NCBI RefSeq assembly: GCF_021729135.1
Contig: NZ_JAJTWW010000001.1
Span: 496,001 to 560,000 of the forward strand
Reading direction: 5' to 3'
Length of the DNA stretch: 64,000 nucleotides
Origin: Brevibacterium daeguense
Lineage (GTDB): Bacteria; Actinomycetota; Actinomycetes; Actinomycetales; Brevibacteriaceae
Under the pieces are notes generated by a model. It was not told where the DNA came from. It saw only the letters and a list, made by a program, of their open reading frames with translations, and did not search any database. The position numbers and the translations under genes are program-made. Positions 1-64,000 of this stretch are shown here, one piece after another; within the stretch, counting starts at the first letter, position 1; each line of letters opens with the position of its first letter.

Positions 1-974
1 CTCACACCGGTGGTGTCCTTGATCTTGCCGATATGGGCGGCCAGCAGGGTGATCGACGAGTACTGGCCGAATGCCTTCGCGATCTTCTGCTGGGTGATCT
101 GGAAGGACGAGATGGGCCGGTCGAACTGGATGCGGGTGCCGGTGTAGTCGAGTGCCGATTCGATGGCGTCGCGGGCCGCTCCGGTGACGCCGAAGACGAT
201 GCCATAGCGGGCCTCGGAGAGGCAGGACAGGGGGCCGCGCAGGCCCTTGGCCTTCGGAAGCATCGCGGAGGCCGGCAGGCGGACGTTGTCGAGGACGATC
301 TCGCCGGTGATCGACGCGCGCAGGGACAGCTTGCGCTTGACGACGGGCACCTCGACGCCGGGGGTGGCGGTGGGAATGACGAAGCCGCGGACGACGTTCC
401 TGCCCTGGTCGTCGGTCTCCTCGGTCTTGGCCCACACGACCATGACATCGGACACCGGCGAGTTGGTGATCCACATCTTCGCGCCGTTGAGGACCCAGTC
501 GTCGCCGTCCTTCTTGGCGAAGGTGCGCATCCCGCTCGGGTCGGAGCCGACGTCGGGCTCCGTCAGCCCGAAGCAGCCGATCGCGGTGCCGGCCGCCATC
601 TGCGGCAGCCATTCCTCCTTCTGCTCCTCCGATCCCCAGTGGTGGATGGCGAACATCGCCAGCGAGCCCTGCACGCTGACCAGCGAGCGCAGCCCGGAGT
701 CCACGGCTTCGAGCTCGCGGCAGGCCAGACCGTACTGGGTGGCCGAGGCGCCTGGGCACCCGTAGCCCTCCAGGTGCATGCCGAGCACGCCGAGCTCACC
801 CAGGCCCACAGCCAGCTCGCGAGCAGGAATGGTCCCTTCGAGGTAGTAGTCGCCGATGTGGTCGCGGACATTGTCGTCGAGCCACTTGCGGACGATGCCG
901 GCCCATTCGAGGTCCTCCTTCGAGAAGACGGAGTCGAGGCCGAGCAGGTCATCGGGAGTCACAGTCTTGCTCAT
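1..974 (-). CDS. Acyl-CoA dehydrogenase, glutaryl-CoA dehydrogenase-like (3' end outside window)
   Basis: This FAD-dependent acyl-CoA dehydrogenase probably oxidises glutaryl-CoA or a related short acyl-CoA and passes electrons to ETF. Reading leftward from ATG 974 gives an open frame of 324 codons to the window edge, so the C-terminus is missing. The family signature GCFGLTEPDVGSDPSGM and the following WITNSP segment form the flavin/substrate site. The later RIQFDRPISSFQ segment matches the C-terminal helical domain of the GcdH branch. A GAAAGA ribosome site lies 7 nt before the ATG. It is divergent from dxr. The family is clear, but the exact substrate is inferred from the GcdH-like motifs. 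Confidence 0.88.
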   Translation of the reverse strand, partial: MSKTVTPDDLLGLDSVFSKEDLEWAGIVRKWLDDNVRDHIGDYYLEGTIPARELAVGLGELGVLGMHLEGYGCPGASATQYGLACRELEAVDSGLRSLVSVQGSLAMFAIHHWGSEEQKEEWLPQMAAGTAIGCFGLTEPDVGSDPSGMRTFAKKDGDDWVLNGAKMWITNSPVSDVMVVWAKTEETDDQGRNVVRGFVIPTATPGVEVPVVKRKLSLRASITGEIVLDNVRLPASAMLPKAKGLRGPLSCLSEARYGIVFGVTGAARDAIESALDYTGTRIQFDRPISSFQITQQKIAKAFGQYSSITLLAAHIGKIKDTTGV

Positions 975-1078
975 CACAGTTCTTTCACTCGAGGTCGAAG
1001 CGGAACGCGCGCCGCTGTCTGCCGGGACCGGTGCGCGACGGCGTCGGATCAGTGCCGCGGCGCCGTCGGACCTCACCG

Positions 1079-1084
1079 TACTCT
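1079..1084 (+). promoter_or_regulatory. -10 box TACTCT of dxr
   Basis: TACTCT fits the actinobacterial TANNNT -10 element and ends 9 nt before the GTG at 1094. Transcription would therefore start only 2-3 nt before the codon, which favours GTG 1094 over the longer upstream frame. Confidence 0.5.
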
Positions 1085-1093
1085 AAGGAAGCG

Positions 1094-2344
1094 GTGACAT
1101 CATCGGTCAGCGTGAGCGTGCGTGAGATCATTGTAATGGGGGCCACAGGCTCGGTCGGCACTCAGGCCGTGGAGGTGGTCCTCGGCAACCCGGAGCTGTT
1201 CTCCGTGACGGGGCTGACCGCCGGGTCGAACCTCGGACTGCTCGCCGAACAGGCGGTGCGCCTCGGCGCCTGTCGGATCGGCCTCGCGCAAGCTCCCGCG
1301 GGCGGTGAGCCGGAGGTGCGCCAGGCGCTGACCGAGGTCGCGCAGCGCCTGGGGCTGCCGGACCGGGTCGAGCAGATCGAGCTCGGACCGGAGGCGGGAG
1401 TCCGCATCGCCGGGACCCCCGCGGACATGGTCCTCAACGCCGTCACCGGAGCCGTCGGACTGCGCTCCACGCTGGCTGCGCTCGACGCCGGCACCGACGT
1501 GGCGCTGGCCAACAAGGAATCGCTCATCGTGGGCGGTCCGCTCGTGCTCGAGGCCGCCGCACGCACCGGAGCACGGCTGATCCCCGTCGACAGCGAGCAC
1601 TCCGCGATCGCCCAGGCCCTGCGAGCCGGCCGCGCCGAGGAGGTCGACAGGCTCGTCATCACCGCCTCGGGCGGGCCGTTCCGGGGCATGCGCCGGGCCG
1701 AGCTCGACGCGGTCACGCCGGCACAGGCGCTCGCCCACCCGACGTGGACCATGGGCTCGGTGATCACGACCAACTCCGCGACCCTGGTCAACAAAGGCCT
1801 CGAGGTCATCGAGGCCCAGCTGCTGTTCGGGGTCGACTACGACCGGATCGACGTCGTCGTCCACCCGCAGTCGCAGATCCACTCCATGGTCCAGTTCGTC
1901 GACGGGTCGACGATCGCCCAGGTCTCCCCGCCCGACATGAAGCTGCCCATCGCCTACGCACTCGGGACCCACGGCGCCGGGGAACCGCGCCGGATCAGCG
2001 GAGCCACCCGTCCCAATGACTGGACCCGGGCGACGGAGTGGACGTTCGAGCCGGTCGACCACGAGGCGTTCCCCGCACTCGGCCTCGCATACGAGGCGGG
2101 TCGCCGAGGCGGCACCCACCCGTCCGTCTACAACGCGGCCAACGAGGTGCTCGTCGACGCATTCCATGACGGCCGCATCACCTTCCCGCAGATCGCCGAC
2201 GGCATCGCCGCCGCCCTGGCGACGCACCATTCTGACGCGAGCGGCCGCGCTCTCGACCTGGACAGCGTGCTCTCGGCCGACGCCGCCGCCCGGGAGCGGA
2301 CGAGCAGCTGGATCGAGCGGGCGGCTCCCGGGATCGCGCGATGA
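1094..2344 (+). CDS. dxr: 1-deoxy-D-xylulose 5-phosphate reductoisomerase
   Basis: Catalyses the NADPH-dependent conversion of DXP to MEP, the second step of the non-mevalonate isoprenoid pathway, in the cytosol. The NADPH-binding GATGSVGTQ is near the N-terminus. It is followed by NKESL, PVDSEHSA, the flexible-loop TASGGPF and the C-terminal HPTWTMGS, NSATLVNKGLE and SPPDMKLPIAYAL motifs, all typical of the actinobacterial enzyme. The length of 416 residues is usual. GTG 1094 is chosen because it starts just before the Rossmann fold and next to a -10 box; GTG 1112 and 1118 are alternatives. The stop overlaps the rseP start as ATGA, so the two genes are translationally coupled. Confidence 0.95.
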   Translation: MTSSVSVSVREIIVMGATGSVGTQAVEVVLGNPELFSVTGLTAGSNLGLLAEQAVRLGACRIGLAQAPAGGEPEVRQALTEVAQRLGLPDRVEQIELGPEAGVRIAGTPADMVLNAVTGAVGLRSTLAALDAGTDVALANKESLIVGGPLVLEAAARTGARLIPVDSEHSAIAQALRAGRAEEVDRLVITASGGPFRGMRRAELDAVTPAQALAHPTWTMGSVITTNSATLVNKGLEVIEAQLLFGVDYDRIDVVVHPQSQIHSMVQFVDGSTIAQVSPPDMKLPIAYALGTHGAGEPRRISGATRPNDWTRATEWTFEPVDHEAFPALGLAYEAGRRGGTHPSVYNAANEVLVDAFHDGRITFPQIADGIAAALATHHSDASGRALDLDSVLSADAAARERTSSWIERAAPGIAR

Positions 2345-3879
2345 GTCCGCTGCTCTACGCGCTCGGCGTCGTCCTGCTCGTCCTCGGGGTGAGCATCTCG
2401 ATCGCCCTGCACGAGCTGGGGCACCTGATCCCGGCCAAGAGGTTCGGCGTCAAGGTCACCCACTACATGATCGGGTTCGGGCCGACGCTGTTCTCCTTCC
2501 GCCGCGGTGAGACCGAGTACGGGGTGAAGGCGCTGCCGCTGGGCGGTTTCATCGCGATGCCGGGGATGTACCCGCCGGAGGACTCGACCCACGCCCGAGC
2601 CGAGCAGCTGGTGGGCGCCCCGGGCGCCCAGGACATCGACGCCGATGAGGACGGAATCGACGCCGCCGACATCGTGACTGCCGACGCCCGGCTGCGGGCA
2701 GCGGGTGAGGTGGCGGGATCCGTGCCCGCGCCCGCTGGTGGCGATGCCGCGGCTTCCGGTGCGGGCGCCGAGGCGCCCGGCGCACGCAGCCGGCGGCGCG
2801 GGCGGCTCTTCGAACGCACGATGGCTGACGCACGGGAATTCTCCAATCAGGAGATCGATCCCGGTGAGGAGCACCGGACGTTCTACGCGCTGACGGTGCC
2901 CAGGCGCCTGGTGGTGATGTTCGGGGGCCCGTTCGTCAATCTGCTGCTGGGCATCGGGGTCATGGCGATCGTGCTGCTGGGCATCGGCACCATCCAGCCC
3001 ACGACGACCGTCGCCAGCACCGTCGAATGTGCGGTTCCGGCCTCCGAGGCGGTCGAGCGTCCTGCCGATCAGCGCACTGCGTGCCAGCCGGGTGACCCGC
3101 TGACACCGGCCTGGGAGATCGGCCTGCAGCCGGGAGACGTGATCGTGTCGATCGACGGGACCGAGCTCGACGACTGGGACGAACTGGCCGAGGCGGTCGG
3201 CCGCTCCGCCGGGGAGACGGTGCCGATGGTCATCGAGCGCGACGGGCAGCAGCAGACGCTGCAGGTGCCGATCATCGCCACCGAGCGGCCTGTCACCGAT
3301 GACGACGGCGTGCCGGTGCTGAATGACGACGGGACACCTCGCACGGAGACCACCGGCTTCCTCGGGGTCAGCCCCACCCAGGAACGCCGGCCGTTGGGCG
3401 TGCTGGAGTTCCCCGGGGAGATGGCCGAGATGATCGGGCAGACCTTCCAGGCGCTGTTCACGCTGCCGGAGAAGCTCGTCGAGATCACCCAGGTCGCGCT
3501 CAGCGACGCCGAACGCGACCCGAACGGGCCGATCGGAATGGTCGGAGTCGGGCGGGTCGCCGGGGAGATCGTCGGCACCGATCGCCTCGAAGTCATCGAG
3601 AAGGTCCAGGTCGGGCTGTCGCTGCTCGGCTCCCTCAACCTCTTCCTGTTCGCCTTCAACATGGTGCCCCTGCTCCCGCTCGACGGCGGCCACGTCGCCG
3701 TCGCGCTGTACGAGGGAGGCCGCCGCCAGGTCAATCTCAAGCGCGGGCACGGGATCATCGGACCGTTCGACACGGCGCGCCTGCTGCCGCTGACCTACGC
3801 GGTGGTGGGAGTGCTGCTGGGCATGACCGTCCTGCTTCTTTATGTCGACATCTTCAAACCCGTCGTCCTGTTCAGCTGA
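2341..3879 (+). CDS. rip1: Site-2 intramembrane zinc metalloprotease (M50, RseP/Rip1 family)
   Basis: Membrane protease that cuts transmembrane segments of anti-sigma factors and other membrane substrates. The catalytic HELGH lies in the first transmembrane helix (residues about 22-26). A PDZ domain covers roughly residues 250-310, and the third zinc ligand is in the NMVPLLPLDGGH helix near residue 445. At 512 residues it is about 100 longer than mycobacterial Rip1. The extra length is an acidic, then Ala/Gly/Arg-rich insertion at about residues 85-165, between the first helix and the conserved PGEEHRTFYALTVPRR stretch. It is coupled to dxr by ATGA, as in other actinobacteria, but ispG, normally next, is displaced by about 6 kb. 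Its last codons are the first unit of a minisatellite. Confidence 0.94.
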   Translation: MSPLLYALGVVLLVLGVSISIALHELGHLIPAKRFGVKVTHYMIGFGPTLFSFRRGETEYGVKALPLGGFIAMPGMYPPEDSTHARAEQLVGAPGAQDIDADEDGIDAADIVTADARLRAAGEVAGSVPAPAGGDAAASGAGAEAPGARSRRRGRLFERTMADAREFSNQEIDPGEEHRTFYALTVPRRLVVMFGGPFVNLLLGIGVMAIVLLGIGTIQPTTTVASTVECAVPASEAVERPADQRTACQPGDPLTPAWEIGLQPGDVIVSIDGTELDDWDELAEAVGRSAGETVPMVIERDGQQQTLQVPIIATERPVTDDDGVPVLNDDGTPRTETTGFLGVSPTQERRPLGVLEFPGEMAEMIGQTFQALFTLPEKLVEITQVALSDAERDPNGPIGMVGVGRVAGEIVGTDRLEVIEKVQVGLSLLGSLNLFLFAFNMVPLLPLDGGHVAVALYEGGRRQVNLKRGHGIIGPFDTARLLPLTYAVVGVLLGMTVLLLYVDIFKPVVLFS

Positions 3880-3955
3880 CGCGTCCTGTTTCAGCTGACC
3901 CGTCCTGTTCAGTTGACCCGGCCTGTTTCAGCTGACCCGTCCTGTTCAGTTGACG
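3864..3955 (+). repeat. Minisatellite: five 18-19 bp units covering the rseP stop
   Basis: Five imperfect tandem units follow the pattern CGTCCTGTT(T)CAGYTGACC, beginning at 3864, 3882, 3901, 3919 and 3938. Unit 1 is the last codons of rseP with its TGA; the other four are downstream copies. Units alternate between 18 and 19 bp and between CAGCTGAC and CAGTTGAC, which suggests duplication in pairs. No promoter or terminator is visible inside the array. The remaining intergenic DNA to about 4140 shows no other feature. Confidence 0.85.
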
Positions 3956-4140
3956 CGGCGGGGGCGGCTCATGGCCAGGACGATCTCCGCCGGCCGGACC
4001 CCGTGGCCCGGCACGGGCGCTGTCACCCGAGCAGGATCGGAGTAGCCGGCCGGCGCCTCGGCGGCTCACACTCGGAGGGTGGACGGGACAGGTGCGGCGG
4101 TGATGCGACCGTGAGGGAGATACGCAGCGCGGAGCGGATC

Positions 4141-5124
4141 GTGCTCGACTCACCGGAGCCGGCAGTCGTCGCGACGGGACTGCGCAAGGCGTTCGGCGGC
4201 AAGGTCGCGGTCGCCGGCGTCGATCTCACGATCCCGCGCGGAGGCGTGTTCGGGATCCTGGGTCCCAATGGAGCAGGCAAGACCACGGTCATCCGGATGC
4301 TGGCCACGCTCCTGCCGGTCGACGGAGGACAGGCCAGGGTGCTCGGCCACGACCTGCGCACCGCCGGCGGCGAGATCCGCAGAAGGGTCGCGCTCACCGG
4401 ACAGTTCGCCTCGCTCGACGAGGACCTCACGGGACGTGAGAACCTCACGCTGATCTCGCAGCTGTTCGGCTATTCCGCAGGCGAGGCGCGGCAGCGAGCG
4501 CGGGAGCTGCTCGCCGCCTTCGGGCTGCTCGATGCGGCCGACCGGCAGGTCAAGAAGTACTCGGGCGGCATGCGGCGCCGACTCGACATCGCGGCCTCCC
4601 TGGTCGTCACCCCCGAATTGCTGTTCCTCGATGAGCCGACCACCGGCCTCGACCCCCGCAGCCGCAATCAGGTCTGGGACATCGTGCGCTCGCTGGTCAG
4701 CGCCGGCACGACCGTGCTGCTGACCACCCAATACCTCGACGAGGCCGACCGGCTCGCCGATCGGATCGCCGTCATCGACCACGGCCGCGTGATCGCGGAG
4801 GGCACCAGCGATGAGCTCAAAGCGCTGATCGGGCAGGGGACTGTCAAGGTCCGGCTCGCCGACCCCGCCGACCGCCGTCGTGCCGCCGAGCTGCTCACCG
4901 CGCTGCTCGACTCCGAACCACTCCCGCGCACCGACCCGGTCGAGATCGATTTCACGGTGACCGGCGACGCTCCCGTCGCAGAGGTGCTGACCCGCTTGGA
5001 GGCAGCCGGCTTTGCGGTCACGGCCTTCTCGCTCGGCCAGCCCAGCCTCGACGAGGTCTTCCTCGCGATCACCGGTGAGCCATCCCACGAGGACGCCGAC
5101 GACAGCCGGGAGGACCCGGAATGA
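4141..5124 (+). CDS. ABC transporter ATP-binding protein, DrrA family
   Basis: ATPase subunit of an ABC-2 type exporter of the daunorubicin-resistance class. Walker A (GPNGAGKTT), the signature [10 protein letters not shown], Walker B ([12 protein letters not shown]) and the DrrA-type C-terminal domain ending in [10 protein letters not shown] are all present. The frame is open from 3913, but the extra N-terminus resembles no family member. GTG 4141 has GGAG 6 nt upstream and starts just before the ATP-binding core; GTG 4111 is the alternative. The stop overlaps the permease start as ATGA. The substrate is unknown. Next to it lies a putative GTP-derived small-molecule cluster, which makes export of that product a possibility but no more. 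Confidence 0.9.
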
Positions 5125-5945
5125 CCACCGTCCAGCCCCGGTCCGAGGTGTCCTCGGTGCTGCGCCCGGCTGCCGAGCATCCGGAACCTGCGTCACCGCT
5201 GCGCGCCTCGCTCGTCTACGCCAAGCGCGCGATGCTCAAGATCCGGCACGTGCCCGAGCAGCTGTTCGATGTCACCGTCTTCCCGATCATGATGACCCTG
5301 ATGTTCACGTTCCTGTTCGGCGGAGCGCTCGCGGGCTCCGTGGACGCCTACGTGCAGTACCTGATCCCGGGCATCTTCGCCCAGACGATCATCATGATCA
5401 CGATGTACACCGGGCTGACCCTGAACAAGGACATCGAGAAGGGCATCTTCGACCGCTTCCGGTCGCTGCCGGTCTGGCGACCCGCACCACTCGTCGGCGC
5501 GCTGCTGGGCGACCAGGTGCGCTACCTGCTCGCCGGCGCGATCACGATGGCGCTCGGGTTCATGCTCGGATTCCGGCCCGAGGGCGGCCTGCTCTCGGTG
5601 CTCGTCGCCACTGTGCTGCTGCTGGTGTTCGCGTTCGCGCTGTCATGGATGTGGACGATGATCGCCCTGCTCGTGCGCACCGAGCAGGCCCTGATGGGAA
5701 TCTCGATGTTCATCCTCATGCCGCTGGTGTTCGCCAGCAACATCTTCGTCGACCCCGCGACCATGCCGCGCTGGCTGCAGGGCTTCGTCGAGGTCAATCC
5801 GGTGAGCGTGGTGGTCACCGCGATGCGCGACGTGATGAGCGGATCCCCGGTCGCCTCGGACATCCTGCTCGTCTTCGTGTGGTCGGCAATCCTGGTTGCC
5901 GGATTCGGCCCGATCTCCATGATGCTGTACAACCGCAAGACCTGA
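5121..5945 (+). CDS. ABC-2 type permease, DrrB family
   Basis: Membrane subunit of the DrrAB-like exporter, 274 residues with about six hydrophobic segments. The cytosolic N-terminus is followed by a conserved stretch around [16 protein letters not shown], then [15 protein letters not shown] and a run of membrane helices. The [15 protein letters not shown] and [18 protein letters not shown] segments are typical of DrrB proteins. ATGA overlap with the ATPase gene indicates coupled synthesis of the two subunits. The cargo cannot be read from the sequence. Confidence 0.9.
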
Positions 5946-6016
5946 GCGTCCCGCGGGCCGCTTCCCGGCGCGCTCAGCCGCGGCACCGGCTGCGCGGTCG
6001 ACCGCGCCGAGGGCGC

Positions 6017-6022
6017 TAGTCT
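6017..6022 (+). promoter_or_regulatory. -10 box TAGTCT, leaderless start of the RibA-reductase gene
   Basis: TAGTCT is followed by exactly 7 nt and then the ATG at 6030, the classic geometry of an actinobacterial leaderless transcript. There is no Shine-Dalgarno sequence and no room for an FMN riboswitch. Confidence 0.65.
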
Positions 6023-6029
6023 GTCCCCT

Positions 6030-7484
6030 ATGGAAGAATCGCTGTCTGCAGCAGGGGAGTCAATGCCGGGTCGCGAACCGACGCCGGTCTGGAGCGCGGA
6101 CACGATCCTGCCGACGGCTCACGGCAGGTTCCGGATGCTGGCTCATACGGACCGAACCGGGGTCGAGCACCTCGCTCTGCTGATGGGGAATCCGGAGACC
6201 GCCGACGCTCCACTGGTCCGGGTGCACAGCGAGTGCCTCACCGGTGACGCGCTGGGATCCTACCGCTGCGACTGCGGGGAGCAGCTCGATATCTCCATGG
6301 CCCACATCGCTGCCGCGGGCTGCGGAATCCTCCTCTACCTGCGAGGTCATGAGGGCCGCGGCATCGGGCTGCTCAACAAACTCCGCGCCTACGAGCTGCA
6401 GGATCGGGGCCTTGACACCGTCGAGGCGAACGCGGCTCTCGGGCTGCCCATCGACGCCCGCGACTACCAGGCGGCCGCCGCGATGCTGCGGGCTCTGGAC
6501 TGCACGCGGATCCGCCTCCTCACAGCCAACCCCCTCAAGCAGATCGAGCTCGAGGCCAACGGCATCGAGGTCGTCGACCGGCTGCGCCCACCGGTGGCCG
6601 ACCGACCCGAGAACTCCCACTATCTGGAGACGAAGCGCTCGGGGATGAATCACGACCGTCCGAGCGATTCCGATGCCTCACCGCTGCCCGATCTCTACAC
6701 GCCGCTGGTCGGCCGCACCGAGGTGATCGCCCAGCTCGCCCAGAGCACCGACGGCTTCATCGCCGCGAACGGGGGCGATGCGGAGTTCGTGTCGGGCGCG
6801 GCCGATCGCGAGCACCTGCACCGGCTCCGGTCGCTGGCCGCCGTCGTCCTCGTGGGTGTGTCGACCGTGCGCGCCGACGATCCCAAGCTCACCGTGCGCG
6901 CGGTGCAGGGTCCCAACCCGGTCCGCGCGATCCTCGATCCGCACGGGCGCGTCCCGCTGGACAGCCACGTGCTGACCCAGCCCGACGCTCCGACCCTGTG
7001 GCTCCTCGGCGAGAGGATCCCCGTGCCGGAATCGCTCGCGTCCCACGTGACGGTTCTCCGCCTCCCGGAGACTGCCGGCCAGGCGGCACGAGGCGGGTCG
7101 TCGCGGGACGATCCGGCCGGCGATCACCCGGCACGGGGTGGCGCGGTCGAGGAGCACTGTCTGGACGTTCCTCCGGCCGTGATCCTTCAGGTGCTGGGCC
7201 GGCACGTACCCGGCACTGTCCTGGTCGAGGGCGGCGGCCGCACCGTCTCGGAGTTCCTCTCCGCGGGGCTGCTGGACCGCCTGTTCCTCACGGTCGCCCC
7301 CGTGCTCATCGGCAACGGCGTGCCGGGGCTGCGGTTCACCGGATCCGATGTGATGGCCGAGGCGCTGCGGGCGCCGTTCCGCCGTCATGTCTTCGGCGCC
7401 GACGTGTGCACCGAGTTCGTCTTCTCCGCAGCTGCCCGAGCCGCCACCCCCGGGCTGTCGGACGGGTCCACTCCGCTGAGCTGA
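6030..7484 (+). CDS. GTP cyclohydrolase II fused to a RibD-type pyrimidine reductase domain
   Basis: The N-terminal half (about residues 25-205) is a GTP cyclohydrolase II. The zinc site ECLTGDALGSYRCDC, the GTP-binding RGHEGRGIGL and KLRAYELQD with its catalytic-pocket tyrosine are all kept, so GTP opening to the 2,5-diaminopyrimidinone is expected. The C-terminal half (about 220-470) is a RibD C-terminal/DHFR-like reductase with STDGFIA, VGVSTVRADDP and LVEGGGRT. RibB and the RibG deaminase are absent, so this is not an ordinary riboflavin operon. The gene is transcribed alone from a leaderless promoter. Its last 100 nt overlap the glycosyltransferase gene on the other strand. I infer a dedicated pathway to a reduced pyrimidine or pterin compound. 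Confidence 0.88.
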   Translation: MEESLSAAGESMPGREPTPVWSADTILPTAHGRFRMLAHTDRTGVEHLALLMGNPETADAPLVRVHSECLTGDALGSYRCDCGEQLDISMAHIAAAGCGILLYLRGHEGRGIGLLNKLRAYELQDRGLDTVEANAALGLPIDARDYQAAAAMLRALDCTRIRLLTANPLKQIELEANGIEVVDRLRPPVADRPENSHYLETKRSGMNHDRPSDSDASPLPDLYTPLVGRTEVIAQLAQSTDGFIAANGGDAEFVSGAADREHLHRLRSLAAVVLVGVSTVRADDPKLTVRAVQGPNPVRAILDPHGRVPLDSHVLTQPDAPTLWLLGERIPVPESLASHVTVLRLPETAGQAARGGSSRDDPAGDHPARGGAVEEHCLDVPPAVILQVLGRHVPGTVLVEGGGRTVSEFLSAGLLDRLFLTVAPVLIGNGVPGLRFTGSDVMAEALRAPFRRHVFGADVCTEFVFSAAARAATPGLSDGSTPLS

Positions 7485-8491
7485 GGGCGGCCCGGCGAGG
7501 TGAGCGTGTCGCTGATGACCTGCGCGGTGGCCGCCCACGAGGGCAGGGTCCCGCGGCGGCGTCCAGCGATGTCGCGCAGCTCGGCCCGCCAGTCGCCATC
7601 CCGCAGCCACCGTCGGATGCCTGCTCGCCAGGCGGGCGCGTCGCGCGGGTCGAACGTGCAGCCGGCGGCGGGGGAGCCGAGCGCCTCGACGGCTCCGGTG
7701 CCGGTGGAGACGAATGCTGGGATCCCTGCTGCTCCGGCTTCCGCGACCACCAGACCGTAGGTCTCGAAGCGCGAGGGGAGCAGCAGCAGCTCCGCAGTGT
7801 CGTACAGGTCATCGATCCGGCCGCCGTCCAGCTCGCCCAGCAGGGCGATGCGGCCGGGCTCGATCACGCTCGCGATCCGGCCGCGCAGCCGGTCCGCGTA
7901 CTCCCCGTCGGCGACGGGTCCGGCGATGCGCAGCTGCCAGTCGTCGTCCTGCAGCCGTGCCAGCGCCTCGACGAGAAGCAGCTGGTTCTTCACCGGGCTG
8001 ATCGCTCCGACGGCGATCAGATCCCTGCCGTCCCGCCGTGCGGCAGCGGGGCGCGGTCGCACCCCGGGCGGCGCCACGACGACGTCGCGGCGCCCGTAGC
8101 GGGCGGTGAGGTCGCGGGCGGCCCAGCTGCTGGTGGCGATCACGGCATCCGCACCGGCCACACAGATGCGCTCTCGGGCGGCGACCCGCTCCCGGTCCTC
8201 CGCGGGGGCAGCGGCCGCCTGCGGCATGTGCATGAGCAGGACCAGGGGCCACCTGCGCCTGCCGGCGAACGCCTCGGGAACCGAGCAGCCCACGAGGCTG
8301 TCGAGCAGGACCGGGCCTTCTGCCTCCGCGACCAGCTCGACGACGGTCCGGCGCGCCGCGGGCCCGGGTTCCGGCCAGTCTCCTCGGACGCGGTGCGCTG
8401 TCAGCTCCGGCAGCTCCGCCAGCACGAACGCGTTGTAGCGGCTGCCGCCGCTGACCGCGGGCAGCTCGGGTTCGATCAGGTGAGCGGTCAC
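7385..8491 (-). CDS. Glycosyltransferase, family 4-like
   Basis: GT-B fold glycosyltransferase of 368 residues. The N-terminal acceptor half contains LLMHMP. The C-terminal nucleotide-sugar half begins at VGAISPVKNQ and carries the GT4 hallmark EX7E region around LLPSRFETYGLVVAEAGAAG. GTG 8491 overlaps the stop of the upstream PTPS-like gene as GTGA, so the genes are coupled. The last ~33 codons run antisense through the end of the RibA-reductase gene. Sugar donor and acceptor are unknown; the context suggests that a pterin- or pyrimidine-type product is glycosylated. Confidence 0.87.
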   Translation of the reverse strand: MTAHLIEPELPAVSGGSRYNAFVLAELPELTAHRVRGDWPEPGPAARRTVVELVAEAEGPVLLDSLVGCSVPEAFAGRRRWPLVLLMHMPQAAAAPAEDRERVAARERICVAGADAVIATSSWAARDLTARYGRRDVVVAPPGVRPRPAAARRDGRDLIAVGAISPVKNQLLLVEALARLQDDDWQLRIAGPVADGEYADRLRGRIASVIEPGRIALLGELDGGRIDDLYDTAELLLLPSRFETYGLVVAEAGAAGIPAFVSTGTGAVEALGSPAAGCTFDPRDAPAWRAGIRRWLRDGDWRAELRDIAGRRRGTLPSWAATAQVISDTLTSPGRPQLSGVDPSDSPGVAARAAAEKTNSVHTSAPKT

Positions 8492-8868
8492 GGGGTCAGG
8501 CGGCAGGACACCCTGGCCCGGGGGTTCTCGACGACCGTGACGGTCAGCGCGGCGAAGGAATGCCAGTCTGGGATCCCGGCGGCGATCCGCTCCGCCAGGT
8601 GCGCCGCGATGGCCTCGCTCGTCGACAGCCTCCCGGCGAAGTCGGGATGATCGTCGAGGTTGCGGTAGCGAATCCCGGAGAGCGCCTCGTCGAGCAGCGC
8701 TGAGGCCCGGCCGATGTCCATCACCACGGCGTGCTCGTCGAGCTGCTCGCGCTCGAATGTCGCCTCGACGGTGAGCGTGGCGCCGTGCAGGCCGGCTGCG
8801 GGGCCGAAGAAGTCATCAGGCAGGCTGTGGGCGATCATGGCATGGTCGCTGACGGTCAGTGAGTACAC
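8488..8868 (-). CDS. 6-pyruvoyl/6-carboxy-tetrahydropterin synthase homologue, divergent subfamily
   Basis: A 126-residue T-fold protein related to PTPS/QueD. The conserved VVMDIG and YRNLDDHPDF motifs and the C-terminal VVENPRA segment place it in the family. Active-site positions are altered. One zinc histidine (MIAHSLPD) and the first histidine of the HGH pair remain, but the pair reads HGA. The catalytic cysteine that precedes HGH is absent, and the LDH-type histidine is replaced in RYRNLDD. It may therefore bind a pterin without the usual chemistry, or use another mechanism. It overlaps the dehydrogenase gene by 13 nt upstream and the glycosyltransferase by GTGA downstream. Confidence 0.82.
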   Translation of the reverse strand: MYSLTVSDHAMIAHSLPDDFFGPAAGLHGATLTVEATFEREQLDEHAVVMDIGRASALLDEALSGIRYRNLDDHPDFAGRLSTSEAIAAHLAERIAAGIPDWHSFAALTVTVVENPRARVSCRLTP

Positions 8869-9875
8869 GGAGATACGGTCCTTTCGGGTTCATCCGACTG
8901 GGGGCGGAAGTCGATGACATGGCACACGGTCGAGGCTGCCAGTTCTGTGTTCCCGGCCAGTCCGTCCATCACCTCCGGCAACTGCTGCCGGGGCGAGCGG
9001 CCGGTCAGGAGAGCGTCGAACCGGCTGTCGCGCAGGGCGGCCAGCGCGGTCGCCATCCTCTCGCCCGTGGTCCGGCGGTTCCGCTTGCCCGCGGCCACCT
9101 GGCCGACCTGACTGGCGATGATCGAGAGCCTGCGTGCGTGGAAGTCGGCGCCCAGCGGGACCTGGGGCGAGTCGGTCCCGTACCAGGACGCCTCGATGAG
9201 GCAGCCGTCGTCGCCGGTGATCTCGAGGCCGCGGCTCAGGCCCGAGGCGCTCGCCGAGGTGTGGATGGTGATGTCGTTGTCGGTCCGGGCTGCGGCGGGG
9301 TCGCAGGCATCGAGTCCCAGCGAACGGGCCAGTTCGCGTCGGGCGGGGTTGGGCTCGAGCAGCTGCAGGCGCTGCAACGGCATGCGGGAGGCCAGGAGCG
9401 CGACGGACAGGCCGATCATCCCGCCGCCGATCACAGCGACTCGATCAGCGAAGGCCGGCGGGACCTGCCAGAGGATGTTGACGGCGGTCTCCACGGGCCC
9501 GGCCAGGACGGCCCGCTCAGTGGGCACGTCGTCGGGAATCGGGTGGAGCTCGGCGGGATCGGCCGTGTAGTGCGTGTGGTGGGGGAAGAGGCCGAACACG
9601 CGCCGGTCCCGCCAGTCCGCGGGACCGGACTGCACGACGCCGACGTTGAGGTATCCGTAGGAGACCGGGAACGGGAATTCGCCGAGCTGATGAGGAGAGC
9701 GCATGAGCTGGGCCACCTGGCCGGGCACCAGTCCCCGGTGAACCAGTGTCTCGGTGCCCTTGGAGACGCCCGTGACCAGCGTGCGCACCAGCAGCTGGTC
9801 CGCACCGGGGGAGGGGTCGGCGGTTTCGCGCCAGGTGCCTTCGCCCGGTGCGGTGGTCCAGTACTGCCAAGCCAT
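8856..9875 (-). CDS. Medium-chain (zinc-type) alcohol dehydrogenase-like oxidoreductase
   Basis: A 339-residue MDR-family protein. The N-terminal GroES-like domain contains VSKGTETLVHRG and PFPVSYGYLNVG. The Rossmann domain starts at VAVIGGGMIGLSVALLA. The usual GHE zinc motif is not evident, so zinc dependence is uncertain. It is the first gene of a three-gene unit with the PTPS-like and glycosyltransferase genes, transcribed from a leaderless start (TACGCT, 6 nt, ATG). An alcohol or sugar side-chain oxidation in the same pathway is the likely role, inferred only from context. Confidence 0.85.
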   Translation of the reverse strand: MAWQYWTTAPGEGTWRETADPSPGADQLLVRTLVTGVSKGTETLVHRGLVPGQVAQLMRSPHQLGEFPFPVSYGYLNVGVVQSGPADWRDRRVFGLFPHHTHYTADPAELHPIPDDVPTERAVLAGPVETAVNILWQVPPAFADRVAVIGGGMIGLSVALLASRMPLQRLQLLEPNPARRELARSLGLDACDPAAARTDNDITIHTSASASGLSRGLEITGDDGCLIEASWYGTDSPQVPLGADFHARRLSIIASQVGQVAAGKRNRRTTGERMATALAALRDSRFDALLTGRSPRQQLPEVMDGLAGNTELAASTVCHVIDFRPQSDEPERTVSPCTH

Positions 9876-9881
9876 GAGGAG

Positions 9882-9887
9882 AGCGTA
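9882..9887 (-). promoter_or_regulatory. -10 box TACGCT of the dehydrogenase-PTPS-glycosyltransferase operon
   Basis: On the minus strand TACGCT is separated from the ATG at 9875 by 6 nt (CTCCTC), giving a leaderless or near-leaderless transcript. The ispG promoter faces away within the same ~70 bp. Confidence 0.55.
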
Positions 9888-9929
9888 TCCCAGCGCGTGA
9901 GGCTCTCAGCTTGCACCAATCGCGCGGAG

Positions 9930-9935
9930 TAGGAT
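9930..9935 (+). promoter_or_regulatory. -10 box TAGGAT upstream of ispG
   Basis: TAGGAT matches TANNNT and lies 8 nt before an ATG at 9944 and about 60 nt before the ispG GTG. It would start a transcript at, or next to, the small leader ORF. Confidence 0.55.
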
Positions 9936-9943
9936 TGTGCACG

Positions 9944-9997
9944 ATGTATCAGCGCCCCGCCAGGGGTGAGCAGCAGACGTCGAAGGGAAACACGTGA
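9944..9997 (+). CDS. Putative 17-codon leader ORF overlapping the ispG start
   Basis: ATG 9944 follows the TAGGAT box by 8 nt, so it could be read leaderless. It encodes [17 protein letters not shown] and stops at TGA 9995-9997, which overlaps the ispG GTG as GTGA. No homologue is known to me. The precise overlap suggests translational coupling or a leader-peptide switch. It could equally be ordinary 5' leader carrying the ispG ribosome site (AAGGGA), so confidence is low. Confidence 0.35.
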
Positions 9998-11142
9998 CCT
10001 CGGTCAACCTCGGAATGCCCGCGCCTCCGCCGCCGGTCCTCGCGCCTCGCCGGAAGACCCGTCAGATCAAGGTCGGGAAGGTCGGCGTAGGCTCCGATCA
10101 CCCGGTCAGCGTGCAGTCCATGACGACCACCCCGACCACCGACATCAACGCCACCCTGCAGCAGATCGCGGAGCTCACCGCGGCCGGCTGCGACATCGTG
10201 CGAGTCGCCTGCCCGAGCGCGGACGACGCCGCCGCTCTGCCGGCGATCGCTCAGAAGAGCCAGATCCCGGTCATCGCCGACATCCACTTCCAGCCGAAGT
10301 ACGTCTACGCGGCGATCGACGCGGGCTGCGCCGCGGTGCGGGTCAACCCCGGCAACATCCGCAAGTTCGACGATCAGGTCAAGGAGATCGCCAAGGCGGC
10401 CTCCGACGCCGGGACCTCCATCCGGATCGGCGTCAACGCCGGCTCGCTGGACAAGCGGATCATGGACAAGTACGGCAAGGCCACGCCCGAGGCGCTGGTC
10501 GAGTCGGCCGTCTGGGAGGCTTCGCTGTTCGAGGAGCACGGCTTCCAGGACTTCAAGATCTCCGTCAAGCACAATGACCCCGTCGTCATGGTCCGCGCGT
10601 ACGAGCTGCTGGCCGAGCGCGGTGACTGGCCGCTGCACCTCGGCGTCACCGAGGCGGGGCCGGCCTTCCAGGGCACCATCAAGTCCGCCACCGCCTTCGG
10701 CGCGCTGCTGAGCCAGGGGATCGGCGACACCATCCGGGTCTCGCTGTCGGCTCCGCCCGTCGAGGAGATCAAGGTCGGCAATCAGATCCTCGAGTCCCTC
10801 AACCTCAAGCCGCGCAAGCTGGAGATCGTGTCGTGCCCGTCCTGCGGCCGCGCCCAGGTCGACGTGTACTCGCTGGCGGACAAGGTGACCGCGGGCCTGG
10901 AGGGGCTCGAGGTTCCGCTGCGGGTGGCCGTGATGGGCTGCGTCGTCAACGGCCCGGGCGAGGCGCGCGAGGCCGACCTCGGAGTCGCGAGCGGCAACGG
11001 CAAGGGGCAGATCTTCGTCAAGGGCGAGGTCATCAAGACAGTGCCCGAGAGCCAGATCGTGGAGACGCTCATCGAAGAGGCCATGCGCATCGCCGACGAG
11101 TCCGACATCCCCTCGGGCGCACCCGAGGTCGTCGTCGGCTGA
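9994..11142 (+). CDS. ispG: 4-hydroxy-3-methylbut-2-enyl diphosphate synthase
   Basis: [4Fe-4S] enzyme (also called GcpE) that turns MEcPP into HMBPP, the penultimate MEP-pathway step. The TIM-barrel half begins at [13 protein letters not shown]. The C-terminal domain has the cluster ligands in CPSCGR and in [11 protein letters not shown]. The length of 382 residues is normal. GTG 9994 has AAGGGA about 6 nt upstream. It belongs to the same pathway as dxr 8 kb away; the pair is usually separated only by rseP in actinobacteria. The stop overlaps the next gene as TGATG. Confidence 0.96.
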
Positions 11143-12017
11143 TGCGGCTGCTCCCGCTCCGGAGCGAGCACACGCACTGGCTGAGGGAGAAGGCCGCCGA
11201 GGATCCGGCGCAGCACGTCTTCCTCCTCAGCCTGCTGGAACTCACCAGGACCGCTGAAGTGTCCACGGCTGCGGGCACGCTGTACGGACTGTTCAGCGGC
11301 CACGATCCCGTGGCCGCCTACTGGGTGGGCGGCAGCATCATCTCCATCGGGGCGACCCCGGAGACGAATGCTCGGGTTGCGCGGATGCTCAACGTGCGCG
11401 GACGCTATCACTGCTCGCTCATCGGTGAGCACCGGGCGGTGCTGGATCTGCATCACCGGCTGGAGTGGGGCGCTCCGCGCAGCATCCGGCCGGATCAGCC
11501 GCTCATGGTCGCGAGCCGGGAACCGGAGGTCGGACCGGACCCCGGCGTGCGGGTGGGGACGATCGCCGATGCTGACGCCGCGTATGCCGCGGCAGTGGAG
11601 ATGTTCACGGAGGAGGTCGGATTCTCACCGGTCGCCGACGGCTCAGCGGGGTACTACGGCAAGGTCCGCTCGAACCTGACCAGCTGCAGCACTCTCCTGT
11701 CGATGACGGAGACAGGTCCGGACGGGAGGCCGATGCGCGACTGGCCGGCCGCTGGTTCGCCCCGCCAGGTCGTGTTCAAAGCCGATCTGGGGATCCGGTG
11801 CCGCGAGGCCGTCCAGGTGCAAGGGGTGTGGGTGCATCCGGATTTCCGCGGTCGCGGTCTGGCCGCCCCGGGCATGGTCGCCGTCACCGAGCATGTGCGG
11901 GAGCACGTGGCGCCGATCGTGAGCCTGTACGTCAATTCGTTCAATGAGCCGGCGCTGCGGTCCTACGAGCGCGCAGGGTTCTCGCAGGTGGGGCGGTTCG
12001 CCACGGTCATGTACTGA
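11142..12017 (+). CDS. GNAT acetyltransferase with N-terminal DUF4081 domain
   Basis: A 291-residue protein with an N-terminal DUF4081 region (LPLRSEHTHWL onward) and a C-terminal GNAT fold. The acetyl-CoA loop lies around VWVHPDFRGRGLA, and the tail has SLYVNSFNEPALRSYERAGF. Orthologues follow ispG throughout actinobacteria (Rv2867c in Mycobacterium), but their substrate is not known. TGATG overlap with ispG shows coupled translation and fixes the start. Confidence 0.9.
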   Translation: MRLLPLRSEHTHWLREKAAEDPAQHVFLLSLLELTRTAEVSTAAGTLYGLFSGHDPVAAYWVGGSIISIGATPETNARVARMLNVRGRYHCSLIGEHRAVLDLHHRLEWGAPRSIRPDQPLMVASREPEVGPDPGVRVGTIADADAAYAAAVEMFTEEVGFSPVADGSAGYYGKVRSNLTSCSTLLSMTETGPDGRPMRDWPAAGSPRQVVFKADLGIRCREAVQVQGVWVHPDFRGRGLAAPGMVAVTEHVREHVAPIVSLYVNSFNEPALRSYERAGFSQVGRFATVMY

Positions 12018-12037
12018 CTGCCGATCGCTTCCACCCG

Positions 12038-12079
12038 CTGACCGGCCGAGCGGCGGCGTGCGGCTTTCCGGCCGGTCAG
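12038..12079. terminator. Hairpin between converging GNAT and S4 genes
   Basis: CTGACCGGCC (12038-12047) pairs perfectly with GGCCGGTCAG (12070-12079) around a 22-nt loop. It lies between two convergent genes and has no T tract, consistent with a bidirectional GC-type terminator. Confidence 0.55.
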
Positions 12080-12089
12080 TCCTGGCCGC

Positions 12090-12512
12090 TCAGTCTTGGC
12101 CGGGGTCGAGAAATCCCCCGTGGTCGTGGGTCCGAGCGCGCAGCTTCTCCAGGGCTCTGCGGTCCTTCTTCGTCGGCCGTCCGGTGCCTCTGTCGCGACG
12201 GGGCACCCACCCGCGCAGGGCGGGGTCCGGAGGAGGAGTGAGGTCCTCGTAGCATTTCTGCGCGACAGGGGCTCCGGCCCGCGAGGCGAGCAGCCCTGTG
12301 ATGCGCAGGATCTTTTCGAAACCGGACCGGCGCACGCGCACTTCCTGGCCGATCCTGACCTTCTGCGCCGCCTTGACGCGCTGCCCGTCCACGTGGACGT
12401 GCCCGCCCCGGCAGCCGGCGGTGGCCTCGGAGCGGGTCTTGTACATCCGGACTGCCCACAGCCAGACGTCGACGCGCTGCGACTGCGTGGAATCGAAAAC
12501 CGGTTCGGGCAT
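12090..12512 (-). CDS. S4-domain RNA-binding protein (Hsp15-like)
   Basis: A 140-residue protein whose N-terminal S4 fold (RVDVWLWAVRMYKTRS through VHVDGQRVKAAQKVRIG) resembles Hsp15, which binds stalled 50S subunits. The C-terminus is basic and rich in Arg and Pro. The frame stays open farther upstream, but the ATG at 12512 has TAGACT exactly 7 nt before it and starts just ahead of the S4 domain, so I choose it. The ribosome-rescue role is inferred from the family. Confidence 0.85.
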   Translation of the reverse strand: MPEPVFDSTQSQRVDVWLWAVRMYKTRSEATAGCRGGHVHVDGQRVKAAQKVRIGQEVRVRRSGFEKILRITGLLASRAGAPVAQKCYEDLTPPPDPALRGWVPRRDRGTGRPTKKDRRALEKLRARTHDHGGFLDPGQD

Positions 12513-12519
12513 GCTGGTG

Positions 12520-12525
12520 AGTCTA
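12520..12525 (-). promoter_or_regulatory. -10 box TAGACT, leaderless start of the S4 gene
   Basis: The minus strand reads TAGACT, 7 nt, ATG 12512. This is the same leaderless geometry as at dapA, ftsK and ylxR in this window. Confidence 0.65.
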
Positions 12526-12565
12526 CTCGGAGCCGAAGCCCCGGGCCGTGGCAGCGCCGGCGCCG

Positions 12566-13276
12566 TCATTCGAGGTGCCGCAGGAATCTCTCGGGTGCGT
12601 CGAGGAACAGTTGCCAGTTCCGGACGAGGTCGAGGTCGTCGTACGACGAGGTGCGGATTCCCCAGGGTCCCACTTCGCACAGCCGGGCGCCGGGAAGAGC
12701 CGCGAGCACGGGGGAGTGGGTCGAGAGCACGATCTGGGATCCGGCTGCCGCGAGCTGGCGGAGAATTCCGATGAGCGCAAGACAGCCGGAGAAGGACAGC
12801 GCGGATTCGGGCTCGTCGAGGATCCAGAGCCCCTTGATGCCCGATCTGCTCGTGATGAATTCGAGGAATGCCTCTCCGTGACTCTGCTCGTGCAGGCTGC
12901 TCGGGCCCAGCGATTCCAAGTAGCTGAAATGCCCGTGCATCGTCTCGGCCCGCAGGAACACGCCTCGCCTGGATGCGCCGGCGCCGCGCACGAGCTGCAG
13001 GTGCTCCGCGAGGTCCGATTCGGTGCGGCGGGTCTCATGCATCGCCGCGTGAGTGCCGCCTTCGGGGTTGAGACTGAAAGCACCAGCCAGCGCCTCGACG
13101 ACAGTCGACTTGCCGGCGCCGTTGTCACCGATCAGCACGGTGATGGGACCGAGATCGAGACCGGAGTCGAGAATCTGCCGGACCGGTGCGAGAGTCGCGG
13201 GCCAGTGTCGCCGGTCCATCGGAGCCAGCGGATGCTCTTCGAGTCGCCTCACCGGCAGAGTGCTGAACTCCTCCAT
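12566..13276 (-). CDS. AAA/SMC-like ATPase
   Basis: A 236-residue ABC/AAA-type ATPase without a membrane partner. Walker A is GDNGAGKST, the Walker B-like segment is GLWILDEPESALS, and LSTHSP supplies the switch histidine. This arrangement is typical of stand-alone proteins related to RecF/OLD ATPases. ATG 13276 is used because the upstream extension is low-complexity. A CAGACT box lies 6 nt before it, so it may also be leaderless. Its substrate and partners are unknown, and nearby genes give no clue. Confidence 0.83.
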   Translation of the reverse strand: MEEFSTLPVRRLEEHPLAPMDRRHWPATLAPVRQILDSGLDLGPITVLIGDNGAGKSTVVEALAGAFSLNPEGGTHAAMHETRRTESDLAEHLQLVRGAGASRRGVFLRAETMHGHFSYLESLGPSSLHEQSHGEAFLEFITSRSGIKGLWILDEPESALSFSGCLALIGILRQLAAAGSQIVLSTHSPVLAALPGARLCEVGPWGIRTSSYDDLDLVRNWQLFLDAPERFLRHLE

Positions 13277-13346
13277 GGCCTCAGTCTGACAGCCGGGCCA
13301 TCGTGGCCGCACATCGCTGTCCCGCGGCGCACCAACTGTGCCGGCC

Positions 13347-14270
13347 TCAGCCGCCGAATTCGACGCTCGGCTTCGGGCGGGTGTCGACGGAGAGCCGGAA
13401 CACGTCCGGACGCGCATAGTGGCCGACCGGATCGAAGTCGAAGACTGTCCGGCTGAGGGCTGAAACGTCGATGTCAGCGGTGAGGATCGCCTCGGCGTCG
13501 TAGACGGGACCGGCCAGAGCAGTTCCGCTCGAATCGTAGATCGCGGAGCCGCCTCGGATCAGCCAGCCGTCGGCATTCGGCTCCAGGACGCCGGCATAGT
13601 CCTCCCCGTAGTCCTCGGCTCGGATCGCCTGGCAGGCCGAGATCACGAAGCACCGGCCCTCCATCCCGATATGCGCCATCGTGTGCTGCCAGGAGTCACG
13701 ATCGTCGACCGTCGGCGCGCAGTACACCTCCACGCCCTGGGCGTACATCGCCTGCCGCATCAGCGGCATGTAGTTCTCCCAGCAGATCACCGCACCCGTG
13801 CGGCCTGCCGGGGAATCGACGACCGGCAGCGTCGAACCGTCGCCGAAGCCCCAGATCAGCCGCTCGCCGCCGGTGGGCATGAGCTTGCGGTGGTGCCCCA
13901 CCGGCCCGCGTTCCGGGTCGATGTGCACGGCGGTGCAGTACAGCGTCCTGCCCGCCCGCTCGATGATGCCGAGAACAGTGAAGACGCCGGTGCGGGCGGC
14001 GGCCTCGGCGATCGCCGACAGCTCCGGCCCGTCGAGGGTCACGGCATTGGCGAAGTACTTCTCGAACTGGTCCCGGCCCTCGTCCGTGCGCCGTCCGACC
14101 GGAGCGCCGAAGGTCAGGCCCTTGGGATACGTCCCGAGGGTCGCCTCGGGGAACACGGCGAGCTCGGCGCCGGTGGCAGCGGCCTCGGCGAGCTTCGCAC
14201 AGATCTTCTCCGCGGTGGCGGCGGCGTCGAAGGGGACGGATCCGATCTGGACTGCTGCGACCGTGGTCAT
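13347..14270 (-). CDS. Nitrilase (carbon-nitrogen hydrolase)
   Basis: Hydrolyses a nitrile to the carboxylic acid and ammonia. The Glu-Lys-Cys triad is visible in FPEATLGTYPKG, HRKLMPT and VICWENYMP; the WEN after the cysteine is typical of true nitrilases rather than amidases. It has 307 residues. The ATG overlaps the stop of the HMG-CoA-lyase-like gene as ATGA, making it the third gene of a coupled operon. The shared operon suggests it feeds a carboxylate into the CoA-transferase/lyase route, or that a nitrile is the first substrate. Confidence 0.9.
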   Translation of the reverse strand: MTTVAAVQIGSVPFDAAATAEKICAKLAEAAATGAELAVFPEATLGTYPKGLTFGAPVGRRTDEGRDQFEKYFANAVTLDGPELSAIAEAAARTGVFTVLGIIERAGRTLYCTAVHIDPERGPVGHHRKLMPTGGERLIWGFGDGSTLPVVDSPAGRTGAVICWENYMPLMRQAMYAQGVEVYCAPTVDDRDSWQHTMAHIGMEGRCFVISACQAIRAEDYGEDYAGVLEPNADGWLIRGGSAIYDSSGTALAGPVYDAEAILTADIDVSALSRTVFDFDPVGHYARPDVFRLSVDTRPKPSVEFGG

Positions 14271-15199
14271 GACTGCTCGCTTTCCGCCGCCGGGATCACC
14301 CAGTCGAACGCCTGTGCTCGTGACCGGGCGCCCTGTGCCGCCTTCGACGTGCTGCGCTGGCCGAGCTCGGAGGTCACCTGCTCGCCGAGCTCGACGATGC
14401 GCGCGAAGACCTCCGGGGTGAGCCACTCGGGTTTGGTGGCGAACAGGATGTCCTCGCTGGAGGTGTTGCCCGAAGCACCCGGGGCGAACGGGCAGCCGCC
14501 CAGCCCCCCGAGAGCTCCGTCGACCATCCGGGCGCCGGCGCCGATCGCCGCGAGCGTGTTGGCCACGCCCAGGCCCCACGTGTCGTGGCCGTGGAAGACG
14601 ACCCCGTGGTCGGGCCGGGCGCGCGCGGTCTGGGCGATGAGATGGGCGACCTCGGTCGGATCCGCCTGGCCGAGGGTGTCGCAGATGACGGAGTCCGTGC
14701 AGCGCTCCACGCGCGGGTCCTGCAGGATGCCGAGCACTCGGGCCGGGTCGACCCGGCCCTCGAAGGGGCAGGTGAAGGAGGTGGCTAGCGTGAGCTGGAG
14801 CTGCGCACCCGCCTCGGCGGCGATGTCGAGGGCGCGGGGGAGCGCGGCCAGCGACTCCTCGGTGGTGCGCCCGATGTTGGCCCTGTTGTGGGAGTCGGTC
14901 ACCGACAGGCAGTACTGCATCCGGGTGACACCGGCGGCGACCGCCTTCTCGACATTGCGCGGCGTGGCGGTCCAGATCCAGCAGCGCGCGAGCTCCTCCG
15001 GGCTGAGCTCAGCGACGACGTCCATGGTGTTCGCCATCGGCGGCACCAGATCAGGCCGCGCCATGGAGCCGATCTCGAGTTCGGACACCCCGAGTTCGAG
15101 CAGGTCGCGGATGAGCTGGACCTTGGTCTCGGTGGGCAGCACCCCGCCGGTGAGCTGCAGCCCGTCGCGCAGGGTGACATCTCGCAGGACGGCGGTCAT
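14267..15199 (-). CDS. Hydroxymethylglutaryl-CoA lyase family protein
   Basis: DRE-TIM metallolyase of 310 residues. The RDVTLRDGLQ motif carries the catalytic arginine and metal aspartate. FHGHDTWGLGVAN carries the metal histidines. GGLGGCPFAPGASGNTSSED includes the cysteine-containing HMG-CoA-lyase loop. The enzyme should split a 3-hydroxy-3-methylacyl-CoA, such as HMG-CoA or citramalyl-CoA, by retro-Claisen cleavage. ATGA overlaps on both sides tie it to the CoA-transferase upstream, which would activate its substrate, and to the nitrilase downstream. Confidence 0.9.
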   Translation of the reverse strand: MTAVLRDVTLRDGLQLTGGVLPTETKVQLIRDLLELGVSELEIGSMARPDLVPPMANTMDVVAELSPEELARCWIWTATPRNVEKAVAAGVTRMQYCLSVTDSHNRANIGRTTEESLAALPRALDIAAEAGAQLQLTLATSFTCPFEGRVDPARVLGILQDPRVERCTDSVICDTLGQADPTEVAHLIAQTARARPDHGVVFHGHDTWGLGVANTLAAIGAGARMVDGALGGLGGCPFAPGASGNTSSEDILFATKPEWLTPEVFARIVELGEQVTSELGQRSTSKAAQGARSRAQAFDWVIPAAESEQS

Positions 15200-16473
15200 C
15201 TCTTCTCCTCCGTGGTTCGGGTGCCTGCCATGACCTCAGCGATGGTGTCGGCGTCGACGCCCGCGCCCTGCAGGACCTCGACGGTGTGCTCGCCGAGGTC
15301 GGGCCCGAGGTGGTCGATGTCGACCGACCGGCCGTCGAGGACCGGGGTGATGCCCGGGAATGCGACTTCGCGCACCACCTCGGCGCCGGTGTCGACGTCG
15401 AAGTGCTGGAGCATGTTGCGGGCCCGGTACTGCTCGTCGGCGAGGATGTCCTCGGCAGTGTAGATCGGTCCGGCCGGCACCTCAGCGGCCTCGAGCGCTG
15501 CCAGCGCCTCCTCGGGACTGCGCCTGCGGGTCCATGCGGAGATCGCCTCGTCGAGCTCGTCGCGGCGCTCCCAGCGCTGCTGATTCGTCTGCAGGCCGGG
15601 GTCCGCGGCGAGGTCGGAGCGGCCGATGACCGCCATGTAGCGGCGGAAGATGCCGTCGCCGTTGCCCGCGATGACGATCGACTTCCCGCCCAGGCACGGA
15701 TAGGCGTTGGACGGCGCGATGCCCTGGGTGCGCCCGCCGGTGCGCGTCCGGCGCACGCCGAACGCCGAGTAGTCGGGGATCAGCGATTCCATGACGGAGA
15801 ACATCGCTTCGTGGAGCGCCACGTCGACCGTGCGCCCGGAACGCGGATCGAGGTTCGAACCGGCAGCGGCGCCGGACCCCGCGGCAGCGGTCCGGCTGCG
15901 CTCACGGTCGAACAGCAGCATGCACGCGCCGAATGCCGCCTGCATCCCCGCGATCGAGTCGCCGATCGACACGCCGACCCTGCTCGGCGGGCGGTCGGGA
16001 TCGCCGACGAGTTCGCGGAAGCCGCCGTACGCCTCGGCGACGGCCGCGAAACCGGGACGGACCGAGAGCGGGCCGGTCTGTCCGAAGGCGGAGATGCGGA
16101 CCAGGATGACCTCGGGGTTGAGCTGCTCGAGCACCTCGGGGCCCAGACCCCACTTCTCCAGAGTGCCCGGCCGGAAGTTCTCCAGCACGATGTCGGAGGC
16201 GGCGACCAGCTGCCTGGCCGCGCGCAGGCCGGCCGCGGAGCGCAGATCGAGGGCCACCGACTTCTTGTTGCGGTTGATCGTGCGGTACAGCATCGAGGTG
16301 GTGCCGCTGTGCAGGCGCCAGCCGCGCAGCTCGTCACCGGTGCCGGGCCGTTCGACCTTGACGACCTCAGCACCGAAATCGGCCAGCATCCGGCCGGCGG
16401 TGGGGGCTGCGATGTAGTTGCCGAGCTCGAGGACTCGGATCCCGGCAAGCGGGAGAGACGAGCGGTCAGTCAT
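15196..16473 (-). CDS. Family III CoA-transferase (CaiB/BaiF type)
   Basis: Moves CoA from a donor such as succinyl-CoA to a free acid. The 425-residue protein opens with [19 protein letters not shown]. The conserved [13 protein letters not shown] and [11 protein letters not shown] follow, as does the segment before LVENFRPG-type [12 protein letters not shown], where the catalytic aspartate is expected. It is the first gene of a three-gene unit with a lyase and a nitrilase, joined by ATGA overlaps. A weak CACACT box lies 6 nt before the ATG. The acid it activates is unknown; 3-hydroxy-3-methylglutarate or citramalate would fit the next gene. Confidence 0.9.
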
Positions 16474-16637
16474 GTCGGCAGTGTGGCACAGGTCTCCGCG
16501 ACCTGCTCGCGCGTCTCAGCCATCGGCCGGGTCGGCGTCCGACAGCACGCGGCCGGGCCGGCGCCCGAGGGCATCCGGCGGCAGGTGCGCCGGTGATAAG
16601 GTCCGATGGGATCATCGAGTCACTAGGAGAAGCCCTC

Positions 16638-18464
16638 ATGCCCCTGCGGATGTCGACGCTGTTCGTGCGCACCCTCAAGGAAGACCCGGTCGACGCCGAG
16701 GTCGCCAGCCACAGGCTGCTGCACCGCGCCGGATACATCCGCCGCTCGGCTCCCGGCATCTACACGTGGCTGCCCCTGGGTCTGACCGTGCTGCGCCGGA
16801 TCGAGAACATCATCCGCGAGGAGATGAACGCCGCCGGTTCGCAGGAAGTCCACTTCCCGGCGCTGCTGCCGGCGGAGCCCTACCAGACGACCGGCCGCTG
16901 GGTCGACTACGGCGACGACATGTTCCGCCTCAAGGACCGCCGCGACAACGACTACATCCTGGCACCCACCCACGAGGAGGTGTTCACGCTGCTGGTCAAG
17001 GACCTGTACTCCTCGTACAAGGATCTGCCGCTGTCGATCTACCAGATCCAGACCAAGTACCGGGATGAGGCGCGGCCCCGAGCGGGCATCCTGCGCGGAC
17101 GCGAATTCATCATGAAGGACGCCTACTCCTTCGACATCGACGACGCCGGGCTCAAAGCCTCCTACGAGACGATGCGCCAGGCCTACATCCGCATCTTCGA
17201 CCGGCTCGGGCTGGAATACCTCACCGTGAAGGCGACGGCCGGAGCGATGGGCGGTTCCGAGACCGAGGAGTTCCTCCATCCGTCCGAGGTCGGCGAGGAC
17301 ACCTTCGTCCGCTCCCCGGGCGGCTACACCGCCAATGTCGAAGCGGTGACGACCCCGACTCCCGAACCGCTCGACTGCTCCGACGTGCCGCCGGCGCGGG
17401 TCGAGGACACCCCCGACACTCCGACGATCGCGACCCTGGTCGACGCCGCCAACGCGCGGCACCCGCGCGCGGACCGCCCGTGGACGGCGGCCGACACGCT
17501 CAAGAACGTGATCGTCACGGTCGCGCACCCCAACGGTGAGCGCGAGCTCGTCGTCATCGGGCTGCCCGGTGACAGGGAGGTCGACCTCGACCGGGCCGCC
17601 GGCTCCGGAGCGCTGGGAGCCGGCGAGATCGAGGTCGCCCCTGCCACCGATGCGGAGATCGCAGCCCATCCGGGCCTGGTCAAGGGCTATGTCGGGCCGG
17701 GTAACTCCATCGACGCGCCCGTGCTCGGGCTGCAGGGCTCGACCGGCATCAGGTTTCTACTGGACCCGCGGGTGGCCCTCGGCTCCCGCTGGATCACCGG
17801 CTCCAATCAGCCCGGCCGGCACGTCTTCGACCTCGTCCACGGCCGCGACTTCACCGCTGACGGCACGGTGGAGGCCGCCGAGGTGCGTGCCGGGGATCCC
17901 GCACCGGACGGCTCCGGGCCGCTGGAGCTGGCGCGCGGAGTGGAGATCGGGCAGATCTTCCAGCTCGGTCGACGCTACGCCGAGGCGCTCGGCCTGCAGG
18001 TGCTGGATCCGAACGGCAAGCGCACCGTGGTGACCATGGGCTCCTACGGCATCGGGGTCACCCGCGTGATGGCCTGCATCGCCGAGGGCAATCACGACGA
18101 TCGCGGACTGATCTGGCCCCAGCATCTGGCGCCCGCCGACGTCCATATCGTCGCGACCGGCAAGGGGGAGGAGATCCTCGCCAAGGCCGAGGAGCTCACC
18201 GCGGCGCTCGAGGACAGGGGCGTCCGCGTCCTCCTCGACGACCGGCCCAAGACTTCGCCGGGGGTGAAGTTCGGCGACGCGGAACTCCTCGGAGTCCCCA
18301 CCATCCTCGTGGTCGGCCGTGGCCTGGCCGAGGGCACGGTGGAGCTGCGGGACCGGCGCACCGGACAGAGCCGGGACCTTCCGGTCGCCGACGCGGTCGC
18401 GGAGACGATCTCCTTCGTGGACGCCCGCTACTCCGAGCTCGGGGCGCAGCGGACCGGACGGTGA
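16638..18464 (+). CDS. proS: Prolyl-tRNA synthetase, bacterial type
   Basis: Class II synthetase of 608 residues that charges tRNA-Pro. Motif 1 lies around [12 protein letters not shown], motif 2 is in [27 protein letters not shown], and motif 3 is [16 protein letters not shown]. The long segment between motifs 2 and 3 (about residues 225-400) is the editing (INS) domain of bacterial-type ProRS. The anticodon-binding domain is C-terminal. AGGAGA 9 nt upstream supports ATG 16638. The stop overlaps the next gene as GTGA. Confidence 0.96.
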
Positions 18465-19294
18465 CCGAGGTCGCGGCCCTCGTTCCGTTCGCCGCCCTCG
18501 ACCTCGGCACGGTCGCCGGTGCCGCGACGTCGATCCTGCTGGTCCTGTTCGCCGCGGGGCTGCTCGCCGGCTGGATCGACGCGGTCGTCGGCGGGGGCGG
18601 TCTGATCCAGCTTCCCGTCCTGCTTCTGGTGCCCGGTGTCACGCCGCTGCAGGCGGTGGCGACGAACAAGATCGGGTCCATCGCCGGCACCGGGGTGTCG
18701 GCGGTGACCTATCTGCGGCGCATTCCCCCTGATCTCTCGGCGCTGCTGCCGGCGGCGGTCTTCGCCTTCTGCGGAGCGGTGCTGGGCGCCGTGCTCGCCG
18801 CCTCGGTCCCGCCGGAGCTGTTCACCCCGATCATCCTCGGCGCACTGATCCTGGTGGCCGGATTCACCATCCTCAAGCCCAGCCTCGGGACCGAGGCCCA
18901 GCTGCGCTTCCATGAGCAGAGCCGTCGCTATCATGCCTACTCCTGGCTGATCGGCCTGGTGATCGGAATCTACGACGGAATGCTCGGCCCGGGGACCGGC
19001 TCCTTCCTCGTCATCGCCTTCGTCTCCGTGATCGGACTGAGCTTCCTGCGCGCCTCGGCCCAGGCCAAGGTCATCAACCTCGCGACCAACATCGGGGCGC
19101 TGGCCTTCTTCATCCCGCAGGGTCACGTGGTGTGGCAGTACGGTCTCGCCCTGGCCGCTGGGAATGTGATCGGCGGGTGGACCGGCTCCCGCACCGCCCT
19201 GCGGCGGGGCAGCGGCTTCGTCCGGATCGTGTTCCTGATCGTGGTCAGTGCGCTGATCGTCCGGCTCGCCGTTCAGCTCGCATTCGGGGTGTGA
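18461..19294 (+). CDS. TauE/SafE-family membrane exporter
   Basis: A 277-residue polytopic protein with about eight hydrophobic segments. Its two repeated halves show [16 protein letters not shown] and [15 protein letters not shown], the Gly-rich hallmarks of TauE/SafE permeases. These are linked to export or uptake of sulfite, sulfoacetate or other small organosulfur anions. GTG 18461 overlaps the proS stop, implying cotranslation with proS, although the functions are unrelated. The substrate is unknown. Confidence 0.9.
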
Positions 19295-19349
19295 GGCGTC
19301 GCCCGGGCGATGGGCAATCCCGCGCCGAGTGCCGGGTGCCGCCGTGCGC

Positions 19350-20369
19350 TCAGCCGAGGCGCTTGAGGGAGTGGGCGTTGACGCCCTGCACGCTGAGCCC
19401 GCACAGCGCCCGGCACACCCAGAGGGAGCGAGCGGCGTCGCCGAAGGCCTTGGCCGTCCCGCCGTACGCGGAGCGCAGATACCAGAACATGTTCTCGACC
19501 TCACGGGCGACTGCCGTGCCGATCCCGTAGGCCGCGTCGATATCGGCGTGAGAGCACAGGTCCGTCGCGAAGTCCCGCAGCCACTGGGCCTGGTCCTCCG
19601 GCGTGATCCCCGGCAGCTCGAACAGGCGGTTCCACAGCACCGGGGCCACCAGGTAGGCAGTCGGCCCGGTCAGCGGCTGCGGATCGATCGCCTTCCAGGT
19701 GGCGACCCCGTTGAGGTCCGGGTTGCCCGCCAGGATGTTGTAGTAGTGCAAGTCGGCGTGCAGGAGCCAGTTCTCCTCCGAGCGGGAAAGCCGCTCGATC
19801 CAGGCGCGAGCCGTGTCGAGCACGGCCCGGTCCTGGGTGAGGAACTGCGGGAAGTCCGCGACCAGCGCGGTGTCGGCGGCGTACTTCTCCAGCCAGCCGG
19901 CCGCGATGTCCTGGACCCGGACGAAGCCGGGTGCCCCGGGCACCGTGAGGGAGCGGGCGAGCTGTCCCCAGATCGGGGCCACCGTCTCCAGCGGCTCGCT
20001 CGACAGATTGACGTCGGTGCGCAGCCGCTCCTGCAAGGTCGCGCGGAACGAGGAATCGTCGCGGATCACCCGCACCGCGCCGTGGCCGCCCCATGCTCTG
20101 AGCGCCCGCAGCACCTGCAGATGGACATTCGGATTGTCCGTGTTCGGCCAGGCGAAGCGGATCACCGCCTGGTAGCCCTCCGCGGTCAGCACCGGGATCA
20201 CCAGGCTCTCGGCACCTGCCCAGGGCGAGGACGGGAGCGGATCAGGGGTGACGTGCCACCGGTCGACGAGCTCGAACAGCATGAAGTCGAGCGCGTCCGC
20301 CCACGCCTGCGCGCGCGGCGCGCCGATGATCTCGGCCGCCGAATTGAACAGGACGGGTGGGACCTGCAT
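19350..20369 (-). CDS. APH-type phosphotransferase (aminoglycoside/hydroxyurea kinase family)
   Basis: A 339-residue kinase-fold protein. The catalytic loop LLHADLHYYNIL carries the HxD...N residues, and AIDPQPLTGP holds the metal aspartate. The family includes APH(6) and hydroxyurea phosphotransferases. ATG 20369 overlaps the stop of the upstream lipoprotein gene as TGATG; an upstream extension in the same frame looks non-coding. A chromosomal housekeeping position argues against calling it a resistance gene. Its natural substrate may be a metabolite. Confidence 0.82.
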   Translation of the reverse strand: MQVPPVLFNSAAEIIGAPRAQAWADALDFMLFELVDRWHVTPDPLPSSPWAGAESLVIPVLTAEGYQAVIRFAWPNTDNPNVHLQVLRALRAWGGHGAVRVIRDDSSFRATLQERLRTDVNLSSEPLETVAPIWGQLARSLTVPGAPGFVRVQDIAAGWLEKYAADTALVADFPQFLTQDRAVLDTARAWIERLSRSEENWLLHADLHYYNILAGNPDLNGVATWKAIDPQPLTGPTAYLVAPVLWNRLFELPGITPEDQAQWLRDFATDLCSHADIDAAYGIGTAVAREVENMFWYLRSAYGGTAKAFGDAARSLWVCRALCGLSVQGVNAHSLKRLG

Positions 20370-21442
20370 CAGGACTCCGCACCCGGCCCGGCGGTGGGGC
20401 TCTCGGCTGCCAGGTCGTGGATCTGATAGCGCAGGGTCTGCGGCTGCCCGGCCTCGGCGCGGGCGCGGGCGGATCTCCACAGCTGGTCGACGGCCAGGTA
20501 TTCGGCCGCCAGCGCGCTGAACAGACCGAGGACGGCGGCCGCCACCTGGTCCTCGAGAGCACGTGCCGTCTCCAGCGCCGAAGCGGCGTCGACGGGTTCC
20601 GGCTCGATCGCCCAGGCGGGGCGATTCGAGACCGAAGCAGCGGAATGCGTGCTGAGCAGCTCGTTGCCGAGGGTGGCGGCCTGATCGAGCTCGGTGACGC
20701 GATCGCGCGCGAAGGCGCCGTACGGGGAATCGGATTCGTGGAAGACCGCGAGCCGCTCATAGCCGTAGGCGGCCTGGTAGCACGTCAGCACGAAGTCCTC
20801 GACCAGCGCGGTCCCGAGCGCGGGGTCCTCCGGGTCGTCGGCCCGGTCCGGGCCCGTTCCGTCCTCGGCGTCCGGGACCGCGCCGCCTGCGCCGGGTCCG
20901 CCGTCGCCCGACCCCGCAGCCGGAGTGCTCGGTGCCGCCGAGGCGCCCGCGGGTTCGGCGAACCTGTCTCCGAGCGCGGCCGCGCGGCCCGCGTCGACCC
21001 GGGAGAGCGCCAGGGTGCAGCCGATCGCGACATCGACCAGCGCCGCGAGCCCGCTGCCCGGAAAGTCCTCGGACTTGGCGGCGACGAGCGAGCCGAGGCG
21101 GTCGAGCACGAGCTCCGCCGCGGCGGCCAGGCCGTCCTCGTAGTCATAGGAGGAGGGGCTGGGAGTCGCGGTCGGAGTGACCAGCTCCGTGGGCGGTGCC
21201 CATTCCGGGCCGACTGCCGCACGCAGCTCGGCGAGCAGCTCCGTCTGCGCGTCGGAGGACCGGGTGCTGCCCAGAATGCTGGCGAGTTCGCTGCGCGTCG
21301 CATCGGCGGCAGACGGCTGGGGCACCTCGGGCGGCAGATCGAGCCGCAGAGAGCAGGCGGAGAGGATGCTCAGACCGCCGGCGAGCCCCAATCCCAGAAG
21401 CGCTCGACGTCCGACGAGGGGACGGCTGCGGGCGGACTGCAT
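20369..21442 (-). CDS. Lipoprotein with ferritin-like DUF4439 domain
   Basis: A 357-residue exported protein. A twin-Arg-like basic N-terminus and hydrophobic stretch end in the lipobox LSAC (about residues 26-29), so it should be lipid-anchored outside the membrane. The C-terminal ~140 residues (EDFVLTCYQAAYGYERLAVF onward) form a helical ferritin-like DUF4439 domain. An Ala/Pro/Gly-rich linker precedes it. Proteins of this type lie between proS and rimP in mycobacteria too (Rv2844 region). The ATG at 21442 is fixed by a leaderless promoter. Function is unknown. Confidence 0.8.
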   Translation of the reverse strand: MQSARSRPLVGRRALLGLGLAGGLSILSACSLRLDLPPEVPQPSAADATRSELASILGSTRSSDAQTELLAELRAAVGPEWAPPTELVTPTATPSPSSYDYEDGLAAAAELVLDRLGSLVAAKSEDFPGSGLAALVDVAIGCTLALSRVDAGRAAALGDRFAEPAGASAAPSTPAAGSGDGGPGAGGAVPDAEDGTGPDRADDPEDPALGTALVEDFVLTCYQAAYGYERLAVFHESDSPYGAFARDRVTELDQAATLGNELLSTHSAASVSNRPAWAIEPEPVDAASALETARALEDQVAAAVLGLFSALAAEYLAVDQLWRSARARAEAGQPQTLRYQIHDLAAESPTAGPGAES

Positions 21443-21449
21443 GAGGACC

Positions 21450-21455
21450 ATCGTA
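21450..21455 (-). promoter_or_regulatory. -10 box TACGAT of the DUF4439 lipoprotein gene
   Basis: The minus strand reads TACGAT, 7 nt, ATG 21442, a leaderless start. It lies only 8 bp from the oppositely facing rimP -10 box, so the two promoters overlap. Confidence 0.6.
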
Positions 21456-21463
21456 GCGTGGAC

Positions 21464-21469
21464 TACCCT
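21464..21469 (+). promoter_or_regulatory. -10 box TACCCT of rimP
   Basis: TACCCT fits TANNNT and lies 35 nt before the rimP GTG, leaving a short leader that holds the GAAGGAGGA ribosome site. Confidence 0.45.
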
Positions 21470-21504
21470 GGTCACAGACCCGAACCGCATCGAAGGAGGA
21501 CCGC

Positions 21505-21969
21505 GTGGCACAGGATGTCGGCCCCGTCATCGAGGCCATCTCGGAGCCCTTGGAGGCCCGCGGAATCCTCGTCGAGGATGTCAGGGCGGTGGAGGCGGGC
21601 GTCCACCGCACCCTCACCGTGGTGATCGACCTGGCAGCCGACACCTCGGACCCGGTCTCCCTCGACCACATCGCGGAGGCGACCCGCATCATCTCCGAGG
21701 TGCTGGACCCGCTGCCGCTCTTCAAGGACCACCCGTACAGTCTTGAGGTGACCTCCCCGGGAGCCGATCGCCCGCTGACCGAGCCCCGTCATTTCCGGCG
21801 GGTGCGCGGGCGGACGATCGCCGTCCGGACCGCCGTCGACAAGCACCAGGGCGAGCTCGTGGAGGTCGAGGACTCGGCGATCACGATCCGCGATGCGAAG
21901 TCGCAGCAGGACCTGCGGCTCGAGCTGGCACAGGTCGAGCACGCCGAGGTGGTGCTCCGGTTCCGGTAG
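21505..21969 (+). CDS. rimP: Ribosome maturation factor RimP
   Basis: A 154-residue cytosolic protein needed for 30S assembly. The N-terminal domain includes DHIAEATRIISEVLD. The segment YSLEVTSPGADRPLTEPRHFRR is the family's most conserved stretch. The C-terminal Sm-like domain follows. GTG 21505 is preceded by a strong GAAGGAGGA. It heads the rimP-nusA-ylxR-infB-rbfA group found in nearly all bacteria, though nusA and ylxR also appear to have promoters of their own here. Confidence 0.95.
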   Translation: MAQDVGPVIEAISEPLEARGILVEDVRAVEAGVHRTLTVVIDLAADTSDPVSLDHIAEATRIISEVLDPLPLFKDHPYSLEVTSPGADRPLTEPRHFRRVRGRTIAVRTAVDKHQGELVEVEDSAITIRDAKSQQDLRLELAQVEHAEVVLRFR

Positions 21970-21982
21970 CGCACCCGCCGTT

Positions 21983-21988
21983 TACTAT
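21983..21988 (+). promoter_or_regulatory. -10 box TACTAT upstream of nusA
   Basis: TACTAT lies 76 nt before the nusA ATG, in the 95-bp gap after rimP. It is close to consensus and suggests an internal promoter. Confidence 0.45.
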
Positions 21989-22064
21989 GGTGGTTCATCC
22001 ACAGATCCATATTCGACAAGTGAACAGCTCGGCGGATCATCCGCTGCCGCAGTAAGGACAGGCA

Positions 22065-23027
22065 ATGGACATCGATCTCAGCGCGCTTCGCCTGATCGAG
22101 CACGAGAAGGGCATCCCCTTCGACACGCTCGTGGAGCTCATCGAGCAGGCCCTGCTGGTCGCCTATCACCGCACCGAGGGTGCGTGGCCGGACGCCCGCG
22201 CCCAGCTCGACACCAAGACCGGCAAGGCTGCGATCCTCGCGGTCGAGTTCGATGACGACGACAACCCGATCGGCGAGTTCGACGACACCCCCGACGGCTT
22301 CGGGCGGATCGCCGCGATGACCGCGCGCAATGTCATCCATCAGCGGCTGAGGGACGTCGAGGACGAATCGGTCCTCGGCTCATTCAAGAACCGGGAAGGC
22401 GAGATCGTCTCCGGCATCGTGCAGCAGGGTCGCGACGAGCGCATGGTGCAGATCGACCTCGGCGAGGTCGAGGGTGTGCTCCCGCCGCACGAGCAGGTGC
22501 CGGGTGAGGAGTACGAGCACGGCAGCCGGATGCGGGTCTATGTCACCGATGTCCACAAAGGCCTCAAAGGCCCCTCCGTCACGGTCTCGCGTTCGCACCC
22601 CAACCTCGTGCGCAAGCTGTTCGCCCACGAATCCCCGGAGATCTCCGATGGCACCGTGGAGATTGTGTCGCTGGCCCGCGAAGCCGGCCACCGGACGAAG
22701 ATGGCCGTGCGCGCCACCGTGCCGGGCGTCAACGCCAAGGGCGCCTGCATCGGCGAGCTGGGTTCGCGGGTGCGCTCGGTGATGGCCGAGCTCGGGCAGG
22801 AGAAGATCGACATCGTCGACTACAGCGAGGATCCGGCGAAGTTCGTCGCCAGCGCGCTCTCGCCCGCCCGTGCCCAGCGAGTCGAGGTCATCGATCCCGA
22901 GCTCCGGGTCGCGCGCGCCTGGGTCCCCGCCGATCAGCTGTCGCTGGCGATCGGCAAGGAGGGGCAGAATGCCCGCCTGGCGGCAAAGCTCACCGGCTGG
23001 AAGATCGACATCGTCTCCGACTCCTGA
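22065..23027 (+). CDS. nusA: Transcription termination/antitermination factor NusA
   Basis: Binds RNA polymerase and nascent RNA to control pausing, termination and rRNA antitermination. It has an N-terminal polymerase-binding domain (about residues 1-110), an S1 domain (about 115-185) and two KH domains with [17 protein letters not shown] and [24 protein letters not shown]. At 320 residues it is the short actinobacterial form without C-terminal acidic repeats. A modest AAGGACAGG site precedes the ATG. Confidence 0.96.
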
Positions 23028-23058
23028 GGCGGGCGCGCGGGTGGCGTCGGCCGTGATG

Positions 23059-23064
23059 TAGAAT
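23059..23064 (+). promoter_or_regulatory. -10 box TAGAAT, leaderless start of ylxR
   Basis: TAGAAT, 7 nt, then GTG 23072. This supports an internal leaderless promoter that could make ylxR-infB independent of rimP-nusA. Confidence 0.6.
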
Positions 23065-23071
23065 AGAGCTC

Positions 23072-23350
23072 GTGCCGAACGCAGCTGATCCCATCCGGAT
23101 GTGCATTGCGTGCCGGCGCCGCGAGTCGCAATCCTCCCTGCAGCGCCTGGTCGTGACAGAGGATGGCGGCACGCGCATCGTCGTGGACAGCAGTCGCAGC
23201 CTCCCCGGCAGGGGAGCCTGGATTCATCCTGCTGAGGAATGCTGGTCCGCGGCATACAAGAAGAATGCATTCGCAAGGGCATTCCGGGGGGCTCCAGCGG
23301 AGCCGCCGGATTCGCCGTGTCGGATCCACCATTCAGAGAAAAGCGGGTAA
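23072..23350 (+). CDS. ylxR: YlxR (DUF448) nucleic-acid-binding protein
   Basis: A 92-residue protein with the family motif RMCIACRRRESQSSLQRLV near the N-terminus and LPGRGAWIHP in the middle. YlxR proteins bind RNA, and a homologue is reported to bind the RNase P RNA. The usual position between nusA and infB is kept. GTG 23072 is set by the leaderless -10 box. The last ~15 residues are not conserved. Confidence 0.9.
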   Translation: MPNAADPIRMCIACRRRESQSSLQRLVVTEDGGTRIVVDSSRSLPGRGAWIHPAEECWSAAYKKNAFARAFRGAPAEPPDSPCRIHHSEKSG

Positions 23351-23451
23351 ACCGAATGGAAACCAAGCAGTGAGTGCTCAGAAATGAGACTCCCAACAGA
23401 CGGTCGTGAGCAGTGAGATGAACTCTGCTCGCCCCTAAGTGAGGTTCCTCC

Positions 23452-23475
23452 CTGTCCGGGATGGAGCCCGGACAG
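23452..23475 (+). promoter_or_regulatory. Perfect hairpin abutting the infB ribosome site
   Basis: CTGTCCGGG (23452-23460) pairs with CCCGGACAG (23467-23475) around ATGGAG. The 3' arm shares its last two bases with the AGGAG ribosome site of infB (23474-23478). The placement suggests control of infB translation or attenuation in the 132-bp gap after ylxR; it is not a simple terminator. Confidence 0.5.
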
Positions 23476-23482
23476 GAGAAAC

Positions 23483-26401
23483 GTGGCAAAGCCCCGTGTC
23501 CATGAGCTCGCCAAGGAGCTCGGCACAACAAGCAAGGACGTGCTGGAGAAGCTGCAGAACATGGGCGAATTCGTTCGCTCGGCTTCCTCCACCGTCGAGG
23601 CCCCGGTCGTTCGCAAGCTGAAGGAAGCGTACGCGGACGGCGGCGGCAGCAATGACACCAAGCCGAAGCCTGCACCCAAGAAGGCCTCGCCCGCCGGTGC
23701 CGCCCGCTCGGGTTCGCGCACCGCCCCCAAGCCGGGTGCGAAGCCCGCTGCACCTGCTGCGCAGGAGGCATCGCCAGCACCGTCGAAGCCGGCCCCCAAG
23801 CCGGGAACGGCTGCCAAGCCCGCGCCGAAGAGCGACCCGAAACCGCGCCCGGCCGCACCCGAGTCGACTCTCAACGCGACCCCCGAGGCGCCCGAGCCCG
23901 CGGCTCGGACCTCTGCTGCGCGGCCCGGTCCGGCCGCCGCTGCGCAGCCCGGCCCGGCCGCGCCCAAACCCGGTTCCGAGCGACCGGCTGCCGGCAAGCC
24001 GGCTCCGAAGCCCGGAGCGGCTGCTCCCAAGCCGCGTGGCGGTGCTCGTCCGGGCAACAATCCCTTCGCTCCGGCGCAGGGAATGCCCAAGCCCGGTGGC
24101 AAGCCCGGTCCGAAGCCGCGTGGCGGTGCTCGTCCGGGCAACAATCCCTTCGCTCCGTCACAGGGAATGCCCAAGCCCGGTGGCAAGCCCGGTCCCAGGC
24201 CCGGTCCCGCCGACGCCTCGCGTCCGGGCGGTCCGAAACCCGCTCCCCGCCCGGGCGGAGCCAAGCCCGCTCCGCGGCCAGGCGCGCCTCGGCCCAATCC
24301 GGGACTGCTGAAGAACTCCGCACTGGCCAAGCCCGCGCCCTCGCGCGGCGGTGGCCGGGGAGCTCCCGGCGGCGCTCCCGGAGGTGCCGGCGCTCCCGGC
24401 GCCCCGGGTGGTCAGCGCGGCGGAGCCCGTCCCGGTGGTCCCCGCGGCTCCGGTCGGGGTCGCGGCGGCACCCAGGGTGCCTTCGGCCGTGGCGGCGGAC
24501 GTGCGAGGGGACGCAAGTCCAAGCGCGCCAAGCGCCAGGAGCTCGAGCAGATGCAGGCGCCGTCAGTCGGCGGAGTCAAGGTTCCGCGCGGTGACGGGAA
24601 CACCCCGCTGCGCCTGCGCCGTGGCTCGTCGCTGGCCGATTTCGCCGAGAAGATCAACACTGATCCGACGAATCTGGTGACCATCCTGTTCCACCTCGGT
24701 GAGATGGCGACGATCACCCAGTCCCTCGACGAGGACACCTTCCAGATCCTGGCGGAGGAGCTCGGCTACAAGCTGCAGATCGTGTCGCCGGAGGACGAGG
24801 ACCGCGAGCTGCTGGAGAGCTTCGCCATCGACCTCGAAGCCGAAGAGGCGGAAGAGGACGACGAGAACCGTGTTGCGCGGCCGCCGGTCGTGACCGTGAT
24901 GGGCCACGTCGACCACGGCAAGACCAAGCTGCTCGACGCCGTCCGCTCCGCGAACGTGGTGTCGAAGGAGGCCGGCGGCATCACCCAGCACATCGGCGCC
25001 TACCAGGTGCCGGTCGAGCACGAGGGCGAAGAGCGCCGCATCACCTTCCTCGACACCCCGGGCCACGAGGCGTTCACCGCCATGCGTGCCCGTGGTGCGG
25101 AAGTCACCGACGTCGCGATCCTCGTGGTCGCGGCCGACGACGGCGTGATGCCGCAGACGATCGAAGCGCTCAATCACGCGCAGGCCGCCGATGTGCCGAT
25201 CGTGGTGGCGGTCAACAAGATCGACAAGGACACCGCAAACCCGGCCAAGGTCATGCAGCAGCTCACCGAGTACAACCTGGTGGCCGAGGAATACGGCGGC
25301 GACACCATGTTCGTGCCGATCTCCGCGCTCAAGGGCACAGGCATCGAAGACCTTCTCGAAGCCGTGCTGCTGACCGCCGATGCCGCTCTCGACCTGCGGG
25401 CGAACCCCGACAAGGCGGCGCGCGGCATCGCGATCGAGGCCAAGCTGGACAAGGGCCGCGGCGCGGTCGCCAGCGTTCTCGTCGAGTCCGGGACCCTCCG
25501 GCAGGGCGACGCGATCGTGTGCGGCACCGCGCACGGGCGTGTCCGCGCCATGTTCGACGAGAACGGCGATCAGGTCGAGGAGGCCGGACCCTCGCGGCCG
25601 GTTCAGGTGCTGGGCCTGTCGTCGGTTCCACGGGCGGGCGATTCGTTCCTCGCGACCGATGACGACCGGACGGCTCGGCAGATCGCGGAGAAGCGCGACG
25701 CCATCGAGCGCAACGCCGCTCAGGCACGCGGTCGCAAGCGGATCAGCCTCGAGGACTTCACCAAGGCGCTCGAAGAGGGCAAGGTCGACACGCTCAACCT
25801 CATCCTCAAGGGCGACGTGTCCGGTGCCGTCGAGGCGCTGGAGGACTCGCTGCTCAAGATCGACGTGGGCGCCGAGGTCGGTCTGCGGATCATCCACCGC
25901 GGAGTCGGTGCGATCACGGAGAACGACATCAACCTCGCGACGGTCGACAACGCGATCGTGATCGGGTTCAATGTTCGGCCGGAGTCCAAGGCGCGCGACG
26001 CCGCCGAGCGCGAAGGCGTCGATGTCCGGTACTACTCGGTGATCTACGACGCGATCGACGACATCGAGAGCTCGCTCAAGGGCATGCTCAAGCCCGAGTA
26101 CGAGGAAGTCCACACCGGCTCCGCGGAGATTCGCGAGATCTTCCGCTCGTCGAAGTTCGGCAACATCGCCGGCTGTCTGGTCAGGGACGGGGTCATCAGG
26201 CGCAATGCCAAGGCCCGTGTCACCCGCGACGGCGTGGTGGTCGGAGACAACATCGCGATCGAGTCGCTGCGACGGTTCAAGGACGATGCCACGGAGGTCC
26301 GGGAGGGCTTCGAGTGCGGTATCGGACTCGGCAAGTTCAACGACATCCGTGAGGGCGACCTGATCGAGACCTTCGAAATGCAGGAGAAGCCGCGCGACTG
26401 A
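23483..26401 (+). CDS. infB: Translation initiation factor IF-2
   Basis: GTPase that places initiator tRNA on the 30S subunit. The N-terminal IF2_N segment ([19 protein letters not shown]) is followed by a ~350-residue Pro/Ala/Lys/Gly-rich linker typical of actinobacteria, then a second IF2_N-like module. The G domain starts near residue 470 with GHVDHGKT, then DTPGHE and NKID. Domains II, III and C2 complete the 972 residues. GTG 23483 with AGGAG upstream is the start. The linker contains a 28-residue exact-in-frame duplication at about residues 183-238. Confidence 0.96.
24031..24198 (+). repeat. 84-bp tandem duplication inside infB
   Basis: Two adjacent 84-bp copies (24031-24114 and 24115-24198) are almost identical; the clearest difference is GCGCAG against TCACAG. 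Each encodes 28 residues containing [14 protein letters not shown] and [11 protein letters not shown]. The near-identity at the DNA level points to a recent duplication in the disordered linker. Confidence 0.9.
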
Positions 26402-26419
26402 TCGCACGGCCTCGCCCGA

Positions 26420-26455
26420 ATTCGGCGCGGACAGTATGTGCTGTCCGCGCCGAAT
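26420..26455 (+). terminator. 15-bp perfect hairpin between infB and rbfA
   Basis: ATTCGGCGCGGACAG (26420-26434) pairs perfectly with CTGTCCGCGCCGAAT (26441-26455) around TATGTG. It ends 22 nt before the rbfA ATG and has no T tract. It may act as a partial terminator or as a stable mRNA boundary between infB and rbfA. Confidence 0.55.
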
Positions 26456-26477
26456 CGCTCTGAGGAAAGGACCACTC

Positions 26478-26966
26478 ATGGCCGATTCCACACGCGCCCG
26501 CAAGGTCGCCGATCGCATCAAGGTGATCGTGGCTGAGACGCTCGAGAAGCGGGTCAAGGACCCGCGGCTGGGCTTCGTCACCATCACCGAGGTGCGCGTG
26601 ACCGGGGACCTGCAGAATGCGACTGTCTTCTACACCGTCTTCGGTGACGATGATCAGCTGCAGGCGACCAAGTCTGCACTGAACTCCGCGAAGGGCCTGC
26701 TGCGCTCCGCGGTGGGCAGGGGCCTGCAGATCCGGCTGACGCCCACCCTGGAGTTCGTCGCTGATCAGGTCCCCGCTGCTGCCGCGGAGCTCGACGAGCT
26801 GCTGGCCCAGGCAGCCGCGCGCGACGCAGAGGTGGCGGCCCTGGCCGCGGGAGCAGCGCCGGCCGGGGATCCCGATCCCTACCGCAAGCCGAGGTCGGAG
26901 GAACCCGTGGGCGGGATGCTCCGGCATGGCGATGAGGACTCGGAGGTCGGCCCGGAAGAGCGCTGA
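26478..26966 (+). CDS. rbfA: Ribosome-binding factor A
   Basis: A 162-residue KH-fold protein that helps 16S rRNA and 30S maturation. The conserved [37 protein letters not shown] and [19 protein letters not shown] segments are present. The C-terminal ~50 residues are an Ala/Asp/Glu-rich extension. GAGGAAAGG 8 nt before ATG 26478 is a strong ribosome site. It closes the nusA-infB gene group and is followed by a terminator hairpin. Confidence 0.95.
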
Positions 26967-26988
26967 TCGCCTCTCGCTCCGATTCTGC

Positions 26989-27036
26989 TCTGCCCCGTTC
27001 CGCCGTGCCTGACCTGGTACGGAGGGACGGGGCAGA
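26989..27036 (+). terminator. Terminator-like hairpin after rbfA
   Basis: An outer stem TCTGCCCCGT (26989-26998) / ACGGGGCAGA (27027-27036) encloses an inner stem CCGTGCC (27003-27009) / GGTACGG (27016-27022) with loop TGACCT. This long two-part hairpin lies just after the rbfA stop and has no T tract. Confidence 0.6.
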
Positions 27037-27124
27037 ACTGTGTCCGAATGTCACGGAACGGTGTGAGGACAAACACCGTCGTTACCGTTTTGTCATAATC
27101 GCTCCCGCCACTACACTCGGAAAG

Positions 27125-27141
27125 GATTACGGAACGATTAC
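27125..27141 (+). promoter_or_regulatory. Direct repeat GATTAC-N5-GATTAC before the secreted-protein gene
   Basis: GATTAC occurs at 27125 and 27136, exactly 11 bp (one helical turn) apart, about 25-40 nt before the TTG start of the next gene and inside an unusually AT-rich stretch. Such spacing is typical of response-regulator sites. MtrA-type control of cell-wall genes is a guess. Confidence 0.4.
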
Positions 27142-27164
27142 AACTTTGTTAAGGGAAATTCGAA

Positions 27165-28139
27165 TTGGGTAAGCACACGGATCCGCAGCCGAACTGGGGC
27201 GCGAACGCACGCACACTGCTGCGCGACCTCTCCAACGTCGGACGCAAGTCCTCCGGACGCCACAGCCAGGAGCCGAATACCGCGACAGGTGTTCTCAAGA
27301 CCGTCCGCCGCCGCCCGATGGTCGCAGCGATCGCGCTGCCGGCTGCGGCGACCACTGCAATCGTGGCCTCCTCCATCGCCTTCGCGCCGAGCCAGAACGA
27401 GGGCGTCGTCAAGGCCGAGAACCAGACGAGCAGCGCGAGCGCCGAACCCGGCGCCGAGGACAGCCCGACGCAGAGCGAGGAGGCACTCGAAGAGGAGCGC
27501 CAGAAGGCCGCAGAGGAGTACTGGGACTCCCTCAAGGACGATCCCAAGTACACGTCGAAGTCCGAGGCCAAGGCAGCACTGCCCGAGCCCGAGCCGTCCG
27601 AGTCGGAGGACACCTCCGGCTCCGGTGCGGGCAAGTCCGGCGACAGCAAGTCCGGTGAGGGCAAGTCCGGCGAGGGCAAGTCCGACAAGGGCAGCGCCTC
27701 GGGAGAGGACGGCACCTCCGACCGGGGCAGCAAGTCCTCCCGGTCGGAAGCACGCGGCTCCGGTGGCTCCGGCGGAGTGTCGAACGAGCCGTGCTCGGTG
27801 TCCAGCTCGATCGAGTCCGGAATCTCGGCGAACGCCACGAAGGGATACCGCGCCGTGTGCGCCGAGTTCCCCGAGGTGAACTCCTACGGGGGACTGCGTG
27901 GCGGTTCGGGCTCCTCCGACCACCACAGCGGCAACGCCGTCGACATCATGATCACCGGCTCGACCGGGGACCGGATCACCGACTTCCTGATCAAGCACAA
28001 GTCCGAGCTCAACGTGAAGTACGTGATCTGGGAGCAGAAGATCTTCGCGCCGTACACCGGCTGGGAAGGTCGAGCGATGGAGGACCGCGGTTCGGCCACC
28101 GCCAACCACTACGACCACGTGCACGTCTCCTTCAACTGA
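27165..28139 (+). CDS. Membrane-anchored extracellular protein with ARB-07466/M15-like C-terminal domain
   Basis: A 324-residue protein. The cytosolic N-terminus is followed by one hydrophobic segment (about residues 52-73, MVAAIALPAAATTAIVASS), which should serve as an anchor or uncleaved signal. A long Ser/Gly/Glu/Lys-rich linker with GKSGEGKSGEGKS-type repeats spans about residues 80-205. The compact C-terminal domain has two cysteines and DHHSGNAVDIMI, with NHYDHVHVSF at the end. This His/Asp arrangement resembles the metal site of VanY/M15-type peptidases, so a peptidoglycan role is plausible. TTG 27165 is supported by AAGGGA upstream. Confidence 0.78.
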   Translation: MGKHTDPQPNWGANARTLLRDLSNVGRKSSGRHSQEPNTATGVLKTVRRRPMVAAIALPAAATTAIVASSIAFAPSQNEGVVKAENQTSSASAEPGAEDSPTQSEEALEEERQKAAEEYWDSLKDDPKYTSKSEAKAALPEPEPSESEDTSGSGAGKSGDSKSGEGKSGEGKSDKGSASGEDGTSDRGSKSSRSEARGSGGSGGVSNEPCSVSSSIESGISANATKGYRAVCAEFPEVNSYGGLRGGSGSSDHHSGNAVDIMITGSTGDRITDFLIKHKSELNVKYVIWEQKIFAPYTGWEGRAMEDRGSATANHYDHVHVSFN

Positions 28140-28164
28140 TCCGCCCGTCCTCGGGTCCGATTCG

Positions 28165-28199
28165 CAACCGCTGCGCTGATACTGTCGGCGCAGCGGTTG
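28165..28199 (+). terminator. 12-bp hairpin before truB
   Basis: CAACCGCTGCGC (28165-28176) pairs with GCGCAGCGGTTG (28188-28199). It follows the secreted-protein gene and precedes truB. A TACTGT -10-like box (28180-28185) sits in the loop region. Confidence 0.55.
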
Positions 28200-28235
28200 T
28201 CGCATTCACAGGAGAGCATTGAACGCAGGACGGAT

Positions 28236-29141
28236 ATGACCACGCCAACGGGAATCCTCGTCATCGACAAACCCACGGGCCTGACGAGCCACGATGTGGT
28301 GTCACGGGTGCGCAAATGGTTCGGCACCAAGAAGGTGGGACACGCCGGGACCCTGGATCCGATGGCCACCGGAGTCCTCGTCCTCGGACTGGGACGCGGC
28401 ACCAAGCTGCTGACGTATCTGGTCGGGCTCGACAAGACCTACACGGCCACGATCCGCCTCGGCTCCTCGACCCCCACCGACGACGCCGATTCGGAACCGG
28501 ACGTCTTCGCCGCCGAGGATGAGCTCCGCGAGGTCACGGACGCGCAGATCCGTTCGGGGATCGACGCACTGACCGGCGAGATCCAGCAGGTGCCCAGCTC
28601 CGTGTCGGCCATCAAGGTCGACGGCCGTCGTTCGTATGCGCGGGTCAGGGCCGGAGAGCAGGTCGAGCTGAAGCCGCGCCGGGTCACCATCGCTGAGTTC
28701 ACCGCCGGTGAGATCCGTCGAGGCGCGGCCGATATCGACGTCGACGTCACCGTCACCTGCTCCTCGGGCACCTATGTCCGGGCACTCGCCCGCGACCTCG
28801 GCCGATCGCTCGGGATCCAGGGGCATCTCACGGCGCTGCGCCGGCTGCGGGTGGGGCCCTTCGACATCGGCAGATCTCACCGGCTTGCCGAGGACTTCGC
28901 GCAGGACGAGCGGCCCGAGCTCATCACCCTCGCCGCGGCGGCGGCCGAGGTGATGCCCGTCGTCGCGCTCGATGCGGCGCAGCGTCAGGCGGTGATGCAG
29001 GGCAGGTTCATCGAACCGGAGGCCGTTCCACCTGCGCCGGGGGGATTCTGGGCCGGAGTCAGCGAGGACGAGCTCATCGCGGTGCTGGAGCGCCGCGAGA
29101 GCCGGCTCAAGGCGGCCACCGGGATCGCGGTGAACGCGTGA
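28236..29141 (+). CDS. truB: tRNA pseudouridine(55) synthase
   Basis: Makes pseudouridine 55 in the T-loop of tRNAs. The catalytic aspartate is in GHAGTLDPMATGVL near residue 40, after the N-terminal IDKPTGLTSHDVV motif. The SSGTYVRALARDLG segment and a C-terminal domain follow. It has 301 residues. GCAGGA six nt before ATG 28236 fixes the start. The order truB-ribF-rpsO is conserved. Confidence 0.95.
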   Translation: MTTPTGILVIDKPTGLTSHDVVSRVRKWFGTKKVGHAGTLDPMATGVLVLGLGRGTKLLTYLVGLDKTYTATIRLGSSTPTDDADSEPDVFAAEDELREVTDAQIRSGIDALTGEIQQVPSSVSAIKVDGRRSYARVRAGEQVELKPRRVTIAEFTAGEIRRGAADIDVDVTVTCSSGTYVRALARDLGRSLGIQGHLTALRRLRVGPFDIGRSHRLAEDFAQDERPELITLAAAAAEVMPVVALDAAQRQAVMQGRFIEPEAVPPAPGGFWAGVSEDELIAVLERRESRLKAATGIAVNA

Positions 29142-29198
29142 GGAATAGTTCGAACCGTACTGTAATCTGTAGCGGGTACTGACGCAGGAAGGACGCAC

Positions 29199-30134
29199 GT
29201 GGAGATTTTCTGGGAGCTCGATCGCATCCCGCCGGAGTTCGGTCCGACGGCTGTGACGCTTGGGAATTTCGACGGAGTCCACCGCGGTCACCGCGAGGTT
29301 CTCGGGGAGCTCGCGCAGCTGGCCCGTCGGCGCTCGCTCAGATCGCTGGCCGTCACCTTCGACCCGCACCCCCGGTCGGTCCATCAGCCGGATTCGCCGG
29401 TCGAGCTGATCACAGGTCTGACCGATCGGCTCGCACGAATGGCCGAGACCGGCATCGATGCGGTTCTCGTGCAGCACTACACGCTCGACTTCGCCGAGCA
29501 GTCGGCTGAGGAGTTTGTGCTGGACTACCTGATGGGCGGACTCGGCGCGCAGCTGATCGCCGTCGGCCACGACGTGCGGTTCGGCAAGGACAACAGCGGA
29601 AGCCTGGAGACGCTGCTGACGCTGGGGAGGAGCGCGGGCTTCGAAGTCGTGACCATCGACGACGTCGGCGTGCGGTGCCGCTACTCCTCGACAGCAGTGC
29701 GATCCCACCTGGGCCGCGGTGACGTCGCGGCGGCCGCGGACATGCTCGGGACCGCGCACACCGTGCGTGGCACGGTCGTCCACGGTGATGCGCGAGGCCG
29801 CGAGATGGGCTTCCCCACCGCGAACCTCGGCGGGACGATGGAGGGCCTGATCCCCGCGGACGGAGTCTATGCCGGCTGGGCCGCATTCGACGCCGACCCG
29901 GAGCGCTTCCCGGCGGCGATCTCCATCGGCACCAACCCGACGTTCCACGGAGACGAGCGCCGGGTCGAAGCGCATCTCATCGACGTCGAGTTCGGCAGCC
30001 TGAACGCGTACGATTCCACGATGACCCTGGAGTTCATCGGCCGGATCCGCGGGCAGGAGACCTACGCGGGAATGGACGAGCTCATCGCTCAGATGCACCT
30101 CGATGTCGACCGTGCGCGCGCTGTGCTAGGCTAG
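29199..30134 (+). CDS. ribF: Bifunctional riboflavin kinase / FAD synthetase
   Basis: Phosphorylates riboflavin to FMN and adenylates FMN to FAD. The N-terminal adenylyltransferase half has [11 protein letters not shown] and, later, [16 protein letters not shown]. The C-terminal kinase half starts near residue 185 with [13 protein letters not shown]-type [12 protein letters not shown] and ends with [14 protein letters not shown]. It has 311 residues. GTG 29199 is preceded by AGGAAGGA. The rpsO promoter lies across its stop codon. Confidence 0.95.
30127..30132 (+). promoter_or_regulatory. -10 box TAGGCT of rpsO
   Basis: TAGGCT overlaps the ribF stop by one base and lies 87 nt before the rpsO ATG. 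The leader that follows contains a run of seven Ts and a GC-rich stretch, which could host S15 feedback control. Confidence 0.4.
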
Positions 30135-30219
30135 CGGATGCCGTTTTTTTGCCGGCCGCGGTTTCACAGTGCTTCGACAGCAGGTCGGGGCGCCGCGCAA
30201 CGACCCCCGGAGGACATCC

Positions 30220-30489
30220 ATGGCTCTTGATCCCAAGGTCAAGCAGGACATCATCAAGGAATACGCTATCCACGAAGGCGACACGGGTTCTCCCGAGGTC
30301 CAGGTCGCGGTGCTCACTCGCCGAATCAAGGACCTGACCGAGCACTTCAAGGAGCACAAGCACGACCACCACTCGCGTCGTGGCCTCCTGCTGCTCGTCG
30401 GCCAGCGCCGCCGGCTGCTCGGGTACCTGCAGCAGGTCGACATCGAGCGCTACCGTGCGCTGATCGCGCGGCTCGGCCTGCGCCGCTGA
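30220..30489 (+). CDS. rpsO: 30S ribosomal protein S15
   Basis: An 89-residue primary 16S rRNA-binding protein of the 30S platform. The full four-helix sequence is present, with the conserved [17 protein letters not shown] and [21 protein letters not shown] motifs. ATG 30220 has CGGAGGA just upstream. A terminator hairpin follows, separating it from pnp. Confidence 0.97.
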
Positions 30490-30508
30490 CAAGCAGCTAG
30501 CCTGAATC

Positions 30509-30534
30509 GGGGTCGTCGCATTCGCGGCGGCCCC
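30509..30534 (+). terminator. rpsO terminator hairpin
   Basis: GGGGTCGTCGC (30509-30519) pairs with GCGGCGGCCCC (30524-30534), with two G-U wobbles, around a four-base loop ATTC. It is placed 20 nt after the rpsO stop. Confidence 0.65.
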
Positions 30535-30574
30535 GGTCTGCATTCATGACGCTGGCGGATATCTGACGCTGGTG

Positions 30575-30662
30575 GATGCGGTCGGTCGCTGGTGGCGGAT
30601 GCCGGACGCCGACCGATGGGATGCGGTTCGTCGCTGGTGGCGGAGCTGGACGCCGCCGATCT
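30575..30662 (+). repeat. 45-bp imperfect tandem duplication between rpsO and pnp
   Basis: Two copies begin at GATGCGG (30575 and 30620). Each contains TCGCTGGTGGCGGA followed by GGACGCCG. Shorter relatives (GACGCTGGYGGAT) occur just upstream at about 30548 and 30564. In the 373-bp rpsO-pnp gap the other visible elements are the rpsO terminator, a -10 box and a ~170-nt pnp leader. Confidence 0.7.
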
Positions 30663-30682
30663 GCGATCCCCGGCGATCTTGG

Positions 30683-30688
30683 TAGACT
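30683..30688 (+). promoter_or_regulatory. -10 box TAGACT of pnp
   Basis: TAGACT matches the commonest -10 form in this window and would give a pnp leader of about 170 nt, long enough for the autoregulation known for PNPase genes. A ten-codon ATG frame at 30699-30731 lies at the leader's start. Confidence 0.5.
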
Positions 30689-30862
30689 GGTGCCGTCCAT
30701 GGACCGCCCCCGGCAGGCCGGTGATCGGTAGTGGCCTCCGCAGACGAACGAATGCGTGGGCCTCGATCGATGACCGGGCCGGATCCCAGACCCCGGCGAA
30801 CTCTTTCGCCTGGCGGTCCTCCACACGCGCGAACATCTTCGCGCAGCACGAATGGAGCTCAC

Positions 30863-33100
30863 TTGGGACTCAATCCCGAATCAGCTGTTGCACATATCGA
30901 CAACGGGCGCTTCGGCTCCCACACCATCCGCTTCGAGACCGGACGCCTTGCCCAGCAGGCCGCGGGTGCGGCCGTCGCGGTCCTTGATGACGAGACGATG
31001 CTGCTCTCAGCGACGACCGTCGGCAAGAACCCGAAGGAGCACTTCGACTTCTTCCCGCTGACGGTCGACGTCGAGGAGCGGATGTATGCCGCCGGTCGAA
31101 TCCCCGGTTCGTTCTTCCGCCGCGAGGGCCGGCCGTCGACGGACGCCATCCTCACCTGTCGCCTCATCGACCGGCCCCTGCGCCCGTCCTTCGTGAAGGG
31201 ACTGCGCAACGAGGTCCAGGTCGTCGTCACGGTGATGTCGATCCACCCCGACCACATCTACGACGCACTGGCCATCAACGCCGCCTCGATGTCGACTCAG
31301 CTGTCGGGTCTGCCGTTCTCCGGTCCGATCGGAGGTGTGCGGATCGCGCTCATCGACGATCAGTGGGTCGCGTTCCCGAACTACTCGCAGCTGGGGGACG
31401 CCGTCTTCGACATGGTGGTGGCCGGCCGAGTCGTCGGTGACGACGTCGCCATCATGATGGTCGAGGCCGAAGCGACCGAGCACGCGATGGACCTCATCGG
31501 CAGCGGTGCCGGCGCGCCGACGGAGGAGGCCGTCGCAGGCGGACTCGAGGCGGCCAAGCCGTTCATCCGCGAACTCGTCCGCGCTCAGCAGGAGCTCGCG
31601 GACCGCGCGGCCAAGCCCACCGCCGAGTTCCCCGTCTTCCGTGACTACGAGGACGATGTCTATGCGGCCGTGGAGGAGCTCGCTCTCGAACAGCAGACCA
31701 AGAACTTCCAGATCGCGGACAAGCAGGAGCGGGCCGCCGCCGGCGACGTGCTCCTGGACAGGCTCTTCGCGGACCTCGGCGAGCGATTCGAGGGGCGTGA
31801 GAAGGAGATCGCGGCCGCGCTCAACGCGCTCACCAAGCAGGTGGTGCGCAAGCGGATCCTCACCGAGCAGGTGCGGATCGACGGCCGCGGACTCAAGGAC
31901 ATCCGGCCGCTGACCGCGGAGACCGGAGTGGTTCCGCGCGTCCACGGCTCTGCGATCTTCGAGCGCGGTGAGACCCAGATCCTGGGAGTCACCACGCTGA
32001 ACATGCTCAAGATGGAGCAGCAGATCGACTCGCTGGCCCCGGAGACGAGAAAGCGCTACCTGCACCACTACAACTTCCCGCCGTACTCCACCGGCGAGAC
32101 CGGTCGAGTCGGCAGCCCGAAGCGCCGCGAGATCGGACATGGAGCGCTGGCGGAGCGGGCCATCGTTCCGGTACTGCCATCGCGCGAGGAGTTCCCCTAC
32201 GCGATCCGCCAGGTCTCCGAGGCGCTGAGCTCGAACGGCTCGACGTCCATGGGCTCGGTCTGCGCCTCGACGCTGGCCATGCTCGACGCAGGCGTGCCGC
32301 TGCGCGCCCCGGTTGCCGGCATCGCGATGGGTCTGGTCTCGGATGTCATCGAGACCGACAGCGGCCCGCAGACCGCCTATGCGGCTCTCACCGACATCCT
32401 CGGTGCAGAGGACGCGTTCGGCGACATGGACTTCAAGGTGGCGGGCACCTCGGAGTTCATCACGGCGATTCAGCTCGACACCAAGCTCGACGGCATTCCC
32501 GCATCCGTGCTCGCGGCCGCCCTCAAGCAGGCGAAGGAAGCCCGTCAGGTCATCCTCGATGTCCTCACCGGCGCCATCGACGCCCCTGCTGAGCTCGCAC
32601 CCACCGCTCCGCGCATCATCTCCGTGCAGATCCCGGTCGACAAGATCGGCGAGGTCATCGGCCCCAAGGGCAAGATGATCAACCAGATCCAGGAGGACAC
32701 GGGCGCGGAGATCAGCATCGAGGACGACGGCACGGTGCTCATCGGCGCCACCGACGGGCCCGCCGCAGAAGCCGCCCGCAGCGCGGTCAACGCGATTGCC
32801 AACCCGCAGGTCCCGGAGGTGGGCGAACGCTACCTGGGCACCGTCGTCAAGGCGATGTCCTTCGGAGCCTTCGTGTCGCTGAGCCCGGGCAAGGACGGAC
32901 TCCTCCACATCTCGGAGCTGCGCAAGCTCAACGACGGCAAGCGAGTCGAGGATGTCGAGGACGTCGTGTCGGTCGGGCAGAAGATCCAGGTCGAGATCAC
33001 CAAGATCGACGATCGCGGCAAGCTCTCGCTGGTCCCCGTGATGGACGACGCGGATGCGGCGGACTCCGCTGACTCCGCCGACTTCGGCGACGAGGAGTAA
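30863..33100 (+). CDS. pnp: Polyribonucleotide nucleotidyltransferase (PNPase)
   Basis: Phosphorolytic 3'-5' exoribonuclease of RNA turnover; in actinobacteria it also acts as the tail polymerase (GPSI). It has two RNase PH cores, the second with [14 protein letters not shown] and the [11 protein letters not shown] segment, then a KH domain ([23 protein letters not shown]) and a C-terminal S1 domain, ending in an acidic tail. The frame is open from 30731, but the first ~44 codons are leader. TTG 30863 has GGAG five nt upstream and gives the usual length of 745 residues. Confidence 0.95.
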
Positions 33101-33108
33101 GCAGGCGG

Positions 33109-34398
33109 TTGAACACCGAATATCTCATGGGGGAGGGCAGCAGCGCACAGCGCTCTGTCCTCCCCAATGGCATCCGGGTGATCACGGAGACGATGCCCGC
33201 GCTGGAATCGGAGACCGTGGGAATCTGGGTCGACTCGGGTTCGCGCGACGAAGCTCAGCCGGCCGCGGGTTCGACCCATTTCCTCGAGCACATGCTGTTC
33301 AAGGGGACGCCCACGCGCAGCGCACGCCAGATCGCGGAGGCATTCGACCGCACCGGCGGCGACTCCAATGCGGTGACCTCCAAGGAATACACCTGCTACT
33401 ACTCGCGGTGCCTGGTGGACGACGTTCCGATGATCACTGAGCTCCTCTGGGACATGGTCCTGCGCTCGAAGCTGGATGAGTCGGAGTTCGAGCGGGAGCG
33501 GGGCGTCATCGTCGAGGAGCTCGCGATGGCAGCCGACGACCCCGTCGACGTGCTCTACGAGGCCTTCGACGCACTGGTGTACCGCGACCACCCGCTGGGC
33601 CGGCCGGTGGGAGCGACGAGGGAGCAGATCCGCGCCCTCGAGCACAGCACGCTGCTCGACCACTATTCCCACGATTACGTCGGTCCGCGGCTGGTGTTCG
33701 CCGCTGCCGGCGGTGCGTCCCACGACGAAGTCGTTTCTCTGGTGGACCGTGCAACCCGGCAGCTGCCGGAGGTCGGACCGGACAGCGGCAGGCAGCTGCG
33801 CCCCCACCGAGCGGTGCCCGAGTTCGCCGGGGGAGTGGAGACGATCCGGAAGGACACGGAGCAGCAGGGAATCATCTTCGGCGTGCCCGGGCTGCCGGAA
33901 GGCCACCCGGACCGCTTTGTGCTCACGGTGCTGTTCGCACTGCTCGGCGGCGGCATGTCGTCCCGGCTGTTCCAGACGATCCGCGAGGAGCGGGGACTCG
34001 CGTACACCGTGCACAGCATTGCCGGCAGATATACGGACTCCGGTCAGTTCGGGATCTACGCTGGAACCTCACCGGGGTCAGCGCAGCAGGTGGTGGATCT
34101 GGTGATCGACGAGTTCGCGCTGGTCGCCTCCGAGGTCCCCGGCGAAGCGGAGATCGCCGACATCGTCGCCCAGGTCGCCGGAGCGACGATCCTCGGACTC
34201 GAGAGCTCTGCCGCGCGAATGAACCGGCTAGCGCATGCGGAGCTGTCGAGGATTCCGCTCGAGTCCCCGCACGACCTGCTGCAGCAGGTCAGGAACGTCA
34301 CTCCCGAACACGTGACGAAGCTCGCCGCGCGACTGTTCTCCGGCCCGCATGCCCTGGCCACCGTGGGTCCGAGCACTTCCCTGGTGCTTCCGGGCTGA
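33109..34398 (+). CDS. M16 family zinc peptidase (PepR-like)
   Basis: Processing-peptidase-like metalloprotease of 429 residues. The inverted zinc motif is HFLEH (near residue 58-62), with the third ligand in VIVEELAMA. The second half has GLAYTVHSIAGRY, the typical R/Y pair of M16 peptidases. It follows pnp by 8 nt, as in many Gram-positives, and probably shares its transcript. TTG 33109 has AGGAG 11 nt upstream; ATG 33127 is an alternative without a clear ribosome site. Confidence 0.92.
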   Translation: MNTEYLMGEGSSAQRSVLPNGIRVITETMPALESETVGIWVDSGSRDEAQPAAGSTHFLEHMLFKGTPTRSARQIAEAFDRTGGDSNAVTSKEYTCYYSRCLVDDVPMITELLWDMVLRSKLDESEFERERGVIVEELAMAADDPVDVLYEAFDALVYRDHPLGRPVGATREQIRALEHSTLLDHYSHDYVGPRLVFAAAGGASHDEVVSLVDRATRQLPEVGPDSGRQLRPHRAVPEFAGGVETIRKDTEQQGIIFGVPGLPEGHPDRFVLTVLFALLGGGMSSRLFQTIREERGLAYTVHSIAGRYTDSGQFGIYAGTSPGSAQQVVDLVIDEFALVASEVPGEAEIADIVAQVAGATILGLESSAARMNRLAHAELSRIPLESPHDLLQQVRNVTPEHVTKLAARLFSGPHALATVGPSTSLVLPG

Positions 34399-34411
34399 TC
34401 CGGGCACGCAG

Positions 34412-34446
34412 ACGGCGGCCGACACTAATGCGGTGCCGGCCGCCGT
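34412..34446. terminator. Bidirectional hairpin between the M16 and TAXI genes
   Basis: ACGGCGGCCG (34412-34421) pairs perfectly with CGGCCGCCGT (34437-34446). It lies between two convergent genes and can serve both strands. Confidence 0.65.
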
Positions 34447-34476
34447 TGTGCTTTCATCGGCGCATCATCGCGGAGC

Positions 34477-35472
34477 TCAGCCGCGCAGCTCCTCGAGAGC
34501 GCGCTGGGCGCCCGGATGCAGCTCGATCGGCTCCGTCTGGTCGGCTCGCTCAAGATCGATCTCGGCGGCGGCCGCATGCACCGATTCCAGGTCCGATTTC
34601 TTGTCGTAGATCAGCTTCGTGATCGCGCATGCCGTGCCCTCATCCATGTCCGAACGCACCATGAGGACGTTCGGCGTCACGAGGGTGTCGACGTCTGCGT
34701 CGGTGCCGTAGGTGTCGGCCGGGATGGTGGCGGTCTCGTACACCTCGTTGATCTCCTTCATCGGCGCCTCGAGATCGGTGATGTCGAGGATCTCGACATC
34801 GTTCGCCGAGGTGGTGAACAGATCGGTGATGCCGGCCGTCGGCAGGCCGCCGGACCACACCATGCCGTCGATCGAGCCGTCCTTCATCGATTCGACCGTC
34901 TTCGACAGGTCGATGCGTTGGGCGTTGACGTCCTCAGGGCTGAGTCCGGCGGCTTCGATGAGGCGGCCTGCGATCACCTCGGTACCGGACTTGGGGGAGC
35001 CCGTGGAGATCGTCTTGCCTGCGAAGTCCTCTATGGTCTCGATGCCGGCGTCCTTGCGGACGATGACGTGAGTGAAGTTGTCGTACAGGCGGGTGAGCGC
35101 GACGGTGTCCTGTGGCTGCTCGAATGATCCCTGTCCGGTGACTGCGTCTGCGGCTGTGTCGGCCAGGGAGAACGCGATGTCGTAGTCGCCGGACTCGAGC
35201 TGCTGCATGTTCTGGACGGATGCACCGGTCTCCGCCGCGGTCGCCTTGATGTCCGTGTTGTCGGAGATCAGCTGGGCGATGCCGCCTCCCATCACGTAGT
35301 AGACACCGGTCGAGTTGCCGGTGGCGATCGTCATCTGGCCCGAGGCGGCGGTGCACTCTGCCCCGCCCTCGCCCTCGGCGGCCGGAGTGGGTTCGCGCTT
35401 GCCGCCGCACCCGCTCAGCGCGAGCACGGAAGCCAGGGCGATTGCGGAGACGGAGCGAAGAGGTCTCTTCAT
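34477..35472 (-). CDS. TRAP transporter solute-binding lipoprotein, TAXI family
   Basis: A 331-residue extracytoplasmic receptor. The signal peptide ends in the lipobox LSGC, so it should be lipid-anchored. The family body starts with MTIATGNSTGVYYVMGGGIA and includes GKTISTGSPKSGTEV and DGMVWSGGLPTAGI. TAXI receptors bind small acids such as glutamate or 2-oxoglutarate, but the ligand here is unknown. The permease gene lies 14 nt upstream in the same direction, so the two form a transporter operon. Confidence 0.93.
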   Translation of the reverse strand: MKRPLRSVSAIALASVLALSGCGGKREPTPAAEGEGGAECTAASGQMTIATGNSTGVYYVMGGGIAQLISDNTDIKATAAETGASVQNMQQLESGDYDIAFSLADTAADAVTGQGSFEQPQDTVALTRLYDNFTHVIVRKDAGIETIEDFAGKTISTGSPKSGTEVIAGRLIEAAGLSPEDVNAQRIDLSKTVESMKDGSIDGMVWSGGLPTAGITDLFTTSANDVEILDITDLEAPMKEINEVYETATIPADTYGTDADVDTLVTPNVLMVRSDMDEGTACAITKLIYDKKSDLESVHAAAAEIDLERADQTEPIELHPGAQRALEELRG

Positions 35473-35486
35473 CTGTTTTCAGCCTT

Positions 35487-37559
35487 TCAGGTCACCGGCT
35501 GCGGTGCCGGGTTCTTCTGGGTGGGGGTGACGAGATGGACGATGACGGCCAGCACCAGAGCGCTGAACCCGATGATCATGGACAGCGGCTGCAGATAGAG
35601 CAGAGCGGCGGCGGCGATGAGGCACAGGACCCGTTCCGGCCAGCGCGCGCGGTGGACGAGCCAGCCGCCGGCTCCGGCGGCCAGCGCGGCCACGGCGACG
35701 GCGGAGACGGCGAAGGTCCAGAGTCCGCCGAGGAACCCGTTCTGTGCGACCAGTCCCGCGCCCTCCGGCGTGAAGGTGAAGGCCAGCGGCACGAAGAACG
35801 CGGGGATGGCGTACTTGCAGGCCTGCCACATGGTGGGGATCACGCGCCCTCCGGTGATTGCCGAGGACGCCACCGCAGCCAGTGCCGTGGGTGGCGAGAC
35901 CTCCGAGACCACCGCGTAGTAGAAGATGAACATCGCCGCCGCGGCAGCGGGGATTCCCAACTCGATGAGGGCCGGCCCGATGATGACCCAGGCGATGATG
36001 AACGACGCGGTGACGGGCACTGCGAGTCCGAGGATGGTCACCGCGATCGCCGACATGATGCACGACAGGATGATGATGACCGTCTCATTGGACGACAGCG
36101 CTGTCGCGATGCCGATGAGCATGTCCGCCAGCACCTGGCCGAGCCCGGTCTTGGTGATCGTGGAGACGATGATTCCCGCGGCAGCGCAGACGCTGACAAC
36201 CGGAAGGACCGATCGGATGCCCGTGGACAGCGCGCCGAAGATCACCGACCAGAACTCGCGGACTGCGCCGGAGAGATCGGTGCGATGCTGTCGGAAGATC
36301 TCGATGAGGCCGAAGGCGATGCCGACCGCGGTGGCGTAGACGACAGCCTTGAACGGCGGGATCCCCAGCGCCAGGAACACCACGATGATGGCCAGGGAGA
36401 TGAAGTGGTAGTAGCCCCGCTTGAAGATGGGCCAGGTCCTCATCACCGGCGGTGCGACCGGCTCGACGTCGATCTTGCGCGAATCGATCTCGATGGCCAG
36501 AAAGATGCCCAGGTAGTAGAGGAGCGTGGGGATGACTGCCCAGAGCAGGACGACCGCATAGGAGACGTTGAGCAGCTCCGCGATGATGAATGCGGCGGCC
36601 CCCAGCGTGGGCGGTGAGAGGATCGCGCCGATCCCGGAGGCGGCGAGCATGCCGCCGGCGTTCTCCCTCGGATATCCGGCCTTCTTCAGCACCGGCCACG
36701 TGACTGCGCCCAGCGAGACGGCGGTCGCTGTGCCCGAGCCGGAGACGGTTCCGAGCAGGAAGCCGGAGAGCGCAACCGTGCGCCCGGGAGCAGCCTTCGA
36801 CTTCTTGAAGATCGAGAAGCTCAGGTCGATGAAGAACTCGGCGGCGCCGGTCCGGTCGAGCACGGCGCCGTAGATGGTGAACAGCACGATGTACGTGGCG
36901 GCGACGTCCAGCGGGATGCCGTAGAAGCCGCTGGCGTCGTTGTAGAACGCGTTGATGATCTGGTCGAAGTTCTGCCCCGCGTGAGAGCCGGGCCAGCTCA
37001 CCGGGATATAGCTGCCGTAGTAGCTGTAGAGGAAGAAGAACAGACACACCGCCGGCAGGATCAGCCCAGTGGTCCGGCGAGTGGCCTCGAGGATCAGGAT
37101 GGTCAGCAGAGCACCCATGACGACGTCCAGGGTGTTCAGCTGTCCCTGGCGGTCAAGGAATTCGTTGAAGCCGCCCGACAGGAAGGGCACGATCGGATAC
37201 AGGCAGGTGACGAACGTGAGGGCGGTGAGCGCCCAGTCGAATACCGAGGGATCGTCCCTCTCTGTGGCCATCTGCGTGCCTGTGCGCCGGCGAGCGCTCG
37301 GTCGATAGCAGATGAAGACCAGCGGCAGCACCAGGGCCAGGAACCACATGAGGTAGTACTGGTTCCCACTGGTGAGCGGGAAGAACACCTGATTGAGGAC
37401 GAACAGCGAGATGATGAAGCAGACGATAGCGACGCCCAGATCCAGTCTGTGCGAGAGCCGCCGCTGCGGGAGCTCCTCGTCGAACTCCGCGATCAGCGCA
37501 TCGACGTCCGCTGTCTGCCGGTCGTCGTCCGCTGGTGCTGCCGGGCGGGACGTGGACAT
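35487..37559 (-). CDS. TRAP transporter permease, fused small and large subunits (TAXI type)
   Basis: A 690-residue polytopic protein joining a DctQ-like N-terminal part (about four helices, residues 40-190) to a DctM-like large subunit. The core has YDRTGAAEFF-type sequence at VLDRTGAAEFFIDLS, GTVSGSGTATAVSLGAVTWPVLKKAGYP and ISPPTLGAAAFI-like ILSPPTLGAAAFII, signatures of the 4TM/12TM TRAP fusion. ATG 37559 has AGAGGA 5 nt upstream. It uses an ion gradient to drive uptake with the TAXI receptor encoded next to it. Confidence 0.93.
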   Translation of the reverse strand: MSTSRPAAPADDDRQTADVDALIAEFDEELPQRRLSHRLDLGVAIVCFIISLFVLNQVFFPLTSGNQYYLMWFLALVLPLVFICYRPSARRRTGTQMATERDDPSVFDWALTALTFVTCLYPIVPFLSGGFNEFLDRQGQLNTLDVVMGALLTILILEATRRTTGLILPAVCLFFFLYSYYGSYIPVSWPGSHAGQNFDQIINAFYNDASGFYGIPLDVAATYIVLFTIYGAVLDRTGAAEFFIDLSFSIFKKSKAAPGRTVALSGFLLGTVSGSGTATAVSLGAVTWPVLKKAGYPRENAGGMLAASGIGAILSPPTLGAAAFIIAELLNVSYAVVLLWAVIPTLLYYLGIFLAIEIDSRKIDVEPVAPPVMRTWPIFKRGYYHFISLAIIVVFLALGIPPFKAVVYATAVGIAFGLIEIFRQHRTDLSGAVREFWSVIFGALSTGIRSVLPVVSVCAAAGIIVSTITKTGLGQVLADMLIGIATALSSNETVIIILSCIMSAIAVTILGLAVPVTASFIIAWVIIGPALIELGIPAAAAAMFIFYYAVVSEVSPPTALAAVASSAITGGRVIPTMWQACKYAIPAFFVPLAFTFTPEGAGLVAQNGFLGGLWTFAVSAVAVAALAAGAGGWLVHRARWPERVLCLIAAAALLYLQPLSMIIGFSALVLAVIVHLVTPTQKNPAPQPVT

Positions 37560-37608
37560 GGATTCCTCTCTGTGGCGCATCTCCGTCGATGCGTGATTCA
37601 CCCCACAG

Positions 37609-37614
37609 AGCGTA
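37609..37614 (-). promoter_or_regulatory. -10 box TACGCT of the TAXI-TRAP operon
   Basis: The minus strand TACGCT lies 49 nt before the permease ATG. It is one of few -10-like elements in the 322-bp gap shared with sodA. Confidence 0.4.
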
Positions 37615-37778
37615 CGCCGCCGGCGGCTCCGGGGATCCGCATCCCGGGGCGCCTTTACCGATTCGTTATCCGCGGTCGGCGGTCGATGAAGAGATCGCCG
37701 TGGGGTGATGCCCCCACGGGTGAGGCGGCGCAGGACGTGGCCGGCCATGCCCACCATGAGCAGCCGGAATAAGGCCTC

Positions 37779-37794
37779 GACAATGCTCGTTGTC
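37779..37794. promoter_or_regulatory. Palindrome GACAA-N6-TTGTC flanked by direct repeats, upstream of sodA
   Basis: GACAA (37779-37783) and TTGTC (37790-37794) form a perfect inverted repeat. Near-identical GGAATAAGGCC and GGAATAGGGCC flank it about 30 bp apart. A TAGGGT -10-like box follows at 37813-37818, 64 nt before the sodA ATG. The palindrome is therefore placed as an operator for sodA; the regulator is unknown. Confidence 0.45.
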
Positions 37795-37881
37795 TGGAAT
37801 AGGGCCCTGGGATAGGGTCGAATTCAGCGGCGGCAGTCAGCCGCCGGACTTGGATGTGATGTCCACATTAGGAGGAAACTC

Positions 37882-38511
37882 ATGGTTGAGCAGTACACGC
37901 TCCCGGAACTGCCTTACGACTACGCGGCACTCGAGCCGCACATCTCCGCGAAGATCATGGAGCTGCACCACGACAAGCACCATGCAACCTACGTGAAGGG
38001 CGCCAACACCGCTCTTGACCAGATGGCAGAAGCCCGCGAGAAGGGCGACTTCGGCACCATCGGCAAGCTCTCCAAGGACCTGGCGTTCAACCTCGGCGGA
38101 CACGTGAACCACTCGGTGTTCTGGAACAACCTGTCGCCCGAGGGCGGCGACAAGCCGACCGGTGAGCTCGCTTCCGTGATCGACGATCAGTTCGGCTCCT
38201 TCGACGCCTTCCGCGGACAGTTCGACGGCACCGCGACCTCGATCCAGGGCTCCGGCTGGGCTGTGCTCGCCTGGGACACCCTCGGTCAGCGGCTGGTCCT
38301 CGAGCAGCTCTACGATCAGCAGGGCAATGTGCAGCTCGGCGCGATCCCGCTGCTGCAGCTCGACATGTGGGAGCACGCGTACTACCTCGACTACACCAAT
38401 GTGAAGGCCGACTACGTCAAGGCCTTCTGGAACATCGTCAACTGGGCCGACGTGCAGGCTCGCTTCGAGCGCGCACGCACCCAGACCGAAGGCCTGATCA
38501 CCGGAAAGTGA
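37882..38511 (+). CDS. sodA: Superoxide dismutase, Mn/Fe family
   Basis: Converts superoxide to oxygen and peroxide. The 209-residue sequence shows all metal ligands: the first His of HHDKHH, the second His of GGHVNH, and Asp and His of [11 protein letters not shown]. There is no signal peptide, so it acts in the cytosol. AGGAGGA precedes ATG 37882. It is monocistronic, with its own promoter region and a strong terminator. Metal choice between Mn and Fe cannot be settled from sequence alone; the symbol sodA is by convention. Confidence 0.95.
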
Positions 38512-38540
38512 CCTGCCTGCGGCATCTGCCCTGAAGCGAT

Positions 38541-38570
38541 CAGCGGGGCTCGGTTCGCCGGGCCCCGCTG
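38541..38570 (+). terminator. sodA terminator with UUCG tetraloop
   Basis: A 13-bp stem, CAGCGGGGCTCGG (38541-38553) with CCGGGCCCCGCTG (38558-38570) and one T-G wobble, closes on the loop TTCG, an exceptionally stable form. It lies 30 nt after the sodA stop. Confidence 0.75.
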
Positions 38571-38617
38571 TCGTGCCCGAGCGACTAGAATCGAGCGGGT
38601 TGACGAAAGGACATCGG

Positions 38618-39367
38618 ATGAGTGATATCAGGGTTGCCGTGATCGGCGCCTCCGGGCGGATGGGCAGCGCAGCAGTCGAGGCGATCAGAGCCGCGGACGG
38701 GCTCGAGCTCGTCGCGGCGCTCGGCAGTTCCGACAGCCTGGGAGCCGTGATCGCCTCGGAGGCTGACGTCGCTGTCGAACTCACAGTGCCGAAGGCCACC
38801 GAGGACAACGTGCGGTTCCTCGTCGAGCGCGGAGTCGACACCGTGGTCGGAACCACTGGGTGGGATGCTGACCGGCTTGCGCGCCTGGCAGACCTGCTCG
38901 CCCAGCAGCCAGGCACCGCAGCGCTGATCGCTCCGAATTTCTCCATCGGCGCAGTGCTGGCCATGCACTTCGCCGAGCTCGCGGCCAGATACTTCGACTC
39001 GGCCGAAGTCGTCGAGATCCACCACCCGCGCAAGCTCGACGCTCCGTCCGGCACTGCGCTGCACACGGCTCAGAGGATCGCCCGAGCACGCGCCGAGGCC
39101 GGCTGGGAGGCGGTGCCGGATGCGACGGAGGCCGACCCTCACGGAGCTCGCGGGGCCGTGATCGACGGGATCCACGTCCACGCCATCCGACAGCTGGGGA
39201 TGAACGCCAGCGAGGAGATCCACTTCGGCACCTCCGGAGAGGCCCTGACGATCCGGACCGACACCTTCTCCACGAGCGCGTTCATGCCGGGGATCATCAC
39301 CGCCGTCAAGGAGATCGGCAGTCGCAGCGGCCTGGCTGTCGGCCTTGAGAATTACCTGACGCTCTGA
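38618..39367 (+). CDS. dapB: 4-hydroxy-tetrahydrodipicolinate reductase
   Basis: NAD(P)H-dependent reductase of the lysine/diaminopimelate pathway. The nucleotide loop VIGASGRMG is at the N-terminus. GTTGW and APNFSIG follow, then EIHHPRKLDAPSGTAL with the catalytic His/Lys pair. It has 249 residues. GAAAGGA upstream supports ATG 38618, and a TAGAAT -10 box lies at 38586-38591. The stop overlaps the next small gene as TGATG. dapA and dapF are in the same window. Confidence 0.96.
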   Translation: MSDIRVAVIGASGRMGSAAVEAIRAADGLELVAALGSSDSLGAVIASEADVAVELTVPKATEDNVRFLVERGVDTVVGTTGWDADRLARLADLLAQQPGTAALIAPNFSIGAVLAMHFAELAARYFDSAEVVEIHHPRKLDAPSGTALHTAQRIARARAEAGWEAVPDATEADPHGARGAVIDGIHVHAIRQLGMNASEEIHFGTSGEALTIRTDTFSTSAFMPGIITAVKEIGSRSGLAVGLENYLTL

Positions 39368-39813
39368 TGTCGAAGGCGAAGATCGGCGCGCTGGTGATCG
39401 CCGTGCTGCTTGCTGTGTACCTGGTCTTCACACTGCAGCGCGGATGGATCATGATCACCGACGAGAGCCCGGTGGCGAAGTTCCTGGGCATCGCCCTCAT
39501 CGCGCTTCCGGTGATCGGAGCATGGGCGCTGATCTCGGAGCTGCTGTTCGGCACCAGGATGCAGCGGCTCGGCGGAATGCTCGAGGCTGAGGGCGGGCTG
39601 CCCGAGGACAACCTCCCGCGAACTCCGGGCGGTCGGGTCGACCGCACCGCCGCGGACGCGGAATTCGCCCGGTACCGAGCGGAGACCGAGGCGGCGCCGG
39701 AGGATTGGCGCAGCTGGTTCAGGCTCTCCTGCGCCTATGACGTCGCCGGCGACCGCCGCCGCGCCCGGCAGACGATGCGCAGGGCGATCTCCCTGGAGCG
39801 CACCGGCCGCTGA
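39367..39813 (+). CDS. Small two-helix membrane protein with TPR-like tail
   Basis: A 148-residue protein of unknown function. Two hydrophobic segments lie at about residues 6-24 and 36-58. A cytosolic tail follows, ending in a helical DWRSWFRLSCAYDVAGDRRRARQTMRRAI segment that resembles one tetratricopeptide unit. It is coupled to dapB by TGATG. Similar small proteins follow dapB in other actinobacteria. Confidence 0.8.
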   Translation: MSKAKIGALVIAVLLAVYLVFTLQRGWIMITDESPVAKFLGIALIALPVIGAWALISELLFGTRMQRLGGMLEAEGGLPEDNLPRTPGGRVDRTAADAEFARYRAETEAAPEDWRSWFRLSCAYDVAGDRRRARQTMRRAISLERTGR

Positions 39814-39833
39814 CGCGACGCCAGGGCCGTGAG

Positions 39834-41402
39834 TCAGCGGGACTCGACGACGTCGCGCAGCACGGTCTTCTGAATCTTGCCGATGCCGGACCTCGGGAAC
39901 GCTTCCACGATCCGCACGTCCTTCGGATGCTTGTACGAGGCCAGCCGGTCCTTCAGATAGGCGCGCACCGACTGGAGGTCGGGCGGACTCGTGGGATCCT
40001 TCGGCACGATGCAGGCGACCGGGACTTCGCCCCACTTCTCGTCGGGGCGGCCGACGATGCTGACTTCGGCGATGTCGGGATGCCATGCCAGGGCATTCTC
40101 GATCTCCGCGCAGTAGATGTTCTCCCCACCGGAGATGATCATGTCCTTGAGGCGGTCGACAACGTAGATGAATCCCTCATCGTCCCGCCGCACGAGATCT
40201 CCGGAATGGAACCAGCCGCCCCGGAAGGCCTCGGCCGTGGCGTCGGGATTCCTCCAGTAGCGGCTCATCACGCCGACGCCGCGATAGACGATCTCCCCGA
40301 CTTCGCCCACCGCGACGTCGTTCATCTCGGCGTCGACCACCCGGACCGCCATGTCGTCGGCGGGCTTGCCGACCGAGCCGGGCTTGCGCAGCGAGTCCTC
40401 GAACTCGAGTCCCACACCGTAGCCGGTGGTCTCTGTCTGGCCGAATGACGCCTTGACCTCGGTGCTCGGCATGCAGACCTTCATGCGCTCCAGGAGCTTC
40501 TCACTCGCCGGAGCTCCACCCCAGTTCGCGTGCGTGAGGGCGAGGCCCTCAGCTCCTGTGCGCTCGATCTCCTCGCACAGCAGCTGCCACTGCTGGGGCA
40601 CCATGAATGCGGCGGTCACTGCGAAGCGCTTCATCGTCTGCAGGGTCTCCGCAGGGTCGAAGCCGGCGCTCGGGATCACCAGCGAGGTCGCCCCGCCGGC
40701 GATCGCCCCGTGGCAGGCGAGGAAGGTGCCGATGTGGAACAGCGGAGGCGCGAGCATGACGACGCCGTCGCCGCTGGAAAGGGCCCAGCGGTTGGCCACC
40801 TGCGCCGAGCACGCGAAGATTCCGCCGTGGGTGATGACGGCGCCCTTGGGGTTCCCGGTCGTGCCCGAGGTGTGGATGATCGCGTAGTCGTCGCCCGCCT
40901 CGGGGACGAAGCACTCGTCATCGCCGAGCTCGCCGTCCGGATACTCGGAGACCGTGAGGAGGTCCACGTCATCACAGTCGATCACCACGGGGGAGCTCTG
41001 CGCATCCTGCACCGCGGCCGCGGCGAGGTCGCGGGCGCCGTGCTCGGTGAACAGGATCTCCGGCGAGACGTTGTCGATGATGTAGGCGACCTCGCCGCGG
41101 GTCAGGCGGAAGTTGATCGGAACGGAAATGGCCCCGAGCGCGGCTGCTGCGGCGGTGAGGACGAGGAATTCGGGTCGATTCGTCAGCAGGATTGCGACCC
41201 GGTCCCCGCGGCCCACGCCGCGGCGCTGCAGGTCGCGTGCGGAGCAGCGCACAAGCGAGCCGAACTCCTGCCAGCTGAAGGTCCTGTCACGGAAGCTCAC
41301 CGCCGTCTCACCAGGCACCTCATGGGCGTGACGGAAGATCTTTGCTGTGATGGCGGGGGACCGGCTCAGGTCGAGCGCGGTGCTTCCGGTGAAAGTCGTC
41401 AT
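39834..41402 (-). CDS. Acyl-CoA synthetase / AMP-dependent ligase
   Basis: ANL-family enzyme of 522 residues that activates a carboxylic acid with ATP to an acyl-adenylate and then a CoA thioester. The P-loop is IIHTSGTTGNPKGAV, motif A4/A5 is SFGQTETTGYG, and the hinge region is HSGDLVRRDDEGFIYVVDRLKD. The catalytic lysine lies in SGIGKIQKTVLR near the end. ATG 41402 has AGGAG 7 nt upstream. The substrate is probably a medium- or long-chain or aromatic acid; no neighbour specifies it. Confidence 0.92.
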   Translation of the reverse strand: MTTFTGSTALDLSRSPAITAKIFRHAHEVPGETAVSFRDRTFSWQEFGSLVRCSARDLQRRGVGRGDRVAILLTNRPEFLVLTAAAAALGAISVPINFRLTRGEVAYIIDNVSPEILFTEHGARDLAAAAVQDAQSSPVVIDCDDVDLLTVSEYPDGELGDDECFVPEAGDDYAIIHTSGTTGNPKGAVITHGGIFACSAQVANRWALSSGDGVVMLAPPLFHIGTFLACHGAIAGGATSLVIPSAGFDPAETLQTMKRFAVTAAFMVPQQWQLLCEEIERTGAEGLALTHANWGGAPASEKLLERMKVCMPSTEVKASFGQTETTGYGVGLEFEDSLRKPGSVGKPADDMAVRVVDAEMNDVAVGEVGEIVYRGVGVMSRYWRNPDATAEAFRGGWFHSGDLVRRDDEGFIYVVDRLKDMIISGGENIYCAEIENALAWHPDIAEVSIVGRPDEKWGEVPVACIVPKDPTSPPDLQSVRAYLKDRLASYKHPKDVRIVEAFPRSGIGKIQKTVLRDVVESR

Positions 41403-41533
41403 CGACGTTCTCCTGCGGGTATTCAATCATGACTGATCGTTCGATTGGCTCTAATGAATGTAGGTCACGGATGTCTTAATGTCACGCTCCACCGGGGAAT
41501 TTCGCGCAGCGGGTCGGCGAGGACGGATCAGGG

Positions 41534-42757
41534 TCACCGTGTGGGCTCTCCCTGTGCCTCCCGGTCGCGCTGAACTGCCTCCCGCGCGGAGGAGACTGCA
41601 GACGACACGAGCCCCTCCAGCGGGCCGCGGGGCGAGACTGTCAGCTTCCATACGATCGCGAATACGATCGCGAACACGATGTGGGTGATGAGATCGACCC
41701 CCGCGCTGAAGGGTGACAGCGCTGTGAACTCGAGGAAGACGATGTGACCGGCGTAGATCGTCAGCGGCATCGAGCCCGGGGCGCTCAACGGCGACAGGGC
41801 TGCGGAGCGGCGGCCGAGCACCATCGCCGCCAGGGTGCAGGCGCCGATCACTGCGACCGCCACACCCGAGGTATGGAGCAGGTCGAAAGGCGTCGCCGAG
41901 TGGGGGCCGGCGATCGCGAGCCACCACCAGGAATCGTTCGGCGTGACCCCGTAGCTGCCGGTGTGCAGCGCCTCCTCCAGCGAACCGCGATCGAAGGGCG
42001 CCACGGGGCCGATCACCGCCTCGAGTGCGCCGCGGCCGCCGGCGGTGAGCAGGAGCGAGGACACAGCCTTCGACAGCACTGCGGTGCCCAATCCGATGAG
42101 CACTGCGATGGCTGCCGCGGCCGCAGAGCGCCAGGGCAGTCGGGCCAGGAACATCCCGAGGAAGAGGTATCCCAGCCACGGCAGCACCGGGTAGTAGCCA
42201 GTCAGGACAAGATCGGTGAGCAGTGGGCCCGGGCTCAGCAGGTCACCGGGCGTCGGGACGATGTAGTTCGGATGCAGATCGAACGCCCGGCGCAGCCACA
42301 TGCTGATCACCGGGGCGGCGATCATCCAGGTCGGGGCCAGGAGTCCGAGGGCGAGTGTCGGCAGCCGGAGGAACAGCGGAGCCAGGCAGAACATCAGGCC
42401 GTAGAAGACGAGGATCACCGCGATCGACGAAGTGATCACGCCAAGCAGCAGGCCGATGACGCTGATGAGCAGGCCGCGGACGACGAGGCCCAGACTTGCC
42501 GCTGCCCACCGGCGCTCTCCGCTGCCGGTGAGAATCCGGTCGGTGCTGAGGACCACGGAGAACCCGGCGAGGACGGCGAACAGGGCCGAGGAGCGGCCTG
42601 CGAACCAGACGGAGGGCAGAAGCTCGTCGCCGGGGCCGAGGAACGGCACGATATGCGTCACCATCATCCCGAACAGCGCGAGACCGCGGGCGGTGTCGAT
42701 GCCCAGATTGCGCCCCGGCGGCGCCAGGCGCTGCGCTGGACTGCTGCTGTGGTCCAT
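41534..42757 (-). CDS. Polytopic membrane protein, DUF1624/DUF418 (heparan-alpha-glucosaminide acetyltransferase-like)
   Basis: A 407-residue protein with about ten membrane helices. The N-terminal signature LGIDTARGLALFGMMVTHIV is typical of DUF1624/YeiB-like acyltransferase-fold proteins, and the C-terminal half carries a DUF418-like stretch with MPLTIYAGHIV. A membrane acyl-transfer role is proposed for the family. ATG 42757 is preceded by GGGAGG. It is divergent from dapA, with 112 bp between the starts. Confidence 0.8.
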   Translation of the reverse strand: MDHSSSPAQRLAPPGRNLGIDTARGLALFGMMVTHIVPFLGPGDELLPSVWFAGRSSALFAVLAGFSVVLSTDRILTGSGERRWAAASLGLVVRGLLISVIGLLLGVITSSIAVILVFYGLMFCLAPLFLRLPTLALGLLAPTWMIAAPVISMWLRRAFDLHPNYIVPTPGDLLSPGPLLTDLVLTGYYPVLPWLGYLFLGMFLARLPWRSAAAAAIAVLIGLGTAVLSKAVSSLLLTAGGRGALEAVIGPVAPFDRGSLEEALHTGSYGVTPNDSWWWLAIAGPHSATPFDLLHTSGVAVAVIGACTLAAMVLGRRSAALSPLSAPGSMPLTIYAGHIVFLEFTALSPFSAGVDLITHIVFAIVFAIVWKLTVSPRGPLEGLVSSAVSSAREAVQRDREAQGEPTR

Positions 42758-42856
42758 CCGACCTCCCGGGAAGTGCGCCAGATCGCTGGTGATGATTCTC
42801 GCACAGACCTGGGCCGGACCGGCGCCTGTCGGCGCTGGGACAGTGGCCCCACGCGT

Positions 42857-42862
42857 TAGACT
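42857..42862 (+). promoter_or_regulatory. -10 box TAGACT, leaderless start of dapA
   Basis: TAGACT, 7 nt, ATG 42870, with no ribosome site. This is clear leaderless geometry. Confidence 0.65.
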
Positions 42863-42869
42863 TGGCGGC

Positions 42870-43790
42870 ATGGCACTGATGACTGATGCTGCCGCAGCGC
42901 CTGCCCGCGAGGCGTTCGGCACCAACGGAACGGCGATGATCACGCCGTTCACCCGCGACGGCGCTGTCGACTACGCGGCCGTCGAAGCGACCGCCGCCCA
43001 CCTGGTCGACCTGGGCAACGACATGCTGGTGGTCTCCGGCACCACCGGGGAGTCTCCGACCACCTCGGACGCGGAGAAGAAGCGGCTCATCGAAGTCGTT
43101 CTGTCCGCGGTCGGCGACCGCGCTCGCGTCGTCGCAGGTGCCGGCAACAACGACACCGCCCACACGCTCGAGATCGCCAAGCAGGCGGCCGCCGCCGGTG
43201 CGCACGGCCTGCTGGTCGTCTCCCCCTACTACTCGAAGCCTCCGCAGTCGGGCATTCAGGCGCACCTGAGAACGGTCGCCGACGCCACGGACCTCCCGGT
43301 GATGCTCTACGACATCCCCGGGCGCACCGGGGTCCCGATCGCCAGCGAGACCCTCATCGAGCTGTCGAGCCACCCCAACATCCTGGCGGTCAAGGACGCG
43401 AAGGGGGACCTGGCCGAATCCATGAGGGTGATGAGCGAATCCTCACTCGTCTACTACTCGGGCGAGGACGCGCTCAATCTGCCGCTGCTGGCCGCCGGAG
43501 CGATCGGCGTCGTCTCCGTCGTCGGTCATGTGTGTGCAGACCGGTTCGCCTCGATGGTGGCCGCGGTCGAGGCAAATGACCTCGACACCGCCCGCCGGGT
43601 CGCCCACGAGGTCCTGCCCGTGGTCGATGCGGTCATGAACCACATGCCCGGAGCCGTGTCGGCGAAGGCCGTGCTGGAGCTCCAGGGAGTGATCCCCACC
43701 CGCGCGACCCGCATGCCGCTGCTGCCCGCGGCCGACGACCAGGTGGAGTTCCTGCGCGATCGATTGAGAAGGAGCGGTTACCTCCAGTGA
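42870..43790 (+). CDS. dapA: 4-hydroxy-tetrahydrodipicolinate synthase
   Basis: Condenses pyruvate and aspartate semialdehyde at the entry to lysine and diaminopimelate synthesis. The TIM barrel shows GTTGESPTTSD. The catalytic tyrosine is in LPVMLYDIPGRTGV and the Schiff-base lysine in ILAVKDAKGD. It has 306 residues. The start is fixed by the leaderless promoter; longer upstream frame is intergenic. The stop overlaps the RNase J start as GTGA, as in other actinobacteria. Confidence 0.96.
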   Translation: MALMTDAAAAPAREAFGTNGTAMITPFTRDGAVDYAAVEATAAHLVDLGNDMLVVSGTTGESPTTSDAEKKRLIEVVLSAVGDRARVVAGAGNNDTAHTLEIAKQAAAAGAHGLLVVSPYYSKPPQSGIQAHLRTVADATDLPVMLYDIPGRTGVPIASETLIELSSHPNILAVKDAKGDLAESMRVMSESSLVYYSGEDALNLPLLAAGAIGVVSVVGHVCADRFASMVAAVEANDLDTARRVAHEVLPVVDAVMNHMPGAVSAKAVLELQGVIPTRATRMPLLPAADDQVEFLRDRLRRSGYLQ

Positions 43791-45472
43791 CCACATTGCC
43801 TGTCGAACCCGGTGAGCCACCTGCAGTCGACTCCGAAGCGCTGCGCATCGTCGCCCTCGGCGGACTCGGCGAGGTCGGCCGCAACATGACGGTGTTCGAG
43901 TACCGCGGCAAGATCCTCATCGTCGACTGCGGTGTTCTCTTCCCCGAGGAGGAGCAGCCCGGTGTCGACCTTATCCTGCCGGATTTCAGCTACCTCGAAG
44001 GACGATTCGACGACATCGTCGGCATCGTGCTCACGCACGGGCACGAGGACCACATCGGTGCCGTCCCCTACCTGCTGAGACGACGCGCGAACATCCCGCT
44101 CCTCGGCTCTACGCTGACGCTGGCGCTGATCGAGGCCAAGCTCAAGGAGCATCGGATCCGTGCCACGACCCGAGTCGTCAGAGAGGACGACGTCGACCGG
44201 CTCGGTCCCTTCGACCTTGAGTTCGTCGCCGTCAACCACTCGATCCCCGATGCGCTCGCGGTGTTCATCCGCACCGGTGCTGGCAACGTGCTCCACACGG
44301 GCGATTTCAAGATGGACCAGCTGCCCCTGGACCGGCGGATCACCGACCTCCGCGCCTTCGCCCGGTTGGGCGAGGAGGGCGTCGACCTCTTCCTCACTGA
44401 TTCGACCAACGCGGACGTGCCGGGATTCACTGCTCCGGAGAAGGGCATCGGCCCGGTCCTTGAGACACTGTTCGGCACGGCCGACCGACGGATCATCGTC
44501 GCCTCCTTCGCCTCGCACGTGCACCGGGTGCAGCAGGTGCTCGAGGCGGCCAGCGCCCATGGCCGCAAGGTGGCTCTGGTCGGACGGTCGATGGTGCGCA
44601 ATATGAAGATCGCGCAGGACCTCGGGTACCTTCACGTTCCGCGCAATGTGCTGATCGACCTGCGCGAGGTCGACAAGCTGCCCGACGACCAGGTCGTGCT
44701 CATGTGCACAGGCTCTCAGGGTGAGCCGATGGCGGCGCTGTCGCGCATGGCCAGCGGAGACCATCGCATCGAGGTCGGCGAGGGGGACACCGTCATCCTC
44801 GCCTCGTCGCTCATCCCCGGCAACGAGAACGCGGTGTTCCGCGTCATCAACGGTCTGATGCGGCTCGGGGCGAACGTCATCCACAAGGGCACTGCCAAAG
44901 TCCACGTCTCCGGGCACGCCTCTGCGGGAGAGCTGCTGTACTGCTACAACATCGTCCGGCCCCGAGGCGTGATGCCTGTGCACGGCGAATGGCGTCATCT
45001 GCTCGCGAACGCCCAGCTGGCTGTCGACACCGGAGTGCCGGAGGACAGCGTCGTCCTCGCCGAGAACGGCTGGGTGGTCGATCTGAAGTCCGGGCGGGCA
45101 GAAGTCGTCGGTGCGGTCGACTGCGACTACATCTTCGTCGACGGCTCATCGGTCGGCGAGATCACCGAGGACGACCTCAAGGACCGTCGGATCCTTGCCG
45201 GGGAGGGCTTCGTGTCGATCTTCACGACAGTGGATGCGAAGCGCCGCGAGATCGTCGCCGGACCGGTGATCCACGCTCGCGGAGTAGCGGAGGACGACTC
45301 GGTCTTCGACTCGATCAGGCCGAAGATCGCCTCTGCGGTGCAGGAGGCGCTGGAGAACGGCACGCAGGACGAGCACAGGCTGCAGCAGGTGATTCGCCGC
45401 ACGATCGGCCGCTGGGTGTCCTCGAAGCTGCGCCGCCGCCCGATGATCGTCCCCATGGTCGTCGTCGTCTGA
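43787..45472 (+). CDS. rnj: Ribonuclease J
   Basis: Metallo-beta-lactamase/beta-CASP nuclease of 561 residues with 5'-3' exo- and endoribonuclease activity. The metal motif is LTHGHEDHIGAVPY, followed by LHTGDFKMD. The beta-CASP domain runs through the middle (SFASHVHRVQQVLEAA), and HVSGHASAGELL carries another metal histidine. The RNase J C-terminal domain completes it. The gene is GTGA-coupled to dapA. It ends in a run of hydrophobic residues (MIVPMVVVV). Confidence 0.95.
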   Translation: MTTLPVEPGEPPAVDSEALRIVALGGLGEVGRNMTVFEYRGKILIVDCGVLFPEEEQPGVDLILPDFSYLEGRFDDIVGIVLTHGHEDHIGAVPYLLRRRANIPLLGSTLTLALIEAKLKEHRIRATTRVVREDDVDRLGPFDLEFVAVNHSIPDALAVFIRTGAGNVLHTGDFKMDQLPLDRRITDLRAFARLGEEGVDLFLTDSTNADVPGFTAPEKGIGPVLETLFGTADRRIIVASFASHVHRVQQVLEAASAHGRKVALVGRSMVRNMKIAQDLGYLHVPRNVLIDLREVDKLPDDQVVLMCTGSQGEPMAALSRMASGDHRIEVGEGDTVILASSLIPGNENAVFRVINGLMRLGANVIHKGTAKVHVSGHASAGELLYCYNIVRPRGVMPVHGEWRHLLANAQLAVDTGVPEDSVVLAENGWVVDLKSGRAEVVGAVDCDYIFVDGSSVGEITEDDLKDRRILAGEGFVSIFTTVDAKRREIVAGPVIHARGVAEDDSVFDSIRPKIASAVQEALENGTQDEHRLQQVIRRTIGRWVSSKLRRRPMIVPMVVVV

Positions 45473-45513
45473 GCAGCATGCTCGGCGTCTCAGGCGGCTG
45501 GAGCGGCTGCCCG

Positions 45514-46257
45514 TCAGCCGGCCCTCCGCCAGCCGTCGGCGAGATTCGCCGCCGTCGACCGCAGAGCCTGCGCCACCTCGGCGAAGGAATCCGGCACGAG
45601 CCGGGAGGTGGGCCCGGACACCGACAGGCCCGCAGGCGCCGGCCCACCCTCGACTGCCACGGCCAGGCACCGGACTCCGATCTCCTGCTCCTCGTCGTCG
45701 ACGGCGTATCCGCGTTCTCGGGCCCGAGCGATCTCCGCGAGGACTGCGGGCACATCCGGCTTCGGCGCTGATCCTGGGGCGGGCTGGGAGAGAAGCGCGC
45801 GGACCTCGTCGTCGGGAAACGTCGCCAGCACGGCCTTTCCCACTCCCGTGTTGTAGAGCGGGACCCGCCTGCCCACTTCCGTGAACATCCGCATCGAGCG
45901 GGCCGCCTCGGCCTGGGCGACGTAGGTCATCGAATCCCGTGTGAAGAAGGCCAGGTTCACCGTCTCGCCCAGTGTCTCGGCGAGCTCGGCCAGCACCGGC
46001 TGCGCTTCGGATCCCACCTGGTGTGCGGCGACAGCGCCGAGGCGCACCAGGCGGGGGCCGAGCGAATAGCTCCGATCCGCCAGCTGCAGGACGAGCCCGC
46101 GCGCCGTCAGCGTGGTGAGGATCCGGTGCACGGTCGCGATCGGGAGTTCGATCGTCGCGGCCAGATCCTTGGTGCGGGCGGCTCCGCCCGCGTCCGCCAG
46201 TGCCTCGAGCACATCCACGGTGCGGTCGACTGACTGGACGCGGTGCGGAGAGGCCAT
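45514..46257 (-). CDS. IclR-family transcriptional regulator
   Basis: A 247-residue regulator. The N-terminal winged helix spans about residues 8-70 (SVDRTVDVLEALADAG, LPIATVHRILTTL). The C-terminal effector domain has MRMFTEVGRRVPLYNTGVGKA and EEQEIGVRCLAVAV. It lies 7 nt after lctP on the same strand. A GATAAT box 6 nt before its ATG may also allow leaderless expression. The palindrome TGGAA-N6-TTCCA between lctP and glcD is the probable operator. The effector is likely a 2-hydroxy or 2-keto acid such as glyoxylate. Confidence 0.92.
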   Translation of the reverse strand: MASPHRVQSVDRTVDVLEALADAGGAARTKDLAATIELPIATVHRILTTLTARGLVLQLADRSYSLGPRLVRLGAVAAHQVGSEAQPVLAELAETLGETVNLAFFTRDSMTYVAQAEAARSMRMFTEVGRRVPLYNTGVGKAVLATFPDDEVRALLSQPAPGSAPKPDVPAVLAEIARARERGYAVDDEEQEIGVRCLAVAVEGGPAPAGLSVSGPTSRLVPDSFAEVAQALRSTAANLADGWRRAG

Positions 46258-46264
46258 AGGGCGA

Positions 46265-48277
46265 TTATCGCTCAGTGACCGACTCGCCTGCCGCAGGCGG
46301 TCGCTGTCCGGCGCGCGTGCCGGTGCCGGCGGCCCTCGACGAGGCGTTGGTGCCTGCCGAGGAGGCGTCGGTCGTCGAGCCCGCTGAAGTCGAGCTGTCC
46401 GATTCGGGTGCGACGACCTCGACGGCCAGGGGAGCGGTGGCTGCCAGGGCGGCCTCCTGCTCGGGGTCGACCGGCGCGAGGTCGTGGTTGTCCTTGCCGG
46501 GAGAGCGCGAGATCGCGAATGCCAGGACCGCCAGCCCGACGACCAGGAGAACGAAGATCACCGTGCCCGCATTGAAGCCGATGCCGAAGATCATCATGTA
46601 GGCGATCGCGCCGGCACCCAGGCAGTACACGAGGGCGGGGATGATGGTCTTGCGGATGATGTCGCCCTCCCTGCCGAGGAGACCGACGGTGGCTGCGGCT
46701 GCGACGACGTTGTGCACGGCGATCATGTTGCCGGCAGCACCGCCGACAGCCTGTGCTGCGACGACGGTTTCGGGGGTCGATGCGCCGATGTTCACACCGG
46801 TCGAGAACTGGAACTGCGCGAACATGATGTTGGAGACCGTGTTGGAGCCCGCGACGAAGGCGCCGAGCGCTCCGACGAACGGCGCGACGAGCGGCCAATT
46901 CTGGCCCACGGACTCCGCGGCGGCGGCCGCGAGCGTGACCGGCATGGAGTCGAGGCCGGAGTCGTTGAAGTCCGGTCCGCTGTTGATGAACACGCGCACC
47001 ATCGGCACCGAGCACAGCAGCGCGACAGCCGCGCCGGCGATCTGGCCGCCGGCAAGCTGCCACGATGCCGCGATCTGGCTGCCGCTCATCCGATGCAGCG
47101 CGTAGGTCGCGACGCTGGCAAGGATGAAGAGCGCGCCGGGCGAGTACAGCAGATCCATGTTCTGGTTGATCGGCGTGCCGAATATGCCCTCGACCTTGAT
47201 CACGGCCGGCCCGGTGAGGAACGCCTTGATCGCCGGGATGTTGCGCGTGAGCAGCAGGAGCGCGACGACGATGAGGTACGGCGCCCATGCCTGGATCAGC
47301 GGCATCCGCTTGCGCAGATGGGCGGCCTCCTCCGCAGGGCTGACAGAACCCATCCAGCGCTCCGGCCAGCGGTAGCGCGGGGCGAATTCCCAGGTGTCCT
47401 TCGGAACGAGGAAGCCGGCTCGGGCGGCGGGGACGACGATGAGCAGGCCGATGAGCCCACCGATCATCGAGGGGAACTCCGGCCCGAGGAGGAACGCGAC
47501 GAGCAGGTAGGGAACGATCATCGCGAGGGCGGCGAAGATCGCGAACGGCGCGACTGCCAGGCCGTCGGCGAAGCGGCGGCGAGCACCGAAGAAGCCGGTC
47601 ATGAAGCAGCACAGGAGCAGCGGGATGAGGATTCCGCAGATGGCGTGGATCATCGCGACCTGGGTGGCGGTATGAGCGACGAAGCCGAGCTGGTCGAGAC
47701 CCAGGGCTGAGGCCCGCTGGGCGACATCGGCCGACATCTGGCCCGTCTCGTCCGCCAGGCCGGTGCCGAGTCCCGTGAGCATCGGCGTGCCGACGGCGCC
47801 GAAGCTCACCGGGGTGGACTGGATGATGAGGCCGAAGAGCACCGCTGCGATTGCAGGGAATCCGAGCGCGAGCATGAGAGGGGCGACCACCGCGGCCGGC
47901 GTGCCGAAGCCCGCCGCGCCTTCGATGAAGCTGCCGAACAGCCACGCGACGATGACGACCTGGACGCGGCGGTCGGCGGACACCGAGATGAAGCCGGCAC
48001 GGATGGTGTCGATGGCTCCCGACTTGGTCACCGTGGCGAGCATGAGCAGCGCGCCGAAGACGATCCACAGGAGGCCGATGGCGACGAGCGCTCCCTGGAC
48101 GATCGAAGCGCCGATGGTGATGAGATCGACCTGCCAGGCGAAGAACGACACGGCTGCTGCGACGACGAGGCTGATAGGCATGGCGAGAGCGGCCGGCATC
48201 CGGAAGCCGAGCAGGAGCACACCTGCGACCAGGATCGGCAGCAGCGCGAGGAAGGCTGCGAGGAAGATGTTGTCCAT
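46265..48277 (-). CDS. L-lactate/glycolate permease, LctP family
   Basis: A 670-residue proton symporter for lactate or glycolate with at least twelve membrane segments. [30 protein letters not shown] and [27 protein letters not shown] are family hallmarks. ATG 48277 replaces a longer open frame; AGGAAACC lies just before it. After the last helix there is an unusual ~75-residue Ser/Thr/Ala/Glu-rich cytosolic tail (from about residue 595). It is divergent from the glcD operon and followed at once by the IclR gene, which fits a shared regulon. Confidence 0.92.
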
Positions 48278-48358
48278 GAAGGTTTCCTGTCTGGGGGAGC
48301 TGCGGAGCCGCGCCGAGGCACCGGCTTGAGGTGCGGCTTCAACGCCGCCGGCCCAAGC

Positions 48359-48374
48359 TGTGACTTTGATCACG
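48359..48374. promoter_or_regulatory. CRP/GlxR-type site
   Basis: TGTGACTTTGATCACG matches TGTGA-N6-TCACA at all but the last base. It sits at the start point expected for lctP transcription and about 95 bp upstream of the glcD start, so cAMP-dependent control of both is plausible. Confidence 0.55.
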
Positions 48375-48377
48375 GCA

Positions 48378-48406
48378 AGATTAGAGGATGCTGAGTGACG
48401 ACGCAA
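48378..48406 (-). promoter_or_regulatory. lctP promoter, TTGCGT-N17-TAATCT
   Basis: On the minus strand -35 TTGCGT (48406-48401) and -10 TAATCT (48383-48378) are 17 bp apart, the ideal spacing. The transcript would have a ~95-nt leader and start inside the CRP/GlxR-like site. Confidence 0.6.
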
Positions 48407-48435
48407 CCGAGGAGTAACCAAAAGATTTCGCTGTG

Positions 48436-48451
48436 TGGAATTTAGTTTCCA
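48436..48451. promoter_or_regulatory. IclR-type operator in front of glcD
   Basis: TGGAATTTAGTTTCCA is an inverted repeat (TGGAA/TTCCA) in the form usual for IclR-family operators. It lies directly upstream of a TATAGT -10 box (48453-48458), where a bound repressor would block polymerase. The likely protein is the IclR regulator encoded behind lctP. Confidence 0.6.
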
Positions 48452-48536
48452 TTATAGTTGTCAGTGACAGTCATCACCACATGCATTTCCGTTCGCGCCG
48501 TCGGGCCGCAGGGCGGATGCACCGGAAGGACCAACC

Positions 48537-49925
48537 GTGCCCACTGCGCAGACCCTCGACGAACTGGCAGCCCAGCTCCCGGACGGCGCCCTCATCACCG
48601 ACCCGGTCAAGATGGAGGCCTACCGCTGGGACCGTGCCAACGACCCGGATGCCGGCGTCCCGCTGGCTGTCGTGCGCGCCGGCTGTGCCGATGACGTGCA
48701 GGCGACCGTGCGCTTCGCCGCCGCAACCGACACCCCGATCATCCCGCGCGGTGCCGGCTCCGGCCTGTCCGGCGGGAGTACCGCTCAGAACGGGGCGATC
48801 GTCCTCTCTGTCGAGCGGATGCGTGAGATCACCATCGACCCGGTGACGCTGACCGCGGTCGTCCAGCCCGGCGCGTTCAATGGTGAGGTCAAGGCAGCCG
48901 CCGCCCAGCACGGCCTGTGGTACCCGCCGGACCCCGCCTCGTTCGAGTTCTGCTCGATCGGCGGCAACATCGCCACCAACGCCGGTGGGCTGTGCTGCGT
49001 CAAGTACGGCGTGACCACGGACTACGTGCTCGGCATGAAAGTCGTGCTGTCGGATGGACGACTGGTCACCCTCGGCGGCCCGCGCCTCAAGGACGTCGCC
49101 GGCTTCTCGCTGACCAAGCTGTTCGTGGGAAGTGAGGGCCTGCTCGGAGTGATCACCGAAGTGACGCTGCGACTGGTGCATGCCCAGCGGCGCCCCTCCA
49201 CACTGGTGGCGACCTTCAAATCCCTCGAAGCAGCCACGAACTCCGTGCTCGGCATCACCCAGAAGCTGCGGCCGTCGATGCTGGAATTCATGGACAACCC
49301 GACCATCAACGCAGTGGAGGACGAGACCCGCATGGGCCTCGACCGGGAGGCGGCGGCGATGCTCATCGTCCAGTCCGACGAACCCGCAGGGTTCGCCCAA
49401 CACGAGATCGAGACGATCGCCGAGATCTGCACCGCCGGTGGAGCGACCGAATGCTACCACACCGACGACCCCGATGAGGGCGAGGCATTCATCGCCGCCC
49501 GTCGGATCGCGATCCCCGCGGTGGAGAAGAAGGGCACGATCCTGCTCGAGGACGTCGGCGTGCCACTACCCCACCTCGGCCGCCTCGTCGAGGGGATCGA
49601 GGAGATCAGCCGGCGGCGTGAGGTCCTGGTCGCCGTGATGGCCCACGCCGGCGACGGAAACACCCACCCACTGGTGGTATTCGACCCGACCGACGACGGA
49701 CAGCGCGAGCGCGCTCACCTCGCCTACGGAGAGATCATCGATCTGGCAGTCTCGCTCGGCGGCACGATCACCGGGGAGCACGGCGTCGGGCGGCTCAAGC
49801 GGCCCTGGCTGGCCGACTACCTCGGCCCCGACGTCCTCGAACTCAACCACCGCATCAAGCGGGCACTCGATCCCCAGGGCATCTTCAATCCCGGATCGGT
49901 GCTCGAAATCCCGGAAGGCAGCTGA
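48537..49925 (+). CDS. FAD-linked 2-hydroxy-acid oxidase, GlcD family
   Basis: A 462-residue flavoprotein of the VAO/PCMH fold. The FAD-binding half has PIIPRGAGSGLSGGS and GGNIATNAGGLCCVKYG. The C-terminal half ends with the family motif GEHGVGRLKR and DPQGIFNPGSVL. It should oxidise glycolate to glyoxylate or D-lactate to pyruvate. The GlcE and GlcF partners of the E. coli enzyme are absent here, so it may act alone or with another electron acceptor. GTG 48537 has GGAAGGA upstream. It is followed by a GlcG-type gene and malate synthase. Confidence 0.92.
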   Translation: MPTAQTLDELAAQLPDGALITDPVKMEAYRWDRANDPDAGVPLAVVRAGCADDVQATVRFAAATDTPIIPRGAGSGLSGGSTAQNGAIVLSVERMREITIDPVTLTAVVQPGAFNGEVKAAAAQHGLWYPPDPASFEFCSIGGNIATNAGGLCCVKYGVTTDYVLGMKVVLSDGRLVTLGGPRLKDVAGFSLTKLFVGSEGLLGVITEVTLRLVHAQRRPSTLVATFKSLEAATNSVLGITQKLRPSMLEFMDNPTINAVEDETRMGLDREAAAMLIVQSDEPAGFAQHEIETIAEICTAGGATECYHTDDPDEGEAFIAARRIAIPAVEKKGTILLEDVGVPLPHLGRLVEGIEEISRRREVLVAVMAHAGDGNTHPLVVFDPTDDGQRERAHLAYGEIIDLAVSLGGTITGEHGVGRLKRPWLADYLGPDVLELNHRIKRALDPQGIFNPGSVLEIPEGS

Positions 49926-50354
49926 ATGACCACCCACATCCACGTCCCCACCATCACCTACGCGACCGCAGCCCAGGCGGTGTCTCTCACCATCGAGGAA
50001 GGAGAGAAGGCCGGCGTCAAGGCGTGCGCGACCGTCGTCGACCCGGCCCTCGGGCTCGTCGCCTACGGACGCGCCGACGGCATGACCCCGCACAGCGTCG
50101 AGACCAGCAGGCGCAAGGCCGGCACTGCCGCCTCGACCCGACGGCCGAGCGCGCTGATGAATCCCGACCTCGCCCAGAAGCTGGAGCACGGCACCGGCGG
50201 GCTGCTGACCAGCATCGCCGGGGGTGTGCCGATCGTCTTCGACGGCGTCCTGGTGGGCGGTCTCGGCGTGGCCGGCGGCAAGCCGGACGACGATGCCAGG
50301 ATCGCCGCGGCGGTCCTCGACCGGCTGGGCGCCGAACCCCCGGCCTCCGCCTGA
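49926..50354 (+). CDS. GlcG/HbpS-type protein (DUF336)
   Basis: A 142-residue cytosolic protein. DUF336 features are visible: ACATVVDPALGLVAYGRADG, SRRKAGTAAS and GGVPIVFDGVLVGGLGVAGG. Relatives are GlcG, found in glycolate operons with unknown function, and the haem-binding HbpS. Its ATG follows the glcD stop directly, so the two are cotranslated, which supports the glycolate assignment. There is no signal peptide. Confidence 0.88.
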   Translation: MTTHIHVPTITYATAAQAVSLTIEEGEKAGVKACATVVDPALGLVAYGRADGMTPHSVETSRRKAGTAASTRRPSALMNPDLAQKLEHGTGGLLTSIAGGVPIVFDGVLVGGLGVAGGKPDDDARIAAAVLDRLGAEPPASA

Positions 50355-50469
50355 AGCTCACCCGAACCCACCTGCACGTGAACCGGATGCACGAGAACCC
50401 GTCGTTCACGAGCGCCCGTCCCGCATCCGAACCACCCGCGCCACGCGCACTCACACAAGGAGAGATTTC

Positions 50470-52071
<1,602 letters not shown>

Positions 52072-52126
52072 GCCGAGGGCTCACGACACCGGCGTCCTGT
52101 CGTCGCCGGTGACCGTTGAAGGTCTG

Positions 52127-52164
52127 CAGGGGCCGTCCGATGCGAAGGCGTCGGACGGCCCCTG
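52127..52164 (+). terminator. Terminator after malate synthase
   Basis: CAGGGGCCGTCCGA (52127-52140) pairs perfectly over 14 bp with TCGGACGGCCCCTG (52151-52164); the loop can extend the stem by three pairs around GAAG. It ends the glcD-glcG-aceB transcript. The rest of the 215-bp gap to ftsK holds only the ftsK -10 box. Confidence 0.75.
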
Positions 52165-52273
52165 TGCTGTGCCCGGGCGGATGGACGGGCATCCTGCGGG
52201 CGGCGGGTCCAGGAGGCGCGGGCTCACGGGACACAGAGGCGCCGAAATCCCGGGTTCTCGACCGTGCCGGCCG

Positions 52274-52279
52274 TACGAT
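52274..52279 (+). promoter_or_regulatory. -10 box TACGAT, leaderless start of ftsK
   Basis: TACGAT, 7 nt, ATG 52287, with no ribosome site. This fixes the ftsK start downstream of the longer open frame. Confidence 0.6.
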
Positions 52280-52286
52280 GGTCATC

Positions 52287-55094
52287 ATGGCGACCAGTAC
52301 GACTTCCCCCGCTGCTGGCTCCGGCACCAGGCGACGTGGACGCAAGGCCACTTCCGACCGCACCGGCGTTGCGGGGGCACACGAGGTGGGCTCCGGCGGC
52401 GTGATGACCGGGGCATGGATAGGAGTGGCACACATGGCAGGCAACCGCACGCGCAGAGTGCTCACCGACAATTCGGACGATGACAATCCCATCAGGCGCG
52501 ACGGCACCGCCTTCTTCCTCATCGGACTGGCGATCGTCGTCGCCGCCTTCGAGTGGTGGAACATCCCCGGCGCCTTCGGCAACGGTGTGCGTGCGGTCGT
52601 GGAGGGCACCATGGGCCGGGTCGCCCTGGCACTGCCGATCCTCCTCGTGGGCTACGCGGTGCGCCTCTTCCTGCACGGCGAGGACACCCGCGGCAACAAC
52701 CGCATTCTGATCGGACTGCTCGCCTTCATCGCCGCCGCCGCCGGTCTCGCCCACGTCGCCGCCGGCAACCCGGGCTTCGTCAACTCCCGGGAGGCGATGG
52801 CCAACGGGGGCGGAGCGCTGGGCTTCGTCATCGCATCACCGCTGATCGCGGCCACCACCGTCTATGTCACCGTTCCGCTGCTGGTGCTCCTGGGGCTGTT
52901 CTCCGTGCTCGTGATGACCGCAACCCCCGTCAACGCCATTCCGGGTCGGGTGTACTCCCTCTACTGCCTGCTCGTCGGCAGGCGGGCCGATGACGGAGCC
53001 GACGGAGCCGACGCCGACTCCTCGCCCGACCTCGTGCGGGAGAACCGCACGACGAGCACCCTCAAGCCGATGGGCTCCAAGCGCCGCTCCCGGAAGAAGA
53101 AGGACGAGGCGCCGGAGTACGAGAAGGAGGATGAGAAGGCCTACGACAAGGCCTACATCCACGAACGTGACGTTCAGCCCGGATCCAAGCCCGCGCCGGA
53201 GTCCGAGCCCGAGCTGTACGACGTCTTCGCCGACGACGAGCCCAAGCCGCGCCCGGGCGAGCGCCGTCCGACCAAGGCCGAGAAGCACGCCGCCAAGCTC
53301 AAGAAGGACCTCGGAATGGAGGAGGCCACCCGGGTGATCGGCACTCCGGTCGACGAGGCGGCCGGCGCCGCTGCTGCCGCTACCGCCTCGCCGGCGGTGC
53401 CCGCTGCTGCTCCCGACCCGGAAGCGGCGGTGCCCGCCGTCTCCACCCCGGCACCGCAGGCCACCGGCGAGCTTCCGCAGCGCGTCGAGCAGCTGACCCT
53501 GGCCGGCGACGTCACCTACACTCTCCCGCAGTCGGACTACCTGCTCGCAGGCCCGCCGGCCAAGGAGCGCTCCGAGGCCAACGACCGGGTCGTCGAGGCG
53601 CTGCGCGACGTGCTCGACCAATTCAACATCGACGCCGAGGTCACCGGCTTCTCGCGCGGCCCGACTGTCACGCGCTACGAGGTCGAACTCGGAGCCGGCA
53701 CCAAGGTCGAGAAGGTCACGGCGCTGAGCAAGAACATCGCCTATGCGGTCGCGAGCGCCGACGTCCGGATCCTCTCTCCGATCCCGGGCAAGAAGGCCAT
53801 CGGCATCGAGATCCCCAACATGGACCGGGAAACCGTCGCCCTCGGCGACGTGCTGCGCTCGCAGGCGGCCCGCAAGACCGACCATCCCATGGTCGTCGGT
53901 GTCGGCAAGGACGTCGAGGGCGGGTTCGTGGTCGCCGATCTGTCGAAGATGCCGCACCTGCTCGTGGCCGGTGCGACCGGATCCGGCAAGTCGAGCTTCA
54001 TCAACTCGATGATCACCTCGATCATGATGCGCGCCACACCGGACGAGGTCCGGATGATCCTGGTCGACCCCAAGCGGGTCGAGCTCACGGTCTACGAGGG
54101 CATCCCGCATCTCATCACCCCCATCATCACGAACCCGAAGAAGGCCGCCGAGGCGCTCGAATGGGTGGTTCGCGAGATGGACGCCCGCTACGACGACCTC
54201 GCGATGTTCGGCTTCAAGCACGTCAAGGAGTTCAACAAGGCCGTCCGCGAGGGACGCGTGCAGGTCCCGCCGGGCTCCGAGCGGGTGCTCCACCCCTACC
54301 CGTATCTGCTTGTCGTCGTCGACGAGCTCGCCGACCTCATGATGGTGGCGCCCCGCGACGTCGAGGCTTCGATCCAGCGCATCACGCAGCTCGCCCGTGC
54401 CGCGGGCATCCACCTGGTGCTGGCGACCCAGCGCCCCAGCGTCGACGTGGTCACCGGCCTCATCAAGGCCAATGTGCCGTCCCGCCTCGCGTTCGCGACC
54501 TCGTCGCTGGCCGACTCACGGGTCGTTCTCGACCAGCCCGGCGCCGAGAAGCTCATCGGCCAGGGTGACGCGCTGTTCCTCCCGATGGGCGCGGCCAAGC
54601 CGATGCGCGTGCAGGGCGCCTGGATCAATGAGAGCGAGATCGAGAAGGTCGTCGACCATGTCAAGGGGCAGCTGACCCCTGTCTACCGCGAAGACGTCGC
54701 GGTGGAGAAGCCCAAGAAGCAGATCGACGAGGAGATCGGCGACGATCTCGACCTGCTGCTGCAGGCGGCGGAGCTGGTCGTCACCACCCAGTTCGGCTCC
54801 ACCTCGATGCTGCAGCGCAAGCTGCGCGTGGGCTTCGCCAAGGCCGGCCGGCTGATGGACCTCATGGAGTCGCGCGGCATCGTCGGACCGTCTGAGGGGT
54901 CGAAGGCTCGCGACGTGCTCGTCACGCCCGAGGACCTGCCTGCGACGCTGGCCGTCATCAGGGGCGAGGAACCACCGGCGGCTGCTGACGCCTCGGCGGG
55001 TGCCGGGAACACCAGTGGCGAGTACGACGAGGGGACCGGGCTGGAAGTGGTCGAGGCCGAGAGCGAAGACGCCTGGGAGCTCACCGGCAGGTAG
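52287..55094 (+). CDS. ftsK: DNA translocase FtsK/SpoIIIE
   Basis: Septal motor that pumps chromosome ends during division, 935 residues. The N-terminal four membrane helices lie at about residues 70-225. A long charged, then Ala/Pro-rich linker runs to about residue 400. The motor has GATGSGKSS (Walker A), LLVVVDELADLMM (Walker B) and ATQRPSVDVVTGLIKAN. The C-terminal gamma winged helix, which reads KOPS-like sequences, includes FGSTSMLQRKLRVGFAKAGRLMD. Orthologues follow RNase J in actinobacteria; here the glycolate module intervenes. Confidence 0.95.
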   Translation: MATSTTSPAAGSGTRRRGRKATSDRTGVAGAHEVGSGGVMTGAWIGVAHMAGNRTRRVLTDNSDDDNPIRRDGTAFFLIGLAIVVAAFEWWNIPGAFGNGVRAVVEGTMGRVALALPILLVGYAVRLFLHGEDTRGNNRILIGLLAFIAAAAGLAHVAAGNPGFVNSREAMANGGGALGFVIASPLIAATTVYVTVPLLVLLGLFSVLVMTATPVNAIPGRVYSLYCLLVGRRADDGADGADADSSPDLVRENRTTSTLKPMGSKRRSRKKKDEAPEYEKEDEKAYDKAYIHERDVQPGSKPAPESEPELYDVFADDEPKPRPGERRPTKAEKHAAKLKKDLGMEEATRVIGTPVDEAAGAAAAATASPAVPAAAPDPEAAVPAVSTPAPQATGELPQRVEQLTLAGDVTYTLPQSDYLLAGPPAKERSEANDRVVEALRDVLDQFNIDAEVTGFSRGPTVTRYEVELGAGTKVEKVTALSKNIAYAVASADVRILSPIPGKKAIGIEIPNMDRETVALGDVLRSQAARKTDHPMVVGVGKDVEGGFVVADLSKMPHLLVAGATGSGKSSFINSMITSIMMRATPDEVRMILVDPKRVELTVYEGIPHLITPIITNPKKAAEALEWVVREMDARYDDLAMFGFKHVKEFNKAVREGRVQVPPGSERVLHPYPYLLVVVDELADLMMVAPRDVEASIQRITQLARAAGIHLVLATQRPSVDVVTGLIKANVPSRLAFATSSLADSRVVLDQPGAEKLIGQGDALFLPMGAAKPMRVQGAWINESEIEKVVDHVKGQLTPVYREDVAVEKPKKQIDEEIGDDLDLLLQAAELVVTTQFGSTSMLQRKLRVGFAKAGRLMDLMESRGIVGPSEGSKARDVLVTPEDLPATLAVIRGEEPPAAADASAGAGNTSGEYDEGTGLEVVEAESEDAWELTGR

Positions 55095-55097
55095 TCT
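55092..55097 (+). promoter_or_regulatory. -10 box TAGTCT of pgsA
   Basis: TAGTCT overlaps the ftsK stop and ends 6 nt before GTG 55104 and 9 nt before ATG 55107, so pgsA may be transcribed leaderless apart from ftsK read-through. Confidence 0.55.
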
Positions 55098-55106
55098 GGA
55101 TCGGTG

Positions 55107-55715
55107 ATGAATGAGCACTCCCAGCCCAGTCCCTGGAATCTGCCGAACGCGCTGACGATCCTGCGGATCCTGCTCGTCCCGGTGTTCCTGGTTCTGCTGC
55201 TGGGTCACGGGGGAGAGGACCCGGTGTGGCGACTGTGGGCCTTCATCGTGTTCGGGCTGGCGATGCTGACCGACAAGATCGACGGGGACCTGGCCCGGCG
55301 CTGGGGCCTGGTCACCGACTTCGGCAAGATCGCTGATCCCATCGCCGACAAATCCCTCATGGCCGCCGCGCTCATCGGCCTGTGGCTGATCGAGGTTCTG
55401 CCCTGGTGGATTCCGGTCATCATCCTCGTCAGAGAGTTCGGCATCACCGTCCTGCGGCTCGTCATCATCCGCTGGGTGGTGCTGCCGGCGTCCAAGGGCG
55501 GAAAGCTCAAGACGTTGCTGCAGACCCTTGCCATCGGGCTCTTCATCGTCCTGCTGCCGCTCGCCGGCGTCGTGCCCGAGCCGGTGATCGTCGGCCTCGT
55601 CATCACGGCCTGGGTCGTGATGACGGCGGCCGTGGTGGTCACACTCGTCACCGGCGTCGACTATTGCGTGAAGTCCTACCGGCTGGTGAGGCAGACCAGA
55701 AGGACCACTCCGTGA
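55107..55715 (+). CDS. pgsA: CDP-alcohol phosphatidyltransferase (phosphatidylglycerophosphate synthase)
   Basis: Integral membrane enzyme of 202 residues joining CDP-diacylglycerol and glycerol 3-phosphate on the way to phosphatidylglycerol. LPNALTILRILLVPVFL opens the first helix. The catalytic DxxDGxxAR...GxxxDxxxD motif is complete in DKIDGDLARRWGLVTDFGKI followed by ADPIADK. The start is either GTG 55104 or ATG 55107, adjacent codons in one frame. The position ftsK-pgsA-cinA is conserved and supports the PgsA assignment over other CDP-alcohol transferases. Confidence 0.92.
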   Translation: MNEHSQPSPWNLPNALTILRILLVPVFLVLLLGHGGEDPVWRLWAFIVFGLAMLTDKIDGDLARRWGLVTDFGKIADPIADKSLMAAALIGLWLIEVLPWWIPVIILVREFGITVLRLVIIRWVVLPASKGGKLKTLLQTLAIGLFIVLLPLAGVVPEPVIVGLVITAWVVMTAAVVVTLVTGVDYCVKSYRLVRQTRRTTP

Positions 55716-56200
55716 GCTCCGCGACGGTGCCGGCCGTGACGGAGATCGTCCACCGGCTTGCGGCTCACGGGCTCACGGTGGCGACAGCGGAGTCGCTCAC
55801 GGCCGGCCTGATCGTGTCCACGCTGGTGACCGTCCCCGGCGCCTCTGCTGTCGTGCGGGGCGGGCTGGTGACCTACGCGACCGATCTCAAGGCCGAGCTC
55901 GCCGGAGTGGACCGGGAGCTGCTGGCGCGTTCGGGCGCCGTCGATCCTGAGGTGGCGCGACAGATGGCTCTCGGGGCCGCTCGGGTGTGCCGCGCCGATG
56001 TGGGGGTGTCCTGCACCGGCGTCGCAGGTCCCGATCCCCAGGACGGCAAGCCGGTCGGGCTGGTGTACCTCGGGCTCGCGAGCCCGGACGGCGTTGTCGT
56101 CCAGGAGCGCCGATTCGAGGGTGATCGAGCGGCGATCCGCTTGGCAACGGTCAACGCCGCGATCGACCTCCTGGGACGCGGGGCAGGGGAGCCGGCGTGA
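55712..56200 (+). CDS. CinA C-terminal domain protein (nicotinamide-nucleotide amidohydrolase)
   Basis: A 162-residue single-domain CinA/PncC protein, lacking the N-terminal molybdopterin-binding half of full CinA. ATAESLTAGLIVSTL, VRGGLVTYATDLK and GVSCTGVAGPDPQDGKPVG are the family motifs. It should deamidate NMN to nicotinate mononucleotide in NAD recycling. GTG 55712 overlaps the pgsA stop as GTGA, with AAGGA upstream. Confidence 0.92.
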   Translation: MSSATVPAVTEIVHRLAAHGLTVATAESLTAGLIVSTLVTVPGASAVVRGGLVTYATDLKAELAGVDRELLARSGAVDPEVARQMALGAARVCRADVGVSCTGVAGPDPQDGKPVGLVYLGLASPDGVVVQERRFEGDRAAIRLATVNAAIDLLGRGAGEPA

Positions 56201-56343
56201 GGGGAAGGGTTGGGAGCGCGCGGTCCGGTCACAATTCGCTGTCAATCGCCCTCGGGCCCAGCCGGCCGATGGATGTCGGTAAGGCGACGCGCTACCCTAG
56301 GGGAACAAATTCGCTCAACGTTCGGTTGCTCAGGGTGTATGAG

Positions 56344-56349
56344 TAGGAT
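56344..56349 (+). promoter_or_regulatory. -10 box TAGGAT of the ClgR-type gene
   Basis: TAGGAT lies 36 nt before ATG 56386, leaving a short leader that contains the AGGGAGGA ribosome site. The rest of the 185-bp gap after cinA shows no clear operator. Confidence 0.45.
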
Positions 56350-56385
56350 TGCTGTTCACACTCCATCGGCACAGGGAGGATTCGG

Positions 56386-56703
56386 ATGACGCTTCTGCGC
56401 ATTGAGATCGGCGACTCCCTGCGTGCGGCGCGCCTCCGGCAGAATCGCACTCTCCGCGACGTCTCCACCGGAGCCAGTGTTTCGCTGGGGTACCTCAGCG
56501 AGATCGAGCGAGGTCAGAAGGAGGCTTCCTCCGAGCTGATCTCGGCCATCTGCGAGGAACTGGAGCTCCCGGTCTCGCTCCTGCTGCGCGAGGTCAGCGA
56601 CCGGGTCGCGCTGAGCGAGGGCGTCGCGATTCCCGACACTGTTCCGCCAGAGATGTCCGAGCGCGTGCTGGCCGGCGAACAGGCGATGGCCGGAAACTCC
56701 TGA
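56386..56703 (+). CDS. clgR: ClgR-type XRE-family regulator
   Basis: A 105-residue DNA-binding protein. The helix-turn-helix covers about residues 8-65 ([39 protein letters not shown]). This is the ClgR branch, which activates clp protease and other stress genes in actinobacteria and is itself degraded by Clp. The C-terminal tail ends in Ala-Gly-Asn-Ser rather than the Ala-Ala ends seen in some Clp-degraded proteins. The position before DUF3046 and recA is the usual one for clgR. Confidence 0.88.
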
Positions 56704-56931
56704 ATGCGCCACACGCTCTACTGGACCCTCATGGCCGACGAGTTCGGGCGGGCACGTGCGGAGTCCCTGCACACCGACCTGGCTCTCAGCGGACTCGGAT
56801 CCAGGACACCGGCCGAAGCCTTCGCCGCGGGCTTCGAGCCTCGTGAGGTCTGGCTCGCCGTCTGCGATGCGACCGGAGTTCCCGAGGAGAGGCGACTGGG
56901 CAGGGACAAGCCCCGTGCCACTCCGTTCTGA
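56704..56931 (+). CDS. DUF3046 protein
   Basis: A 75-residue protein found almost only in actinobacteria between clgR and recA. The start MRHTLYWTLMADEFG and the later GRARAESLHTDLALSGLGSRTPAEA-type pattern (ALSGLGSRTPAEAFAAG, VWLAVCDATGVP) match the family. The ATG follows the clgR stop directly. Function is unknown. Confidence 0.88.
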   Translation: MRHTLYWTLMADEFGRARAESLHTDLALSGLGSRTPAEAFAAGFEPREVWLAVCDATGVPEERRLGRDKPRATPF

Positions 56932-57067
56932 GTGCCTGCTCCGTCCGCGTGCCGATGCATCCGCGCTCAGGCCCGCAGTCATCGACGCGCGCGGTGCGGT
57001 AGGTGTGGACGACGGGAGTTCTCGCCACACCCGTGGTCAGTGCATGTGGACGACACGCCGCGTGTTT

Positions 57068-57083
57068 TCGAACAGGTGTTCCC
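57068..57083. promoter_or_regulatory. LexA (SOS) box of recA
   Basis: TCGAACAGGTGTTCCC matches the actinobacterial SOS consensus TCGAAC-N4-GTTCGA at all but the last two bases. It lies 10 bp before a TAGACT -10 box (57093-57098), over the -35 region, so LexA binding would block recA transcription. Confidence 0.75.
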
Positions 57084-57092
57084 ATGGTCGGC

Positions 57093-57098
57093 TAGACT
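57093..57098 (+). promoter_or_regulatory. -10 box TAGACT of recA
   Basis: Lies just downstream of the SOS box and gives a leader of about 130 nt. The 302-bp DUF3046-recA gap holds these two elements and otherwise no gene. Confidence 0.6.
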
Positions 57099-57233
57099 CG
57101 CTTCCAAGCCCACTGGACTGTGACCCGGCGAACGCGAAAGCCGCTCGCCGTCCCCAGACAGCCGGGCACAACCGGAACCGTGTCCGTGCTGCGTCCTAGA
57201 GTGCAGACTGACGGATCACACACAGGAGGAACC

Positions 57234-58484
57234 ATGGCAGGCAGGACTCCGCGCTCGGCGCAGAACGCCGCGGACAACAAGGCGAAGGCGCTCGACGCCG
57301 CGCTCGGCCAGATCGACCGCCAGTACGGCAAGGGCGCCATCATGCGGCTCGGCGACGAAGCCCGTGCCCCCATCGAATACATCCCGACCGGCTCGATCGC
57401 GCTCGACATCGCGCTGGGCATCGGCGGCCTGCCGCGCGGCCGCGTCGTCGAGATCTACGGCCCGGAATCCTCGGGCAAGACGACGGTCGCCCTGCATGCT
57501 GTGGCCAACGCCCAGGCGGCCGGGGGGATCGCAGGATTCATCGACGCTGAGCATGCGCTGGACCCGGAGTACGCGAAGGCTCTCGGCGTGGACACCGACC
57601 AGCTCCTGGTGTCACAGCCGGACACCGGAGAGCAAGCGCTCGAGATCGCCGACATGCTCATCCGGTCCGGGGCCCTGGACATCATCGTGATCGACTCGGT
57701 CGCGGCCCTGGTGCCCAAAGCGGAGATCGAAGGCGAGATGGGCGATTCGCACGTCGGACTGCAGGCGCGCCTGATGTCCCAGGCGCTGCGGAAGATCACC
57801 GGCGCGCTCGCGCACTCGAAGACCACCGCGATCTTCATCAACCAGCTGCGCGAGAAGGTCGGAGTGTTCTTCGGCTCGCCGGAGACGACCTCGGGCGGCA
57901 AGGCGCTGAAGTTCTATGCCTCGGTGCGACTGGACGTCCGTCGGATCGAAACCCTCAAGGAGGCAGGTGAGGCAGTCGGCAACCGCACCCGCGTCAAGGT
58001 GGTGAAGAACAAGGTCGCCCCGCCGTTCAAGCAGGCCGAGTTCGACATGATCTACGGACACGGCATCTCCCGTGAGGGCAGCCTGATCGATATGGGCGTC
58101 GACAACGGCATCATCCGGAAGTCCGGCTCGTGGTTCACCTATGACGGGGACCAGCTGGGGCAGGGCAAGGAGAATGTGCGCAACTTCCTGCGCGACAACC
58201 CGGGCCTGGCCGAGGAGATCGAGCTGAAGATCAAGCACAAGCTCGGCCTCATCAAGGGCGAGGACGAGGAGGCCGCTCCGGCCGACGGTGCGGGTGCAGC
58301 CTCCGACGCCCCGGCGGCCCCGGCCTCCACGACCAAGACAGCGGCGCCTCCTGCTGGAGCGGCGAAGGCGAGCGGCGCGGCGAAGACTCAGGGTCCCGCG
58401 AAGTCCGCGCCTCCGACTCCGGCAGCAGGCGGAGTCGGTGCCGCCAGTGGGGCGCCGTCGGAAAAGAACAATGTCGACTTCTGA
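57234..58484 (+). CDS. recA: DNA recombinase RecA
   Basis: Strand-exchange ATPase and LexA coprotease. Walker A is GPESSGKTT, Walker B is [14 protein letters not shown], and [18 protein letters not shown] holds the L2 DNA-binding loop. There is no intein. At 416 residues it is about 65 longer than usual, owing to an Ala/Pro/Lys-rich tail after [15 protein letters not shown] 57234 has AGGAGGA upstream; the open frame before it is leader. It is controlled by the SOS box and overlaps recX by 14 nt. Confidence 0.97.
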
Positions 58485-59127
58485 CCGACAGGCTGAGGAC
58501 CGCCCCCGACGGGCGGTCCTCGCCTCCCTCCAGCAGGCCGTCGATTCGATCACGCTCCATCCCGGAGGCTCTGCGCCCGGCGCGGGGATGCAAGTCTCAT
58601 ACGAGCGGCAAAGCCTGCCACTGCGGGAGGATTCCGCCGGCGCCGGCGCTGATGACATCGGTGCGGAGGACCCGGAATACCGGAAGGCCAAGAAGCGTGC
58701 ACTGAACATGCTCGCCTCTCGGGATCATTCGTCGGCGGAACTGCGAGAGAAGCTGCTCAGAAGGGAGCATCCATCGGAGGTCGTCGATCGTCTGGTCGAG
58801 AAGCTGCAGGCATCGAAGCTGCTCGACGACAGCGCGTTCGCGGAGGCCTTCGTCCGATCGCAGCGCAGCAGTCGAGGCCTGTCGAAAAGTGCGCTGCGCC
58901 GCGAGCTCAGCAAGAAGGGCGTCCCGGAAGAAGCAGTGGAACCTGCGGTGGAAGCCGTGGACGACGAGTTCGGCGTGGCATACGAGGTCGCGCTCAAGAA
59001 GGCGCGAACTTCGGCGAACCTGCCGCGGGAGACCCGGATGCGCCGGATCCTCGGAATGCTCTCCCGGCGCGGCTTTCCACCGGGAGTCTCGATGGCGGCG
59101 GCGCAGCGTGCCCTCGATGACGTCTGA
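58471..59127 (+). CDS. recX: Regulatory protein RecX
   Basis: A 218-residue inhibitor of RecA filaments. The helical RecX repeats start at residue about 70 ([25 protein letters not shown]) and continue through [43 protein letters not shown]. The first ~65 residues are variable and probably disordered. ATG 58471 lies inside the recA end, a 14-nt overlap that couples the two. Confidence 0.93.
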
Positions 59128-59208
59128 CGCTCGGGGGCCTGCGCGACATCAGCGCGAGCCGTTCCGGCTGCCGGGAGCAGCAGTTCGGCGCTGGTGCGGA
59201 TGCCTCGC

Positions 59209-59214
59209 TACACT
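59209..59214 (+). promoter_or_regulatory. -10 box TACACT of miaB
   Basis: TACACT ends 9 nt before ATG 59224, which would leave a leader of only 2-3 nt, near-leaderless. Confidence 0.45.
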
Positions 59215-59223
59215 TGAGGCCTC

Positions 59224-60726
59224 ATGACTGATACTGCCGCCCGCCCCCTTCAGATCGGGGACTCCGACCACAGCGCCCGAACCTACGAGGTCAAGACCTA
59301 CGGGTGCCAGATGAACGTCCACGATTCCGAACGTCTCTCGGGTCTGCTCGATGAGGCCGGCTACTCCCCGGCGCCGATCGGTGAGCAGGCCGATATCGTC
59401 GTCTTCAACACCTGTGCGGTGCGTGAGAACGCCGACAATCGCCTCTACGGCAATCTCGGACGACTGGCGCAGGTCAAGAGGGAGCGCCCCGGCATGCAGA
59501 TCGCGGTCGGCGGCTGCATGGCACAGAAGGACCGCGAGACCATCGTCGAGCGCGCCCCGTGGGTCGACGTCGTCTTCGGCACCCACAACATGGGCTCGCT
59601 GCCGGCGCTGCTCGCCCGGGCGCGCCACAATGCGGAAGCCCAGGTCGAGATCCTCGAAAGCCTCGACGTCTTCCCCTCCACCCTGCCCACCCGACGGGAA
59701 TCGACGCATTCGGGGTGGGTATCGATCTCGGTCGGCTGCAACAACACCTGCACGTTCTGCATCGTCCCCGCGCTGCGCGGAAAGGAGAAGGACCGCCGTC
59801 CGGGCGACATCCTGGCCGAGGTCGAGGCACTTGCGGCCGACGGTGTCATCGAAGTGACCCTGCTCGGCCAGAACGTCAACTCCTATGGTGCCGAATTCAG
59901 GGACCGCGGAGCGTTCGCCAAGCTGCTCCGAGCGGTCGGGAAGGTCGAGGGCATTGAACGGGTGCGCTTCACCAGTCCCCACCCGGCGGCGTTCTCCGAC
60001 GATGTGATCCACGCGATGGCGGAGACGCCCACGGTGATGCCTCAGCTCCATATGCCGCTGCAGTCCGGATCGGACAGAATCCTCAAGGCCATGCGGCGGT
60101 CCTACCGGACGAGCCGTTTCATGGGCATCCTCGAGCGTGTCCGCAACCGCATTCCGGATGCGGCGATCACCACCGACATCATCGTCGGATTCCCCGGAGA
60201 GACCGAGGAGGACTTCGTGGGCACGCTGGAGATCGTGCGGCAGGCGCGGTTCGCCCAGGCGTTCACCTTCCAATACTCCAAGCGGCCCGGCACGCCGGCG
60301 GCTGCCATGCCTGACCAACTGCCCAAGGAAGTCGTACAGGAGCGGTTCGAGAGACTCGTCGCCCTGCAGGACCAGATCGCGTGGGAGGAGAATCAGGCGC
60401 ACATCGGCAAGCAGGTGAACGTACTCGTCACCAGCCTGCCGGACTCCGAGCACGGTCGCGCCAGCGGCCGCGCGGCGGACAACCGGCTCGTCCATGTGGG
60501 TGCCGCCGGCACCACAGGACTGCTTCGCCCCGGCGATATCGTTGCCTGCACGGTCTCCGAGGCGAAGCCGTACTTCCTCATCGCCGACGGTCCTGCCGCA
60601 ATCATCCCGACCCGCGCGGGCGACGCGTGGGAACGATCGCAGGCGGACAGCTGCGGTGCCGGCCCTGCACCTGTCGAGGGAGGGCCCACCCTGCTCGGCA
60701 TGCCGACCATCCGCACCCGGAGCTGA
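59224..60726 (+). CDS. miaB: tRNA-2-methylthio-N6-dimethylallyladenosine synthase
   Basis: Radical-SAM methylthiotransferase acting on i6A37 of tRNAs. The N-terminal UPF0004 domain has [16 protein letters not shown] and two further conserved cysteines (NTCAVRE, GGCMAQ). The radical-SAM cluster motif is CNNTCTFC, followed by PALRGKE. The TRAM domain is C-terminal. At 500 residues it carries an extra ~40-residue tail. It acts after MiaA, encoded next. Confidence 0.95.
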
Positions 60727-60757
60727 GGTGCCCGACTCTCCGGGTGCGGATACGGTG

Positions 60758-61693
60758 ATGGTGAGCCGACCGGTGATCAATCTCGTCGGAGCGACCGCGA
60801 CTGGAAAATCCGACCTGGCGATCGGCCTCGCCCAGCGCCTCGACGGAGAGATCATCAACGCCGACGCCATGCAGTTCTACCGCGGCATGGACATCGGCAC
60901 GGCGAAGCTCCCGCCCGAGGACCGCGGAGGGATCCCACATCACCTCATCGACATCCTCGATGTGGTCGATGACGCCTCCGTCGCGGAATTCCAATCGGCG
61001 GCCCGGCGGCTCATCCGCGAGATCGATGCACGCGGACACGTTCCGATCCTGGTCGGCGGTTCGGGGCTCTACGTCAGGGCCGCGACCGACGCGCTCTCCT
61101 TCCCTGGGACGGACCCGGTCGTGCGAGCTCGACTGGAAGTGGAAGCGGAAGAGCTCGGCTCCCCTCGCCTCCACGAACGTCTGCGCGGCATGGACCCCGC
61201 CGCCGGCGCGAAGATCTCCCCGGGCGACACCCGTCGCATCGTCCGGGCGCTCGAGGTCATCGAACTCATGGGGAAGCCCTTCTCCGCTCACCTGCCCCGG
61301 TACGAATACGTGGTCCCCACGGTCCAGATCGGTCTCCGGCTCGGGAGAGCAGAGCTGCATGAGCGGATCGCTGCGCGGGTGCAGCGGATGTGGCAGGCGG
61401 GCTGGACAGCGGAAGTCGAACGCCTCCTCGAGCAGGGGCTGGCCGCGGGGCGCACTGCCCGTCAGGCCATCGGCTACTCGCAGATCATCGAACTGCTCGC
61501 GGGCCGGATGGACCAGGCCACCGCCGTGGAGTCCACGATCACGCGCACCCGGCAGTTCGCCAAGCGGCAGGACACCTGGTTCCGACGCGACCACCGGATC
61601 CAATGGCTCGATGCTCCCGGCGGGGAGTCTTCAGATCACGGCGAGCTGATCTCCCGCGCCCAGCGAATGTATCGATCCGCCACCGGACTCTAG
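60758..61693 (+). CDS. miaA: tRNA dimethylallyltransferase
   Basis: Adds the dimethylallyl group to A37 of tRNAs reading U-starting codons, using DMAPP from the MEP pathway that dxr and ispG serve. The P-loop GATATGKSD, the DAMQFYRGMDIGTAK segment and TRRIVRALEV are diagnostic. It has 311 residues from ATG 60758. GTG 60728, 60755 and 60761 are possible starts in the same frame, and none has a strong ribosome site. Confidence 0.93.
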   Translation: MVSRPVINLVGATATGKSDLAIGLAQRLDGEIINADAMQFYRGMDIGTAKLPPEDRGGIPHHLIDILDVVDDASVAEFQSAARRLIREIDARGHVPILVGGSGLYVRAATDALSFPGTDPVVRARLEVEAEELGSPRLHERLRGMDPAAGAKISPGDTRRIVRALEVIELMGKPFSAHLPRYEYVVPTVQIGLRLGRAELHERIAARVQRMWQAGWTAEVERLLEQGLAAGRTARQAIGYSQIIELLAGRMDQATAVESTITRTRQFAKRQDTWFRRDHRIQWLDAPGGESSDHGELISRAQRMYRSATGL

Positions 61694-61712
61694 GTCGGGC
61701 GGTGCGCGCCGA

Positions 61713-61718
61713 TAGACT
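61713..61718 (+). promoter_or_regulatory. -10 box TAGACT of dapF
   Basis: TAGACT ends 6 nt before GTG 61725 and 9 nt before ATG 61728; leaderless transcription of dapF is likely. Confidence 0.6.
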
Positions 61719-61727
61719 GGCCGGGTG

Positions 61728-62642
61728 ATGGGACGCGAACTGACCAAAGGACACGGCACTGCCAATGACTTCGTGCTTCTCCTGGACCCGAACGGGGACG
61801 TCGAGGTCTCGGCCGCCGAGGTCGCACTCCTGTGCGACCGGCGGCGCGGGATCGGCGGCGACGGCTTCATCCGAGTGGTGCGCACCTCGCATGCGAGAAT
61901 CCCGGAAGCGCCCGCGGCTGCCGAAGCCGGCGCAGAGTGGTTCATGGACTACCGCAACGGCGATGGTTCCATCGCCGAGATGTGCGGCAACGGAGTGCGG
62001 GTGTTCGTCCACTTCCTCGCCGTGCGCGGTCTGGTCGACGTCGACTCCGAGGTCTCGGTGGGCACTCGCGCCGGCGTGAAAAGCGTGACTCGGATCGCAG
62101 ACCCACTCGGGGGAAGCGCGCCCTGGTACCGCGTGGACATGGGACCGTGGCGCTTCCCTGCGCCGATCGCGGGCGGTGCCGACTCCCTCGTCACCACTGC
62201 CGGCATCGACGTGGCCAGGCCCGGCCTGAGTGTCGATCTCGGCAATCCGCACACTGTGGTCGCGCTGGCAGGTGCTGCCGACCTCGCAGCGGCCGACCTC
62301 ACCCGGCGCCCTCAGGTCGAACCCGTCCCGGGCAATGGCACGAATGTCGAGTACATCGTCATCGAGCCCGACCATGACGGAGATCCCTCGACCGGCCGCC
62401 TGAGCATGCGGGTCCACGAACGGGGTGTGGGGGAGACCCAGTCGTGCGGGACCGGGGCATGCGCGGCCGCGCTGGCTGCCCGCTACTGGGCAGGGGACGC
62501 GGGGCCGAGCACCTGGTTCGTCAGCCTTCCCGGCGGAATCGTGCGCATCGAGATCACCGATGACGATGTCGCTCTGTCCGGGCCTGCTGTCCTGGTCGCC
62601 GACATCGCCCTCGAGCAGGAGTTCAGCCGGATTCTCGCCTGA
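61728..62642 (+). CDS. dapF: Diaminopimelate epimerase
   Basis: Interconverts LL- and meso-diaminopimelate for peptidoglycan and lysine. The two catalytic cysteines are in EMCGNGVR and QSCGTGACA. The N-terminal KGHGTANDF and middle NPHTVV are conserved. It has 304 residues. The start is ATG 61728 or the adjacent GTG 61725. A 12-bp tandem repeat follows the stop. The gene order miaA-dapF-hflX is conserved in actinobacteria. Confidence 0.95.
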   Translation: MGRELTKGHGTANDFVLLLDPNGDVEVSAAEVALLCDRRRGIGGDGFIRVVRTSHARIPEAPAAAEAGAEWFMDYRNGDGSIAEMCGNGVRVFVHFLAVRGLVDVDSEVSVGTRAGVKSVTRIADPLGGSAPWYRVDMGPWRFPAPIAGGADSLVTTAGIDVARPGLSVDLGNPHTVVALAGAADLAAADLTRRPQVEPVPGNGTNVEYIVIEPDHDGDPSTGRLSMRVHERGVGETQSCGTGACAAALAARYWAGDAGPSTWFVSLPGGIVRIEITDDDVALSGPAVLVADIALEQEFSRILA

Positions 62643-62649
62643 GCCCGGG

Positions 62650-62685
62650 GCGGAACCCGAGGCGGAACCCGAGGCGGAACCGGAG
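62650..62685 (+). repeat. Three 12-bp tandem repeats after dapF
   Basis: GCGGAACCCGAG occurs at 62650 and 62662, and GCGGAACCGGAG at 62674. They begin 7 nt after the dapF stop. Read in another frame they give repeated Ala-Glu-Pro-Glu. They are noncoding as annotated. Confidence 0.8.
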
Positions 62686-62701
62686 CGTGACCGCGAGCCA
62701 C

Positions 62702-63319
62702 TCAGGCTTCCCGGCGAATCAGGATGACTCGGAAGCCCTTGGCCGAAGAGTGCTTGGTCGCCGTGAATGCGTCGCCCAGGGTCTCCTCGATCCACTTCCG
62801 CAGTGAATCCGCGCCCAGGTTCTTCGAGACCACGAGCCATGCCTCCCCGCCGCGCCGGAGTCGCGGCAGCCAGGTCGTCAGGAGATCGTGGAGCACCTCC
62901 TTCCCGACTCGAATGGGAGGGTTGGACCAGATCGCGTCGAATTCGAGGTTTTCAGGCACCTGATCCGGCGTGACCGGTCGGATCGAGTCGAGACCGAGAG
63001 CGTGCGCGTTCTCCTCCGTCAACCCCAGAGAACGCCGATTGACGTCGAGGGCCCAGATTCGCACACCGACGCCCGCATCCTGGGCTTCGAGTCCGGCCTG
63101 CAGGGCGATCGGCCCCCACCCGGAGCCCAGATCCAGCAGATCGCCCGGCGGCGGGGCCGGCACTGCTCGCAGCAGCACCTGCGTGCCGAGATCGAGCCGG
63201 CCGGGGGAGAACACTCCCGAGGCGGTCGTCACCTCGACGTCGCGCCCGGCCAGGCGGACGGTGATGCGCCGCGGCTGCGCCTCGACGTCCGGCATCTCCG
63301 AGAAGTAGTGATCGGTCAT
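62702..63319 (-). CDS. Class I SAM-dependent methyltransferase (RsmC/MTS-like)
   Basis: A 205-residue methyltransferase. The SAM-binding motif I is LLDLGSGWGPIAL, and the catalytic NPPIRVGKE (N-P-P-[IL]-R-x-G-K) is the signature of rRNA guanine-N2 methyltransferases such as RsmC. FSPGRLDLGTQVLL corresponds to the MTS family N-terminus. It is the single-domain form without the duplicated half of E. coli RsmC. ATG 63319 is set by a leaderless promoter. It converges with dapF. Confidence 0.88.
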   Translation of the reverse strand: MTDHYFSEMPDVEAQPRRITVRLAGRDVEVTTASGVFSPGRLDLGTQVLLRAVPAPPPGDLLDLGSGWGPIALQAGLEAQDAGVGVRIWALDVNRRSLGLTEENAHALGLDSIRPVTPDQVPENLEFDAIWSNPPIRVGKEVLHDLLTTWLPRLRRGGEAWLVVSKNLGADSLRKWIEETLGDAFTATKHSSAKGFRVILIRREA

Positions 63320-63326
63320 CGGATCC

Positions 63327-63332
63327 ATGGTA
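63327..63332 (-). promoter_or_regulatory. -10 box TACCAT, leaderless start of the methyltransferase gene
   Basis: The minus strand reads TACCAT, 7 nt, ATG 63319, the same geometry as at other leaderless starts in the window. Confidence 0.6.
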
Positions 63333-63490
63333 GTCGCGCGCCGCCCCACGCGCGCGACAGGACTCATCGCCTCACCATGGTGCTCTTTGCGCACCCTGCT
63401 CGGATGCCCCCGGAGACTTGCCTCGGGTGGCCTCCCCACACCCACCCGGATGTGGGAGAATGGAAGACCGACCGAGAGAGAAAGCGCCTG

Positions 63491-64000
63491 ATGCCTGTGA
63501 ACGAATCCGACCCGGATTCACCGATGCCCGAGAACCAGCCCGAGTCCGAACCGTCCAAGGACGAACGTCGCCGTGCCATGGTCGACCGAGTCCTCTCGCG
63601 GGCCGGCACCGCCCTGACCGACGACGAGCTCGTCCACGAGTCCGGCGCACAGGCGGATGTCCTCGACAGACAGGCGCTGCGCCGGATCGACGGGCTGTCG
63701 ACCGAACTCGAGGATGTCACCGAGGTCGAGTACCGGCAGCTGCGGCTGGAGAAGGTCGTGCTTGCCGGCCTGTACTCGACGGGCACCGCTGCGGAGGCCG
63801 AAGCCTCTCTGCGGGAGCTCGCAGCACTCGCGGAGACCGCCGGGTCCACGGTGCTCGACGGGATGCTGCAACGTCGTGAGAACCCGGATCCGGGCACGTT
63901 CTTCGGCCGCGGCAAGGCGCAGGAGCTCGCCGAGGTCGTCGCCGCAGTGGGCGCCGACACCGTGATCGTCGACTCCGAACTCGCTCCGGGCCAGCGGCGC
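63491..64000 (+). CDS. hflX: GTPase HflX (N-terminal part; runs off the window)
   Basis: First 170 codons of the ribosome-associated GTPase HflX, which splits or rescues 50S and 70S particles. The visible part is the HflX N-terminal domain: LEKVVLAGLYSTG, LAALAETAGSTVLDGMLQRRENPDPGTFFGRGKAQEL and the following VIVDSELAPGQRR. The G domain is beyond the end. The first ~45 residues are an acidic extension. GAGAG-type purine-rich sequence precedes ATG 63491. Its place after dapF is as expected. Confidence 0.92.
   Translation, partial: MPVNESDPDSPMPENQPESEPSKDERRRAMVDRVLSRAGTALTDDELVHESGAQADVLDRQALRRIDGLSTELEDVTEVEYRQLRLEKVVLAGLYSTGTAAEAEASLRELAALAETAGSTVLDGMLQRRENPDPGTFFGRGKAQELAEVVAAVGADTVIVDSELAPGQRR

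Follow-up and report, generated by a model that had tools for sequence, protein, structure and literature searches.

In bacterial riboflavin synthesis, deamination precedes reduction. The cyanobacterial biopterin glucoside pathway starts from GTP cyclohydrolase I and uses sepiapterin reductase. It combines a protein of the PTPS family with a glycosyltransferase (GT), as does the gene cluster described here; unlike the cluster, it is not known to include GTP cyclohydrolase II (GCHII) or a RibD-type reductase. A 2006 study reportedly treated three GCHII proteins of Streptomyces coelicolor, and we know of no role for SCO6650, the structure of which has been solved. SCO6655 of S. coelicolor is listed as a GCHII (PMC2853524). 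Creatininase-annotated bacterial BrbF converts the formylamino intermediate to the deformylated ribosylaminopyrimidine DARoPP (PMC9478397).

We analyzed a cluster in a 64,000-nucleotide stretch of the Brevibacterium daeguense genome (the window). Conversion of GTP to DARoPP would be shared with the archaeal-type riboflavin start, in which ArfB or bacterial BrbF performs the deformylation. In contrast to that route, genes for a deaminase, lumazine synthase, and riboflavin synthase are missing from the cluster, which continues to an MDR dehydrogenase, a T-fold protein, and a GT; the window GCHII also retains Tyr105, and a separate deformylase would not be needed.

Gene arrangement and protein families

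The preliminary description of this locus had proposed a GCHII-reductase fusion facing a coupled unit of an MDR dehydrogenase, a degenerate pterin-synthase fold, and a GT4 glycosyltransferase, and the searches reported here agree with each assignment. The fusion lies on the forward strand (6030..7484; 484 amino acids [aa]) and, in a single frame, matches Pfam GTP_cyclohydro2 (aa 24 to 185; 7.4e-60) and RibD_C (aa 232 to 431; 4.6e-33). On the reverse strand are genes for a GT4-type glycosyltransferase (7385..8491; 368 aa; Pfam Glycos_transf_1, 1e-25), a PTPS-fold relative of SCO6650 (8488..8868; 126 aa; Pfam PTPS, 2.1e-20), and an MDR-fold dehydrogenase (8856..9875; 339 aa). The GT and PTPS frames overlap by 4 bp and the PTPS and MDR frames by 13 bp, while the GT and fusion genes are convergent and overlap by 100 bp. 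A terminator search at the locus returned no hits, and no Rfam element reached the gathering score between 5500 and 10500. One promoter-like match was observed, within the PTPS gene. The upstream ABC transporter (4138-5945) was not counted as a member; 16/101 loci contain ABC ATPases from the same broad family, at varied positions, and none was found at 6500-16500 of the locus from a genome of the same genus (G596).

The GCHII half of the fusion retains the three zinc cysteines (Cys54, Cys65, and Cys67) as well as Tyr105, Asp126, and Arg128 (E. coli numbering), in keeping with the complete zinc and GTP motifs claimed earlier. The RibD_C half shares reductase motifs with the genome's own RibD, residues that we presume to function in reduction, although it falls short of the NCBIfam thresholds set for named reductases. 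By these sequence features, the fusion is a GCHII (RibA) joined to a RibD-type pyrimidine reductase, and both activities are predicted. RibB, the RibG deaminase, RibH, and RibE had been reported as absent. This is true of the neighborhood, since no RibB, RibD deaminase, RibH, or RibE is linked among the cluster genes, but not of the genome, in which DHBP synthase (RibBA), DMRL synthase (RibH), a lumazine-binding riboflavin synthase, and a RibD deaminase-reductase are encoded together on contig C14. Because this set lies on another contig, the fusion is a paralogue.

The MDR protein had no Pfam hit at E<=0.001, and its NCBIfam matches were weak MDR matches, all below the cut-offs. Its AlphaFold model (pLDDT 94.6) has an MDR fold, and its Foldseek neighbors include HpsP, butanediol dehydrogenases, and sorbitol dehydrogenases. 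Zinc MDR alcohol dehydrogenases contain a catalytic zinc Cys and a His-Glu motif. Neither is found in the MDR protein, which instead has an invariant S38-x-G40-x-E42 and G74-Y75 at these positions.

A single-sequence search of the PDB with the window PTPS protein returned 3d7j (SCO6650) as the sole match (1.9e-28), and a profile of 19 relatives matched QueD (4ntk, 1.2e-14), placing the protein in the same fold family as PTPS-I, -II, and -III (QueD, biopterin, and folate; COG0720). In the alignments, Ala occupies the positions of the QueD catalytic Cys and third zinc His, and R-Y replaces the QueD Asp-His, which we take to be functional residues. The C-terminal Glu of the family (E114), presumably the pterin anchor, is invariant in 19 aligned sequences. 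When compared with the class motifs given in PMC5041015, the stretch FGPAAGLHGAT of the window protein contains neither the PTPS-I/QueD motif CxxxHGH nor the PTPS-II motif CxxxxxHGH, having no Cys and HGA in place of HGH, nor the PTPS-III motif ExxHGH, since A-G-L precedes HGA. Identity as the queuosine enzyme QueD was rejected because its motif is absent. The protein fits what we define in this analysis as the SCO6650 group, with its FGPA-x3-HGA motif, chain-long similarity, and MDR and GT neighbors. SCO6650 itself is near-identical to the PTPS protein of an S. parvulus locus (L137) that holds MDR, GT, Met-type GCHII, and creatininase genes. The gene set supplies a context for SCO6650 and for the Met-type GCHII of Streptomyces. 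The window differs from the SCO6650/SCO6655 system in that its GCHII is fused to the reductase and keeps Tyr105, and in that no creatininase, methyltransferase, LPG_synthase_TM, or CDP-alcohol gene is linked.

Conservation and fuller versions of the gene set

The preliminary description had called for a survey of five-domain co-occurrence in actinobacteria, and conserved co-occurrence was observed. An MDR gene was present in 141/141 and a GT4-type gene in 137/141 fetched PTPS loci (sets of 101 and 40 loci, in which PTPS is present by construction and at least three loci are counted twice: L152=L076, L166=L132, and L187=L134). At least nine fusions, from four families, were recognized in 396 Actinomycetota genomes among the matches listed at E<=1e-50 and spanning both domains, and 9/9 adjoin MDR, PTPS, and GT genes. 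As judged from these sequence comparisons, conservation of the set exceeds chance; it extends from Actinomycetota to Pseudomonadota and to one Nannocystaceae metagenome-assembled genome (MAG). At E<=0.001, 91/396 Actinomycetota genomes contained PTPS relatives, some of which may be noncluster proteins. Streptomyces, Microbacterium, and Palleronia have copies of the cluster on replicons annotated as plasmids. No paper treating the gene set as a pathway was found in open-licence PMC full text, which accords with the earlier statement that no characterized pathway combines these activities.

The sampled loci are dominated by Streptomyces and Arthrobacter. Loci L038-L057 are the best 20 of the 91 genomes with PTPS relatives, and L149-L188 represent 40/58 places, leaving out nine already sampled, one fragment, and eight Streptomyces-family genomes. 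Loci L058-L137 are the best 80 of at least 573 relatives picked by one peptide pattern, FGPAx[RG][LTV]HG[HA], and PTPS motif counts in them are therefore biased. Since a family was scored as present wherever a phmmer search with cluster seeds placed it within the DNA fetched for a locus (some stretches stop at contig ends), GT and reductase calls denote family membership, not orthology.

GCHII was linked in 45/101 and 29/40 loci and the reductase in 42/101 and 18/40, and many Arthrobacter-type loci hold, of the families sought, MDR, PTPS, and GT only. A search of 18 further cluster genomes without linked GCHII found no fusion; as judged by frame length, 14 of them have a GCHII match in a separate open frame of <350 aa (one partial). 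The gene set is usually larger, with a methyltransferase, an LPG_synthase_TM protein (47/101 and 34/40 loci), and a CDP-alcohol phosphotransferase (CDP-OH_P_transf; 48/101 and 34/40 loci). The same-genus genome G596 has this fuller set, with the GT fused to the methyltransferase, together with a Polyketide_cyc2 lipid-transport-type protein. In the window genome, a CDP-alcohol homologue (38% identity) lies away from the cluster, the methyltransferase is unlinked to the cluster, and a search run without a positive control did not find an LPG_synthase_TM homologue.

Tyr105 and the creatininase-family neighbor

After removal of identical sequences and of two controls, the comparison covered 81 distinct GCHII domains from the clusters; Tyr105 is lost in 43 and kept in 38. 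A creatininase-family gene accompanies 42/43 of the Tyr105-lost domains versus 1/38 of those that keep it; the 43 domains form one clade, and the link does not reflect repeated events. Because loss of Tyr105 coincides with the creatininase-family gene, this comparison suggests that the intermediate is DARoPP, and the gene set predicts that the creatininase-family neighbor is a deformylase. The Streptomyces creatininase scored best to MftE of mycofactocin (133.9 bits; cut-off, 172) and reached 36.6 bits with ArfB (cut-off, 180). The reductase is linked in only 3/17 creatininase-bearing loci of the 40-locus set.

Proposed pathway and alternative readings

We consider it somewhat probable that the cluster encodes a dedicated non-riboflavin pathway starting from GTP. 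The computed support consists of the domains, the GCHII and reductase active-site residues, the conserved linkage, and the paralogy to riboflavin genes. This reading is favored by the constancy of MDR and GT in PTPS loci, the neighbors of all nine recognized fusions, the separate rib set, the intact residues, the Tyr105/creatininase link, and the G596 cluster. Counted against it are the loci in which GCHII and reductase are unlinked, the 18 genomes without a fusion, the restriction of the Tyr105 link to one clade, the MftE match of the Streptomyces creatininase, and the LPG_synthase_TM homologue not found in the window genome by a search without a positive control. Taken together, the findings suggest an orphan conserved pathway made of known enzyme families, and a set traveling with spare early vitamin B2 enzymes suggests an unknown GTP-derived, sugar-decorated molecule. 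The GCHII half of the fusion would convert GTP to DARoPP, which the RibD_C half would reduce. We infer the product and all later steps (MDR, PTPS, and GT): the MDR enzyme would oxidize a side-chain hydroxyl, the PTPS-fold protein would bind the product and rearrange or ring-close it, the GT4 enzyme would attach a sugar, and the methyltransferase would methylate the product. Where the set is fuller, the CDP-alcohol phosphotransferase may act with the LPG_synthase_TM protein to attach the product to the membrane or move it across.

GTP cyclohydrolase I generates a 1-deoxypentulose by Amadori rearrangement. The cluster could reach the same compound by a redox detour, in which the reductase reduces ribosyl C1' and the MDR enzyme oxidizes C2'; ring closure by the T-fold protein would give dihydroneopterin phosphate, which would then be methylated and glycosylated. 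The sorbitol and butanediol dehydrogenases among the nearest folds of the MDR protein, the retained E114, and FolB, which adjoins the cluster in 12/12 fetched loci of family f19, are consistent with this detour. We nevertheless regard it as unlikely, given that FolB linkage is seen in one family only and that GTP cyclohydrolase I is present in 21/21 cluster genomes tested, which makes the detour dispensable for folate synthesis. Replacement of GTP cyclohydrolase I in folate synthesis, hinted at by FolB, is likewise unsupported in these chosen genomes.

A glycolipid head group is a doubtful alternative. Here, the CDP-alcohol phosphotransferase would transfer a GTP-derived polyol to a lipid, the GT4 enzyme would glycosylate it, and the LPG_synthase_TM protein would move it. 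The frequency of the CDP-OH_P_transf and LPG_synthase_TM families, their presence with Polyketide_cyc2 in G596, and the CDP-alcohol homologue of the window genome argue for it; the missing LPG_synthase_TM match in the window genome (searched without a positive control) and the many Arthrobacter-type loci with MDR, PTPS, and GT only among the families sought argue against it, and the family names are the basis on which these roles were guessed.

It is quite improbable that the set forms a cyclohydrolase I-independent pterin route, in which GCHII would open GTP, the reductase-dehydrogenase pair would replace the Amadori step, and ring closure would fall to a T-fold protein that lacks the usual catalytic residues; the methylated, glycosylated, and often membrane-placed products would be a new pterin glycoside or glycolipid class of actinobacteria and proteobacteria. 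Least probable is a spare riboflavin supply that merely raises flux beside unrelated neighbors: the GCHII and RibD_C residues look functional, but the fusion has no deaminase, while the bacterial route deaminates before reducing, and riboflavin back-up was rejected as the main reading because the rib set is present elsewhere in the genome and the nine fusions found adjoin MDR, PTPS, and GT genes.

Architecture and active sites of the gene unit

Open frames for all four genes lie at the positions given in the preliminary description. The gene at 6030-7484 on the forward strand contains both Pfam domains of the proposed fusion, a GTP cyclohydrolase II (GCHII) domain joined to a RibD_C reductase domain. 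Facing it are the expected three overlapping genes on the opposite strand (9875 down to 7385), which encode an MDR-fold dehydrogenase, a PTPS-fold protein, and a GT4 glycosyltransferase (GT). Immediately upstream of the fusion, on the same strand, Pfam identifies a DrrA-type ABC ATPase and an ABC-2 permease (4138-5945).

The zinc and GTP motifs of the GCHII domain had been called complete, and alignment revealed that Cys54, Cys65, Cys67, Tyr105, Asp126, and Arg128 (E. coli numbering) are all retained. The reductase domain shares D-G, L-R, D-x3-L-x2-R, and E-G-G motifs with the genome's own RibD, the last of these resting on few alignment rows. The reductase also carries an insert around GDHPARGGAVEEHCLD (about 7080-7170, forward strand) that is absent from the fusion of a same-genus relative (locus L149), the main comparison here, as few other alignment rows reach that point.

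A Pfam search with the MDR protein at E<=0.001 matched no family. Its AlphaFold model (mean pLDDT, 94.6; input alignment of 45 sequences) was used in a structure search, and this predicted model resembles HpsP, butanediol dehydrogenase, and sorbitol dehydrogenase in the PDB. Zinc MDRs use Cys and His-Glu as ligands; at these positions, alignments of this protein's own family contain invariant S-x-G-x-E and G-Y.

Alignments of the PTPS protein show that two zinc histidines (H14 and H28) and the C-terminal Glu are kept, that Ala occupies the third His (HGA) and the QueD catalytic Cys position, and that R-Y replaces the QueD Asp-His. In a single-sequence search, the only PDB match was the S. coelicolor relative SCO6650 (3d7j), which reportedly lacks both zinc and PTPS activity. 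The window's PTPS protein does not match the PTPS-I, -II, and -III motifs given in PMC5041015.

Relationship to the housekeeping riboflavin genes

The riboflavin enzymes had been described as absent. This holds for the neighborhood of the fusion and fails for the genome (3.56 Mb, 98% complete), in which RibD (deaminase plus reductase), a lumazine-binding protein, RibBA, and DMRL synthase are grouped on contig C14. The absence is therefore only local, making the fusion a paralogue of the housekeeping riboflavin genes and strengthening the case for a different function. The RibD_C family is expanded in this genome, with fifteen matches. In a tree of GCHII domains, 17 fused forms fall into two groups, requiring two label changes; the domain from the genome's own RibBA is placed close to one group, its branch being long and unsure. 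By frame length alone, a GCHII match in an open frame of <350 amino acids, distinct from the cluster-linked gene, occurs in 14 of 18 cluster genomes.

Conservation of the gene set

A PTPS match at E<=0.001 was found in 91 of 396 Actinomycetota genomes. A first set of 101 loci combined the window, 20 loci from those 91 genomes, and 80 named loci obtained by scanning genomes (the best 80 of 573 relatives matching one peptide pattern). A second set of 40 loci, sharing at least three with the first, was drawn from 394 class-level genomes searched without a peptide pattern. The MDR gene is present in 101/101 and 40/40 loci and the GT gene in 97/101 and 40/40, bearing out the suggestion of conserved co-occurrence across actinobacteria. 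In the first set, these are accompanied by a methyltransferase (50 loci), a CDP-alcohol phosphotransferase (48), LPG_synthase_TM (47), GCHII (45), reductase (42), creatininase (27), and FolB (12); in the second, by LPG_synthase_TM (34), the CDP-alcohol gene (34), methyltransferase (31), GCHII (29), reductase (18), and creatininase (17).

Among the actinobacterial carriers are Arthrobacter, Streptomyces, Nocardioides, Salinispora, and Microbacterium; those from other phyla include Roseovarius, Thauera, Marinobacter, Ancylobacter, and one Nannocystaceae MAG. Copies in Streptomyces fungicidicus, Microbacterium sp. SGAir0570, and Palleronia sp. LCG004 are annotated as plasmid-borne. A mobilizable plasmid of 59 kb from Microbacterium (NZ_CP027930.2) has CDP-alcohol, MDR, PTPS, GT, methyltransferase, LPG_synthase_TM, and RibD-family genes close to fluoride transporter and recombinase genes, with no GCHII in the stretch shown. 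A distant family, f19 (L046-L057), has the order reductase-MDR-PTPS-GT and a PTPS protein with intact HGH; FolB occurs in 12/12 fetched loci and an acyltransferase in 11/12. A gene labeled YceI-like from sequence appearance was seen in four proteobacterial loci, with a weak match in Actinoplanes (L105, L113, L117, L120, and L125).

With the fusion as the query, at least nine carriers, including the window's genome, were recognized among 396 phylum genomes by matches spanning both domains, among the matches listed. The remaining eight fall in families f10, f16, and f21 and are kin to the window at phylum level only. MDR, PTPS, and GT genes adjoin the fusion in all nine carriers recognized. Counting the phylum PTPS search matches alone, and with the fusions being at least nine, PTPS matches occur in 7/9 fusion genomes versus 84/387 others (Fisher P = 0.0007). 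In genome G028, a further contig carries GCHII and reductase as separate genes together with LPG, GT, and PTPS genes.

A single run in the same-genus genome G596 (L149) comprises MDR, PTPS, a GT4-methyltransferase fusion (634 amino acids; L149 10153-12057, forward strand), LPG_synthase_TM, the GCHII-reductase fusion in convergent orientation, a CDP-alcohol gene, and a Polyketide_cyc2 protein. GT and methyltransferase also share one frame in Marinobacter (L105 and L120). In the window's genome, a methyltransferase homologue lies on contig C34 (40% identity to the Microbacterium one; no Pfam family at E<=0.001) and a CDP-alcohol homologue on contig C6 (38% identity); two queries, run with no positive control, found no LPG_synthase_TM homologue. 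The window seems to hold a reduced, partly dispersed version of the gene set.

Tyr105 loss and a candidate pathway from GTP

Among 81 distinct cluster GCHII domains, the Tyr105 equivalent is lost in 43 (Met, 30; Leu, 6; His, 5; Gln, 2). A creatininase-family gene is present in 42 of these 43 loci, the exception being L181, and in 1 of 38 Tyr-keeping loci (Thauera; weak, 76 bits). The S. coelicolor GCHII SCO6655, which has Met at this position, reportedly stops at the formylamino (FAPy) nucleotide. As shown in PMC9478397, BrbF, an annotated creatininase, deformylates this nucleotide to the deformylated ribosylaminopyrimidine (DARoPP). Together, these activities most simply suggest that the creatininase gene would restore the step lost by GCHII and that the pathway would need DARoPP. 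Three findings weaken this reading. The Tyr losers form one clade (98/85), indicating one change kept together, so that the Fisher value for the creatininase link exaggerates how independent the cases are. The best family score of the Streptomyces creatininase is to mycofactocin MftE and its score to ArfB is weak, each falling below the respective cutoff, and a reductase is linked in only 3/17 creatininase-bearing loci of the second set.

As the best explanation we favor, by a modest measure, a dedicated, non-riboflavin pathway starting from GTP; our confidence in it is slightly lowered by the family scores of the creatininase and by how seldom the reductase is linked. Judging from domain identity and residues, the GCHII half of the fusion would convert GTP to DARoPP, which the reductase half would reduce. 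The MDR protein may then oxidize the product and the T-fold protein bind it and rearrange its ring or chain, with methylation and glycosylation possibly following. In a bolder version, C1' reduction and C2' oxidation would mimic the Amadori step of GTP cyclohydrolase I, and the T-fold protein could then close a dihydroneopterin ring. GTP cyclohydrolase I is present in 21/21 cluster genomes chosen, which counts against a folate role.

As the preliminary description had supposed, no account of the gene set as a pathway was found in full-text searches of open-licence papers in PMC. The set is a conserved, undescribed combination of known enzyme families. Expression data on S. coelicolor genes offer hints: in PMC2853524, SCO6655 is among genes anticorrelated with predicted flux, the majority of which are up in stationary phase, and a mycelial-stage comparison table in PMC3610822 lists the hypothetical SCO6652, a putative cluster gene, with values of 0.8, 4.3, and 4.1.
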